From Utricularia gibba (Eukaryota; Streptophyta; Magnoliopsida; Lamiales; Lentibulariaceae), in the NCBI GenBank assembly GCA_002189035.1, contig NEEC01000017.1, positions 2,542,001 through 2,606,000 on the forward strand: DNA of 64,000 nt. The letters are read 5' to 3'. Numbering within the stretch: position 1 is the stretch's first letter; every line of letters begins with the position of its first letter. Positions 1 to 64,000 of the stretch are shown piece by piece. Both the position numbers and the translations under genes were made by a program. The notes beneath the pieces are model-generated. The model saw only the letters and a program-made list of their open reading frames with translations. It made no database searches and was not told the origin of the DNA.

Positions 1-3000
1 ACCTGACAGCTAGAACTTCTAAGGCTGACAATGCTGTAATTTTAATGGAAATATTTGATACATCATCAGGGGCATCAAATATTTTCAAAGTCTCCAAGCA
101 TAAGTTTTCCATCAATGCCAAAGAAGCCTCGCTGAGGTGCAGCAATGATTTTCTTACTCTTGGGACTGGTCCCTTCCTCTCAATTTTTTTGTTTACAGCC
201 AGATCCTTCATATTCTCACAGAAAAGCTGGAGAGCCTGAACAACATTAGGAAATACTCAGAACAAGTGGCCTGGTTTGGGATAATAACTGCAACTTACAG
301 TAACTGCAGTTCTTTGAATTATCGATATTAGAAGGCAATCATGCTTACCTTTTTCCTAACATCTCCTTTGTCATTGTGTAACAATTTTGTGATGACTTTA
401 AGAAACAAAGAAATCGGGAGGCCCTTCATTAGAGTTCTTAGAACGCCACGAGTAAAAATTTTCAGTTCATTCCTGATGATATTGGGAACACCAACACTAT
501 TGTTTGTTGACTCGATCATTTGCTGATGACAAACTATTTGTTCTATAACCTCGCCAACTGCACACTGAAATAAAACCAAGTTGCACCAAAGGCATTAAGA
601 GGGCAACCATATACATTTCAAAAGCTCATCAAAACACTTCACACGTAGCCATCAAAATAGGGGAACCTTGAGTTATAACTTTTGAAAAAGATTTCCAGTA
701 ATACCAACAGAGGAGCCACTATTTTCAAAAGATAGAAAAGATATGAACCACTGAGCAATAATGTATAAGCTAATGTATTTTTACAAAATATTCATTGCAT
801 ACCTGTATGAAATTCACATCATCTTCTAATTCGAGCATATGAGAGATTTCAGGATCTTGGAGCTTGTCCTCAATAAACAGTACGATAGCAAGCAGTTGCA
901 TATAACTTTCATCATTTGAAACGCAACCTTCAAATTTTTTTAGCAACACAGCGAGGGAAGGAAGCCAGATTGTGCATGAATAGCTACCACAAAGTTGCTG
1001 TGCGAATTCATACTCCCACTGCTTCTTGATATTTAGAGAAAGATCATCTATAGAATGATTACTCGAAAGATTACTGTCCAAGCTCAACTTGATCATAAAT
1101 TGGAAAAGAAGAAAAAGCAGCAAACCCAAGCTTTCATCCTCACCGAGTGTCCTACAACAGAGTTTCTCAAAATAAGATAAACATCAAACACCATGGTAAC
1201 ATACGTTCAAGTCTACCTCACAATGTGAGCAACAATGGGAACCCTCCTGTGTTGTGCAATTTTAGGTAACATGGTAACAAAAATCTGAGAGAAAAAATAA
1301 GCGTGAGGCAAAAATCCTAAGCTTTAAAAAAGAGGCTCTTCAGCAGTACAAGGCGTTTACAGTAACAAAAGATCTATCAGTGGTAACACCTGAAGCAAGT
1401 GGCCCATATCATTTGTCTTCGATAACCAGCAAGGAATGATGGCTGATATTAGACCTTCCAAAACTTGTTGTGAATAGCTATCCCACTATAAAAAGGAGAA
1501 ATGGCAATTCATTATGATGGGGTCATTTTAAGTAGGCGAAAATATCATCAGGAGTTCTGTAGGGAAATGACATCTCAAGCACTCATAGAGGTTAACAACA
1601 TAGCCTAACCTGAGATGTAGATTCACCAACAGCGTCAAGGATATCTAACTTATGGTGCAAAACTACATCAGGCATAATCCTTACAAGAGTAGTTATAAAA
1701 GAGAATATGCGGTTGCGGGTAACTGCATCAGTTGAGGTTCGGGCACAACTGATCACCAGTTGCAAGTCAAATTTCTTAAGGATACCCTATCATGAGAAAA
1801 TACGCTTACTTTAGAAAGGAAAACTCCAGCCAAGTTGGGAACATACAAAGAAAAAAAGTTATTCAACAGACAAACCTTTGGTGGAGTATCATTTCCAACA
1901 GATGCACATATGTTTTCCAACACCAAAAGTAGTGTCTTCTGAATAGAAATGGTAGTACTTGAAATGGCATGAGAAGAATCAGAACAGTGTGCATGCGTGC
2001 CATCCATTTCTGTTGCTTCAGGCATCCATTCATCGCTTTTCATTGTCAAGCAAAGCAGTTCAAGTAGGGGCTGAATGAGTGAGGTCCTACAAGGATGGGA
2101 ATTGAACTCATCAGGCAATAAGACCACATTGTCGTGAAGTAATGCAAGTGGCAAAAAAGTTCAGCCCACTTATTGTATAGATCATAAATCGATCACAAAA
2201 AGAGAAAACCTGTTTTCGATGTTTTCCTTGTTAAGTAAAACATCAAGCAAGCAACTCAGCAAAGCTAGTGCATTTTCTTTATTTTGTGTTGGATCATAAT
2301 GGTGATCAGTATCCGAATGCTTGACTATTTTTCTTTTCTTCTTGCCAAATGCCAAACCGCTTTTCTTGCTCACAATGGAATCGAGAACCCACTGAACAAC
2401 AGAACATTCAACCTGCAAGATCAGGGGATAGGTGACATATTAGTAGGAAATACTCACTCATAAGTCATAATGCATGGCATGAGTTATATCATGACTGGAT
2501 AATACTTTTGTAAACAATAACAAAATAGAAAGGTAAAGGGCAACAGCCATGATACACTGCAGTGACCCTGATACGGCAGTGCACAATAAACCTTAAATGA
2601 TATCATGGAAGGCTGTAAAAAACATATGGAAGAAATGCAAAAGCAAAACTCTGTGAACGTACATTGAGCTGCAACAACGTTTCCTTAGCATAATTCTGTA
2701 CATCTCCGATCTTATTCCTAAGCAAATTCAGCAGATTACTAAAGATAAGCTCCTGAAAAAAAAAAGAAAGAAACTAAAATAAGATGAAATTCTGAGAACT
2801 TCACCTCAACAATGAGGCTACACAATTTATTTCTATTTAAATGAAGAATCAAGCATACTGAAATTAATCCAAAATTCAACAATGGTCCGATTGTGGAGAA
2901 AAAAAATTAACCTTGGTTTCAATCTTCAGATCACCATACAGTGGGTTAAGATTTCTAAGAACAGCAATGGATGGTCCAGAAATGACACAGTACTCAGAGC

Positions 3001-6000
3001 CAGTTACCTGGAATACAAAAGCAAATTAGCATTCAGGAAGCAAGACTCATGACTGAACAAAAGGAAAGTGACTTGCGATCAAACTGACCCATAACGTCTT
3101 CAGTATGAAATTCTCAAGTTCATTCAATTCATGAGAGGATGGCTGACAACAGATCTGAGAGGGCCAGAAAGTGGTGAAGTCAATAAGTTGGTGAGGCATA
3201 ATACAAAAGCATAATATCTCGGAAGTATACCTCTAGCAACAAGCACAAAATGTCTATTTCATTCTGCGACATCTTTTGGTGAATTCCACCATGACCCGTG
3301 CAATGTTGACTAAAACTTTCTAAAAGATCATCCAGCATTGAACTAATAAGAGGAATGGATATCAACTTACTTCCCACACCTTTGATCAAAGACAGTAACT
3401 TCAACTGCATTTACAAATGCACAAAAATATGAATAATGCAGTTACAATTGAAGGCAACTGCACAACAAATCTTAGCATATAATATTTTTTCATAAAAAAA
3501 ATATAACGGAAAAACAAATTTAAACTACCTTTGAATTTGCAGGGAGCACCAGCGCATGCTTGACAATGAAAAAGAGCATTTCATTCTTGGTAGAATCATC
3601 AAACCTAACACCATTAATACGAAAAACATTAATCGATGCAATAAAGACAGAAGTTCTTGTGAGGATCAATCAACTTAGTCAAGGAAGATGCTAGAACTAT
3701 CTCAATTATCAAAAATATTAATCAAATGTATTCTAATTGAGCACAAATACAACCTCTTCTCAATAGAAGATTGCACCAAGAGGCTTCCAGATGATGAACC
3801 AAGTAAAGATGTTAGCAACGAGCATACAACATTTGCATCTGATATAATCATTTTCTTATGCTGAATAATTAAGCCCAACAGCTCTCCAAGAAAACGCAAG
3901 TGTCCCTCTCTATTGCCTACAACAGTCCAATCACACAACCTCCAAAGTTACAATAACGATTCAACATAACTTAATGATAAGATCTGCAAGTTGCATGTAC
4001 CATTATTGCTGATATGAGACCATTGACCAAGAAGTGCTTCTATGCAGCTCATGGCAGCTTCCCTCACACTCTACAGTTGTACAATGCACGAATATCAGCT
4101 TAAGAGACACTGAAACACATATATTTAATTGCTTAAGACACAGGAAAAACAATGAACTCTAAGCTTTTAACAGCATCTTAGAAGCTCGATGTAGGAAAAA
4201 GTATGACATCAAGAGAAAGGAAAAAACACAACCTGAGTATCACTAGATAGAGGAACGAAGAGAGAAGGGAAATTAAGAAAAAGCTGATCAGCAGTGTCCT
4301 CAGAGGAAATACGCGCCAAGGAATGAAGTACTTGAACGTGAGTTGCACTATGAACACCTGAAAATTTAAAATGGTGGAGAGGACCAACTATTAGGTACTT
4401 TTGACATTCATAAAAAGACTGCAAAAGAAAATGCTGGAGGTGAAGGATAGAAGCTACAAAAGCAGGGCTATTTTGCAAGAAAAAAACTATTATTGATATT
4501 AACAGAAGATAAGGGTGACCAAATGGTTGAGATTACTACAAAAACAAGTATTACTTAAAGAACATTTCAACTGCAGTAACATCCATCAAGAAACACGAAG
4601 AGATACAAGGAAAAAAAATTGAAATAAAAAGCAAGGAAGAAATTGAACCTTCTTCTGTAATAATCTTTAACATCATGGAAATCAGAGGTGTCTTGCATTT
4701 TGAAAACAAGAATTCCAAATGTCTACTGAAAACGTCTTTGGAGTGGTTTGCAAAGAACAAAAACAGGTCACGAAGAGCAGAAAACCAAATAACCTTCACA
4801 TCCTGTGAAAATCCGAATTAGCTCAATAAGATGAATCCTGTGAAAAAAGTGGGCACAAGATGTCACTGACCAATGATTCATCATCAGGCATTACTTCAGC
4901 CAATGCCTTTAAAAGTCGCAAAAGAAGACAAGCAAGAATCCCATAATTGAGGTCTTTAGTCTCCACTTCAAGAAAAACATCCAAAATATCCAGGCAATCA
5001 CTATCCATGATTTTCTTTACCACCTGTAATCCATGATCCATCGTAAGATTATCCTATTTCATCACAAAATCAACGCCAGGACTGATCCCTTGGTAATACC
5101 TGTAGCCCAGATATTCCAACTCCAGCAGGCTCTAGCATCTCCCACTCAGCTTTCATAATTGGGAAACATGAAACAAAAAATGACAAAAACCGCTGCACAT
5201 CTGGCAATAAAAAATAGGACAAACAACAAAATAGGTTTGAATAAACATATTTCAAGAAAAAAAAACGCACAATACTTTATTCTTTAATGTTACTTAGCCT
5301 GATATTGAGTGATCAATGCACAACTAAGTCCCTTCGCGAGTAAAAACAAAAACTTTTTACCAAGAGCAGATAGTAATTCTTCAAACAAGTGAAGACATAT
5401 TTACCCTTTTTCAAAATTTTCAATGACTGAAATACCATCAAGAAGAATAATGTCTTTGATAGATGGTGAGACTTGCAGCATTCAACAAGCCAAGGCATGT
5501 ACTCCTCCCATTTTGCAGAAAAATTCTCTCCTAACTTACTGACATTCTCAAAGTTCATGGAAGATAAGCAGATGTCTGCTTCCTGAAAAAGACAAGTTAA
5601 GAAACAGGATTAAACGAGAATGTTTCAGCTTAATAACTGAAAAACAAGGCAATCAGTCTGGAATAAAATTCTTCACGGATTTATCTGCACGTGATACAAC
5701 TTATGATTTTAGATATCAACGAGTGCACTGAAAAGATTTTATCAACATGTTGATGAAATAAAATAATGCATTTGAGCGTCCACATCTAATTTCTATGAAC
5801 TCATAGATTACCCAAATCATATTCATGGACGATGAATTAGCATGCCACAGAAGTAACATACAAAATCAAGTAGAAGTCACTAGTAAGCTACGCACCTCCC
5901 CAGGCATTGCAAGAATGAGGTTCTTAAAGAAAGGCCAATTTAATTCACTGGCCAATTCTAAGGCTTTGAAATTCTGCAACTGAGTCTGTGGTAACAAGAT

Positions 6001-9000
6001 CAAGATCATAAAATAAAAGAAGAAAAAGGAATTTGAATTCATTGATGTTGTCCATAGATATTCATTTGATATAAAAAAATTTACCTTCGGCCGAACTAAT
6101 AATAGGGGGAAGATTGCTATAGAAAACCTCATTGAATAACACTCTTCGTTTTTGAGATTTCTTATAATTTGTTGGAGACACGCGAGTGCAACATTTATCT
6201 GACGGTTTTTCGCTGAACCTGATAATGAAGGCAACAATGATTTGTAACTGCATATTCATGCTGCAGAAGTACAAGGCACTCGGAAAGTAGCTCAAGGAAA
6301 GCCAAACCCTTAACTTGAACATTACGCATCTAAACAAAAGTTTTCACATGGATCCTTTCACCAGAAACATTTTGCATAGAAAAATTTTGGAGCTCACTTT
6401 CAGGGTTTTATAAAGCTCAGAATGATGCAACGGGGGTATGAAGTTTAGTTGTACATTCATTACATATGAATCTTACAAGTATTAACGAGCTGACTTTCCT
6501 TTCATTTTCCATTCATCAAGAAAAGGAGTGAAAGACAGTAAGCTTACTTGATATCAAAATTGCAGTGCATTTCTGCAGAATATGCTGAATTGGTTCAATG
6601 AGAAGTGGTGAACTTATTATGTCAGAAAACTTATCCAAGCTGAGCACTGCCAGAGCAACATTCAAGTCTTCATCATAAAGCCTTTGAAGTAGTGCATCTT
6701 GAATTCCATCAAATTTCTGGACAATAGAAGCACGCTAAAAATTTAGTAAGCAAAAAAATTAAAAAGCTAGTCATGTACTCAAGGGGTACATAACTTTAAT
6801 ATAATGAATTCCCTGACCAATTATCACAAAGGAAAATGTTAAACTAACAACTTATGGTGAAACAGATACACGTGATACTCTACCAACAGTCAATGATGAA
6901 TAAGAAGCTAAAAATAATCCATAACAAATAACAGAGGGAACCTTTGAGCCAACTGTCTTTTCTCTCAAAATGCTGCCTGTGTCTATATTTATGATTGCTG
7001 ATCTTCGAATCTCAGGCTGTGAAAATTAAGACAAATTTAATGGGGAAAAATTAAACTCAAACTCTCACATTATGAGATTGAAAGGAATCTTCAGGAAACA
7101 AATCGCTCAGAGAATGATACCTTTGAATCTTGAAGTGCAAAAAGTAGTTTTGGATCAAGTCCTTCATCTGATGAGCTTAAGTATTCATCTAATATCTTGC
7201 ACAGTGCAACATAACTTGAGTTGATTTTTTTTGTCTTACTTTTCTGCCAAAACCCACATAAATAAAGACTCGCACAAAAGACTTTTAAGAGAGAAGAAGA
7301 AGAAGAAAATGAAAAATTGCCTTCAGAAAACTAAAGAAAGCTCCACGAAATTCATTTGGATACTTCTGGCTAAGACAAGTCAGAGCCTGCTTGACATTAT
7401 TTCCTGTTTATAAAAGGATAAAGAAGTGTTACAAAACGAAAATAATTAATCTGATAAAAATCACAGAAAATGCCTTGCGGGGAAGGAACCTGACTGAGCT
7501 GGTTCTGAATTAATCTTTCCCGAAGATGCCTTCATCTGCTTTGTGAGAAGCCCATATACTATTTTCTGTACATGATCCTTGACAGGGGCTGTTTCCATCA
7601 ATGACAATAGAGTGTGACTGTATGTATCTTCAAAGTCACTATAAAGAAAAACATTTAGTTTGGTCGGCAGTACAACTAAAAATAAATAAGTTTGTGTTTG
7701 CATGTGTAAATGTTAAAAAAAAAAAACGTGCATATCCCACCTATGCTCAAGTAATGAGTCAACAAGAACAGCTATAAAATTGTCAATATTGAATTCATTG
7801 TTTAAAGCTGCCAAGATTCCCAGGAAACCCCTACAAATGAAGGAATACAGAGGATAAGGCAAACGGCTAGATACAGGTTTTGAGGATAGGTTGTGGGTGA
7901 CTGATACAGAATAAAAAAGAATTAGAACCTGATTTCGATCAGTACGTCTATAGTCTTCTTAGGGATTAAACCAACATGCTGAAGCTACATAAATATACAA
8001 GGTTATTACAAAAGTAATGAACAGTTTAGAATATTTCCCAAGGGATAAATACTGTCACAGCCATCATCCCAACAACATCGACTAATTTCGCATGCTATCT
8101 CTTCAAACTAGAGATCTGACAGCAGAGCCCACCTGAACAATATTGATGAGTGTCATGAGAGACATCCTCAACATTTGCAAACTGTTTCCTTCCTTTGCAT
8201 CTGCTCTAGCTACATCAGCCACCAAATGCAACAAGCTCTTGGTAACATGAGATGACAAGGATGCCTTTTGGGCTAGCACGCTTACAATCATCATAGCTGC
8301 AGCCTGCTCATTTCAAAAAAGAAAATTGTGAGTTAAGATGAAAATATGGTCTGTCAGAGAAGAAAATCTACTGGATGGCATATACCTTCTGGTTAAGGCC
8401 ACCAGAGCCAGACTTCAGCCCTGAACTTAAATATGGCAGAATTATTTTTACCATATTGCTAGTAATCGTAACACATCCCAAAACCTCGAAAATGACTGCG
8501 GTGCAGAATCCAATTATATGCTTTGATGGCTGAATTTTTTTCTGAGGAGTAGCCTGGAATTGTAGAAATTCAAGATAGGAAAAAACGTAGGGTATGAAAA
8601 GAACGTGTAAGAGGAAAATTACATAGTCACAAATGGCCTCCAAAACCCCTAAATCACGTATGCATTGTTGTACAATTATGTCCCGTGGTATTCGTGCACC
8701 TGATGCTTTAACACCATCGAGAAACTTCCATCTGCTGTTTCTGCAGAGCATATAAAGGTAGCATAAGTACAATTTATCAAAAAATGGCAAACCGTAAATC
8801 GAAAATATGGAGGGGGATCTTTGAGGAATGGCTCATGGTGAACGCACCTGGTATCAATTAACCGTATTATTTGAACAAAAACATGAGTGTCATGATAAGG
8901 AAGTGCACACAAAATCAGGTCGTCTTTATTAAAAACATGAACCCTGCACATGGTCACATCACAATCTGTTAATATGGGAAAAAGAGAAACTAAAATAAAA

Positions 9001-9518
9001 GGTGATAACCCAAATAAAAAAAGTTAACTTATGATTAATCATAACTGACTTACTTGTATCTCCGGACTAAATACTCTAGTGACCTCAATGCGGATTCCAT
9101 CTCAAGGTACCCCGATAACAATCTTAAATAAGCACCAATAGATGCATCAATCCGTCTGTTTTCTTCCTGCCCCACCAACTCCCTGTCCAAATCCTTACTC
9201 TGCTGACTGAACAAATCAGTTTTATAATTTCTAAATCTCTCTTCCATCGCTATCAAATCCTCCAAACCTGCTCGACAGCATTTAAGAACCCATGTTTAGT
9301 GAAAAGTTGGGAAGTCATGCAAGTTCGAGTCAAACGATTGCAATACCAGATACAGCAATGGTGAATATAGTATCGAGGTCAATGTCTGCCGCCTCCTTCG
9401 CATCGAAGAGTATTGAAGCACGAGTGAAGGGCCGCCTCCTACCCGGCTCAGGTTCATCGGAGACATGCACCGCCGCTCTCAGAGCCTGTAACTGGGCCTC
9501 AATCGAAGTCGCCGCCAT
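1..9518 (-). CDS. UTP10: UTP10/HEATR1-like U3 snoRNP HEAT-repeat protein (partial, 3' end off window)
   Basis: Large nucleolar HEAT-repeat protein of the small-subunit processome (t-UTP/UtpA module), required for pre-rRNA transcription and early 18S processing. The start ATG is at 9516-9518 and opens a peptide beginning MAATSIEAQLQALRAA. The next exons give the conserved N-terminal block: RYKTDLFSQQ-like and EENRRIDASIGAYLRLLSGY (9050-9265), then LILCALPYHDTHVF (around 8870-8940), the region around 8640-8750, and helical repeats onward. Many short exons (about 50-250 bp) separated by AT-rich introns run leftward to position 1, where an exon of alpha-helical repeats (about 1-240) is still open, so the C-terminal BP28CT domain lies outside the window. 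A telo-box sits just upstream of the start, as is common for ribosome-biogenesis genes. Identity rests on strong recall of plant UTP10 N-termini. I did not join every exon, so small frame defects cannot be excluded. Confidence 0.9.
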
Positions 9519-9606
9519 TAGGGCTATTCCCTTCCTGCGAAAATGAACCGTACGTGAAGGAAATCCCCGAGATCCCTATACCGTCCCCTCCCACGGTGTC
9601 GGAGGG

Positions 9607-9616
9607 TTTTAGGGTT
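9607..9616 (-). promoter_or_regulatory. telo-box in UTP10 5' region
   Basis: The minus strand reads AACCCTAAAA about 90 bp upstream of the UTP10 start codon. Telo-boxes (AAACCCTA-type) are enriched in promoters and 5' UTRs of plant ribosome-biogenesis and translation genes, which fits the gene. Confidence 0.55.
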
Positions 9617-10002
9617 GTACTAAACCTCCTTCCGACGATTGTAAACAAACGCGACTTTGAAAGCGCAAATCAGTAAAATATTGTTGTCGTGCAGAGATTT
9701 TCTTGGGCCGCTGCTCTGCTAGGTCCATTCTGGCCCAACCTTTTCACCCTTGAAAGGCGATAAAACTGTAGGAGGTAGCGTTTAGCGTTTTCTTGTTCTC
9801 TTGGTTGTTGGTAAGGTTCATGGAGAAATTCCAGTCACTCTTGATTTTCTGGGCTGGAAGTACGGACGCGAATACTAGAAGCCAATACCGTTAAAACCAA
9901 GTGCGCACATACGTTATTTTGTACAGAGAACATAAAAGAATTAGAACCAAATACATGAAGAAAGAGGAGCATCCTTCCTGCACACTACATGGTGCCAGAT
10001 AA

Positions 10003-11732
10003 TTACGAAGAGCAGCACCCGCTCTTCTGGCCAACGGGCTGGCCGCGGATCTGGACAGTGGGAGGTCTTGCCGTGTTAGATGCAGGCTGACTTGCCATCC
10101 TGTATGTCCCAGAAAACATGCATGTGATCAAGGGTTGAAGTAAGCTAGACCGAGACATTGAGGAAAGCAAACCTGTTCTTAATATCTGCAGCCATGGCCA
10201 TGAACGCCTGCTCGACATTAGTGGCATTTTTTGCACTTGTCTCCATGAATGGAATTCCAATCTCGTCGGCAAAAGCCTTTTTTCAGAATAGACAACACTT
10301 TTTCAGTAAGACTCTGTAAAACAGACTACGTGCACAGAGTAGAATGTTGTATTATCTCTACCTTTGCTGTATCATACGATACAGCCCTGTTATCAGACAG
10401 ATCGTTCTTGTTTCCAACTAAAAGCTTGTTAACATTATCACTAGCATAGCGGTCAATTTCATTCAACCATTGCTTGACATTGTTAAAGCTTTCCTGGTCA
10501 GTGACATCATAAACGATCTGCAAACAATGGATGCCATGTCAGTTATACATTACCAAAAGAGCAGGGCAGCATGACGAAAGACGAAAACTTAATTACAATG
10601 ATCCCATGTGCGCCACGATAGTAACTGCTGGTTATAGTTCTGAATCGCTCCTGGCCAGCCGTATCCCACTGCAAGCAAATTTGACACTTTGAGGCATCCA
10701 AAACACCACCAAACAAAAAAGGGCAAACCCAAATATTATACAAACATAATATGTCACAAAAAACCTGAAATTGTAGCAAAACGCAGAAATGATGCCATTG
10801 CAAGATGAACATGAAAAAAAAAATATACGAAATATAAACCCCATAGAAACTTACAATCTGAAGTTTTATAGTTTTCCCATCTTGCTCCACGGTTCTAATT
10901 TTCTGAACAAAAAATCGAAAAGTTTAAGTACTGTGGATTGATACTCCAACACAAACAACTCATACACCAAAGCCATACAAAGTCTACTCCAATTGTGCTG
11001 ATGTAACTGTCAATGTAAGAATCGTCCTGCATTCAAAAAGAAACAATGATTGGCACCCGCCGCAGACACACAAAAACCCCACGAAAACAGTGATTTGTTT
11101 AGAAAAATGAACAAAATTAAAGGCTTACGGCAAATCTTAAGAGAAGGCACGATTTGCCCACACCAGAATCGCCAATCAGAAGAAGTTTGAACAGGTAGTC
11201 GCTACAAGCGCAATAAGAAAGCAGGATTTAACGTAACACAATTAAAGTCAACAGACATTAAAACGTAAAATATGATCTCTAACAAGCTTCCGGTCATCTA
11301 AATGGCCTGACGATAAAGAATCAACATGAGATTTAAACCATAGCTAGGAGACGAATCAACGTGGATCATAATTATCCTCACATACCGTCACGTGTGTCCT
11401 AAAAATCAGGATGCCTAAATATTTACCAATTTCATCGATATCACACCCAATCCATGGGAAAAACCCGATAGCAAACCGTGTTTGACAAAACCAAAATAAC
11501 CTAACCAGATCCTGCAAATTTATTTTCAAGGAAATGAAATGAAATGAAAAATCGCAGTGGCGCCCTGACGGATCTATCGAGCAGCGTAGTTTGGATCCAT
11601 CAATCAAGCGCCCACACCAAAAAAAAAAAAAAAACTTTCGCTTCAAAACAACAAACCCTAGAACGAATCATGTTGAATCAAAAGGTTCCTCGGAGGATAA
11701 GAAGAAGAAAGAGTTTACTATTCCGGATTCAT
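10003..11732 (-). CDS. RABD2: RABD2-type Rab GTPase (Rab1/ARA5 class)
   Basis: Small GTPase controlling ER-to-Golgi vesicle traffic. Eight exons join cleanly: 11719-11732, 11129-11201, 10979-11026, 10855-10902, 10597-10668, 10362-10517, 10173-10276 and 10003-10099. They total 612 nt, or 203 aa, the usual RABD2 length. Exon 1 is only 14 nt (MNPEY with a split Tyr codon) followed by a GTAAAC donor. Visible motifs are the P-loop GDSGVGKS, switch I STIGVDF, the WDTAGQE G3 motif, NKND (G4), ETSAK (G5), and the prenylation tail GCCSS. RABD2 rather than RABD1 is chosen because of [27 protein letters not shown] and the [11 protein letters not shown] tail. G4 reads NKND where many RABD2 proteins have NKCD, a minor variation. 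No defect is seen. Confidence 0.96.
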
Positions 11733-12357
11733 GATCTGTCGCTGGCGCGGTGGTTGAGCTATAGGAAATCGGAATATTCGTCTTCCGACGCGGGCCTAAA
11801 TGCAAATGGTTAAGGAGCTCGGCGACCGACAGGACATCCTTAAATATAGAAGCTGGTGGCCGAGAAGCAAGGAGATGCGACTGATTTTACGCAAACACCC
11901 CTCTAACCAAGTTCAATTACTATTATAACACCTCAACCGAAGTTTGTTGATGACAGTAGTAGCCGCTCGCTGGCCCCCAATTTTCTCATTTGTAAATTTT
12001 TTTTCTTTATCTGATTACTCCACAATAAGCAAGGACACGTAATTGTATTGCTTGAGGCAAATCGTACAAAAGCATTCATGTGAAGTGGGGATACAGGACA
12101 GCACTTCCGTGGCCAACAAACCAAAACAACTTCATTCATCCAATACGCGCTCCACCAGGTTTTCAGGCCCAAAAGATCTCAGGCCTTGGGCCGAAAGACC
12201 TATACGGGCAAGAATGCAGAGCATACCGAGCAAGCAAAGTTCCAGGGTTTGATCTCGCTGGCTGCTGGAGAGTTCGGCCAATGACCTCGGAACCATGCGC
12301 TCTGCATATGCACGCGCATGTTCTTCAACGTTAGTGAAGACGGAAAAGTCGAGTCAT
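11733..12357. other. intergenic, RABD2 upstream region
   Basis: About 600 bp between the RABD2 start codon and the 3' end of the small gene to the right. It holds the RABD2 promoter/leader. I see no supported coding region. Confidence 0.5.
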
Positions 12358-13181
12358 TTAAGGAGGAGGATCAATCGGCACGCGGACGACTCCATCAATC
12401 TGACGAGTGAACCGCTCTCCCAGATACTGATGATACTCCCAGCTCTCAGGGCCGATAAGAATCAGTCTGTACCTAGAGAGATAAAGCATTTGTCGCCCCA
12501 GGGGTATTTTCACACTTACTCCCAACACAAGGAGTGAAAGAGAGCTACACGAGCAAGGAATACACAAGGCAACAGCACAGCCAATCATTAATGAGGAAAG
12601 CAAATCATCATCAGAATCAATAGCATTTCCATTTTCATTCGCAGCCAACAGAAGCCGCGTCTAAAGGTGTCCTAAGATTCATGCGTTGTTCATCACCTGA
12701 TGATCAGCGAACTTCAACAAGAAAGCAAAGAGGATTAAGAAACGACTTGGTTTCTGGGATCACGAGGGATGAAAAAGATCTCAAACTCTCAGGCCAAGTG
12801 TTGCAAGTTTCGAAACTTTCGTATCATCAACATCAACTACATACCTGTACTTTTGCCGTAAGCCGAAGAAAAAAAGAGTGCTAAATGGGGAAAATTTAGA
12901 AAAGGGGGATTTCGGCGCTCAGATTTGGCGATTTGGAGTTTAGGTTCGATTCTGCCAGCAAGGACTCCTCAATTCAATTCAGAAGAGGGAGCTTAGCTAT
13001 CTTCATGGCCAAATATCCCCCGTATCAATGAACAGCATCGATACAAAAAATCAAAAAGAAAGAGATGATAATCGCTCGGTTCAGCGGTAGTCGACACGCA
13101 GGTAGAAATCCCAGAAGAGAGATCAACCTACAATCCGGTCTGTTGAGCTTGAATTTTCCGAGTCGTCACAGCGAATATCAT
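12358..13181 (-). CDS. small 66-aa protein gene hosting an intronic C/D snoRNA
   Basis: Three exons join with matching phases and consensus splice sites: 13132-13181 (ATG, donor GTAGGT), 12845-12880 (acceptor CATTTAG, donor GTATGT) and 12358-12472 (acceptor CTCTCTAG). They total 201 nt and encode 66 aa ending in TAA. The peptide starts MIFAVTTRKIQAQQTGF. It continues through an aromatic/basic stretch (FFFGLRQKYRYR) and a C-terminal exon containing LILIGPESWEYHQYLGERF, and ends VPIDPPP. I do not recognise the family. Basic residues plus the aromatic core suggest a small organellar or RNA-binding protein, but this is speculation. Intron 2 (12473-12844) contains a C/D-box snoRNA. A telo-box lies about 115 bp upstream of the ATG, as in other ribosome-biogenesis genes. 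The gene may be kept mainly as a snoRNA host, but the phase-perfect ORF argues that the peptide is real. Confidence 0.6.
12604..12704 (-). ncRNA. C/D-box snoRNA in intron 2 of the small-protein gene, putative 25S rRNA methylation guide
   Basis: On the minus strand, box C (GTGATGA, 12690-12696) and box D (CTGA, 12611-12614) are 75 nt apart. They are bracketed by a perfect 7-bp terminal stem: TGATGAT at 12604-12610 (minus) pairs with ATCATCA at 12698-12704, with one unpaired base before box C. Internally the minus strand carries ATCTTAGGACACCT (12665-12678). This is perfectly complementary over 14 nt to the plant 25S rRNA segment AGGTGTCCTAAGAT as I recall it. The guide is followed by a degenerate D'-like element (TTAGA). 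An imperfect C' may lie at GAATGAAA. The snoRNA lies entirely within intron 2 of the small-protein gene, so it is probably released by splicing and trimming. The modified nucleotide is not assigned because D' is degenerate. Confidence 0.8.
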
Positions 13182-13292
13182 CTCAAAAACCCCGAAGGAC
13201 ACCAAGCAAGGATGAAAACGAAACCTACCAAGTTGAAAAATCGGAGACAACAGAAGTCCGCACAATGTTATCGAGTTATATAGAGGTTCGTC

Positions 13293-13300
13293 TAGGGTTT
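13293..13300 (-). promoter_or_regulatory. telo-box upstream of snoRNA-host gene
   Basis: The minus strand reads AAACCCTA about 115 bp upstream of the 66-aa ORF start, probably in the 5' UTR. Telo-boxes are typical of plant snoRNA-host and ribosomal-protein genes. Confidence 0.55.
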
Positions 13301-13391
13301 CAAGATACCTGGTATATTCCCTTCCCCGGGCTTCGGCCCAAAAGCAAGTATTCATTCTGAAGAGTGAGGGGTGAAGCAATGACGTGACGCC

Positions 13392-13440
13392 GTCCCACAT
13401 CGGATGCGAATCATACGCCTGTAAAGGCTTGAGTTATAAA
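13392..13440 (+). promoter_or_regulatory. plant snRNA promoter: USE and TATA box of U5
   Basis: GTCCCACATCG at 13392-13402 matches the plant Upstream Sequence Element (RTCCCACATCG) exactly. TATAAA is at 13435-13440. The 32-nt USE-to-TATA gap is the spacing that specifies RNA polymerase II snRNA genes; Pol III U6/U3 genes have a gap about 10 nt shorter. The RNA begins about 30 nt after TATA. Confidence 0.93.
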
Positions 13441-13470
13441 GCACCATACAGGTGGAGGAACAACCCACGC

Positions 13471-13593
13471 AGCTGCGCAGTGAGCACAGAGCGAACTATT
13501 CTTTCGCCTTTTACTAAAGAATACCGTGTGCTCGCTGCACAAAGCAGCATACGCCTATTTTTGGAGGGCTGCCTTCCTTCACCGGAGAGCCCA
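13471..13593 (+). ncRNA. U5: U5 spliceosomal snRNA
   Basis: Contains the hallmark U5 loop I CTTTCGCCTTTTACTAAAG (13501-13519) inside a long stem whose arms GCAGTGAGCACA and TGTGCTCGCTGC pair. This is followed by an Sm-site ATTTTTG (around 13556-13562) and a 3' hairpin GGGCT...AGCCC (13565-13592). Length of about 123 nt fits plant U5. A USE/TATA promoter stands at the right distance upstream, and a degenerate 3' box (AGTTCAC) follows. U5 aligns the exons at the spliceosome core. With intact promoter, loop, Sm site and stems it is likely functional. The exact ends are good to a few bases. Confidence 0.93.
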
Positions 13594-13964
13594 TCAATCC
13601 TAGTTCACGAACCTCTTTCCAAGGCTAGCACCACAAGGCCTGCGGTGCGTTGTATTGTAATTTGAAGACGTTAGATCAATTCTAATCCGCATAGTGGTGA
13701 CGGTTTGGCGTGTAAAGCAAGGACCTTATTTATTTTTCCAGGATTCGATTTTATCATCAATCCAATCCCGATTCACGTTTTTTCTTATCAATGAATAGAT
13801 CTCTTTACTTGTATGACTTAGATGTCTCGTATTTTTCGAAAAAGTGATTCGATTGATGATGAAGAAAGAGAATTCTTGGTTCAGTTCTCCGCCTTAACGA
13901 CAGAAAAAAGGATTGATCACTAGAACATAGATATGTACTACAAAAATTATACACATCAACAGAA
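13594..13964. other. spacer between U5 and tRNA-His
   Basis: About 370 bp. Apart from the U5 3'-end region at its left edge I see no gene or recognisable repeat here. Confidence 0.5.
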
Positions 13965-14036
13965 GTGGCTGTAGTTTAGTGGTTAGAATTCCACGTTGTG
14001 GCCGTGGAGACCTGGGCTCGAATCCCAGCAGCCACA
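13965..14036 (+). tRNA. trnH-GUG: tRNA-His (GTG anticodon)
   Basis: Acceptor stem GTGGCTG (13965-13971) pairs with CAGCCAC (14029-14035), followed by discriminator A. The D-arm A box reads TAGTTTAGTGGTTA, the anticodon loop TTGTGGC carries GTG, and the T arm is CTGGGCTCGAATCCCAG. There is no intron. A CAA motif (CATCAAC) lies a few bases upstream, as is usual in plant nuclear tRNA genes, and a T-run terminator follows. The tRNA reads as nuclear and functional; G-1 would be added after transcription. Confidence 0.96.
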
Positions 14037-14043
14037 TTGTTTG

Positions 14044-14050
14044 TTTTTTT
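14044..14050 (+). terminator. Pol III T-run terminator of tRNA-His
   Basis: A run of seven T begins 8 nt after the tRNA 3' end, the standard RNA polymerase III stop signal. Confidence 0.85.
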
Positions 14051-15143
14051 ATGTATATCATTCGCGGAGGATGTTTAGTGAAAGCGCGGTGCGATTCTTA
14101 TTTTCCTATTTGTGTTGGCACATTGGTGAGAACCTTACAAAGGTGAGAGAAACTCCTCCGGGTTTGAATTCAAAAATGAAAAAACGACATGGAGATGGGA
14201 CAAGACAACTCAACGGTGCGGCAACGTGAACATTAGAGGGTAGTAATGAAAAGTGTTGTATGTGCTGTGCTGGGTTCAACCCCTCATGTTGAGCCTTTCT
14301 CAACAGTCACTCGTTGCTTTATTTCCGTGGTGGCCAGCCCTCTTCTCGTTCTCTCCAGGTCAAGTCGCTCTCTCGGCAGGCCCAGCAGCAGAAGCATTTA
14401 AGATTAGTGTTTCATGCTCCTTTCCTTACCATTAGACGCCCGGTTAGATTCCCAAGACGAGGTTGAAAACATTGGTAACTATGTCGGCTCGGCTTTGTCT
14501 AATGCTCCTGCTGGCTGCTGCCCTGCCCAAGACCGACTACAGACAGAGTTTTGAGGCGGAGCAGTGCAGGACAGGGGTCCGGTCCGGTCCATGTGGGATG
14601 GGGTGACATGTCCCACACCGCAATCAATTCGCCTTCAACAACCAGCTCTCTGCCCTCTTCCTTTTACGTTCAACGTTTTAATGCGGAGGAGCCCTCTGCA
14701 GGCACCCTAAATTTAAAGCCAACCTGCCTTTTTCTTTCTTGGCTGCTCTATTTTCCCTCCCCCGATTCACTGGTGAAAACTTGCTCCTCCGAGAGTATTC
14801 CGTGAAAGGGGGCACTTCGCTACATTGTGTCACCGCGCATTTTGCTATTTTGTGTTACCTTTGCTTCTGCGTCGCTGATCTACCTTGCTTGAGAAAAATT
14901 TCCGCCGGTGCATTTGCGCCTATTTGATTGCATTTTGTAGGGAGTTTGGCTGTTGTATGGAGCTGTATAAATAAATATCCCTGGGGACCTTCAAGGGTTT
15001 GAACTGTAATCTTTCTGGACCATATTCTGCAGTCATTTCAGTCAGCCATCCCTAAGAGAGCTTTCCCTTTACCCTTTCGTTGCTGATTTCTTATAGATCA
15101 ATCAGGAAATGTGTTAAGGGTTGCATCTCCTGATTCTTAAAAA
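14051..15143. promoter_or_regulatory. upstream/leader region of the LRR receptor kinase
   Basis: About 1.1 kb with no supported coding region. A good TATA box (TATAAATAAATA, 14966-14977) lies about 165 bp upstream of the start codon, implying a leader of about 145 nt. The short ORFs here show no family resemblance. Confidence 0.55.
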
Positions 15144-17995
15144 ATGAGAAGCCTATCTGCTGTTCTACTGTTCGTTTCTTTAACTTCAGTTTTGGTGAAT
15201 TCCATCATTCCTTCGCTGAATGATGACGTCCTGGGGCTCATTGTTTTCAAGGCTGATATTCAAGATCCTGCTGGGAAACTAGCATCTTGGAATGAAGAAG
15301 ATGATAGCCCTTGTAACTGGGTTGGTGTAAAGTGCAACCCAAGATCCAACAGAGTCTCTGAACTTTCCCTCGAGGGTTTCAGCCTCTCTGGAAAATTGAG
15401 CAAAGGGCTTCTCCAGCTGCGATCTCTCCAAAAGCTCTCCTTGGCGAGAAACAATCTAACAGGAGGCTTAACTCTCAGCTTATCTCAGTTTCCTAGTTTG
15501 ACATTCCTTGACTTGAGGGAAAATGGCATCACCGGGTATATTCCAAGCGATTTTTTTACCCAATGTGGCTCTTTGAGATCAATTTCCCTGGCGTCAAACA
15601 CGTTTTCGGGCCCGATTCCCGAGAGTTTGAGCTCCTGTGCCTCATTGGTATCACTCAATTTTTCAAGTAATCAGTTGTCTGGATCATTGCCTTTAGGACT
15701 CTGGTCGTTATCTGGGCTCAAATCTCTCGATTTGTCCAATAACTTGTTAGAGGATCATGTCCCTGAGGGGATTAATCGTTTGAGCAGTCTGAGAGTATTA
15801 AACTTGAGAAATAATCGGTTTACTGGTGAAATTCCTGGTGGGATTGGTAGGTGCCTGCTGTTGAGATACATTGATTTAAGCCAGAACTCCTTTCATGGGT
15901 TTCTTCCAAGCGCAATCCGGAGGCTTTCTCTGTGCAATAACTTCATCTTAGGAGGAAACAAATTCACGGCCGAGTTGCCTGCATGGATTGGAGATATGGT
16001 GAGCGTTGAGTTTCTGGATCTTTCCTCGAACAACTTTAGTGGCACTATCCCTGCTTCGTTAGGCAAGCTCAAGTCTCTGAAATTTTTAAACATATCACAC
16101 AACGCCCTGTCTGGGATCGTGCCGGAGGCTGTCCAGGATTGCGTGAATCTTCTTGTTCTAGACTTGAGCCACAACTATTTGACAAGCAGTCTGCCGTCCT
16201 GGTTATTCACAGTTAGACTGCAGCAGGTTCTGGTTTCAAACAATGGATTTAGTGGGAGTCTTGATGATGCCTTTGCTTCTTCTGTGGAGAATTCCAGGGA
16301 AAAGCTTTTCACTTTGGATGTCTCCCACAATAAGCTATCTGGTGAAATTCCAGCTGCCATTGGGAGCTTCAGCAGCTTGGATTTCCTTGACTTGAGTGAG
16401 AATGCATTTAACGGCAGCATTCCGATCTCCATTGGCGATTGTTCGGCCCTTGTTTCCCTGTAAGTGTTTCCCCAGGATTATATGAATTCATTATGCTGTT
16501 AAGATCCATGTATTTGATCATCTGGTCTTCCGCTGAATCTTGCAGGTTCCTTGCTCGTAATCAGTTCACCGGTCCTATACCTGGATCGCTTGCAAAGCTC
16601 ACCCATCTAGAAGATGCCGACTTGAGTTCTAATAAGCTGACAGGCACTCTGCCAAAGCAGCTGAGTGATCTCGTGAACCTTGAGCTTTTCAACATTTCAC
16701 ACAATGAGCTGCAAGGTGAACTGCCTGGTGGTGCATTTTTCGACACTATCAATCCATTGCTGGTGTCCGGAAACCCAGCTCTCTGTGGAGCTGCGGTAAA
16801 AAGAAGCTGCCCAACTGTTCTTCCCAAGCCACTGGTTCTCAATCCAAACTCTACCGATGCGACACCTGGTTCGATGCCCTCCGCCTTTGGTGCTGGGAAG
16901 AAAATTCTTAGCATATCTGCCCTCATCGCAATAGGGGCTGCTACAGCTATTGTGCTTGGTGTGGTGGGTATCACCATACTCAACCTTCGGGCTCGTGCTG
17001 TGACGTCTAACTCAGCTGCACCTCTAAACTTTTCCGGAGGCGATGATTTCAGTAGTTCCCCGTCCTCGGATGGTGAGTCCGGGAAGCTGGTTATGTTTTC
17101 TGGTGATCCCTGCTTTCGAGCCACTGCACATGCGCTGCTGAACAAAGATTGCGAGCTTGGGCGCGGTGGATTTGGAGCTGTTTACAAGACGATGCTTGGG
17201 AATGGACGCCCTGTCGCCATCAAGAAGCTGACTGTTTCAAGCATTGTGAAGTCGCAACAAGATTTTGAGAGGGAAGTGAGGGTGTTGGGGAAGGTGAGAC
17301 ACTCCAACCTCGTTGCCCTCGACGGCTACTACTGGACGCCTTCTCTCCAACTTCTGATATATGAATTCGTCTCCGGTGGGAATCTGTACGAGCGTCTGCA
17401 CCAAGAGCCGGAGGGAGGCCACCTGCCCTGGGACGAGAGATTCAACATAATGCTGGGTGCGGCAAGAGGGCTGGCGCATCTCCACCAAATGAACATAATC
17501 CATTACAACATAAAATCAAGCAACATCCTGGTTGACAGCAAAGGGGAAGCAAAGGTGGCGGATTATGGCCTGGCGAGACTGCTGCCGATGCTGGATCGGT
17601 ATGTCCTGAGCAGCAAGATCCAGTGCGCACTGGGTTACATGGCGCCTGAATTTGCTTGCAACACCGTGAAGATAACCGACAAGTGCGATGTGTACGGGTT
17701 TGGGATCCTGGTTCTGGAGATGGTGAGTGGGAAGAGGCCGGTTGAGTACATGGAGGATGACGTGGTGGTTCTAGCAGACATGATCAGAGGAGCAGTAGAC
17801 GAAGGCAGGGTTGAAGAGTGCGTGGACAGGCGTTTACAGGGCAAGTTTCCGGTGGAGGGCGCGGTGAAGTTAGCGCTTGCTTGCACCTCGCACGTACCAT
17901 CCAGCCGGCCCAAAATGAGCCAAGTTGTGACGATGCTGGAGCGCATGAAATGCACCTCCGCAAGCCCCAGCGAGTCCCCCGATTCCAGTAACTGA
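15144..17995 (+). CDS. PXC2: LRR receptor-like kinase, PXC2/IRK type (predicted pseudokinase)
   Basis: Two exons, 15144-16459 and 16546-17995 (CT|GTAAGT donor, TTGCAG acceptor), join to 921 aa. The order is: signal peptide (residues 1-20), an LRR N-terminal cap with CNWVGVKC, about 17-18 leucine-rich repeats to about 510, a C-rich juxtamembrane cap, a transmembrane helix near 561-586, and a kinase domain from about 640. The closest relatives I recall are Arabidopsis PXC2 (At5g01890) and IRK, plasma-membrane receptors that restrict cell division in roots and vasculature. The glycine loop GRGGFG and the lysine in VAIKKL are present. The catalytic loop reads HYN instead of HRD (around residue 758) and DFG is DYG (around 778), so phosphotransfer is unlikely and the protein probably signals as a scaffold. 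This is a family trait, not damage here. The single intron splits the LRR block. Confidence 0.93.
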
Positions 17996-18252
17996 AGTAG
18001 AGGGCGTTATGCATCGGAATGAATATGTTGTAACTCGAACAAAGCTGCTGGGTTGTTTTGTGTGCTGCCATCCTCCTCTCACTCACTAGGTGTTCTTTTT
18101 CTGTGCGTGGTTTCAAGGGCACAATATGGGATTATATTATAAAAAAAAAAGGATGAATTATCATAATTGAGAACAATATTCGCCTGTTAACCAACCTCTG
18201 AGTGAGTGAGGGAGCGGTTGACTTTTTGGCGAGTGGGGATTGGATTCGGACC

Positions 18253-18287
18253 TGGGAGTGGGAGTGGGAGTAGGAGTAGGAGTAGGA
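18253..18287. repeat. hexamer microrepeat (GGGAGT)n/(AGGAGT)n
   Basis: Three copies of GGGAGT are followed by about three of AGGAGT, a purine-rich tandem array upstream of the UDP-xylose transporter. Confidence 0.8.
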
Positions 18288-18306
18288 TGTTTATTCTCTT
18301 ACTTAC

Positions 18307-18323
18307 AATTAATTAATTAATTA
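18307..18323. repeat. AATT/TTAA simple repeat
   Basis: Short run of AATTAATTAATTAATTA in the UXT upstream region. Confidence 0.75.
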
Positions 18324-18729
18324 AGACATTTTACCTACAAATGGTGTCGTGGCATGGCACCCATTTCATTTGACTTGGAGAATTAAATTGTGCCGCAACC
18401 CCAATACGGCGTCGTACGCCTCCTCACCGAACTCCCTCTCTCTCGCCTTCTTGTACAACCCCACAGCAGTAGTGTGGAGTGGACGCCACAGCCAGAGGGA
18501 ACGCACGCTCCGCGGATGTCAGCTACCTCGATCTCCGCCATGTTGTGATGACCGCGATGTTCTAAATAGTGCCTTAGGGTTGTGTTTGCCAGGTACGCCG
18601 CCGCATTCGCTCAAATCCCTCTTCTTATTTCGCCGGCGCGATTTCACCGGCCTGAGATTATTTCGTGCATGTTTAGGTCTTCTGATTCATCTTTGTTCAT
18701 GCATTTGGGAGTTAAGGGAAGGGGGAAGG

Positions 18730-20492
18730 ATGTCGGAGAACAAGAGGTTTCAGTTGGGGACGATAGGGGCGCTTACACTTTCCGTGGTCTCATCGGTTTC
18801 CATTGTGATCTGCAATAAGGCGCTTATGAGCAATCTGGGCTTCACTTTTGGTGAGATGCCTATTGCTCGTGTAGTTACCAAATACTTTTGTTCAATCATC
18901 ATGCGTCTTGTGACATTTTGGTTGGGTATTCGCCTTTTTCATTTTGTCGAACTCACATTGTGGAGATGAAGGTTCGTGAAGGTTCTGCCGGGAATTTGGG
19001 TCTCTATGTTGACGTTTGTTGCTATTGTTCCCTTGTGCAGCAACCACTTTGACAAGCTGGCATCTGCTTGTTACTTACTGTTCGCTTCGCGTGGCGCTAA
19101 TGATGAACTTCTTCGATCACAAACCTATAGACTTTAAAACTGTATTTGGATTTGGTATATTGAATGGAATTTCGATTGGGTTGTTGAACTTGAGCTTAGG
19201 TTTCAACTCAGTCGGTTTCTACCAGGTACAGAAGTGTGTTGCCTTCGTTTCATTTCTTTCTCCTAATTTGGAAGATATCACCTTGAGGGGAGAAGAACTT
19301 TCTGTTACTTACGCAGATGACGAAGTTGGCTATCATTCCATGCACCGTAGTTCTGGAAACTATTTTTTTAAGCAAGACGTTCAGGTAGGTTTCATAAATT
19401 AGTTTCAAGACACTTTAGTCTAATCATGTGACAGCCATCTTGGAGGTTTTTTTTCTTTTTTTGCAGTCAGAAAATTAAGCTTTCTCTGGCCATTCTGCTT
19501 CTAGGAGTTGGAATTGCAACGGTTACTGACATGCAGCTGAACATGCTGGGCTCTTTTCTCTCGTTTCTTGCAGTTATCACCACCTGTGTCGCTCAAATTG
19601 TATCCTTTTGTCGTGCTCAGTTTGATTTATTATATCAGGCGTGGATAGCTGATCGCACATGCACAACAACTGATTGCCTAAGCTTCTTATTTTCTGGTGT
19701 ACTTATTTGCATAGAACCTCTTGATCTTTGACTACAACATGAAACAGAAATGTGTTGAGCCTTTACGCTGCCTGTGCATACTTAACGTCTTCCTCTCAGA
19801 TGACTAACACCATCCAGAAGAAATATAGGATCTCTTCTACTCAGCTGCTATATCAATCTTGTGTTTATCAGTCAATGGCCCTGCTTATAACGGGCCCTTT
19901 TCTGGATAACCTTTTGACTAAACAGAATGTCTTCTCCTTTCAATACAATGCGAGGGTAGTGGTAAGTAGCGATGCAACTCCTTTCCTTTATTTTGTGTTG
20001 TGTTATCATGCACGCCCTGAATCTTTTAATTATGATGCAGGGTTTCATCGTATTCTCTTGCCTGATCTCAATCTCAGTAAATTTCAGCACGTTCCTCGTT
20101 ATAGGGAAGACATCTCCTGTTACATATCAGGTCCTTGGCCATCTCAAGACTTGTTTGGTGTTGACTTTTGGGTATGCATTGCTTCACGATCCATTCAACT
20201 GGAGGAACATCTTTGGGATACTCGTGGCCTTGGCTGGGATGATTCTATACTCGTACTATTGCACTCAAGAGACTCGATCAAAAGCTGAAGAAGCGCTGGT
20301 GCAGAAGGTACTGATGCTCGTAATTCCAATTCCAGTTGTAACTTGGTTTCTAACCTTTCTTGGCCTTGATGGTTTATTTCCATCCAGCCCGGTGAATCCG
20401 AAGGTGACCCCCTTGTGCAAGCAGAGAACGGAAACATGAAGACGACTGATAGTTCCCTGGGGAGTAAAGCAGACAAGGATTTACACGCGTGA
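18730..20492 (+). CDS. UXT: Golgi UDP-xylose transporter (NST-KT family)
   Basis: Seven exons: 18730-18850, 19041-19225, 19317-19384, 19467-19599, 19800-19961, 20041-20307 and 20388-20492. They total 1041 nt, or 346 aa, normal for UXT. The protein starts MSENKRFQLGTIGALTLS and is mostly about ten membrane helices. Diagnostic stretches are SSVSIVICNKALM, TSWHLLVTYCSL, GILNGISIGLLNLSLGFNSV, TNTIQKKYRISSTQLLYQSC and GKTSPVTYQVLGHLKTCLVL. It would import UDP-xylose into the Golgi lumen in antiport with UMP for xylan/xyloglucan synthesis. The KT motif region (YQMTKLAII-type) is conserved across the exon 2/3 junction. The C-terminal tail is hydrophilic and ends DKDLHA. All phases agree and no defect is seen. 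Confidence 0.95.
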
Positions 20493-21932
20493 ACGAATGA
20501 CCAATACATGATACATGCTCACTGAAACACTATATACGTATCCCCCTGATAGCTAGCTGCTGGTGTGCCGACAGATAAACACAGGGATACCATTTATACC
20601 TTCCCTTCCACTCCATTTCATTCTTGCTTGATGCATGCAATCCCTCCCTCAATGCTTATACGGATTGATGTGTGTTTTTGCTTTGGCTGTTTTATGAAAC
20701 AAAGAACGTTCGCAGTGAAAAAGTGCTGCTTTTTTCATGTTCGCTCTGGCTTCACGACTCGCGCTATTCCCCGTGTCTTCTACTTCGTCTCCCTCCATTC
20801 TTTTTCAATAAATAAAGCTAACATTGCGCAAATCCCCACGCTGCTGCACTGGTTGGCTTGGACGTTTCTCTCTCTCTCTCTCTCTCTCTGGATGCATCCC
20901 ACCCATCTCCTCCCACCTTAGACCGGCGATCTGAAGAGTTCCGCAGACCTTATCAACTCAAGCTGAGCGTCGGCATCTCCTCGACAAAGATCCGTTTGTT
21001 TTTCTTTCCTGCATTTTCTTTTTCCAGGAATCTGGGTACAGTGGGCGAGCAAAATGTTATCCCCTCCTTCAGTCCAACAAGAGCGAGAGAATCGCAGACT
21101 TTAGATAGGGTGAGGGGAGCGGTCCATGCTACTTAGCTGCCTACTCACGTGGTGGTTGCGTTAACCGTCAGGCACAGTTTTTTTTCTCCAGCGTGCTCTT
21201 GTTCATGAGAAAAAGAAACTTCACCTTTTGTTCTTTCTTTCATGCCCAGCAAAGTGAAGAGACGACAGCGCTACTTTTTGAATTTTTGAGGTAATCACCA
21301 ACACCCCTTTTTCATTGCAAGAACGCGATGCATGAAATCGGTCATTTTCGTAGATTTTCAGCATCGGTTGCTGTATAGGATTGTCTTCAAATATCAAACC
21401 TTGGTTTCAATATTGACATCGGTGTGTGCGGTAGCCGGAAGAAAGTGCGAGTGTCTGTCCTTATGTACTCAGTTTGATGCATAGATTTCCAGAAACACCT
21501 GCTGTGCCGCTCCTTTACTCCCGTGGGGACTCAGTTTGATTTTCCAAAGGTCTCCTCAAGTCATCTCATCGCACTCTTTTCTGCATTTTCCTTCTCTTTT
21601 CTGCAATGTTTCGGGTTTTTGCTCACTTCTGGGGAAAAAAGGCATCATTCCCCTCTGAGGAACAATAACAGAGAGGGGCACCCACTTTCATTTGGATTGT
21701 GTTGTCCTTGTTTGATTGCAATTCCCTTTCCGCCTTTCCATGTGTCAATTCATGTGGATCGTTGTGCCTCTTTAATGTGCTATTAAGAATCACCTTGTCG
21801 CCACTTGGAAAGTGAACACAGGTTTGGTGCTCCACATTTCTTTTGTTTCCTGCAGAGAACTGCATATTCCCATCGGAATCTTCACCTAATTGACATCGGT
21901 GCTTGTCCATCGCCATCGCCCAGCAGCCAACG
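20493..21932. promoter_or_regulatory. KUP2 upstream region with probable long 5' UTR
   Basis: About 1.4 kb of pyrimidine-rich sequence between UXT and the KUP2 ATG. It includes a (TC)n tract and several T-rich acceptor-like tracts, suggesting one or more 5'-UTR introns. No protein-coding exon is recognisable. Confidence 0.45.
20867..20889. repeat. (TC)n microsatellite
   Basis: About eleven TC units in the KUP2 upstream region. Such CT tracts are frequent in plant 5' UTRs and core promoters. Confidence 0.9.
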
Positions 21933-24914
21933 ATGGATCTCTCTCAAGGGAAAGGTTCAAAGGTGTGTATGCTTCCTTTAAAGTCGTCAAAGGTATTGCT
22001 GGTTTCATTTCATTCAAACTGGCTTTCAGGAGCATTCTTGGAAAACTACGCTGTTTCTAGCGTACCAGAGCCTTGGGGTAGTGTACGGAGATCTCAGTAT
22101 TTCCCCGCTCTACGTCTACAGAAGCACATTCGCTGAAGACATTCATCACTCGGAAACCAACGAAGAGATATTTGGCGTTCTTTCTTTCGTCTTCTGGACA
22201 TTAACTCTCGTACCGTTGTTCAAATATGTATTTGTTGTCCTTCGAGCAGATGACAACGGGGAAGGTGAAATGGATGTCCAGAATCTCCAAACTCTGCTTC
22301 ATCTAATGCTGTATTCTAAAGAAAATTTCATTCCATTTTCAGGCGGGACATTTGCTCTGTACTCTCTCATATGCAGACATGCCAAAGTCAGCCTTCTACC
22401 CAACCGGCAAGTTGCAGATGAGGAGGTCTCCACATATAAACTCGGTCCCCAGGTCGAGACGAGGAGCCGCTCAAGGGTGAAGATGCTGCTGGAGAATCAC
22501 AAGTTTTTACACATTGCTTTGTTGCTCTTGGTTCTCCTTGGTACTTGTATGGTGATTGGAGATGGACTGCTGACTCCTGCAATATCTGGTAGCACATTTT
22601 TTTCATCATCTGCTCTTTTCTTCACTCATCTTCAAACGAGGCACCACCATATGATACCATGCCATCCTCTTTGTAGTTTTCTCTGCTGTTTCTGGGCTCG
22701 AGTTATCGATGTCGAGGGATCACCACCAATGTAAGCCTATTTCCATCTAAATAGTTCCCTTCAATATTGCTTAGAGCATCCGGTCATTGGCTTCTATTCC
22801 TATTTCAGATGCAGTGCTTCCGATCACTTGCTTCATATTAGTTTGCCTCTTCGCCTTGCAACACTATGGTACCCATCGAATTGGCTCCTACTTCGCACCG
22901 ATTGTCTTCACCTGGTTGTTGTCCATCAGTGCACTGGGGCTGTATAACATCATCAAATGGAATCCCCAAATCTATACGGCGCTATCTCCTGTTTACATGG
23001 TAAGGTTTCTGAAGAAAACCAGAAAAGGTGGATGGATGTCCCTAGGAGGAATCCTGTTGTGCATAACCGGTAAACAAGCCAGTTCCCTTGACGTCTCACC
23101 GCCCTCATAACTGAACGACGTGCTGATCTTTTCCCATCTCGCAGGCTCCGAAGCCATGTTCGCTGACCTTGGCCACTTCTCCTATGCAGCAATCCAGGTG
23201 AGGTTACAGGCACTGGCATGAATATTCCGGGTTTTTATTGGATGCTGAAAACGTTACTGCATTCTATTTCTATGGCAGATTGCTTTCACCTTCCTGGTTT
23301 ATCCTGCACTGATATTAGCATATCTGGGGCAAGCTGCGTACCTGTCACAGCATCATGACATGATTCAGAACATTGGGTTCTATGTTTCAGTTCCAGGTAA
23401 GTGTGTTTTCTCGAGAAAAAATGGTCAACCAAAACTCGGATGATGTTACATGTCTTTCTTGTGGACTCAGGACCTGTTAGATGGCCGGTCCTTGGAGTCG
23501 CCATACTTGCTTCAGTGGTCGGGAGCCAGGCGATAATCAGTGGCACATTCTCCATCATCAACCAGAGTCAATCTCTGGGATGCTTCCCAAGGGTGAAAGT
23601 TATCCACACCTCTGACAAAATCCATGGCCAGATTTACATACCGGAGATCAACTGGTTGCTCATGATACTCTGCATCGCTGTGACCATTGGATTCAGAGAC
23701 GTCAAGCACATGGGAAATGCATCAGGTACCAGATCTACACACAAGATACAAGCGATGACTCGAGTGCAGCAGAGGATTTAAGTAATGCTTTCTTTTCTTT
23801 TTTATCTTCATATTTCCTCCTGTTCTTTGCTGCAGGACTGGCGGTTATGGCAGTAATGATGGTCACCACATGCCTGACCGCATTGGTAATCATCCTTTGC
23901 TGGCACAAACCTCCATTGCTGGCTCTGTGCTTCCTCCTCTTCTTTGGATCAATCGAGATGCTCTACTTTTCGGCTTCTGTGACGAAATTCAAAGATGGAG
24001 CTTGGTTTCCAATCCTCCTCGCCCTCGTTCTCCTGAGTGTGATGTTCACTTGGCATTACGCAACGATCAAGAAGTATGAATTTGATCTCCACAACAAGGT
24101 TTCTCTTGAATGGTTACTGGCGTTGGAACCAAGTTTGGGAGTGGCTCGAGTTCCAGGGATCGGCATTGTTTTCACAAACTTGACATCAGGAATTCCTGCG
24201 AACTTTTCCCGGTTCGTCACCAATCTTCCAGCGTTCCATCGTGTCCTCGTCTTTGCGTGCATCAAGTCTGTACCAGTTCCACATGTTCCTCCGGAAGAGA
24301 GGTATCTTGTCGGCCGCGTGGGACCAGCATCTCATCGATCTTACCGGTGCATCGTGAGGTACGGCTACAGAGATGTTCATCAAGATGTGGAATCATTCGA
24401 ATCGGAGCTGATCAGCAAACTGGCGGATTTCATCTCTTATGACTGGCATAAATGTCGAGGCATCATCAGCGCCGACGACGGATCATGTTCCCGTGCATCA
24501 TCGTCCAGCGAGTGCAGGCTCATGGTGATCGGAAACGTGACTTTCTCCAATAGCAATTTAGAACCGGCGAGTGTCGGATCGTGTGGCATCTCATCGATTG
24601 AAAGCATCAAGGAAGAACTCGTGGTGCCCCAGAGGAGGGTTCGATTCGCAATCGACGACGAGGAAGATGAGGGGCTGGGGATGCCATCGGGTATGGAACA
24701 AGAGCAGGGAGATTTACACGAGGCGCAGGAGGCGGGAACGGCGTTCATTGTCGGGCACTCCCATGTGCAGACAAAACGTGGATCCTCCTTCCTGAAACGG
24801 GTGGCGATCGATTTCGGATACAATTTCCTCCGCCGGAATTGCCGGGGGAACGACGTCGCACTGAAGGTGCCGCCGGCGTCTCTGCTTGAGGTCGGGATGG
24901 TCTACGTTGTCTGA
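21933..24914 (+). CDS. KUP2: KUP/HAK/KT potassium transporter, KUP2 type
   Basis: Nine exons: 21933-21962, 22030-22264, 22343-22588, 22677-22730, 22809-23069, 23145-23197, 23279-23396, 23471-23725 and 23836-24914. They total 2331 nt, or 776 aa. The membrane part (about 12 helices) carries the family selectivity segment [14 protein letters not shown], then [42 protein letters not shown], and [20 protein letters not shown]. The long cytosolic C-terminus contains [30 protein letters not shown] and the closing [10 protein letters not shown]. The start [10 protein letters not shown] and the [16 protein letters not shown] stretch match KUP2 (SHY3/POT2) better than KUP3 or KUP4. The protein mediates K+ uptake or redistribution; in Arabidopsis, KUP2 affects cell expansion. 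The acidic linker near residue 690 is variable in the family. No defect is seen. Confidence 0.95.
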
Positions 24915-25144
24915 GACACATACTAACCATGACTCCGGGGCCTATCTGAGATAGCCCTGTCTTTGTAATCTATTTGTGTTGACCTACCAGCAAGAAGTCC
25001 GCCAACTGAACACATTCACTCACTCCACTTCTAGTCACAGCAAACAGAGCCCAAAACACCACTAGTACCGCCGCTGCAAAGGGGAACACCCCCTTGTGTT
25101 ATTCTACCGGACGCACCAACTAAAATGAATAGCAGTACTTGGAG

Positions 25145-26405
25145 TCACCTCTCACAAGCCGCTCTGCTTCCTCCTCCCGAGTAGAGCGGATTGGGAATCA
25201 ACTCATACTTGTTCCTCGCTGCCTTCTCCATATTCTTACTTGAGGTTGGTTTGGAGAGATGAGATATGAGTATCCGGGGCCGTCTCAGCATCTGTCCCAG
25301 AGAAACATGTGGTGGTGGCCCTGACTCTGATGAACGATGATGGCTCCGCCTCTTCGTCATATGCTCATGATCAACATCTTCCAGTAACAGTTTTCTAGAC
25401 AGTATGGCTCCCACGGAGATCGCCTCCATGGGATCCCGACGCCCTGTGGGGATGACGATGGGTTCGAACCATCCATTCTCCTCCACATGTGCTCTTCTGC
25501 GGCAGTAAATGCCTCTGTCTCGGTCTCCTTCCTGCTTTTTCTCGAGAAATTTACCCAGATAAGGATGGATTTTTTCATCTTCCTTCTTGTCCATCAATCG
25601 GGGAAACAGGCTTCTTCTCTCTGCTATTGCAACCGCTTCAGCAGCCATGGCAGCCTCCTCCATTTTCCTGGCTGCATTGAGCCTCATTTCAGCCATTCTG
25701 ATGCACATCTTTGAACTTTCAATCTCCCTCATCGCCTTCGCCATCTCGTCTCTTGAAGCATCCTTCATCTTCTTCACCTGGTGTGCAACCACATTGCTCA
25801 TCATCAACTGTTGAGGATCATCCACGCTGTTGTTCTCGTAGGGCAGCAGCAGCTGATTCAGTCTCACTTTCTTGTTCAGAGGCTCCAAAGATGCCTGGAT
25901 TACTGCAAGAGAAGTGGACACCTTGTTGAAGTTGGATCGGGTTCGAATCAAGTCGGCGAGCACCGACCCAGCATCAGGGACAGGATGGTCTTCCATCACA
26001 GACAACGAAGGTTCTGCCAATAAATCCGCTTTTAACCCTTCAACAAACTTGCGAATTCCTTCCAGCTGCTGTAAAACGTTGAGTGTCTCCTCCTCCTTCC
26101 TGATTAGATCTTTCTCCAGCAGCTCTGCCTGTTCCTGCAGTTTCCTTCCTTCAACGCTCTGTGTCTCCGGCTGCATACAAACACAATTCCTTTCATATGG
26201 CACAAATCTTAAACATGCGAGACACACAGCCGATAAGCAAAGAAAAAAGGCTCACATTACAGGAAGACGGCGCGTTCCTATGTTCCTCGGAGCCCCTGCT
26301 ACAACCAAATTCACCCGCACACGTGACAATTTCCAGTCCATAATCTAGGAGCGTCTTCTCCTGCACGGTGGAGGAAGAGTCAGAGTATGTAGGCTCTGCT
26401 GCCAT
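25145..26405 (-). CDS. WEB-family (DUF827) coiled-coil protein
   Basis: Two exons, 26256-26405 and 25145-26170 (GTGAGC donor, ATGCAG acceptor), give 391 aa. After an acidic N-terminus comes a long heptad-rich coiled coil (QEQAELLEKDLIRKEEETL onward). A basic/alanine-rich WEB segment follows, with EMAKAMREIESSKMCIRMAE and ARKMEEAAMAAEAVAIAER. WEB proteins are cytosolic coiled-coil partners in light-induced chloroplast movement or related processes; the short members like this one are uncharacterised. The C-terminus is polar and basic (TKRRSHHRSSES). An in-frame upstream Met exists at about 26483, but the MAAEP start is preferred because the extension is hydrophobic and unlike the family. Confidence 0.8.
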
Positions 26406-27659
26406 GGCTGCTAACAGGAATATCGGAAGTGTCCGTCTGTAGAACTTGGACCTCAGAAAAAAGAATCCGGAATAATGATGCAAGTCTATGCATGTGCAGC
26501 AATGGGAAGAACAAAATACATGGCGGCCCGCTTTGATGCTCGGCCAAAATACGTTAAGAAGAAAACAAGGAGAGCCAGGTTAAGGCCACCGTGAAATGGG
26601 ACAGGAGTGATGTCAGAAGGATAGTTGTGGTGCGGGAGTATAAAAAGAGCGTTCCATTAATGAATAGAGACGTTAGATTTCGCAAACCAACCAAACAAAT
26701 AAACCCAGTGGCAGGGGTAGGGGTGGGGGCCCAGCCACAGAAATGCTGCAGAACTTGCACTGATCTGAGGTAAAGCTTCCATTACCAAAACACAACAAAC
26801 ATTTATTCCATGGTTTCTACGTCGCTTGAAGAACAACGCACCAAAACCAAGACATCATGCAGCAAACAGCAGAGACAGATATTCTAACTACGAAACTGAC
26901 GTTGCTTGGCAATTTAGAAGGCGAATTGGCCCATGATTTTGGACGCCAATATTCTAAGGGACCATTCCTGGAAACCCATAAGCATTGAATAGCAAACTTC
27001 TAGACTCTAAAACTTGCATAAAATTAAAAAAAAAAAGGAATATGGTACCGCACTGGTGACGGCTACTGGAATATTTCAACGTGGTCCAAAAACTGAATTG
27101 ATGAGCCCTAATTCTTCTCGATGAAAACTTTCACACATAACAAGCAAGCTCAAGCAAATAAATCGTAAGGGGAACCCTGTTTTCATGCACTCCAGCATTG
27201 CCAACCAAGAGATAGATACGACTATAGATGCGTTCAGAATCAAGCCTAAAAGGGAGGCGTGAGCGGCGGCACCGGCCACAAGAAGATGGAGAGTTACACT
27301 AGGGGCATCGGAAGCGGATCCGGCCCAGGACGAACATGGTGTTACTATGGGCCATCAGAAACGGGTCCTATCTTTAAGGCCCGCCATCCGACAGAATGAA
27401 TAGACGGAACAATAAAAATGAGACGTGGGCCGGATGTTGACCAGGTGGGCCCCAACTATATCATCCCGCTGACTGAAATTCAACGCCCCTAGGAAAAGCA
27501 GAGACACGGCGCCGCTGGCCCACAGCGCTGCCTGCCTTGAGCCTTCGTTGGGCGCAGGTGCTCTTCCCATTTTACCCCCGAGGGGTGTGTAATCTCCCCA
27601 AGCTACCCCTTCAGCGCTATCTATTTATACCTTGGGCGACATTCGTTGTTCCCATCCAC
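26406..27659. other. intergenic region between WEB gene and WUN1-like gene
   Basis: About 1.25 kb. GGGCCCAC-type (TCP-like) motifs occur near 27350-27460, and a possible TATA element (TATTTATA, 27622-27629) precedes the WUN1-like gene. An open frame on the minus strand (27076-27279) has no recognisable relatives and is not called. Confidence 0.4.
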
Positions 27660-28184
27660 AGCACACCTGACCAGAGGCAAGTCTATTTCGATTCGCGGGA
27701 ACTGGCTACAAATCAAGAAGCGCTGGAGAAAGCAAACAGGGCGGTTGTTGCCGCAGTCTATGAAGCCCTGAGCAGCCGCGACGCGGAGAAGATCCAGAAG
27801 ATTCTCGCGCCGGACCTCGAGTGGTGGTTCCATGGTCCTCCCTCTCATCAGTTTTTGATGCGCCTCCTCACTGGAGATCAGGAGACGTTCCGGTTCGTTC
27901 CTCACAGCATCTCGGCCTTCGACGGCGTCGTCCTCGCGGAGGGATTCGATCAACGCCGTTCCATCGCCTGGGTTCACGCCTGGACAGTGTCGGACGGTAT
28001 TGTCACGGAGGTGAAGGAGTACTTCAACACCTCCCTTACTGTCACGCGTTTTAGAAACACCGAGGACTCATCATCATCATCATCTTCTGGCATCTCGCCG
28101 CTACATAATTGCCCCTCCCTCTGGGCGAGCAGTCTCTCCGATCGCATCGGGAAATCCGTGCCTGGTGTGGTGCTCGCCATCTAG
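27660..28184 (+). CDS. WUN1/SAG20-like wound-induced protein (NTF2-like fold), start unresolved
   Basis: The open frame carries an NTF2/SnoaL-like core: NRAVVAAVYEALSSRD, then LAPDLEWWFHGPPSHQFLMR, then WVHAWTVSDGIVTEVKEYFNTSL followed by TVTRF. This is the signature of plant wound-induced protein 1 / SAG20 proteins, which are small stress- and senescence-induced proteins of unknown biochemical role. The C-terminus holds a Ser run encoded by a TCA repeat (28066-28085). There is no in-frame ATG between the upstream stop at 27474-27476 and residue FLM at 27857, inside the domain. Either an upstream 5' exon supplies the start, a non-AUG codon is used, or the gene is damaged. The left coordinate is only the start of recognisable sequence. 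Confidence 0.75.
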   Translation, partial: STPDQRQVYFDSRELATNQEALEKANRAVVAAVYEALSSRDAEKIQKILAPDLEWWFHGPPSHQFLMRLLTGDQETFRFVPHSISAFDGVVLAEGFDQRRSIAWVHAWTVSDGIVTEVKEYFNTSLTVTRFRNTEDSSSSSSSGISPLHNCPSLWASSLSDRIGKSVPGVVLAI

Positions 28185-28567
28185 GGTTTGCGGGAGATCC
28201 GACGGCGAATTGCTGATCTGTGTGTTTTAAGTTTGTGTGCCCGTCGACGCGAGGGTTGTTCGGCGGCCCTTGGTCGTCGACCTTTTGTCAGTGACGCCAA
28301 TGTTTTTTTCCCATCTTATCCGATGTGCAATAATGAATAGTGTTCTTCAAGGGCCCGCGGGCAATTCAAGTAAAGTCGCCTACAAATGAATCCGCATCAG
28401 AGCGAGCGTCACTGACGTGTCGAGCACATCTCCACTGGGGGGTGAAGCACGAAAGCAATAACTAACCACTACACGACAGTCACACGAGGAGCCAGCGAAG
28501 CGATACCCAAACTATTTCAAAATACTCTCCACTCATTTTCGTGTGTAATCTGTTCCAAGGAGCGCTC

Positions 28568-31500
28568 TCAATGACTCTTCCCTCTGCTGCTTTCCATCCT
28601 TCTCTTCTCCTTAACTGATTCGTCCAGACAAACGAATTCCAAAACCAACCCACATGGGCTTAACTCACTGCTGGCTGCTATCTTCGACGGGGCCATCTTC
28701 AAAACCATTGCACTCCAACTCCAATGAAGGAGAGCTTGAAGCATCCGGGGCCTTGGGGATGCCAATGCTGAGTCTTCAGTCTTACGAGCTTGGAGACCCG
28801 TATACCGAGCCAGGTCGATCCATTGCTGCAGCGTATAAAGGATACATGAATGTATGCATGGTTTTAACCAAAAGAGAGACGAGTGTCGCTCAAATCGAGC
28901 TACGAAATGAAGAAAAAGGGTGTGTTCCTAACCTGCGTTCCCCAGTAGGAGTTCACAGTTCTTGCAACAAACGAGATGGCATTAACGAGCAATACTTGGT
29001 CTGAGAATTGTTCCGAAATTCGATGCTCCACGATTCCTGCAATAAACTGCACCAACCAAAATGGTTCTAAGAAACCGTTAGCAGCACAAACAGGGCTCAC
29101 TTATGTGCAAGGATGCTAGCAAACCTGGTAACGTAGATTTGCTGAAGTCCCTAGGAAGGCGCTATATACAAGCGCTGTTTTCAGCAAAGGTGATCGTTTA
29201 GTTAACTGCCTTTTAACAGAGTCAGGGTTGAGAAGGTTCCTTGTGGCATACAGCATATTGGAAGAGGCAACAGCACCAATGCTAGAAATGAACCCCACAC
29301 CGGCAAGCTTTAAACCCCCGACCACAACTGATGCAATTCTGTGATTCAAATTCCAATTCTTCCCTGCAAGATTCTTTTGAAATGCATTGTCGGGAATCGA
29401 CCCCAGAAGACCTTTTACTGCTTCTAGACTGTCAGGTGGATTGATTTCATCAACCACTGGGAGAAACGACAATGTTGGAGCAGGAAGCCACACGGTGAAA
29501 AAGTCCACAACGGTCCCCCTAAATGTGTCTGTTATAACATAATCCAGCTCTTCAAAGAACTTCTCTTTGCGCCTCTCGTACTGGGCTATCAGTGTGGTTG
29601 TGACAGATATTGCTTCTTCTATAGCCAAGCGGTTCAGAAACTTGGGGTCCGCAAGCAATCTTTCTCTGAAACCCTGTACGTCATGGATTAAAATTTTCAC
29701 AACCAGCACTCATCCGCTGCAAGTATCAAGATGGCAGGACTAGAGAAATTTCACCTGGAACCTGTGAGATAATTCTGAGATCACGGGATACTTTTCGAGA
29801 TCAAAGAAATTCTGTAGCACTTCTGGTGATACTAGGCCAAGATCAAGTCCGTTCTGAAGGTCCTGAATCATAATAAGAACGCCAATGGGAATGCATATAG
29901 AAAAGCTACACATATTAAGAGATACATAGATGTCCGCATATGAAACTAAAAAATATATGTATGTCCGCATATGAAACTAAAAAATATATGTATCACAAAT
30001 AAAAGATGCCTTACCCGAGAATATCAAAAAAAAAAGAACAGTTCTCAAACATTAATAGAAGGACATTAAACCTGCGGCAGGGCTTCTCTCCTTGTGCCTG
30101 CTGCATTCATCACTCTAGCAATTTCAGCACGATCAAAGCAGTTTCTACTGCAGGGCCTTGCCCCAGAATACCATAAGAAATCTGCAACAGGAACCTCGCC
30201 TTCTCTTCGTATGTACTGCCTTTCAGGGTCAAGCAATACTATAACTTGGTTTTTCTTCTGCATTTTCCTTGATATACGAGCTGGTAGGCCGGTGCCTCTC
30301 GTCCCAAAAGTGACATGGCTAGCACCCGTCACCACAACAAGCATGCCTGTAGTTCCCCCATCGGCTACAGCTTGTAAGATGATTCGGGACATCGTGTAAT
30401 CTTCAACTGCTCGTGCTTGTACAGAAAGATACGAACTTGGCCCATAAGGAGCCAATGGATTGGGAGAATTCATATCCAGATATTGTCTCCTAGCGATGGA
30501 GGGGAATCCTGACATGAACCCTGAACCCGCAGGGGGTGCATATTTCTTGCGGTCAGCATTAGAAAGCCCCTGAACACCTTCAGCTTGAACCGTCCGCACA
30601 ATCTGCCAGGAAACAACCGTATACGAAAAGATGCTAAGAAGCCAGGCACGAAATTACAAAAAATCACTTGGACAAAGTCTAACACCCAAATAAATAGTAA
30701 GTTTTCATAGAAACAGATTTGTCACCTCGAGCGGCACTCCACAAGCTATGAGCTTTATAGCATTTTCACGACAGTAAATTAACAAAGGCTCATACTCTTG
30801 CCATCGGTCGGTAGGCCAATGTCCTACAAAAGATTTCAAGGTCTCGCCATTGATCCTGTAAGTTTACAAAATTGTCTAAATGTAGAAAAAGGTCCAAGAA
30901 CTATGGAGTCATACTTAACCCTATCTGCTGCACCTTCATTAACTAACAAGGAATTGCAAATACTGAAGAGGAATCCAAACCTGCCATCCATAAAGTAATT
31001 AAGCTGTTCCTGCAGATTACAGGGGAAAGCTTCCAAGGCCAGTAATAACGGACGCTCAGCATCCGCGCATCTCCTCCTCAAACTCTTTACAATCTCAAGT
31101 TCCAACTCCTTGTCGTCTCGAACAGGAACCTGCTCCGCCTCCCCTAAGTACACAATCCGCGAATTCATCATCTTCTCCCATATCTTGCTTTTATCTTTTC
31201 CCAGAGCCATTGGTTCTCCAATCACAGTCGCATCATAAATCCTGGAACTTATCACCTCCTCCTTCAGCACAGAGGCATCTGTAGCCGGTGAAACACTGGC
31301 GGCTGACTGCTGCGATGGCGTCGTCTCTGCAGTTGAAACGCCGACTCCTCCATCCCCCTCCGTCACAGGCTTCCCGTCGGCCCTGGCAACTGGCGATCGT
31401 AGTGCGTAGGCTGCAGCAACCAAAAGTGGAGTAATAAGCACATCTCGGCGCTTAGCAAGACGCATGTTTTCAGGGCCGTCGGGATCGCGGAGGCACCTAA

Positions 31501-31585
31501 CCATAAAGCTAACCCGGCGATGGCAGCCTATACCCGAAATTGCGCACAATCTATGCGGCTGCGAATTGAGGGTGGGTAACGCCAT
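28568..31585 (-). CDS. RER5: RETICULATA-related/ChaN fusion protein (RER5/6, BPG3-like), C-terminal frameshift
   Basis: Seven exons: 30981-31585, 30726-30855, 30072-30602, 29755-29862, 29125-29673, 28933-29046 and 28568-28825. They give 764 aa as read. The N-terminus ([13 protein letters not shown]...) looks like a chloroplast transit peptide with a hydrophobic segment. Then comes a ChaN/Tiki-like haem-binding domain ([50 protein letters not shown]). A DUF3411 membrane domain follows ([49 protein letters not shown]). Plant relatives (At2g40400, At3g56140) act in chloroplast development. In the last exon the frame shifts near 28747-28758 (GGCCCC run on the minus strand). The family-like acidic end with ECNGFEDG sits in another frame with a stop at 28665-28667, while the current frame runs on to 28568 with unrelated sequence. 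The 3' annotation is therefore doubtful. Confidence 0.88.
29930..29991. repeat. perfect 31-bp tandem duplication in an intron
   Basis: Two identical adjacent 31-bp copies (29930-29960 and 29961-29991) lie in the intron between exons 3 and 4 of the RETICULATA-related gene. Zero mismatches indicate a recent duplication. Confidence 0.95.
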
Positions 31586-32179
31586 TTGGTGCCAACTCCG
31601 ACGGTTCCTCGTGAGGAACAAGTGCTGGAGCCTGCACAATTTCAGCCACGGGAATAAGGGAAAACATAAGCGCAAATACGTGGAAGATAAACACTATTTT
31701 TTAGTTGTGGCTCCAATTTGTCAACCATTTAGTGTACCCTACGACACCCTTCGATTATCCTTCAAGCCATCAGTCATTACAAAAAAATACAGTTTCCTTT
31801 GTGGTATTCCTTTTTCACTCGGCTTCCAGATGTTACACGGAGGAGGTGCTCCAAACCGGAAGATGGACAACGGAGAGATCTACTCCGGTTTCCATCAATT
31901 CGACGGCTGCGAATAATTCAACAAGCGATAAGTCTTATGTCACTAGCAGACAAATCCTTTTGTATCAAGTTAGCCGTTGAACGAAATCGATTCAATTCGG
32001 CAGCAGGTCGCTCAAAAAGTAGTGCAAAGTGGTAGCAATGTTGATGGATAGAATAAGAAATCATGGCATGAGCAAATCAACGAAAAATAAGCATATGATC
32101 TCCAGAACGAACAATCTGTTTGAACAATCAAGCCAAATGGTAATATTCGGCGACCATACTCATCGAATCTGGGAATCGA
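31586..32179. other. intergenic: promoter of RETICULATA-related gene and 3' region of PRA1.B
   Basis: About 590 bp without a supported gene; the plus-strand open frames here have no family features. Confidence 0.45.
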
Positions 32180-32815
32180 TCACACGCGTGCGGCAACCGC
32201 TGGCGCAGTCGCAGCAACGGCGGAGGCGGTGCCACCAATGAAGGATAAGAAACTTGAATTCGCCGATTCTTGGTCATCTTGGAACAGGTCCTCGGGTGCC
32301 CGGAAGGCTCCATGGGTGCAGACCACAGCGATGCCGAGGAGTAGAGCGGATATTACGAGCGATCCCACACTGGTGAGGAACATGACTACGATTGTGGACG
32401 CCAACAGGATCCCGAAAGTCTCCCGATCGGAAAAGCTTCGCCCGGCGATGACGAGCGGTTGATCCGAGGCACGGAAGGCATAGAGAAAGATCCAAGCGGC
32501 GAGTAGAGCGACCAGAATGATGAGAGACAGAGGGTGAGTGACGAGCGAGAGGGCGACGGAGAGAGCAATCACCGAGTAGTAGTTGACTCGGAAGTAGGAC
32601 AAATTCTTACGGATACGGGATGAGGCATCGGCGAGTGAATCTGGGCGGGAGAAGGCAGATCGATCGATGAGTTCCGTCCATGGACGGCGCTGAGAGAGTC
32701 CGTGGTTGATGGTGGCGCTCAGCCGTGAGACGAAGTTTCGCAGTGCCGGAGGGGCAATCGGCTGCTGGGGCTCCGATTGGGGGTTGGAGATGGGGAGCGT
32801 CGGTGCAGAGGCCAT
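32180..32815 (-). CDS. PRA1.B: PRA1 family protein, PRA1.B type
   Basis: Single-exon 211-aa protein starting MASAPTLPISNPQSEPQQ. A proline-rich cytosolic N-terminus is followed by the conserved RPWTELIDRSAFSRPDSLADA and RIRKNLSYFRVNYYSV segments. Two pairs of hydrophobic helices follow (ALSLVTHPLSLIILVALLAAW and TIVVMFLTSVGSLVISALLLGIAV). It ends in a hydrophilic tail with APEDLFQDD. PRA1 proteins are ER/Golgi/endosomal membrane receptors for prenylated Rab GTPases, which relates it functionally to the RABD2 gene at 10-12 kb. Absence of introns is normal for this family. It lies immediately upstream of the RETICULATA-related gene, as in Arabidopsis. Confidence 0.95.
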   Translation of the reverse strand: MASAPTLPISNPQSEPQQPIAPPALRNFVSRLSATINHGLSQRRPWTELIDRSAFSRPDSLADASSRIRKNLSYFRVNYYSVIALSVALSLVTHPLSLIILVALLAAWIFLYAFRASDQPLVIAGRSFSDRETFGILLASTIVVMFLTSVGSLVISALLLGIAVVCTHGAFRAPEDLFQDDQESANSSFLSFIGGTASAVAATAPAVAARV

Positions 32816-33282
32816 CGCAGATCTTCAAAGAGAAGAGGAGAAGGTGAACGTACTAAATTGATCTGTAGATTGTAAACCCCAGCCGTGCTAAGGAAGGAAG
32901 TAAAGGGATTGGGCTCCAGGTATTTTTGAGAAAGTGGGCCCCCGATTGACATCTTTTCTGGGCTGCGCTGCCTTTGCCCCATCAAACTTGAATTTTATGT
33001 GGTGTGTCTGTTGTTCTGTACTGAATGGCTTCTCCGGGGAGTACAGAACCCGATGCAATCCCTTTGCACCGCCACCACGGCCCCGCCTGCTCTATTTATC
33101 ATGACCCCACACACACGCACGCCTCACCGGGAAATCACTAGAAATGAAAAATGAAGCATCCATAGTAGAGGAATGCCCGCACTTGAAATTCCGAACAAGT
33201 CGAACATGACATCTATGCGTGCAAAATACACTTGAAAAAGTGGCCAACACAAAGAGTAACAAAGCTTCTCGGTGCATGGAAC
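32816..33282. other. intergenic between PRA1.B and ATE
   Basis: About 470 bp: PRA1.B promoter/leader and ATE 3' UTR. No gene is seen. Confidence 0.45.
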
Positions 33283-36200
33283 TCAACCAAGGGAATAAAC
33301 CATTTCCTCGGATAGTTGGCGCCCAACAGCTTTCACATACCTCTGTAACAGCTTCTGTATGTGCCTTCTGTTGTTTGGATCAAAAGCGTGTTGTATGTCC
33401 TGCAAACCACCACAGCATACATTTTTTTTTTTCCAGAATACCACAGCATACATGCCTAGCTCTGTAAATATAAGCTTATGCGTTTAGATGTTGCTCACCT
33501 TGTATCTGAGACGCAGTCCATTTACTCCAATAAGAACCTGTCTGAGGTCAACATCCTCTGCTTCCGTGGGGCTTGCAGTAGCTGTGCATGTTTCATCACC
33601 ATCTGATTCATCTTCCCAGGAATCAGAATCAAATTCCGTCATCTCCTCATCATTGACCAACAAAACATCACTGTTAATGTGTTCTTCTGGAACATCACTG
33701 TCCATATTTGGCATGTATGGTTCCGCATTAGAATAACTAGACAGAACCACATACTTTCTTCTGTCGAGAAGAGGCTTTGCAATGTGATACGGAATCCACC
33801 TACAGGTGACTTTAGTATTCAGAGAAGAAAAAGACTATTACTCAAGCCATCCAAACTGCTCAACAAACATGCAACTTACTCGTAGCGAAGTGGACAGAGG
33901 AGCTCAGATGGCTGATAAGCAGCTTTATACCTCATCTTGCTGCAGGAGTGAATGTAATAACCAAGATAATAGTACTGGAGACTCGGGCAATGCACCAGGT
34001 TCTCTTTGACCCACCTGATTTCTTCAAGAGCGGAGTACTTGCCAAGAGACAAAAATGCAAGATCGGGATCCCAAAATAAATATTTGCTGGACAAACAATT
34101 CGGGAGTATATCAATGACACCAACAGCCAAGAGCTTTCCATCCACCATGTACTGCTGATGGAACGACCCAAAACCACATGGAGGTACTGCACTATCACCA
34201 TTTGGTGGTATATGTATCAAGGGAGTGTCCACCAAAAATCTTTGGTACGAGCTTTCTGTGACATGCTCGGGCGTATCATTATGCACCAGGAGCTGATATT
34301 TCCTATACAAGGAGTACTCTTCCAAGTCGAAACTAGATTTTCTCAATCTAATCTCAAGAGAGCGTCGATGTTTCTGATGGCTTTTGCAGGATTTTTTGGA
34401 GTGGGCGGTATTATCACTATCCGCTGATAGAGTAGTTTCTGATTTGCTTGTACCTATTTCTGCCTCAAGCTTATCATGACTCCGCGTAGAATAGTAATTT
34501 ATGTGGCCATTACAAGCTCTGACTGACAAACCATATGATTCTGCCTGCAGCTTTGAGTGAAGAGCCAAGAATTCAGCAACCCCTTCAGGAGAATGCTCAT
34601 TCCAGTCTTTCTTATCTACAAAACCAACTTCAGCTACATCTCTATGCTCACCATCTCTCTTTGATCGCTTAAGGGTGGCTATGATCTGGAATGCCGCAGT
34701 GCATGAGAACACAAGTTCTTCAGAATCTAGAGCCTGGAACTTTTTTTTAGCTGCTGCAACTTTTTTGACCGAGGCCTTTGGCAACTGAACATCACACTTC
34801 AAATCCAAAGTTTTCAAGAATAGTTGTATGCTAGAGTTAATTTGATTCGACAGCACATGACCAAGGTGGTCAGCTTTGTCCCTAGCTTCAGAATCACGTA
34901 CTGACTGCTCCTCCACTGAGGCTTCAGTATGAGTTTTATCATAATCATGCTCAGTGCCATCCAATCTACCGGATGCCATATCATCTTTAGAAACGTATGT
35001 TTTCTTTACATCTAATTTGCCTTGTAAAAACCTACAGAAGAAAAAATTTTAAAAACTATTATCAATTCCACAATAAATGATGCTTTTAAGGTCATGCTGT
35101 GAATTTGAAAATTAGAAACAGAACTTCAGAAATTAAGAATTAGTTTCCAACCCAAAGCTTCATTCCAGACAAATGAAACACATTCCATACGCATCAAATT
35201 CCTAAAAAGCACAAACAAAACATACGCAACTATTTAGCCTTCAAAAAAAAATCAATCACGTACCTGTCCATCTTTCTGTAGACGCGAACCTGTTCTTTGG
35301 AAGGAACAAAATCCTTAGCTTTAAGACGAATTGTATAAGAAGGACAACAGGTTTGCTCCATATCAGGTTTGTACAAGTAACAGCCAGATCTTCTCCAGCC
35401 TCTGTCAAGAAGAACTACAGAAGACAAAAAATTTTCAAAACCGCCCTCTAAATGGAAACTGATTCAAAATTAACAGAATAAATAGAACGAACTCAAGCTA
35501 GATGTTACGAAAAAATTATTTCAGATGTTCTACAATGTTCATTATCAGTATTTTTGGTAGCTGAAATGGGAAGTCCAGTAAGTTACTGAAAAATTTTACC
35601 AGATAATAACATGCCTGCATAAAGTGGACTGAAGAAAGAGAGCAAGAATAAATACCTTGATATGCATCCACTGTCAAGCTATGTGCCCATAAGCCTAAGA
35701 AACATACAAGAATACATCAATTGATCTCCACAAAGATAACGACAAACAAAATGAATAAAATAGAAACGAAGAAAACAAAAGAAGGATTACAACAATGGGA
35801 TCATAATCCAGCATTAGCTAAACCTCTGATTGAGGAAGGACATGCAAAATTTGATTGATTCTAAATGAAGATGTTCTCAGACTAAGCGAAAACAGGGGTT
35901 AAATTTCCTTTTCAATCTTCAACATCATTCACTCGAGCACTTTTCCCTTTCAGTATTATTTGAGATTGGCGTAAGACGAAGGAACTGAGGTTTCTTGCAG
36001 AAAAGAAGTAGAAAGTGCACTTACCGAAATGCGCTTACCAAAGTCAATTGCTTTAAAACAGAAGAATATGATCGAAGAATGGAAGTTCAAGATACACGCT
36101 TCTAATTCATTCAAATCAACGCGCAATTTTATAGAAATAAGGAATGAATTACGACGAAAACGTATGAATTCGTATAGAACAATGCCAAGTAAAGCTCAAA

Positions 36201-36375
36201 TCGGAAGTATACTCAACGCACCATGAGAAATGCTAGTTCTCGAAGCAGACTTGCAGTATCCACACGTGCTATTTCGACGGCCGGTATCTACCACCACACT
36301 CTCTCCAGCGCCACCGTCTCCGCCTCCACTTCCGCTGGTGCTGGCTTCGCTTCTCATCTTCTTCGCCTCCGCCAT
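33283..36375 (-). CDS. ATE1: arginyl-tRNA--protein transferase (ATE)
   Basis: Six exons: 36222-36375, 35656-35694, 35264-35414, 33880-35031, 33499-33799 and 33283-33399. They total 1914 nt, or 637 aa, close to Arabidopsis ATE1. The enzyme transfers arginine from Arg-tRNA to N-terminal Asp, Glu or oxidised Cys and so marks proteins for the Arg/N-degron pathway. The ATE N-domain shows CGYC (residues 38-41), GWRRSGCYLYKP and CCPSYTIRLKA. The C-domain shows YQRFLVDTPL, GFGSFHQQYMVDGKLLAVGVIDILPNCLSSKYLFWDP, YYYLGYYIHSC and MRYKAAYQPSELLCP. Exon 2 is a 39-nt micro-exon (LWAHSLTVDAYQ) whose phases match both neighbours. The ATG at 36373-36375 is preferred over an upstream in-frame GTG. No defect is seen. 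Confidence 0.94.
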
Positions 36376-36751
36376 CGCCCGATCCACAACTGCCGGACTG
36401 AACCACTAACAATCATCTATTTTCCTGCAGCCGATTCAGCTGATTGGTCAGCTCAGCTCTATTCATCACAGATGGTAAAATAAAAAGTCGAATCTCCAAT
36501 TTGTGGCTGACTGGATTGCTGACTGTTTTTACATCGGCTTCTTCCCTTTCTTCCCTTCGTGATGGGAAGATAGAAGAAGATACTCACTCGAGAAAGCCCA
36601 AGAGGAAAGCCCAAGAGTGAATGATCTCGTAATCCTTGAGCCTTTAATAGGAAAAAAGAATGGAGTTCTGATTACCAGTCGTCATCCCAACAGGGACCCC
36701 AACCCATACCTAATTCCCAATTTCCCTTCCCCGATTCTTTCTTCCGCGGCG
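36376..36751. promoter_or_regulatory. shared divergent promoter of ATE and PH1
   Basis: Only 376 bp separate the start codons of ATE (minus) and the PH-domain gene (plus), so their promoters must overlap or abut. No clear TATA box was identified for either. Confidence 0.5.
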
Positions 36752-37177
36752 ATGTTGAGCCTGTGGAGAGCCGCAACGGGATCAGCGGAAGAGGATTACG
36801 GAGTTGAGTTCTGGACCTCGCCGGAGCTCTCTGGATGGCTGACAAAACAAGGCGAGTACATCAAGACTTGGCGCCGCCGCTGGTTCGTTCTGAAGCAAGG
36901 GAAGCTCTTCTGGTTTAAGGAATCATCCGTCACACGTGAAACCAGGCCGCGTGGCGTGATCGTAGCTGCGAATTGCAGAACTGTAAAAGGCGCGGAGGAT
37001 GTGCTGAATAGGCCTTACGCCTTTGAGATCTCGACGCCTGAAGAGACGATGTTCTTCATCGCCGATTCAGAGAAGGAGAAGGAAGACTGGATCAACTCGA
37101 TCGGAAGATCTATTGTGCAGCAATCCAGGTCTGTTACTACAAACGAAATCCTTGATTACGACAGCCGGAAACCGTAG
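36752..37177 (+). CDS. PH1: pleckstrin-homology domain protein, PH1 type
   Basis: Single exon of 141 aa. Almost the whole protein is one PH domain: SGWLTKQGEYIKTWRRRWFVLKQGKLFWFK forms the first strands with the phosphoinositide-binding basic residues. The C-terminal helix holds EKEKEDWINSIGRSIV with the invariant tryptophan. Length and sequence match Arabidopsis PH1 (At2g29700), an endosome-associated PtdIns3P-binding protein. The ATG before LSLWRAATG is chosen over earlier in-frame codons because the family begins there and the upstream peptide is low complexity. Confidence 0.92.
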   Translation: MLSLWRAATGSAEEDYGVEFWTSPELSGWLTKQGEYIKTWRRRWFVLKQGKLFWFKESSVTRETRPRGVIVAANCRTVKGAEDVLNRPYAFEISTPEETMFFIADSEKEKEDWINSIGRSIVQQSRSVTTNEILDYDSRKP

Positions 37178-37354
37178 ACCCTTACCAATTCCGGCACCGA
37201 TTTCTCCTTGTGTCTCGTGTATATTTGCTTTTCCCCTTTTTTGTTTGAGTTGAACATTGAATAAAATACAGTAAAGTTTGAAATGGAATGGTTTCATCAC
37301 GAATGCTTCAAATTCACCCAAGCTTCCGGAAGATTCAACATAAAAGGAAGCTGC

Positions 37355-37859
37355 TCAGTTGAGCAAGGACTCGTCGATCTCAATTCTAACAACAGTCCCA
37401 TCGTCGTACTTATCTTTTCTGGGAGGAAGCGGCGGCGCCGGTACCCTTGGTGGCCCTCTTCCCTTCGACTTGTCCTTGGGCCTCGCCTAAGAGCCCATCC
37501 AAGTTGCAAAATCAGAATCGCGAGAACAGAGAACAAAATATCTGGATAACAACAAGGAACCTGCCGCCTACATTTCCGAAGGAGTGCTTGAAGCGCTTCC
37601 CCCGAGCAGTTTTCTTGTCCCCTCGGCCACAGTAAACTGAAAAACGCCCCAAGAATCAGGGAAACGGGCACTGAAAATAAAAAGCAAAAACATTGTGCTC
37701 ACTGAAAGGGAGTGACGGCAGGCGGAGGAGTCCAGTGGAAGCCGACAACGAGGGAGGCGTGTAAACTAGGGATTGGGATTTGGAGAAGGAAAGAGAAGTA
37801 GCAGGAGCGGCGAATGAGGAAGCCATGGGAGGAGGAGCCCCGATGCACAGAGACGCCAT
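37355..37859 (-). CDS. PSRP4: plastid 30S ribosomal protein S31/bTHXc (PSRP4)
   Basis: Three exons, 37703-37859, 37572-37636 and 37355-37486, give 117 aa. An N-terminal chloroplast transit peptide rich in Ser/Pro/Ala ([16 protein letters not shown]) precedes the mature domain. That domain begins [21 protein letters not shown] and continues [16 protein letters not shown]. The C-terminus [16 protein letters not shown] is acidic. This matches the plant plastid-specific subunit PSRP4, homologous to bacterial Thx. The exon 2 donor is taken at GGAAAT|GTAGGC because it keeps the family sequence SFGNARP; a second donor 11 bases downstream would break it. Confidence 0.92.
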
Positions 37860-38627
37860 CTTGAAGAAACACGATAAATCTCGGCCTCACGAGCTGGAAG
37901 AGGATTTCTAATTACAATTTGATAAGATGAAGGGCCGGGCCAAGTAAGACTTTTGGACCAGGGGAAGTGGCCCAAACGAGATCGATTCTAGTGAAGCGAC
38001 GAGAGAGCAAGTCGTGGAAATGAAGACAAGGACGCCATCCAGAACTACTTGGTGGTGGACATTGTTTCCTGTTTTTATCATCTACCAGGACTTTTCTCTA
38101 CTGCGAGGAGTCACACGCCATATGCTTCAGTTATGGCTTTTCGTAGATCGAATTGACATTGTGGTGACTGAACCTGGAGACTTGCTCAGTGTTCTCAGTC
38201 AATCCAAAGAATCACATTATTGGGATGGATGGTTATTTTTCATTCTTCCGGACGGCAGCAGCTTCATTAACAAGAGCTGGGGGTAACGAGGAGTTGGGGT
38301 TATAGAGCCCCACGGCCGAGCTGATCAACTAGTGAGAGGATTGCATGCTTGCTTCCTGGTTAGGAATGACACACAAAACGGAGATGAGATGAATCGCTCA
38401 GGAAACTGCCCAAAAAACATGGAGTGGAAAGGGGGGTTTCGCGTAATCTCGCTTACATACCCACAGAATGGATAGATGGTGCGATGGACTTCTTGCTACA
38501 TGTAAAACAGTCAGCCCCTCCATCCTCTCTTCTTCCTTTAACCTGAAAGAAAGGCTGATTTCAGAGTGTGATCCCATTGCCGTCGCTACACAAGAGAAAT
38601 AAAGAAGATGGGTTGATTACCACAGGA
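37860..38627. other. intergenic: S31 promoter and callose synthase 3' region
   Basis: About 770 bp. A plus-strand open frame (38014-38286) has no recognisable domains and is not called. Confidence 0.45.
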
Positions 38628-41600
38628 TCACGAGTCAAAGTCGACGTTGGAATTCTTTCCGGTGAGGATGCGAGATATTTGAAGCCCCCTGCTGAAGGCC
38701 TCGTTGAAGAGTATCCGCGTCTGCATCTGTTGAAATCCTGGCATCCATGATAGTATGGCCAATGGGACCATTACTATCAATCCAAACAGCATGTCGTAGA
38801 GGCGAGCCAGGGATACCACTGTCTCCCACACGATGCTGGACTGCAGAAAAGGTCTGAGCACCTGAGCGATGAGAATGAAGCCCCAGCCGGTGGGAACGAA
38901 CGCCAGAAGACTTTGCACGAAATCAAGAACAGTGATGTTGGTATAGTACAGTAGTATGACAACCACAGCAACTGTGACTGTGATAACGCCGAACTGAACC
39001 ATCCTGTAGTAGATGTGCTGCTTCGCTGAATATTTATCCCGAGCATATGCAACGATGATATAGATGCCCACAGCCACGATCAGGAAGATCCATGAGAGCA
39101 AGTAAACAGCAATGCTTGTATTTCCGCGGGCGATATTCAAATGGTAAACAACTCCATACTGGAAAAAGAAGAAGCGCAGATCTAAAATGATCTCCAACAG
39201 TTTTCCCCACAGTCCAGTTGTCCTCAAATGGTCCTGCTCCTCATACCACCATGCCTCCCAGCTCTGCTCAGATTTCACTAGCATCCCTCTGTACCATATC
39301 CACTTTATGAATGCATCAAAGTCGTACACAGTTTTCAGCCAGTCGAAGCCAGATGGATTAAACATGAATGGTGCCATCATCCATGATACCACAAGGAACC
39401 AACTTGATATCGTCATCAGTATGTAAACAACAGTGTTATTCATACCTAATGGGCTATCAGATGCGTACACGATCAAGATGACCCCAAGTTCAATGGCCTT
39501 GATAAAATGGCTGCGAGCATAGAGTCTGTAATTTTCTACAAAACTCTTGTGCTGCACAACAAAGCCACGCCCGGTGGCACGATATTTGGCACCACCGTGA
39601 AGGATAGTCCTACCGAAGAAATGAGCACGTGTTCCCATCGAGAATGTGAAGAAAAATGAAGCAAGCTGCAGCTGCATGGTGATAAAATCCCAAATTGACG
39701 GGAGGAAGCCGCGCTCCAGTGAGTTCTCTACAATCATAGGAAGGGCAGTGAAAACTCCGATCTGTATAACAAACTGCTGGTTCAAGATGGCACCAAGGGC
39801 TCTATTGTTACTGGAATTTCTTGCATGCGCTTCAACACCACTGAGGGCAAGATAAAGGCGCCCCCAAAGAAAAGCAAAAACCATGACAACCACCATCATG
39901 TTGTTGAAGTAGAACCCAACTGTCGTGTAGAATACAGAAAGCATACGAAAGAAGTCAAGACGATGGCCCAACCTGTATATATCCCTGCTCAAAACCTGTT
40001 CTCCGTTGCCACTGGCAACTTTTGCTTCAAACATAGAAATCTGATTCAATCCAACATCTCTTCCTTTCCCAACTTGTATGTATTCATGGTGCGTGACGTT
40101 GCCACCTCTCAACGTACAGTTGAATCCGGCATAGATATCCTCACTTATGTTGATCACTCTTGAGGCTTTGCTGATACCACCACGAGTCAAAAACCAGAAC
40201 CTGTCAAAGACATCAGGATGACCATAGTGCATTCGAACCTTGAGAGGATTCGCCAATACACGTTGACCCAGAGTTACAAAACTCATCTCCTGTGCAGACA
40301 TGAACCACGCCAGGGATGAAACAGAACCTGTAAATATGTTTTCGCGAATCCCAGAATGGTAGGCCTTCTAACACCATGACTGACTTTGAATTCTTCCAAC
40401 AGGTTTCGCATCTTCAGTGCCTCCTCGAAACAGTTGTCCTGGTTCATATCGATTGCCTGCAGAGCATCACCACGGGTGAATATTATGGCATGGTTTTGGT
40501 TCTCAGGCTTACCTTCCCCAAGCTTCAGAGGGCCAGGTAGCTTAATTCGATAGACTTCCACCTCTTTATCTTGTTCATGATCATATTTCACCAGAACAGA
40601 GTAGTACTCCTCTTCTCTTCCAAGGTTGACTACATCAACATACGCAACACGAAGGGCCTCATTACTTTTCATTAATTTTGATATCTCTTCAGCACGTGCA
40701 TCACCTTTTGCCTTGTGAACCCCATACATTTGGCAAGCAACAACGTAAGTGAACTTCATCAGAGCAACTCCATACTCGTGACCTTTGTAAAGCAGGCTGA
40801 TACGACCACTTCCAACCGAATCAAGATTCACAGAATTTGATGAACCCAAAGCTTGGATATCAGCGCTACCATTCACCCTCTGTATACGAGATGTAGAAAT
40901 GTCCATAGATCCTTGTCTTATTTCAATCTCGGATGCAGAATCAAAAAATGAAAGCATTTTAAGGGCCCTGTAATAATACATCATCCCTCTGACAGTCCGA
41001 GCCAATGTTTGACCTCTGTATGAAGCCCACTGCCTGAGGTCCCTAGACTTGGTATTCCATACCTCTGCCTCATCCTGCATTCCTTCCCTTTTCATACGCT
41101 CAATAAAATTTATCCACTCGTCTTCATAAATTTTTTGTAGATAAAACAATGTGGAAATACCATCCTCATTTGGGCTTCTAAGCATTTCTTTACCAAACAA
41201 CACTTCTTCATCGTAGTAAGGAGTCAAGACACTGAAGGCCATCATCTTCTCGACCTGGGGTGCGCGAGGCATGTTCATGAATAATGAATTACTGAAGAAC
41301 GCAATCCTTCTTCTTGCATCGAGATTTTTCGGGACATTGCTCATCGAGTCACGAGAACTAAGGATAGCGTGCAGACGCCGCAACTGCCTGAAGAAGAAAA
41401 CGTCTTCAGCATCAGGCCACTGGATTGAATTCTCGAATGGCAGCTCAGTATCAGTACTTCGTTTAAGAGGTGCCAAACCCTCAAGCCCCAACTGAGTCAC
41501 GGACTTCTTCACCCGTGGGAGTTCACGGATAGCAAGTTCATACAATGCTTGAAGCACATTCACCAATTTATCAACATTTTTCTGTGGCGCGATGAGAAGT

Positions 41601-43947
41601 TCTATAAGAGATATCAACTTCTCGTGAATCTTGGGAAGCACATTTGTCTGGTATGACGTTGTAAACTTCTCAAACAAAATGCATTCGTCAACCTCCTTGA
41701 AAAACTTGGAAACTATTGAATGCTCCTCTGCCTCCTCTCTGATTACCTGAAGAAGCATGTGTTTAACGCTTTCATAAGCTTCAAGGACTGCACAACGCCT
41801 ATACTCAATGTTACAAATCCGAGACCACAGGCCTCTATCCGTATCGTTCCCCAGTTCACTGGCCTGGTAAAGAGCAAGCAAAAGTTCATTCCCCAGCAAG
41901 AAGCAGGGCCACCTTATCACTTTTATATTCCAACAATTAGGTGGCAACTCCAGTAGCTCCAACTCCTTATCACTGATGAGATCCTCTTCTCTTAACGTGA
42001 TTATCACTTCGTTCCATATTAATGCAAACCTGGTGGTTTCGATCTTATCGGATTCCATTTTCTTGTAGGGCTTTCCAAGACCATACCTGAGCTTGAGACG
42101 GTGAAATGCATCTCTTAGTTTATTAACGGCGGTTACCTCCGAAGTAAGACTCTGACGCTCAGGGATCAGATTAAACTGCATGGCACTTGCAAAGAACTGG
42201 AATCTGAGCTTGAACTGACTGATGCTCCGAATCTCACCTATATGAGAAAATAACCCAATCAATGATCCCACGAAAGCGGAAAATGTAGTATACCAGATTT
42301 GCATGTCCACTAAATATATCAATATAACAGGAGCCCACAGCATCGCCACTGCCACTCTGTTGGTGCTAGTGAAAAATTCATGCCACTGGTATTGCACATC
42401 CCTGAGATTCAGGAGAGACATCGTTGGTCCAACTAGAGGCCTTATTTGAAGAAAGTAGCTGAAAGAGAACTTGGAAATCAGGACAACCACCCAGAAAGAA
42501 GCGTACTTGACGTTGTCAACAATTCCTTCCCTGAGACCACGGCCAACGAATGTTCTGGTATTAAACCACCACATCACAACATACAGAATACGCCAATCGG
42601 CTTGCTCAATGAAATTACGGATCCACGGAACAACAAACAAGATCAAAGCCAGTAATTCTGGTATCACGAAGACGAAAGCAGCCTTTAGGAAGTTAAGAAT
42701 TCTTTGGTTCGCCTCATCGGACCACATTCCATCTAAATTCCTCTGGTTCCAAATCTGCCAATAGAAGACACCAAAGACAATACCCAAGCAATTGCAACAA
42801 TGCTTTTCAAAAACATCCTGATACCAAGCAGTTTTTTGTCCTTAGTAACCAAACTATACTGGGTGCCAGCATCGAGAATGGATTGCACGAGCCTTAGAGC
42901 AGCCCATGTAATGAAAACAGTAAGTAACTTAACTTGTGCATCCCTTCTTTCTAACGCCTGCCATGGATAATCAGTCCCTTCCCAAGCAACAATGGCAGCA
43001 GCCTGAAAATAAAGTATCAACAGAACCCACAGCCTATCAAAGCTGCGATAAATATTCCAGAAGGTCCGCTGCTCAACAAAACCAGTCTTTCCCACCCTCC
43101 TTTCCTTATCGGCAGAAAAAAAGCTACTTGACAGATCAAGAGGCCATTTTAACCGCTTAAAGCATCGCCTGCTCCAAAAATACTCATTGATGTCATCATA
43201 GTTCCTCCATGCTGAATGAGGAGCAGTCCCATTTCTACTCCTCGCAACCTCACCCTTGATAGTTGTATAAATAGGAGTGACGACATAATTCAAGAAGCCA
43301 TTCTGTTTACGGGTGTAGGGGACATATAGCTGCCCCGTATCTTCATCAATTTTTCCATCAAGAATGTGGTTGAGCTCTAACGCCAAGTGATGATAGATGT
43401 AACATAAACATTCAGGCGCAAAACGTAGGTTGGCGGATTCACCCCATACGAGCAGATAAAGAGACACGTACAAGAGCTCCCGGCGCTGGAAGTCAGGGTT
43501 GAGGCGAGAGGGTAGACGAACTTGTGATCTCTTACCCAAATAGGAGCACCAAGACGTGTAATTTTCCAAAAGCTTGGAGCGAAAGGCTCGAAGAACGGTG
43601 GGGTCAAGACGATCGGCTGCAGCAGGAGGCGGGTGGAGTCGCATTTGGGAGTTGGCTAAATGGAGCACCAAGTTCTCCCTTTGGTTCCGAACGTTGTCAG
43701 CTTGGAAGCCGAAGAAGTGGCCGAGCCAGTCAAGAAGATCCATGGTGTCGCTCCATGGAGTGGAAGGAGGAGGGGTAGGGAGGTCCCCAGTTGCTAAAAG
43801 GGCTGCGGCGGCGGCGCGTACCTCTGGGCAGGTAAGTGAAGGATGGTTAGATTGGAGATTATGAATAGGAATGATGTTGAAAGTGGTTGTGGGCGGCGGC
43901 GGGCGGCCGCGCGTGGGTGGAGGACGCTGCCTGAGATTACTAGCCAT
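38628..43947 (-). CDS. CALS11/12: callose synthase (GT48), CALS11/12 (GSL1/GSL5) type, with two frameshifts
   Basis: Plasma-membrane 1,3-beta-glucan synthase. The coding region is one unbroken exon from ATG (43945-43947) to TGA (38628-38630) but needs three frames: 43947 to about 42786, about 42785 to 40352, and about 40351 to 38628. Adding back one base at each junction would give about 1773 aa, the family length. Visible in order are an N-terminal Vta1-like part (DLLDWLGHFFGFQADNVRNQ), the FKS1 region (YVSLYLLVWGESANLRF) and N-terminal membrane helices. The cytosolic catalytic loop follows (RRIAFFSNSLFMNMP, RGQTLARTVRGMMYYYRALK, NQNHAIIFTRGDALQAIDMN, VFDRFWFLTRGGISKASRVI, HHEYIQVGKGRDVGLNQI), then C-terminal helices. 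Near absence of introns marks the CALS11/12 clade, which deposits wound, papilla and pollen callose. Both junctions lie in a GGG run and the conserved protein resumes at once, so an assembly error is more likely than a dead gene. Confidence 0.9.
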
Positions 43948-44778
43948 GACGGCACAGGCTGGTGGGATTCAGAAGAGAAACCACCCCAGCCGGCGGAATT
44001 GAGAAGGTGAAGAATTTTTCATCCTAAAGACAGCATAATATTCTTCCACGGGCCACTGGGACTGGAGGGATTCGGAAATGGTGTGAAAAAGGCTGTGAAT
44101 ATTCATTTCCAATTCGAATTCACTTCTCCAGTCCTGGTGGCGTGGCTAGCTAACCTGCGCGCATGGTCCTGTCCGGGCCGTTCCTACACTAGATGCGGAC
44201 TGGGGGTTTATTTTTTTATTTATTTTATTATTCTGGATAAAAAAGCCCGGCCACAGTTGTTGATCCTATTCACCACCCCATTGCTTTCCGGGTGGCTGGC
44301 TAATCGATCCCAGCACCAACACCAACACCAACGCCATTCCGAATCCAAAGCAGATGGTGGCGGCGGCTGCCGAATAGGTTTTCTTTTTAGCCCAGGCCAA
44401 ATCGCGACGTCAAAGTGAAGAGTCGACAAAAGGGAGACTGCTTGATGAGCTGGGTAGGGGCCCCTGCCTGCGCTTTGCCGAATGGATCGGATCTATATTA
44501 TTAATCCTCGGCCTATTCGCCTGGCCGTCTGTTGACCTCGTGATCATTTGTAAGAAGCTAGTCAATGCCCAAAACCTGCTTAGAAACATCAGATTCCACC
44601 GAGCAAGACGTGTGCAATGGGTAGCGAGGTTCCCAAGGGACAATGGCTTCCCTGAATTTGCTTGTTTGTACACAACTAACTGCCTACAAACAGTGTGACC
44701 AAGGAATAAGAAAGGTGACAACAATGGCAAGGAATATGACATAAACAAAAAAATGGTCCACGCCAAGGCCTGAGGGCA
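43948..44778. other. intergenic: callose synthase promoter and GT64 3' region
   Basis: About 830 bp. It contains a short ACCAAC-type repeat near 44310-44332. The minus-strand open frame at 44410-44766 has no family features. Confidence 0.45.
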
Positions 44779-46541
44779 TCACCAAAACCAGCTAAACTGG
44801 CTGTCTACGGCCTTCACGGTGGTGGATACCAATGGCATCCGCCCGTATTCATTCGCCAACCAGTTTACACACTCGCCTCTCCTTGTCTTGTGTCCTCCCA
44901 AGCTACTGATTCCTGAAGATCCAATCTCATATAAAGTGCCTGCACCACCGTTCACACAGGGGTCCATCATTCGGTTCAGCAAAGGAGACACAGGAAAGAC
45001 GGACGGACGCTCATTCACCTTTCACCCAAACTGGGGGAGTATCAGTGGCATTCGCAACAAGGAAAGACATTGCGATATCTTCACAGTTCCTAAAGCATGT
45101 AAGGTTGAATGAGAGAAGAATCAATGGAAGGAAAAAAAAAACCCGGATGAATCAGGTTGACAAACAACCTCTCCTTTGTGACGTATTCGCGGATCGATGA
45201 TGGCATCTCATTAGTGTACACACCCAGATACTTCTTATGAAGAAAGGCAGCCTTGGTGAGAATCATACTGTATGTGCCCGTCCACCACACAGACCACCAT
45301 CCACCATACACGTACTTCCCCTGAAATCCCATTCAAAACCAGCATTCAGATCGAGACAAACATCCCAACAGCAAGGGGTAAATAAACTAGGAGTACCGAT
45401 AGGCACCAAGGGTAAATACTGATCAGGAGTTTCAGAATCTACCGATTTATCAACCCAGTGGACACGAGGCACAAACCCCACAATTGTATCTGGGGAACTT
45501 TCCCACACGGTAAAGGCAAATTCCACTGCCCTGCAGGGAATTATAACGTCATCATCCATTGAAAGAACTGCATCCGACTTCAAATCCTGGAGTTCCTTAA
45601 ATCTGTTGTTCAGACTGTCCTCTTTATTAAGATCAAACTTCAACTCTATCGAGCGACCAACTTTGGAGTTCAATTCTATAACACTTGTCAAAAAATTGCT
45701 TAAATGTTGGGAAGGAAGGTCTGGCTCACTCCACACGATGTGAATAGAATCAAGCCCCAAGCATGATGCATAATGGGATACAGACCGCTTAAGCAGGTCA
45801 TGTCTTCTCCATGTGTTCACAAGCAAGGTGTATCCCTTACTGAGCATCACGTAAGATCAACATCAGTACAAGATCATCATCGCATCACACATGCCAATCC
45901 ACCGAATCTTCACGTTTTCAAGTGCTTCACGAGAAATGTAAAAATGGAAATGTTGCCTGCACATCACACTTTGACAAAAAGACACAATTTTTCGCCAGAT
46001 TACATATTTCGCTCAACGGTGATTCTTCGTGGATAAAAAACACAAAAATCATAAAATCAAATTATAACAACCAGCTTGATCTTGCAGAACCATCACTGAA
46101 ATCTCCATATCATACAGATCTCCCAGTTCCACTTAGAATATTTTCTACACAGACTAGGTTATGCAGAGGGGATGATTGCAACGTCAAATGCAGGGCGAAT
46201 CGCCACCAACCACGACACGACATTTTTTCCCAAAACGGGATGAAATTCAATGGCTGGTTCAACTAATGGAGTAGCAATCAATGCACCCAGAGAAGTATTT
46301 CACATTAAAATTTAAAATACGGCGATCAGAAAATCAAAGAAGGAAGTTACCTTCTGATGGAGGATCTCGGGAGCGGAACGGCGCAGCACTTCCATTCCAT
46401 GACTGAAGTCGTGAACCCGGCAAGCAAGCAGAAGATGAAGCTCATGGAGAGACAAAAAAGAAAGAGCTTTAACTCCGGTGACCGGACGACGGAAGCCGCC
46501 TTCTGCCTCACAGTCCTGCGGCTAGAAAGGCCGGTTCGCAT
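44779..46541 (-). CDS. GT64 exostosin-like glycosyltransferase
   Basis: Five exons: 46351-46541, 45443-45839, 45169-45320, 45019-45089 and 44779-44939. They give 323 aa. A short cytosolic N-terminus (MRTGLSSRRTVRQ) and one signal-anchor helix (KLFLFCLSMSFIFCLLAGF) mark a type II Golgi protein. The catalytic domain begins YTLLVNTWRRHDLLKRSVSHY and contains HIVWSEPDLP, a DDD nucleotide-sugar-binding motif in AVLSMDDDVIIP, GFVPRVHW, GGWWSVWWTGTYSM, NCEDIAMSFLVAN and the C-terminal VKAVDS...WFW. It resembles the At1g80290 branch of plant GT64 more than EPC1/GMT1. Relatives act on glycosylinositol phosphoceramides or are uncharacterised, so donor and acceptor are unknown. A longer in-frame start at 46742 exists but adds sequence not seen in the family. 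The intron 45321-45442 is readable through, which can mislead ORF callers. Confidence 0.9.
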
Positions 46542-47628
46542 TATCTGGAAAGGGATGGATATTCCGCAAAGCCAACGTCCGAAACGACTCCGGGTGAGAA
46601 AGGTCGTTTTTCGGCGGCGCCACTCAAGAATGCTCTCAGAAGTTTGAAGGAGTTGGGAGCAATGGCTCCGGTCAGCCGCCAATGAGGACAATCGAGGTGG
46701 ACCGAGTTTGGGAAGCTGAGCTGTTGTGGAGCGTATCAGCATTCACCCATTGGCCACCAACCACCACCTCCCTAGAAATGGACTTTTGCAGGATGGCGAC
46801 ACGGACACAATATACATATGCGGTGCCTGCTGGTCCTCATCATTTGATTGTTTTAATAATCAAACATACTGTGGGCTAGAGATTAAATGAGGTACAGCAG
46901 TTTCCGATGGGGGATGCTGCTGTTAATTCTAAAATATCATATTTGATCCCCTCCCATTTACTGCCCATGGGAATCCTACTGAACTGATCTAAAAGACCAA
47001 TAATGCCCTCCAGCAAAGGCCGGCTTCCATGTTGAGCTGAGCTACTCGGTAGATGGCATGGCGCACAGGTGAATTGTACAAAGTTCGCCACACATTCTCA
47101 AAGGCTGCTGCCTATTGGATGCCTGAACTTGCATCGCGCATATCCATCTACTACCCTACCCGCCCACCTCTACAAGCTCTGAACCCTTCGACGTATGGGC
47201 TTCCGCGGCGCAGCCCAATGGTCCTTTGATGCTTACATAACCTGTGCAGCTTCTCAGCATTCCAGTCTATTGGATTGGGTTGGGTTGAAGAAGCGCGTGC
47301 TGCTGGCCTCCTTTCTCATCTGCTTCGTGATTACGTCACAGTCCGTCGATCCCTAGGGCGGCTCCCCGCCTCTATCCATTGTTCAATGGGTCTGGTGGTT
47401 GGAGAGCTCTCCATTGTTTGGTCTGGTATCACTTGTTAGGGTTTGGCCAACGGATTTCTCATTTCCGTTCACCCAACACTTCCCTTCTATCTTAGTGTTA
47501 GCGTCAGAACTCACAACTGTGGCGACGACTTCCTCCTCTTCTTTTTTTTTCTCTGATCTTGATATTGGGGATAAAATGACTTTTTGCTTTAAGAAACTCA
47601 GATATCTGATTTCTCGTACATTTGAAGC
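46542..47628. other. intergenic, no gene seen
   Basis: About 1.1 kb: GT64 promoter and downstream flank of the FAS1-like gene. Short open frames have no recognisable features. Confidence 0.45.
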
Positions 47629-48228
47629 TTATCTATCCATGTATCCGTCGTCCCCGTCCTCCGTCTGTACAGACTGCTGGAACTCAGCATCCATTAAAAC
47701 GCCATCCATTACGTGAATCAGCAAGCTTCCCTTCTTTTTCATCGCAACCGCAGAAAGCACAGAATTTGCCACCACCCTTTGATCCGAAGTCCTGCGCACG
47801 TATAACTGGAAGCCCGAGATTGAATCGTACGCCTTTTCCTCACCCAACTCCAAATCCTCCAGAGAAATCCATCGAGGAACCGTGGAGAAGGCTAGGACTC
47901 GAGTGAGAACCGCATATGTGTTGCTATCGTTGCGCTCCAGCCTCAAGTCGCGGTGGAAGGCCTTCTCGGACGGCAGGAAGACTGTGAAGCGAAGATCTTC
48001 GGGTAACATCCCCAGTACCATGTCTCCAAACTCTCCGATGTCGTTGCTAGTGTATGAATTTTTATCCTGGAATTTAGATTCGGGTGGGGCAAGTTCTGAG
48101 TCACCTCCCATGCTTCGGAGGTGGATTGCTGGGAGAATCTGTATTGTGGCAGAAGCAGCGAAGATGATTATGCATATGATTTTGAGTGGGGTTTTCAGTT
48201 TCGTCGCCCCCATTGTTCTTCTTCTCAT
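47629..48228 (-). CDS. FAS1 (fasciclin-like) domain protein
   Basis: Single exon of 199 aa. A basic N-terminus and one hydrophobic helix (KIICIIIFAASATIQILPAI) form a signal peptide or signal anchor. A divergent FAS1 domain follows, with an H1-like box TVFLPSEKAFHRDL, a central region DSNTYAVLTRVLAFSTVP, and an H2-like box GSLLIHVMDGVLM. There is no arabinogalactan-type Pro/Ser/Thr-rich stretch and no GPI signal, so it is not a classical FLA protein. The tail is acidic. It is probably a membrane-anchored secretory-pathway protein; function is unknown. A second Met (MGATK) five residues in could also be the start. Confidence 0.7.
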   Translation of the reverse strand: MRRRTMGATKLKTPLKIICIIIFAASATIQILPAIHLRSMGGDSELAPPESKFQDKNSYTSNDIGEFGDMVLGMLPEDLRFTVFLPSEKAFHRDLRLERNDSNTYAVLTRVLAFSTVPRWISLEDLELGEEKAYDSISGFQLYVRRTSDQRVVANSVLSAVAMKKKGSLLIHVMDGVLMDAEFQQSVQTEDGDDGYMDR

Positions 48229-49080
48229 ATGTGCCAGAAGCGATCAATATTGGCTGGCCTCAGGGATGAGTTGACTTGAAGGAACTGGTAGATCACATCG
48301 GATCGGAATCTGAAAATTTCAAGTTAAATTATGCCGTGAGGGCTCAATAATAAATGTGTTGACCTGAGCTCACTTGCAGTTCTGTAATGGCACACACTTT
48401 CATATCCTAGGTCTGGGTCTGGCTCAACTCAAGCTACTGATGTTAAGCGTGTAGAAGATTTAGTTAGATATGTTGAATTTAGAATAGGAAGATGTGCAGA
48501 ACCTAGATTAGTGCCATGGATTCGCACTTAAAGTCTTTCTTAGGTCGCTTACCTAGAACTTCATCATGAATAGCCTGTGCTGTTTTCTTTCAGTTTCTCA
48601 TCAGTTCTCTGATGCTGCGTACTTCACAGCGTGGCGCATTTATAATCTACACTTCTCCCTTCTCAGGTGTCTGCAGCCTGGTAGTAGGGAAGTTGGGTAT
48701 CGTCAATCATGCGCAGGCATTGAAGCTCCAAGCGAAGCTCGTCTCACATCTGAGGCTGCACATGATCGCAGACACCCTCCCACATCCTTCTTTTATTCGA
48801 ATCCGAGGGGACATGTCTCAAATGCTGGTTTTGGGCTAGGGAGAGGAAGATCGGTGCGATCGAGGTTGCATTTCTTCGCATGGGCTGGCCTGTAATATCG
48901 GTACTGATTTGGGTTATTTCCAGCACAGAGTCCCCTGTGTGGGATTCCAGATAAATAGGGAACGTCAAAGAATCTTGATAGTCATTGAAGATTCAGTGGG
49001 GCACTAACTGCTCAAAATGAGGTGCAAAACAACAGTTGGAGAATCCACAGGAGCCTCATTCCAAACTCAACCCAGAATTG
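48229..49080. other. intergenic, no gene seen
   Basis: About 850 bp between the FAS1-like and C2-like genes, AT-rich near 48300-48550. No supported coding sequence or RNA gene. Confidence 0.4.
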
Positions 49081-49524
49081 TTAGGAGGATTGAACTATAG
49101 TATAGGGGGAGTGACACTTGCGCAGCATGGCGGTTTTGGTACCTATTTCCATGGCGAAGGTAACATGTCCAACAGCACGCGATCCGCCGTCACCTTTCCA
49201 CATGAGTTCCCGCCGCCCGCTCACCCTCCCCGGCGCCATGACTAACGGAACCGTCGTCCCTCCGAAGGGAAAGATCCCCCGTGTTGGCCCCATCTGCATC
49301 TCTTGTAGCCATTTATAGATTTCAATATGCAAGAGCGATTCCGGAGCGCTGGGATCGATGGGAATCAAATCGCGCGCGTGCAGTTCACAAGTGTAGCCGG
49401 GCAAGACAGCAACATCAGCGAAAACCTTGTCCCTCATCTCGGGATCAATCCACACAAAGATCCGGTAACAGTTTGGGCGTGGATCTTGGGAGGGTTGGGA
49501 CTCGTCGATTCGGAGGATATCCAC
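49081..49524 (-). CDS. C2-like (SRC2-type) small protein, N-terminus unresolved
   Basis: The open frame encodes a single putative C2 beta-sandwich. Strand-like segments are ALVDILRIDESQP, NCYRIFVWIDPE, ESLLHIEIYKW, a late GTTVPL turn and GSRAVGHVTFAMEIG, in the order expected for SRC2/BAP-type plant C2 proteins. Classical Ca2+-binding aspartates are few, so calcium dependence is uncertain. There is no in-frame ATG in front of the domain. The frame is open back to about 49650, and an ATG at 49635-49637 would join it only if one more base were present in the six-C run at 49607-49612. The listed right end is the last convincing codon, not a start. Family assignment is moderate. Confidence 0.5.
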   Translation of the reverse strand: MDILRIDESQPSQDPRPNCYRIFVWIDPEMRDKVFADVAVLPGYTCELHARDLIPIDPSAPESLLHIEIYKWLQEMQMGPTRGIFPFGGTTVPLVMAPGRVSGRRELMWKGDGGSRAVGHVTFAMEIGTKTAMLRKCHSPYTIVQSS

Positions 49525-49776
49525 CAGCGCGGAGAGCTCCGGGAGGATATTTTTCTCCTCCGCCCCGCGGTGGGTGTCGGCATAACCGGCGATCTCTCTC
49601 TGTCTGCCCCCCTCACCTTGATTATATGTTTCTTCATTCTTTTGGCGTCAGGCAAGGGCAGCTTAAAAAACAGAAATAACATTTCCTCCGACTTATAACA
49701 CATTTCGGCTGCGGGTGGGCTCACATCTCAATGCAACGGCTACTGGGCCCTTCCCAATTTCAATGTTGTTTCCCCC

Positions 49777-49797
49777 TTTCTTTCTTTCTTTCTTTCT
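49777..49797. repeat. (TTTC)n microsatellite
   Basis: Five TTTC units upstream of the PXN gene. Confidence 0.9.
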
Positions 49798-49966
49798 AGG
49801 AGTTGTACGTGTACATCTCTGTTTTAAAAACACGTAAATTACTTATCGAGGGCGGATCAAGGGAAGTTCGACTTTTCTTCACGGCACCCCTTGGGCTCAT
49901 CGAATCAAATGCGACTCAACTTCTGTCTCTGGATCGCAGCCTCGAATTGCACGACTCCCGGACACC

Positions 49967-52451
49967 ATGTCAGACGCTTTGATCAACGGCCTCGCCGGTG
50001 CCGGGGGTGGGATAATTGCTCAGCTCCTTACCTACCCTCTCCAGACTGTACGTAAGATTCCTATTTTCTTTTCTCTTCCGCCTAGCCCCTTCTCTTGCTT
50101 TCTCGGCGTTGGATTTTGGATTCTGTGCTTCTTACGTCTACCCCCACTTTGCACTTCATGCTTTTGACTGCCTTTTTCTTTTATCGATTATATGCCAACT
50201 ATGCCTGCGGTATTGCGATCGCGTCTGGTTTTTTGTAGGTAAATACACGGCAACAAACCGATCGTGACCCTGGGGATGGAAGAAGAATGTTGGGACCTTG
50301 GAGCAGATGTTTCAGGTCCCGTAATTTTAGTATTTTACATGTAACTGTTTCACTCTTCCTCGTTTCCCTGGGAGAACGATGCATCATCACGTTTAGGTTA
50401 TAAAGCAAGAGGGGTGGGATCGACTGTACGGAGGATTGGCTCCATCTCTTGTCGGAACAGCTGCCTCTCAGGTAACGATATCGGTCGTGGAGAACGACAA
50501 ATATCCTGCGACCCCCATCGCCAAACGGCTAAAGTTGCCTCGTGATGGGCACCCGTTTTCTTTAATCTATCGTGGTCATTTCTTGATTTTGTGACACATC
50601 GTTTGTCTTTTAGTTGGTGAACCTCAAAAATACAATTTTGAGGGTATTATCCGGCAAGCTTATTTTTTTACTCAATGGAATCTATCTTCTTTAAGTCAGT
50701 CCATGTCTTCCAGGTTACTCTTGGTTTTAGAGTAATGGTGTTATACCGTCATAAGTATGATTGCTATATTCTTAGTTGAGTACATGCGTGGTATACAGTG
50801 GAATTTATAATTTCCCTTGAAAATTTCACTGGCTTCCCATATGTGTTCTATAACGAGTTGTCATTTGTCTTATATTATCAATTTCTATTGTACAGGGGGT
50901 TTATTATTACTTCTATCAAATATTCAGAGACAAGGCTGAAGCTGCCTCCCTAGAACGGAAGAAGAGAGGCATTGGTGATGGATCGGTTGGGGCATTGTCG
51001 TCACTTTTGGTTGCTTGTCTTGCGGGGTATTTGGAGCTTCTTTTATAGACTTCTCATCTGAATAAACTTCTTCAATCTATGTACTCTTTGTTTTACAATC
51101 TGGTCCAGTGCACCGGAACTTGATTTGCTTAGTATTTGCTCTTATTTTCTGAAAGATACTGAACTTAACGGCAAATGCTAAAAGACTATTAACTGAGGTC
51201 GATGTTTTATGATTAAACCTTATTCTGGTTGTTGATGCCAAGTAATGACTTCTGAGTCCTTTTTCTTTTTATCCTCAGGTGTGTAAATGTACTGATAACA
51301 AATCCTATTTGGGTGGTTGTTACACGCATGCAGGTAAGGCTGTCCTTCCTTGTATCTTAATTCTGAAGCAATGAGAAATAAATCAGATGTTAAACTTCTC
51401 TAAAGCAATCATTATGCAGACTCACACAAAGAAAAGCCAAACAAATCGTTCTAGGTCTTTGTCGTCTAATGTTTCTGAGCTTCCTCCAGGAACTAACCAT
51501 ACGGTAAGTTCACAAGCATGGCATATATTTGTATCTCACTTTATTTCTCATAGTCAAAGCACAAGGAACCTCCAGTTACATTTATGAAGTCTATTATGCA
51601 GATTCGGGAAGTCTATGATGAGGCAGGAATTTTCGGATTCTGGAAAGGTGTTTTCCCCACATTGATCATGGTATGGGCAACAGACAACTACTCAGCGGTT
51701 CTGGGATGTTCATTGATGATCTTATTTGCTGCCATAGGTCAGTAATCCTGCTATACAATTCATGCTTTACGAGACTCTCTTGAAGAAATTAAAGAAGCGA
51801 CACACATCAAGTAGCAAGGGGAGCAATGACGTCTCAGCGATGGAGGTGAACAGTGCTTTGATCTATAATTTTTCTGCATTTGATTCTATTTCCTTTTCCA
51901 TAGATCTCCATATCTATTATTTCTAGATATTTTTACTTGGAGCCCTAGCAAAACTTGGAGCCACAATTGTAACATACCCTCTTCTTGTTGTTAAGGTAAT
52001 GAATCTGCGTTTCAAATATTTATTGACCCTTCACATTTTTTTGGTGCCAAAGGGATAAGTAGCTTCTTTCCCACGGTAATAAGCTCTATGTTTTTTTATT
52101 TCAGTCGAGACTGCAAGCCAAACAGTCAGCGAGTACAGACAAGAGGCATCATTACAGAGGTCTGTTGAGACCTCTTCTGGAGCGTGTGTTATGTAGAATG
52201 GAATTTACTGTGCGATCATTCGCCAGGAGTGAAACTCAACCTCCACTCGGCCTCCAATCTATGCAGGCACTGTTGATGCTGTACTAAAGATGGTTAGGTA
52301 CGAAGGAGTCTATGGTTTTTACAAGGGAATGGGCACAAAAATGGTACAAAGTGTTCTCGCAGCTGCAGTTCTTTTCATGGTTAAGGAGGAACTCGTCAGG
52401 GGTAGCAGGTGGTTGTTAACTAGAGGTGCAGTGAATTCTAAGCCCGTGTGA
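49967..52451 (+). CDS. PXN: peroxisomal NAD carrier (PXN), one-base frameshift in exon 2
   Basis: Mitochondrial-carrier-family protein that imports NAD+ into peroxisomes. Eleven exons: 49967-50047, 50239-50315, 50397-50471, 50896-51026, 51279-51333, 51420-51503, 51602-51670, 51738-51845, 51927-51995, 52105-52159 and 52267-52451. All junction phases agree except within exon 2, which is 77 nt instead of a multiple of three. The first half reads VNTRQQTDRDPGDG and the second half, one frame over, reads KKNVGTLEQMFQ. One base is missing between about 50267 and 50281, where runs of C and G occur. With it the protein would be about 329 aa. Three carrier signatures are present: YPLQTVNTR, NPIWVVVTRMQ and YPLLVVKSRLQ. 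The N-terminus MSDALINGLAGAGGGIIAQLLTYP is typical of PXN. Confidence 0.92.
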
Positions 52452-53774
52452 ATGTTTGGCGTTCATAATTCTACAGCCAGTGGATAGAGGACATGATCTG
52501 CAGTGAGCTGGTAGGTTGTGAATATGTATCATTCAGCCATCTGGAGCATATGTACTTGATAAGAAAGGAGATTTCGCGTTCTTGGACGGTGGCATGTATG
52601 TTGGGAAACGCTGCGCTGGTTGCATTTGATTGAAGACTTATGAATGCCTTTTTTTTAATAAAAAATTGCAACATGTCCCTCAGTTTTATATAATTCTCAA
52701 ATATATTTGTGCCTGTGTGCGGTGTTTAGCCTCCCCCGGATGAATTTAAATATAAATGGCGTCTATTATAATTGGTCTACACGAGCCGAGCCTGGGGGTG
52801 GCTTTCTCCAGATATTTTACCCGTTCCACAGCTTCATTCTGAGATTACTTTATTCTCTTTCGGTTGTGTAAGATCCTACCTTATACAACGGAAGGATATA
52901 AAAGCAATTACTTTATTGTTATGAATAACCTTTTTATTAATTTAAGAGTGTGCGGTTGGTTATATATCAGGTATTGGGAAGTATGGAACTTGTTGGTTTT
53001 CGATGGGTTCAGCTATATCTGTTTGTGGGTGCGCTGAAATTGATTTTGGCATGTTAGCTCTATGGTTTTCACTCTTTTCTTGCTTTTCTATGGCATGTGT
53101 TCAGTTACTATGCTTATTAGTACAATGCTCCACAATTCTGGACTGTGGATGTTTTAACTTTTTTGGAATCATCCATTCTATCACATTTGACACTTGAAAT
53201 TGCAGGTGTCTGTGATCAGCACTGCATGCTGGATTCTATCTTAGAACCGTTCGACTGTTCATGTCTAGGGTTGGTTCCATTTTCAGCCACCTGGGAAGGT
53301 CTGTGCGGTATATATATGAGAATAGTGCGATGGATGCTTCCAGCAAAGCCTTCATCCTCCAGCGGTGATCAGGATGGACATAGAGAATGATCAACCATCG
53401 TCTCCCTTTTGGGTGGAAATGCGTGTACAGACAGACATGACACACTTTTGCGCTGGGGCGCCTGGGAGCGTTTGCTGCATTTAGGCTTCATCCTTCCGTA
53501 CGGTGAACTTTGCAAATGCGCAACCTTGGTTGGGGTACCTGGTTGATATTATTGATCCAAAATGGGTTCTGATACTTCACACATGAAACCCAGCCCCATG
53601 TTGGGGTAAGGATTATGAAAACTGATGATCAACATACCAACTCGGTTTGGGGTCACTTCACTTCGGAAAAGAAGCCAGCCGTAACAACAAAGAAGCTGGA
53701 TGGGTATTGCTGCTGATGCAGAAAAGATTCCAAAAAATGAGGTACGGTATGGTGTGGGAGGAGGCCTCGGGGCA
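52452..53774. other. intergenic between convergent PXN and SBPase, no gene seen
   Basis: About 1.3 kb between two convergent genes, AT-rich from 52670 to 52980. Open frames near 53000-53390 lack family features. It probably holds both 3' UTRs and spacer. Confidence 0.45.
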
Positions 53775-55441
53775 TCAAGCTGCAATCCCAACTGGCTCAG
53801 TGGCCTTGAGCCTGGATGATCCGTAAAGCGTCTCCTCGAATCGAATGATTTCATTCTTGGACCCGTAGGCTACTTGTGTTCTGTCATCAAGACTGTTGAT
53901 CACCTTATCCAGCACAGACTGCTTCCCATCGCTGCTGTACCCACCGGCTTTCTCGATCAAGAATCCCAGTGGCGCCACTTCAAATAGCAACCGGAGCTTA
54001 GCCTTGGCAGATGGGCTTGCCACGTTGGTAAAAACTCCCTTCTCTTTCACAATGATCTGCAACACGCAGCACTCACTCATCCTATTCCCATTCATTGGAA
54101 GGGGGCATCTGACTCACCTGATTAACGTCTGGCACCATCCCTCCGGTGTAGCGCAGGGTGTACTTCTCCCGGACGTAGTAGTCGATCAGCTGCGTCCATC
54201 TTGTAACATGTTAATTTACTAGGAACGCACTTGCGAGCAACAAAGAAAGGAAAAGCAACCTTGGCGTAGTCTGGGTTGTCCGAAGTGGCCCTCAGGTTTC
54301 CAGGTGAGAACATCTTTCCTTCTCCAATGGACGTCGTGTCCTTGACGTGTTGCCATTTTCCTGGTGGATGGGGAGAATTGGATACATAACAACGAGGAAT
54401 TCGACTCATGTGCTAAGAAACCTTCATCTAGTAGGAGGAACTCGTGTGTTCCGGGCACATCCTTGAGAGCTAGGACGTATGTAGTTCTGGGCCCAAAAAT
54501 CCCCATTGCTGCAGCAACCTGTTGTGCTCCGGTGATGCCCGTGAGTTTGCTTCCCGGCCACACCCCAAATATTGTGCCCACTGTGAAGTTGGTGTCCACT
54601 ATGCTCGAACCATCCAGTGGATCAAACGCCACACTGAACCCCCCTGCATCGTTTCCAATTCATGCAGACAGCAGCAGTAGTAGTAGTAGAAAGTAGCTTA
54701 TGAGGTGAATAAAGAGACCTTCGGGTGGTCCCTGCATGTCTTGGAGCTCAGGGACTTCCTCGGAGCAAGCGTAGTTGCAGAAATGCGAATATTGCAACGC
54801 CTACCGAGTTGATTCGCATCAAGTCAGAGAAAGAGAAAAAGAGCAAAAAAAGTGAGATGTGGGTACCTCGAAAAGAAGCTTGTTTGCGAGCAAGTCAACC
54901 GCGAGCTGCTCGTCTCCAAAGGTGTTAACGCAGGCTGTTCCACCACAGGAAGCAGTTCTTACCTTGAAGGCGATGGTGCGCAATGCTTCTCCCATGCACA
55001 TGAGCAGCCTGATGAGGCCCTTATCCGGAGTCGACTTTGTCAGGAACTCTTCCTATGAGCATCACCAGATTGATTAAATAATGGACTGCTTGTGTTTGTT
55101 TGCCAACAAGGGGATGGGAATTTACCAGACTGTCGCCAATTTCACACCTTGTGACCAAGGAAGACGATGAATTGTTGGACTTGACCTTGACAGAGTTGAG
55201 CCTTGATTTGGGCACGATACGCAGGGACTCTCCAAATATGGAGCTCGGCTTCAAATTCTGAGAAGCACACCCGATTGCACAATTTAACAAGTCCCCAAGT
55301 GCTTTGTATCCTGGGGCGAAAAACACAAGAAGAAAAAGGGACCTTGGTGGTGATGGCATAACGAGGAGCAGAAGCAGCAATGGAGTGGTTGTGCGCGGAA
55401 GGCGGCGAGATGAAGCAGGAGATACCAGCAGCAGTCTCCAT
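53775..55441 (-). CDS. SBPASE: chloroplast sedoheptulose-1,7-bisphosphatase
   Basis: Calvin-cycle enzyme that dephosphorylates sedoheptulose-1,7-bisphosphate in the stroma. Eight exons: 55343-55441, 55126-55257, 54867-55052, 54719-54800, 54422-54643, 54260-54360, 54118-54189 and 53775-54056. They give 391 aa with consistent phases. The transit peptide starts [20 protein letters not shown]. The thioredoxin-regulated cysteine pair is seen in [12 protein letters not shown] (Cys113 and Cys118). Metal and substrate residues are in [11 protein letters not shown] and [21 protein letters not shown], with the C-terminal [20 protein letters not shown]. The redox CGGTAC motif and the CEIGDSLEEFL segment separate SBPase from FBPase. 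Exon 1 uses a GTCCCT donor, less common but phase-correct. Confidence 0.96.
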
Positions 55442-56162
55442 GGGAACAGCAGCGCAGATGAGGGATACGCAGCAGCCCCACCCTTTTGAGTGCAATACGA
55501 TGATGATCAGACTTGAGCTCACCAGGAACAAGAAGTTGAACTTGATCCAGTGTTATGGAGTCTCCAGTCGATGAGGATAATGCAGCTAACGATCGGAGGA
55601 CACGTGGTGCCCCCACATGGGCTGGATGATAATTTCTATTTCTTTCCCGTAATCGCTTTCCTTCCGTTCATTGTTTTGTTATCCGTATGTATTTGTTTGT
55701 GGCCAACGTCGTCTCGTGGCCTGGCCTTCTTATCAATGCCTGCGAGTTGCATCGCTCCGTCGGAGCTGCAGCCCATCGATTGCCATTTGGGTTCTTGCAA
55801 CAGGCCGATAGTGGGCTCCACATCTCTCAAAAATTCAGAACAAGTGCTACACAAGTATAAAACGGCTACCCCAACACTTGTGATGTCAGCTGGGCAACAC
55901 AATAGGGAGGGGTGCAGTAGTAGTAGCAGTAGTCTCTCAAGTCTTGGATGAGAAAGAATGCATGCCAACAACTTAATCCAACTGCGGGTGGGTATTCCCC
56001 AGTTTTATTCTTGTCTAAACCGAGCTTGGCCCTTGACACGTATACATCCATCTTACAAGCAGAAGCAGAAACAACATTTGCAGCAGCAGCAACAGCAGCT
56101 CTTCTTTGATTTTAAAGATATGCAACTGCAAGGAAACCGAGTATATGCCCTTGCTACTTGTA
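55442..56162. other. intergenic: SBPase promoter and 3' region of nucleotide-sugar transporter
   Basis: About 720 bp without a supported gene. A CAG/CAA-rich stretch (56070-56100) lies in the transporter 3' flank. Confidence 0.45.
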
Positions 56163-57806
56163 TCATGTACTCAGTTGGGATCGCTTTTTTGCTTCGCTGT
56201 AGAGGATTACACCCACAACAGTGAGTAAATATCCTAGCATACCCGTCACCGAAACAGGGTTCCTGAAGATCAATATTGAGATCACCACTGCAACTGCTCC
56301 CTTTGCATTTCCAAGTACCTGTAACAGCATCACCAGCACCAACAACAAACAACAAGACGGCATCCGGATGAGAGCTGAGAGCAAGAGCCAAAGAAGACTA
56401 ATACGTTTAGCTTATAAAGGATGGTAAATGTACCTGGAGGGTGAGAGCACTGGTGTGCTTTGTCACCAGAAAATTGGTCAAATTCACAAAATAGGCCAGT
56501 GATGAATTAAATAGCAGCAGCCAAATTATCCCACTGTCGTTCCTTGATAAGGCCAATGCGACACCAACTACGTTCTTCTCCATAAACAGGGCCGCAGGAA
56601 GCAAAAGCATTACAGCCACCGGAGACATGTACATGAGCAGATTCATGGAATTTAGTTTTTCTCTAGAGACAACACAAAAGACCAATCAGTTTCAGTGTTC
56701 ATCTCTTCCCTACCGAAGCGGGTGATGAAATATACACATATACTATACCAAATTCAGTTTTACCCTTCTGCAGACAGCAAGATGCCTTGAACCACTGATT
56801 TCAAAGCCCTTGCAGCAGTTGCACCAACACACATGATGAATCCAAAGAGATGGAAGCTAGGCTCACCCTGACACCAAGACCAATAAAAAATAATCGCATC
56901 CCATAAAATTCAAGTGACTGACTGCATGGAAGCTTACACAAACTTCCGTATGCATTGCATAGCATGACTACCAGGATATTATAGATGCGAGAAAAAAATG
57001 TAGCATATTCTTATCTATACTACGGTATCTTCTATCCAAAGTCACCATAACTGACAGCATCACAGGCTAGTTTTTCCCTCTTTCCCTCTACGGTTTTCAC
57101 GAAGCAAATCACCTTATGTCACACAGAAAACAAGGTTACACCTTTTTCTCAGACTGTTAACCATCTGTCGGAATCATAGGTAAGATTATCATGTCCTAAG
57201 ACGACTGAAGGACATAATCAAACAGTCTAATCAATTCAAGCACCACGAGAACCTAGAAAACTGTAACAGATTATCATCGACCTTCAAGGAATATACTTCA
57301 AATCAAAACACAAAAAGGGTTGATATTATTCAAGCTAAAATAACAGCAGCACATACCCCACTTGCGATGATTACTCCAGTGACGACGGGTACCAAAGTGA
57401 AGTAAGTCAACCAAGCCTCCGTCTCCAGCGTCATCAAATAAGCGAAGACTGCAGTAAAGAACGGTGTAGTGGCGCCAACGGCTTGAGTAAAGCTAACAGG
57501 CAAATATTTGAGGGAAATATTTCCGCTAACAACCGAATAGCAAAAAATGGCACTAAGTCCGGAAATTTTCAGGAACTGGCTTCTAGATCGTATGGTCTGC
57601 ATGGGGACAATCTTCAACCAAACTATGGCGATGTAGCTCAGCAAGGAGCAAGCCGTCATGTGGCACATGGTCAGGAAAATGGGATACTTGAAACCGTAAT
57701 TGCTGAGTAAGAACTTGTTGAGTATCAAAACTCCAATGTTGGATGAGTACCATGATGCCACTAAACCAATGGTGAAAAGTCGGTCGGACGCTTTAGTCGT
57801 GGACAT
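56163..57806 (-). CDS. UUAT/KT-clade nucleotide-sugar (phosphate translocator-like) transporter
   Basis: Four exons, 57357-57806, 56764-56867, 56434-56662 and 56163-56318, give 312 aa. The EamA/TPT fold has about ten helices. Family segments are [108 protein letters not shown] and [31 protein letters not shown]. It closely resembles Arabidopsis At3g11320/At5g05820 and UUAT1, Golgi transporters for UDP-uronic acids or UDP-arabinose. The exact substrate cannot be told from sequence. The dilysine-like basic C-terminus (AKKRSQ) fits Golgi/ER retention. An upstream in-frame GTG is ignored in favour of the ATG at 57804-57806. Confidence 0.93.
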
Positions 57807-58967
57807 GGTCGAGGCAATCACAAAGAATCGATCCCAGCCAACTCCAAAGGTGCTAATTGAACACACTGAATAATAGACAGAATCGAGAGGTGGGCTGGTA
57901 AATATAAGATCCGGGCTGATCTACAAGGGCTAAAAATGGACCGCTTGTAAGAGAGAAAAAAGGGGGGATCTCACCTCACCAACATTCGTGGCGGAGCTGG
58001 GAAAATTCAATGACTCAAAAGCAATCACAAACCACAGAAAGCCCAGCAGTATGAACAAGGCAGCAGCAAATAAGGACAAACAGAAGCCCGTCGGGTGTGG
58101 TGGGCAGAGAGAAGGTCAGCTGGGCAGGGGTTCCCTCCAAAAGCAGCCTCCCTGAAAATGAATATGCTGCTGATCTAGGAAAAGAATTGTTGAGGAGGAG
58201 GCATCATCTCGAGTTTAAGTGGAGTTGTTAACTGCTAGTGCAAGAAAACACTCACTCAGTCGGCAACCGGAGGGGTGATTGCGAACGGGAACTCCTCCTC
58301 CCTCCTGTCCGTGTGAAGTAAAATGTACGGTGTCTGACTTGGGAACTCAGATCGCTGGCTGGTCACTCTCTCTTTCTGATTATTTTACAATTAGTTTCCG
58401 TTGGTAACGCTAATTTCCTTGCTTGGTAGTTACTTCATCATCATCAACCACAACCCACAATTTCCGTTACGCCATCAATGTTGGAACTGAATTCAGCTCC
58501 TACTAATAAAACCAGCAGAATTGTATAGTAGTATTTTATTACATGCTGCTGGAAGCCTGGAACCAACCACATGACTACCGAACCCTCTGTCTCTGTGCTA
58601 CGGTCGCGGGCGAGGACGAGGGCGTTTGCCGTTAGAATGAAGTTTTTCAAGGTACACAAAATCGGCGTGGATGTACACATTGAATAATGAGGGGGTAATG
58701 AAGAGAGGAGAGGAGGGGAGAGGAGAGAGTACCTTCTTTTAATTTATGGGAGGTGGGAAGAAAAAAAGCCAAAGGCTGTGGTGGACGGACGGGCCCCAAT
58801 TTGGAACGCAGCCACTAAACTGCGCCCACGCTGGATCAAGTAGATTAGGGTGGGCGCTACTTGCAGTTGGGACCATTGAAATTCAACCTGAACCCAATAT
58901 CTGCTTTATTTTGGCAACACCAGACTGAAAGATGAATCATGACCAAGTTGCCTACAATGTATGACAA
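57807..58967. other. intergenic, promoter of nucleotide-sugar transporter and 3' region of SANT gene
   Basis: About 1.15 kb. Purine-rich stretch GAGAGGAGAGGAGGGGAGAG near 58703-58727. No supported gene. Confidence 0.4.
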
Positions 58968-60729
58968 TCAACAAGATTCATGGTCTTCCTCATTCTCACA
59001 TCCACAATCATCCTCATCAATGTCACTCACACTGGCCTGCAAGCTTTCAAGCTGGGCTGTCGCTGACTGTGCAAAAGCAACCAGAGCATCTCTTGCCAAT
59101 TTAACTGGCTGAGTTTCAACATCGTCTGTCGCTTTACCCCTCTTGCTCTCAAGCTTCCTACTCCTCATCCACACCGCTTGTCGCTTGGCATTCCTACGAA
59201 GCAGTTCATCTATGTACCTGTAATGCAAAGCCTTGTTCTTTATTGGCTTCAAAACAGGGGGACTATCAATAGCACCGCCAGCTTCCTGAATCTCCACCTC
59301 GACCTGCTGCTTTCTATGGGCTGATGATGCCTCGCTGCACTCATGAACAAGGCTACAAGACTTTTGAGATTTTAATGGTGAAAAAAATGCACCAATTTGG
59401 AAATCTAGAAAAACTGGATCAGTTAACGGCTCCAGGGCAGCGAAGTAATCGCCTTCATGACCTTTGTTTTCATCCTTTTGCTTTTCCAAAAGACGTCTAA
59501 CTCTCCTCTGCACTTGAATCCTATTTATTCTGCGAGGCTTGAGCTTCATACCACCTTTATTTGCAGGAATGAGTAGCAACTTACTTGCAGAGAACGAGGG
59601 GGTGATACTGGCTTCTTCCTTATTCCCCTAGAACGTGGTGCCCGTGCTGTTTTCCTCGGAAGATCCGCATATGTTTTGTCAAAGCATTCCTGTGCTGATT
59701 TCCCAGACACCTGCATCAATCAAGGTTCTGAGATGCACAAGAGAAAAGCAGCGGTATCTTATGAATATACAAGTTGAGACATGATAAACACAGGAAAGAG
59801 GGCGCAGTAGCAGTGGGTAGGCTGCATTATACCAAAAGGATACACTCTCTCGGTTGAACGATTTTCCAGTTGAATCCGAGCGCAATAAGGCTAATCTTGC
59901 GTACGCATCCACATTTACAAGCAAATCTGAATTATCTGGCAAACCAAGAAACTAGCAGGATGTACATATTTACCATCATTGCCACTTCCTTCCAGAAATT
60001 GGGCGTTGGCTTTACGGAAAAAAAAGCTCTACTCAGCGCCAATTCTTGTTCATGCGTCCAACCCTGAAGTAACTGAATCTTTTCATTGACTTGATCACAA
60101 TCCATCTCTTCTATCTCATTATTCTCGGACTCCTTGACAGGTTTTTTATGATGGAATCTGGGTGATTCACGGAGATGAGAACAAGGTTTCTTCACAACTT
60201 CAAGGACCCCCTCACCGTGGTTGAGTATGGGTGATCTTCTGAGCGGATTACTTGTTTTCTTCTCGGATTCTGTGTGAAGGAATCTTGGTGATTTAGGGAG
60301 AAGAGTGTTTGGTTTCTTCACATCACCTACGACACTCTCTCCGTGGCTGAATCTGGGTGATCGTCGGAGCAGACTCCTAGATGTCTCCTCGGACTCTGTG
60401 AGAGTCTGTGCAGGATGAAATCTCGGTGATTTACGGAGATGAGTCTTTGCAGTGTTGACGACCCCCTCCCCGTGGCTGAATCTGGGTGATCGTCGGAGCA
60501 GACTCCTAGATGTCTCCTCGGACTCTGTGAGAGTCTGTGCAGGATGGAATCTCGGTGATTTACGGAGATGAGTCTTTGCAGTGTTGACGACCCCCTCTCC
60601 GTGGCTGAATCTGGAGGTTTTTTCATCGACACCCCGGCGGTGGGTCGTATGCCGCATTTTGTCGAGGGGGAGAGCAGGAGCAGCAGGGAATTGTAATTCT
60701 AGAACCAGGAAGGGCAAGTGAAAGTCCAT
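58968..60729 (-). CDS. SANT/Myb-like nuclear protein with RRSPRF repeats, one-base frameshift in exon 2
   Basis: Exon 1 (59974-60729, 252 codons) encodes basic repeats built on the motif LR(K/R)SPRF, then an acidic linker and the start of a SANT/Myb-like domain (GWTHEQELALSRAFFSVKPTPNFWKEVAMM). Exon 2 (from 59710) completes the domain with VSGKSAQECFDKTYADLP. The spacing resembles the SANT domain of MIS18-binding proteins, but I do not recognise the plant gene. Beyond SPP the frame must shift by one base at a five-C run (59598-59602 on the plus strand). The rest then reads SASKLLLIPANKGGMKLKPRR, a basic helix RIQVQRRVRRLLEKQ, and an acidic tail ending DCGCENEEDHESC. Total would be about 499 aa. 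A second start (MRHTTHRRG, 60657) is equally plausible, since the first 24 residues look like translated leader. Confidence 0.7.
60343..60600. repeat. 129-bp in-frame tandem duplication in SANT gene
   Basis: Two adjacent 129-bp copies (60343-60471 and 60472-60600) differ at only about two positions (GATGAAAT/GATGGAAT and CTCCCC/CTCTCC). The start of a third, diverged copy lies at 60601. Each encodes 43 residues with the LRKSPRF and LLRRSPRF motifs. The high identity marks a recent duplication. Confidence 0.93.
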
Positions 60730-61563
60730 CTAAGTTCAAAATTCAAAAGGAAGACCCCGTGGCCGTTGATTGGAGGCCATCGCACCCCCGCCGTTGGATC
60801 CAGATGACGGAACCCCCAGTGTAGAGAAGCATAGCCCAAATACACTATACCAAGGGTGCACTGCCACAATCCCCTAATGTCATACTTTAGCAAGAGCATA
60901 TGCTGCTGTTACCATAAGCAACCGCATCAGGTGAGGAGGGACAAGCACTCGGTTTCTGCAATTATGTGCATAAAAATGGCAAACTCAAGCCCTCTTGTTC
61001 CAGGTTCATGAGCTGATCTTGGTAGCAGCATATGCACGCACAAATCTGGCCGTACCAATCCCCTCAATCTGCATTGCATTCCCTTCCTACCGCCCAGCAA
61101 CTTGTAGCTCATTGAGTCTCATCCAGTGCCGCACAACAAGGCCGAGGGATTAAAAAACTAGCCATCACAACCAGCAACATGTATGCATCCATATTTCACA
61201 CACAGCATCTCCACTTAAATGCCTTCATGTAGCAGATTCTTCTTCAATGGGGCTGGGAGTATATTCTTAGTCGATCTCCATGCAAAGATCAGAATCTTGG
61301 GGGCTACCAAAACGTAAGTTTAAGAGAGAGCCTGCCTGCCTGCCCTCCCTCCTATTTCGTGTTTGAGTTTGCAGAATAATACCAAATCACAAAATTTCAC
61401 TACTTATCATCAAGGGTTGCTTGCTTTAACATCACTTCCACTCGAGGCACAAACCCACGACCGGATCAACGGTTTATTCCACTCCTTGGCAGCCGTGGCT
61501 CCGACCAAGTATTAATTAATAGACTTGCCATCTCCCATTCTCACCAAACCCCTGCCACAACAC
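60730..61563. other. intergenic left of the MITE
   Basis: About 830 bp with the SANT-gene promoter; nothing else recognisable. Confidence 0.4.
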
Positions 61564-61566
61564 TAA

Positions 61567-61890
61567 GGGGCTGTTTGGTAGGGGTGGTTAGACTAGTTTT
61601 ATCAGGTTTGGTTTAATATTACCCTTGTTTGATAGAAGTGATTAGTTTAACACCAGGTTTAAATTAAACATCAATTATCCTGGTTTTATGGGTTTAAATT
61701 CAACCCACCCCCCTCATGGGTTTAAAATAAACAGGATGTTTATTACTAAATAATTCACATTATGAAATCAGATTTTAAATAAACACTACTATCAAACTTG
61801 TTTCAATTTAAATAGGGATAATTTTAAACACAGTTCTAAACCTTAATAATTCTAAACTCTATTATTTTAAATCTGCTACGAGACATGCCC
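61567..61890. mobile_element. Tourist-like (PIF/Harbinger) MITE
   Basis: Element of 324 bp with imperfect terminal inverted repeats. The left end is GGGGCTGTTTGGTAG and the reverse complement of the right end is GGGCATGTCTCGTAG. It is flanked by a 3-bp TAA target duplication (61564-61566 and 61891-61893). The interior is AT-rich, with repeated GGTTTAAATT/TTTAAAC-type palindromic segments and no ORF. G-rich ends with a TGTTTGG core and a TAA/TTA target site are hallmarks of Tourist MITEs. It is non-autonomous and somewhat diverged, since its two ends no longer match perfectly. Confidence 0.8.
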
Positions 61891-61893
61891 TAA

Positions 61894-62911
61894 GTCGATA
61901 AGATGCTTCCCCAAATAAACAAAGGTCGATGACCAAGATTTGCCTCGCCTCCCAAAAGACAATAATAACATTTTGCCTTCATCAATTGATTAACAAACGC
62001 ATTTGGTTTTTTAATAAACCTCCGGCCACGTTTTGCTGGTAAAGTGAGGTTAAAGTGTGTTGGATTTCAAAATCCAACAACTACTTGACTAGCAGGAACA
62101 CAAATGTCCATCTATGATATCCAACAGAGTTTTCCACCAAACCTTTGCTAGTAAGCTCTCGACTTCGTTAATCAACGTGACTGGCAAAAGAAACACAAGA
62201 CATCCCGACACCCGAGGCCGAGGGGGGAGAGGCGGTTTCTACTTTGGATTGTAAGAAGGGAATGGAAGAAAAAGAATCATGTATGAGAGTGGTGGTGGCA
62301 GCAGAGCAGCAGCAGGCTTTTATGAAGCATGAATGATAACAAAAAGAGAGGGTTGTTGGGAAATAGTTGTTTCCGCTCCAGAGAGACAACACCAACAAAG
62401 TCAGTCGATGTATACATATTGGGTGTTTAAAAAAGAGAGCAGAGCGCGGAAAATCAAAACCAAGTCGCCCAACAATCACTACAAGACAGCAGCAGCTGGC
62501 AGGCAAGGGCCCGGAAGTTGTCGACCAAACAGAAAGCTAGGAACGGGAAATGATGGAGACATAGCCAGCCAGGGGAGGCATTTGGACATTTACATTCTCA
62601 ACTGTGACTTGTTCAGCCAATTTCCAATCTTCTTTTCCTTTCTTTCCTTCTGAGGCCGGCGAGCTCTGATCTTTTAACAGTTTATGCAAGTAAGTGGAGC
62701 CCCGGGCATGCCGTGGGATCCTGATTTAAACAGAATAAAAATAACTTGTCAAATGGGTGTGCCATTATTAGTTTTGAACCTGCTCGGTCCGTTCACACTC
62801 CATTTTCTTCATCCCCATACGCACTTCGCCGTGTCGACTTCTGATAATCCCATTTGACTCTCAACTCAAGGGCCTGTCTCCCAGTCCCAGCAGAGAAGAT
62901 CTGTAGTGGCC
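61894..62911. promoter_or_regulatory. upstream region of SOSEKI gene
   Basis: About 1 kb. Contains a short perfect inverted repeat (62059-62078, GTTGGATTT and AAATCCAAC with a 2-nt loop). No supported coding region other than the SOSEKI leader. Confidence 0.4.
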
Positions 62912-63772
62912 ATGGCCTTACCCGCAGGCACAACAATCGCACCCAGGAGAGTTTCGGTTTTGTATTATTTATGCAGAAATGGGCAGCTTGAGCATCCTCA
63001 CTTGATGGAGGTTACGCTTTCCTCCCCCATGGACTCTTCCTGAGAGGTAGGTATTTCCCATCTAGTAGTCACTAAAAGACGCTGGCGTTTGTGTTGTGAC
63101 CTGCTGCTTCCTTCGCAGATGTAATCGACCGCCTGAATGTTCTTCGAGGAAACGGCATGACGGCCTCGTATTCCTGGTCCTGTAAACGGTAGCAGCCTAC
63201 TTTCACACCAGAAACTAAATTTTTGAATAAATTTATGGTTTTTGACGGGGAATTGAATACCATGCCACAGGGGCTACAAGAATGGATTCGTGTGGAACGA
63301 TTTGTCAGAGGACGATCTCATATTTCCGGTGCACGGCCACCACGAGTACGTGCTGAAGGGCTCCGAGATCATTCCCCCCCCGGGCTGCTGTCCATCCCGA
63401 CACCTCGAGTCGCCGCCGCAACCTCTCCTGCGGTGGCTCCATCGACTTCAGCCCCAATCCCAATCCGAAGAGGGGGAGGAGGCCGACCAGCACGAGCAGA
63501 GAAAGGAGGAAGAGCAAGTAGAAGTAGAATTATCCGAGATAGTTATAACCCCGTCGGAGTCCAACTCCAGCTCTGGGACGGTTGTTGAAGAACCCCCCAT
63601 CTTGTTGGTGAATCAGAAACCCCATCAGAAACAGAAACTGCCCGTGGACAAGGAGAAAGCCGGGAAATTCCTCCAGCTGATCTGCGGCCCCCGGGCAACA
63701 GAAGAAGCCTCGGCCTGGGACTCGGAAACCTCATCAAATGGGAATCGCGCCGAGTCAAAGTACCCATGTTGA
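62912..63772 (+). CDS. SOK: SOSEKI (DUF966) polarity protein, one-base frameshift in exon 1, 3' end uncertain
   Basis: SOSEKI proteins polymerise through an N-terminal DIX-like domain and mark cell edges and polarity. Exons 62912-63046, 63119-63188 and 63271-63772 encode the domain: [23 protein letters not shown], then [31 protein letters not shown], and [33 protein letters not shown]. The start ATG (62912-62914) gives [13 protein letters not shown]. In exon 1 the frame breaks at a five-C run (63024-63028). As written the frame ends in TGA, while one more C restores SPHGLFLRD and the exon phase. Exon 3 continues with a Glu/Gln-rich linker and a segment [18 protein letters not shown] that resembles the conserved LLQLIACG motif, then stops at 63770-63772. 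Further exons beyond the window are possible. Confidence 0.88.
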
Positions 63773-64000
63773 AGAGGTCAATCACCTGTCATTGCGGCGG
63801 GGACGGCCATCGCAGGCACACCTCTTCCACGTTACCAATAGAGCCCAACAATTGAGTTGTTGGGCTGAGGCCCGCCCGAGTGCAGTGGAGATCACCATCC
63901 GATCTTTGTTGGCGCATATATTTCTTTAGGAGGTCCGGTGGATTGCTTTGTTAGGACTTGAATCCAGTATGTGACCTGACCTGACCTGACCAGACCAGAC
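63773..64000. other. right edge of window
   Basis: Ends with a short CTGAC/CAGAC-type tandem repeat (about 63971-64000). No gene is called. Confidence 0.4.

Follow-up and report, generated by a model that had tools for sequence, protein, structure and literature searches.

The minus strand of the window (the whole 64,000-nt stretch of Utricularia gibba DNA that was analyzed) carries, at positions 12604 to 12704, a gene that is very probably the last member of an independent polycistronic cluster of C/D snoRNAs, predicted to guide methylation of 25S rRNA at U2651 and probably at G2652. It is a genuine C/D snoRNA gene in a plant cluster, probably functional, whose family and target are already known. 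The original prediction had described a C/D snoRNA with box C, box D and a perfect 7-bp stem within 101 nt, and all of these elements were located on the minus strand. The sequence read from 12704 to 12604 (101 nt) is ATCATCAGGTGATGAACAACGCATGAATCTTAGGACACCTTTAGACGCGGCTTCTGTTGGCTGCGAATGAAAATGGAAATGCTATTGATTCTGATGATGAT, and its parts are as follows, with differences noted for a second genomic copy on contig C255.

12604 to 12704, minus strand: box C/D snoRNA resembling RF00353 (snoR31/Z110/Z27); cmscan 38.9 bits, E 0.0021, model positions 1-97 of 97, gathering cut-off 45
12698 to 12704, minus strand: ATCATCA, forming the terminal stem on the 5' side
12690 to 12696, minus strand: box C, GTGATGA (GTGATTA in the C255 copy)
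12665 to 12678, minus strand: D' guide, ATCTTAGGACACCT, complementary to 25S AGGUGUCCUAAGAU; unchanged in C255 and shared with Rfam SNORD58
12660 to 12663, minus strand: TAGA, a putative box D' of degenerate sequence (C255: TGGA), which sets U2651 at D'+5 and G2652 at D'+6
12640 to 12659, minus strand: internal hairpin CGCGGC...GCTGCG in the region from D' to C' (CGCAAC...GTTGCG in C255)
12611 to 12614, minus strand: box D, CTGA (identical in the C255 copy)
12604 to 12610, minus strand: TGATGAT, forming the terminal stem on the 3' side

The element therefore has the RUGAUGA and CUGA motifs near its two ends, as well as the terminal stem, that define a box C/D snoRNA. The two arms of the stem pair over 7 bp with no mismatches, and the stem is found in both the window and the C255 copies. 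Two pairs of the internal hairpin differ in C255, with pairing kept in both copies.

A scan of the window against Rfam at the curated cut-offs reported R87, U5, a tRNA and J33; the element at 12604-12704 was absent from the results. At a relaxed threshold it matches RF00353 end to end, over all 97 model positions. The score of this match, below the Rfam cut-off, is probably why automatic annotation could miss the gene, which had indeed been thought easy to overlook. The element aligns with RF00353 over its full length and has the same boxes, the same stem and, as guide, UCUUAGGACACCU, but differs from the family in its lower score and in a longer, hairpin-bearing part between D' and C'. In a genome-wide search with RF00353 the window element ranks first (E 0.016) and the C255 copy second. 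A third match, on C98 (27.1 bits), was taken as chance, the guide being absent in the sequence read there. A weak match to the SNORD58 family (RF00151, cut-off 42) also lies over the guide, with 17.7 bits for the window element and 23.1 bits for the C255 copy.

The guide pairs over 14 nt with a segment of 25S rRNA that covers U2651 and G2652; the letters opposite the guide are those of an assumed plant 25S sequence, the segment being missing from the readable Utricularia gibba assembly. Support for these letters consists of that assumed sequence, the Rfam SNORD58 match that shares UCUUAGGACACCU with the guide, and a numbering that fits published sites: with G2620 of the assumed plant 25S set at its published place, A2641, U2651 and G2652 land on the right letters. 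A guide is expected to provide at least 9-10 nt of complementarity upstream of box D or D', with its target at position 5, and on the assumed letters this one provides 14 nt, with U2651 at D'+5. The 14-nt antisense element proposed earlier is thereby confirmed on the same assumed letters, its former limits (12664-12679) having been one base too wide at each end. The numbering and the overlap of the SNORD58 match with the guide agree with the rRNA match; the 25S segment was not found in the assembly, where pattern and DNA searches turned up no more than fragments of 25S and an rDNA contig stopping short of the target site. Searches of viral, bacterial and plasmid collections and of paper texts gave nothing usable for this segment. 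The target of the snoRNA is probably 25S Um2651 (D'+5) and Gm2652 (D'+6), in Arabidopsis numbering, and the Utricularia gibba 25S is expected to read AGGTGTCCTAAGAT across the target site. Gm2620, the site of U31/HID2 and snR67, was considered as a target and rejected, since the numbering places G2620 31-32 nt upstream.

In Arabidopsis it is SnoR10 that serves the same pair of residues, its D' guide reaching them at positions 5 and 6; both Um2651 and Gm2652 are reduced in a SnoR10.1 mutant (PMC8053127). Compared with SnoR10 by target, the window element has the same predicted pair of residues, likewise at D'+5 and D'+6. The human equivalents of the Arabidopsis pair are Um4227/Gm4228 (PMC11542601), and SNORD58a has been assigned to Gm4198 in an older human numbering (PMC9696202); matching the two lists suggests that the older and newer numbers denote the same residues. 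With human SNORD58 (RF00151; 28S Gm4198, older numbering) the window element has in common UCUUAGGACACCUUU(G/A)GA and an equivalent target, but SNORD58 is shorter and the remaining sequence is dissimilar.

The gene lies at the end of a group of snoRNA genes on one strand, preceded by motifs of a presumed promoter:

13335 to 13340, minus strand: TGGGCC, a site II motif in what is presumed to be the cluster promoter, conserved in C255
13293 to 13300, minus strand: AAACCCTA, a telo box in the same presumed promoter, conserved in C255
13276 to 13283, minus strand: TATA-like CTATATAA downstream of the telo box, identified by its sequence only
13070 to 13176, minus strand: C/D snoRNA Z107/R87 (RF00360), 77.8 bits, above gathering; C255 copy 92% identical
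12926 to 13016, minus strand: C/D snoRNA R30/Z108 (RF00046), 51.7 bits, E 7.7e-10, gathering 60; C255 copy 90% identical
12732 to 12845, minus strand: relic of RF01288 snoR31, the fourth cluster member, aligned to C255:203560-203680

Along the strand the order is R87, R30, the decayed snoR31 and the RF00353-type gene. The arrangement is that of an independent polycistronic cluster, with R87, R30 and the RF00353-type gene on one strand and with both copies carrying TGGGCC (site II) and AAACCCTA (telo box); these two motifs are reported upstream of most independent snoRNA loci of Arabidopsis (PMC3022908). Like other plant clusters of this type, it groups several C/D genes on a single strand, with little spacer between them and both motifs upstream; it differs from them in that one of its members in the window looks decayed. 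The setting had been put forward as a departure from the usual plant polycistronic arrangement; it is instead an instance of that common arrangement.

RNA polymerase II would presumably transcribe the cluster from the promoter at about 13340-13275, and the precursor would then be cut into single snoRNAs. In the RF00353-type RNA the terminal stem would bring boxes C and D together into a k-turn that is predicted to bind the C/D proteins and fibrillarin. The D' guide, paired over 14 bp with 25S, would direct 2'-O-methylation of U2651 (D'+5) and probably of G2652 (D'+6) too.

On C255 there is a second cluster, with R87, R30 and an RF00353-type gene in the same order. Identity between the window and C255 is 80-92% in the snoRNA blocks, 57-63% in the spacers and 47% in the leader. 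When the whole window was compared by BLAST with the C255 neighbourhood, the match was limited to 12598-13190, that is, to the cluster itself. The RF00353-type copy on C255 scores 31.9 bits, with its box C altered and its guide unchanged. In the interval aligned to the window relic, C255:203560-203680, C255 has an RF01288 snoR31 (35.5 bits) whose outer stem spans 10 bp and whose fold surpasses that of shuffled sequences (z -2.8). In the window no Rfam match was found for 12732-12845; the relic retains the D' guide and its CTGA, its box D reads CTTA, the outer stem is lost, and the fold is no better than that of shuffles (z 0.1). Decay thus appears to have struck different members in the two clusters. 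We raise, as a tentative reading that is probably not the right one, that this decay is complementary, the window keeping the RF00353-type gene intact with snoR31 broken, and C255 keeping snoR31 intact with the box C of its RF00353-type gene damaged. If so, both clusters would be needed for the full set of guides, and the pair would illustrate, on a small scale, how a non-coding polycistronic gene can undergo duplication, degeneration and complementation.

The same comparison bears on whether the RF00353-type copy in the window is itself a decayed, non-functional gene, with the C255 copy or another snoRNA doing the work. Its score under the Rfam cut-off, the identical guide in the second genomic copy and the decay of the adjoining snoR31 would all fit such a state. 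However, the boxes, stem and guide are all intact in the window copy, and it is in the C255 copy that box C is poorer (GTGATTA) and the score lower, so that we regard loss of function in the window as unlikely.

Still less probable, and in our judgment very improbable, is that the snoRNA is hosted in the intron of a protein gene, from which it would be released by splicing, debranching and trimming. Such an intron was part of the original prediction, where it was called well bounded. In its favour one could cite the AG|GTATGT at 12845, which resembles a donor, and the ctctctag at about 12473, which resembles an acceptor and has an open frame after it as far as 12358. But the open frame (12358-12473) has no Pfam match and sits inside an insert of mitochondrial DNA at 12344-12555, the donor-like GGTATGT reads GGTCTGT in C255, and R87 and R30 fall outside any such intron. 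Moreover, the block common to the window and C255 is the cluster alone, without flanking genes, and the downstream Rab-type gene has its start at about 11732, past the insert, and a TATA-like sequence of its own. The C255 copy has neither a conserved exon nor conserved splice sites. The intron was abandoned on account of the upstream R87 and R30, the promoter motifs, the sharing of the cluster only with C255, and the mitochondrial origin of the supposed exon; this rejection covers the candidate splice sites found (12845 and about 12473), the intron intended in the earlier proposal not having been stated. The segment 12358-12473 was considered as a conserved 3' exon and rejected, being best read as nuclear mitochondrial DNA. 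The insert shows about 90% identity with two stretches of C515, a contig with an intact COX1, as well as with nuclear places on C2 and C402. A gap of 43 nt separates it from the snoRNA block, and it is absent from the C255 cluster.

The layout of the RF00353-type gene was also set against chance expectation. Both strands of the window were scanned for a box C followed after 40-110 nt by CTGA, together with a perfect stem of 7 bp or more. One such element was present in the 64 kb, compared with a mean of 0.017 in 60 windows simulated with a first-order Markov model, a figure that is somewhat favourable in that the rules of the scan were set after the element had been seen. By chance, 64 kb should contain 2.6 matches of 14 nt to rRNA (counting both strands, with 5.37 kb of rRNA as the reference), so that the rRNA match alone would prove little; inside the 101 nt of the snoRNA 0.0018 are expected, and there the match is significant. 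That the motifs at 12604-12704 coincide by chance, as the 2.6 expected matches might allow, has a negligible probability in view of the family match, the synteny, the conserved guide and the 0.017 layouts expected per window.

Several other genes lie in the neighbourhood. A U5 snRNA gene (13471-13574, plus strand) is divergent from the snoRNA cluster; its upstream element, GTCCCACATCGG, is at 13392, and TTATAAAG lies at 13434. On C255, GTCCCACAT is retained along with a stretch resembling a TATA box (L001, about 2292-2320), and no U5 was found beyond. Near the U5 gene is a tRNA-His (GTG) at 13965-14036 on the plus strand. Downstream of the cluster, the Rab-type small GTPase gene occupies about 10003-11744 on the minus strand, with several exons and a Pfam Ras match of E 9.5e-69. 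A single C/D snoRNA, J33 (RF00315, 70.3 bits), is found at 40917-40995 on the minus strand, with no other snoRNAs within about 2 kb.

Much of this is routine annotation, beyond which the RF00353-type gene provides one more natural case of double targeting from D'+5 and D'+6. The comparison with C255 indicates that a duplicate copy of a cluster can separate an independent snoRNA cluster from an apparently intronic one. For the genome of Utricularia gibba, the analysis yields a further guide RNA gene, its target named, which goes unreported when Rfam is applied at its strict thresholds.
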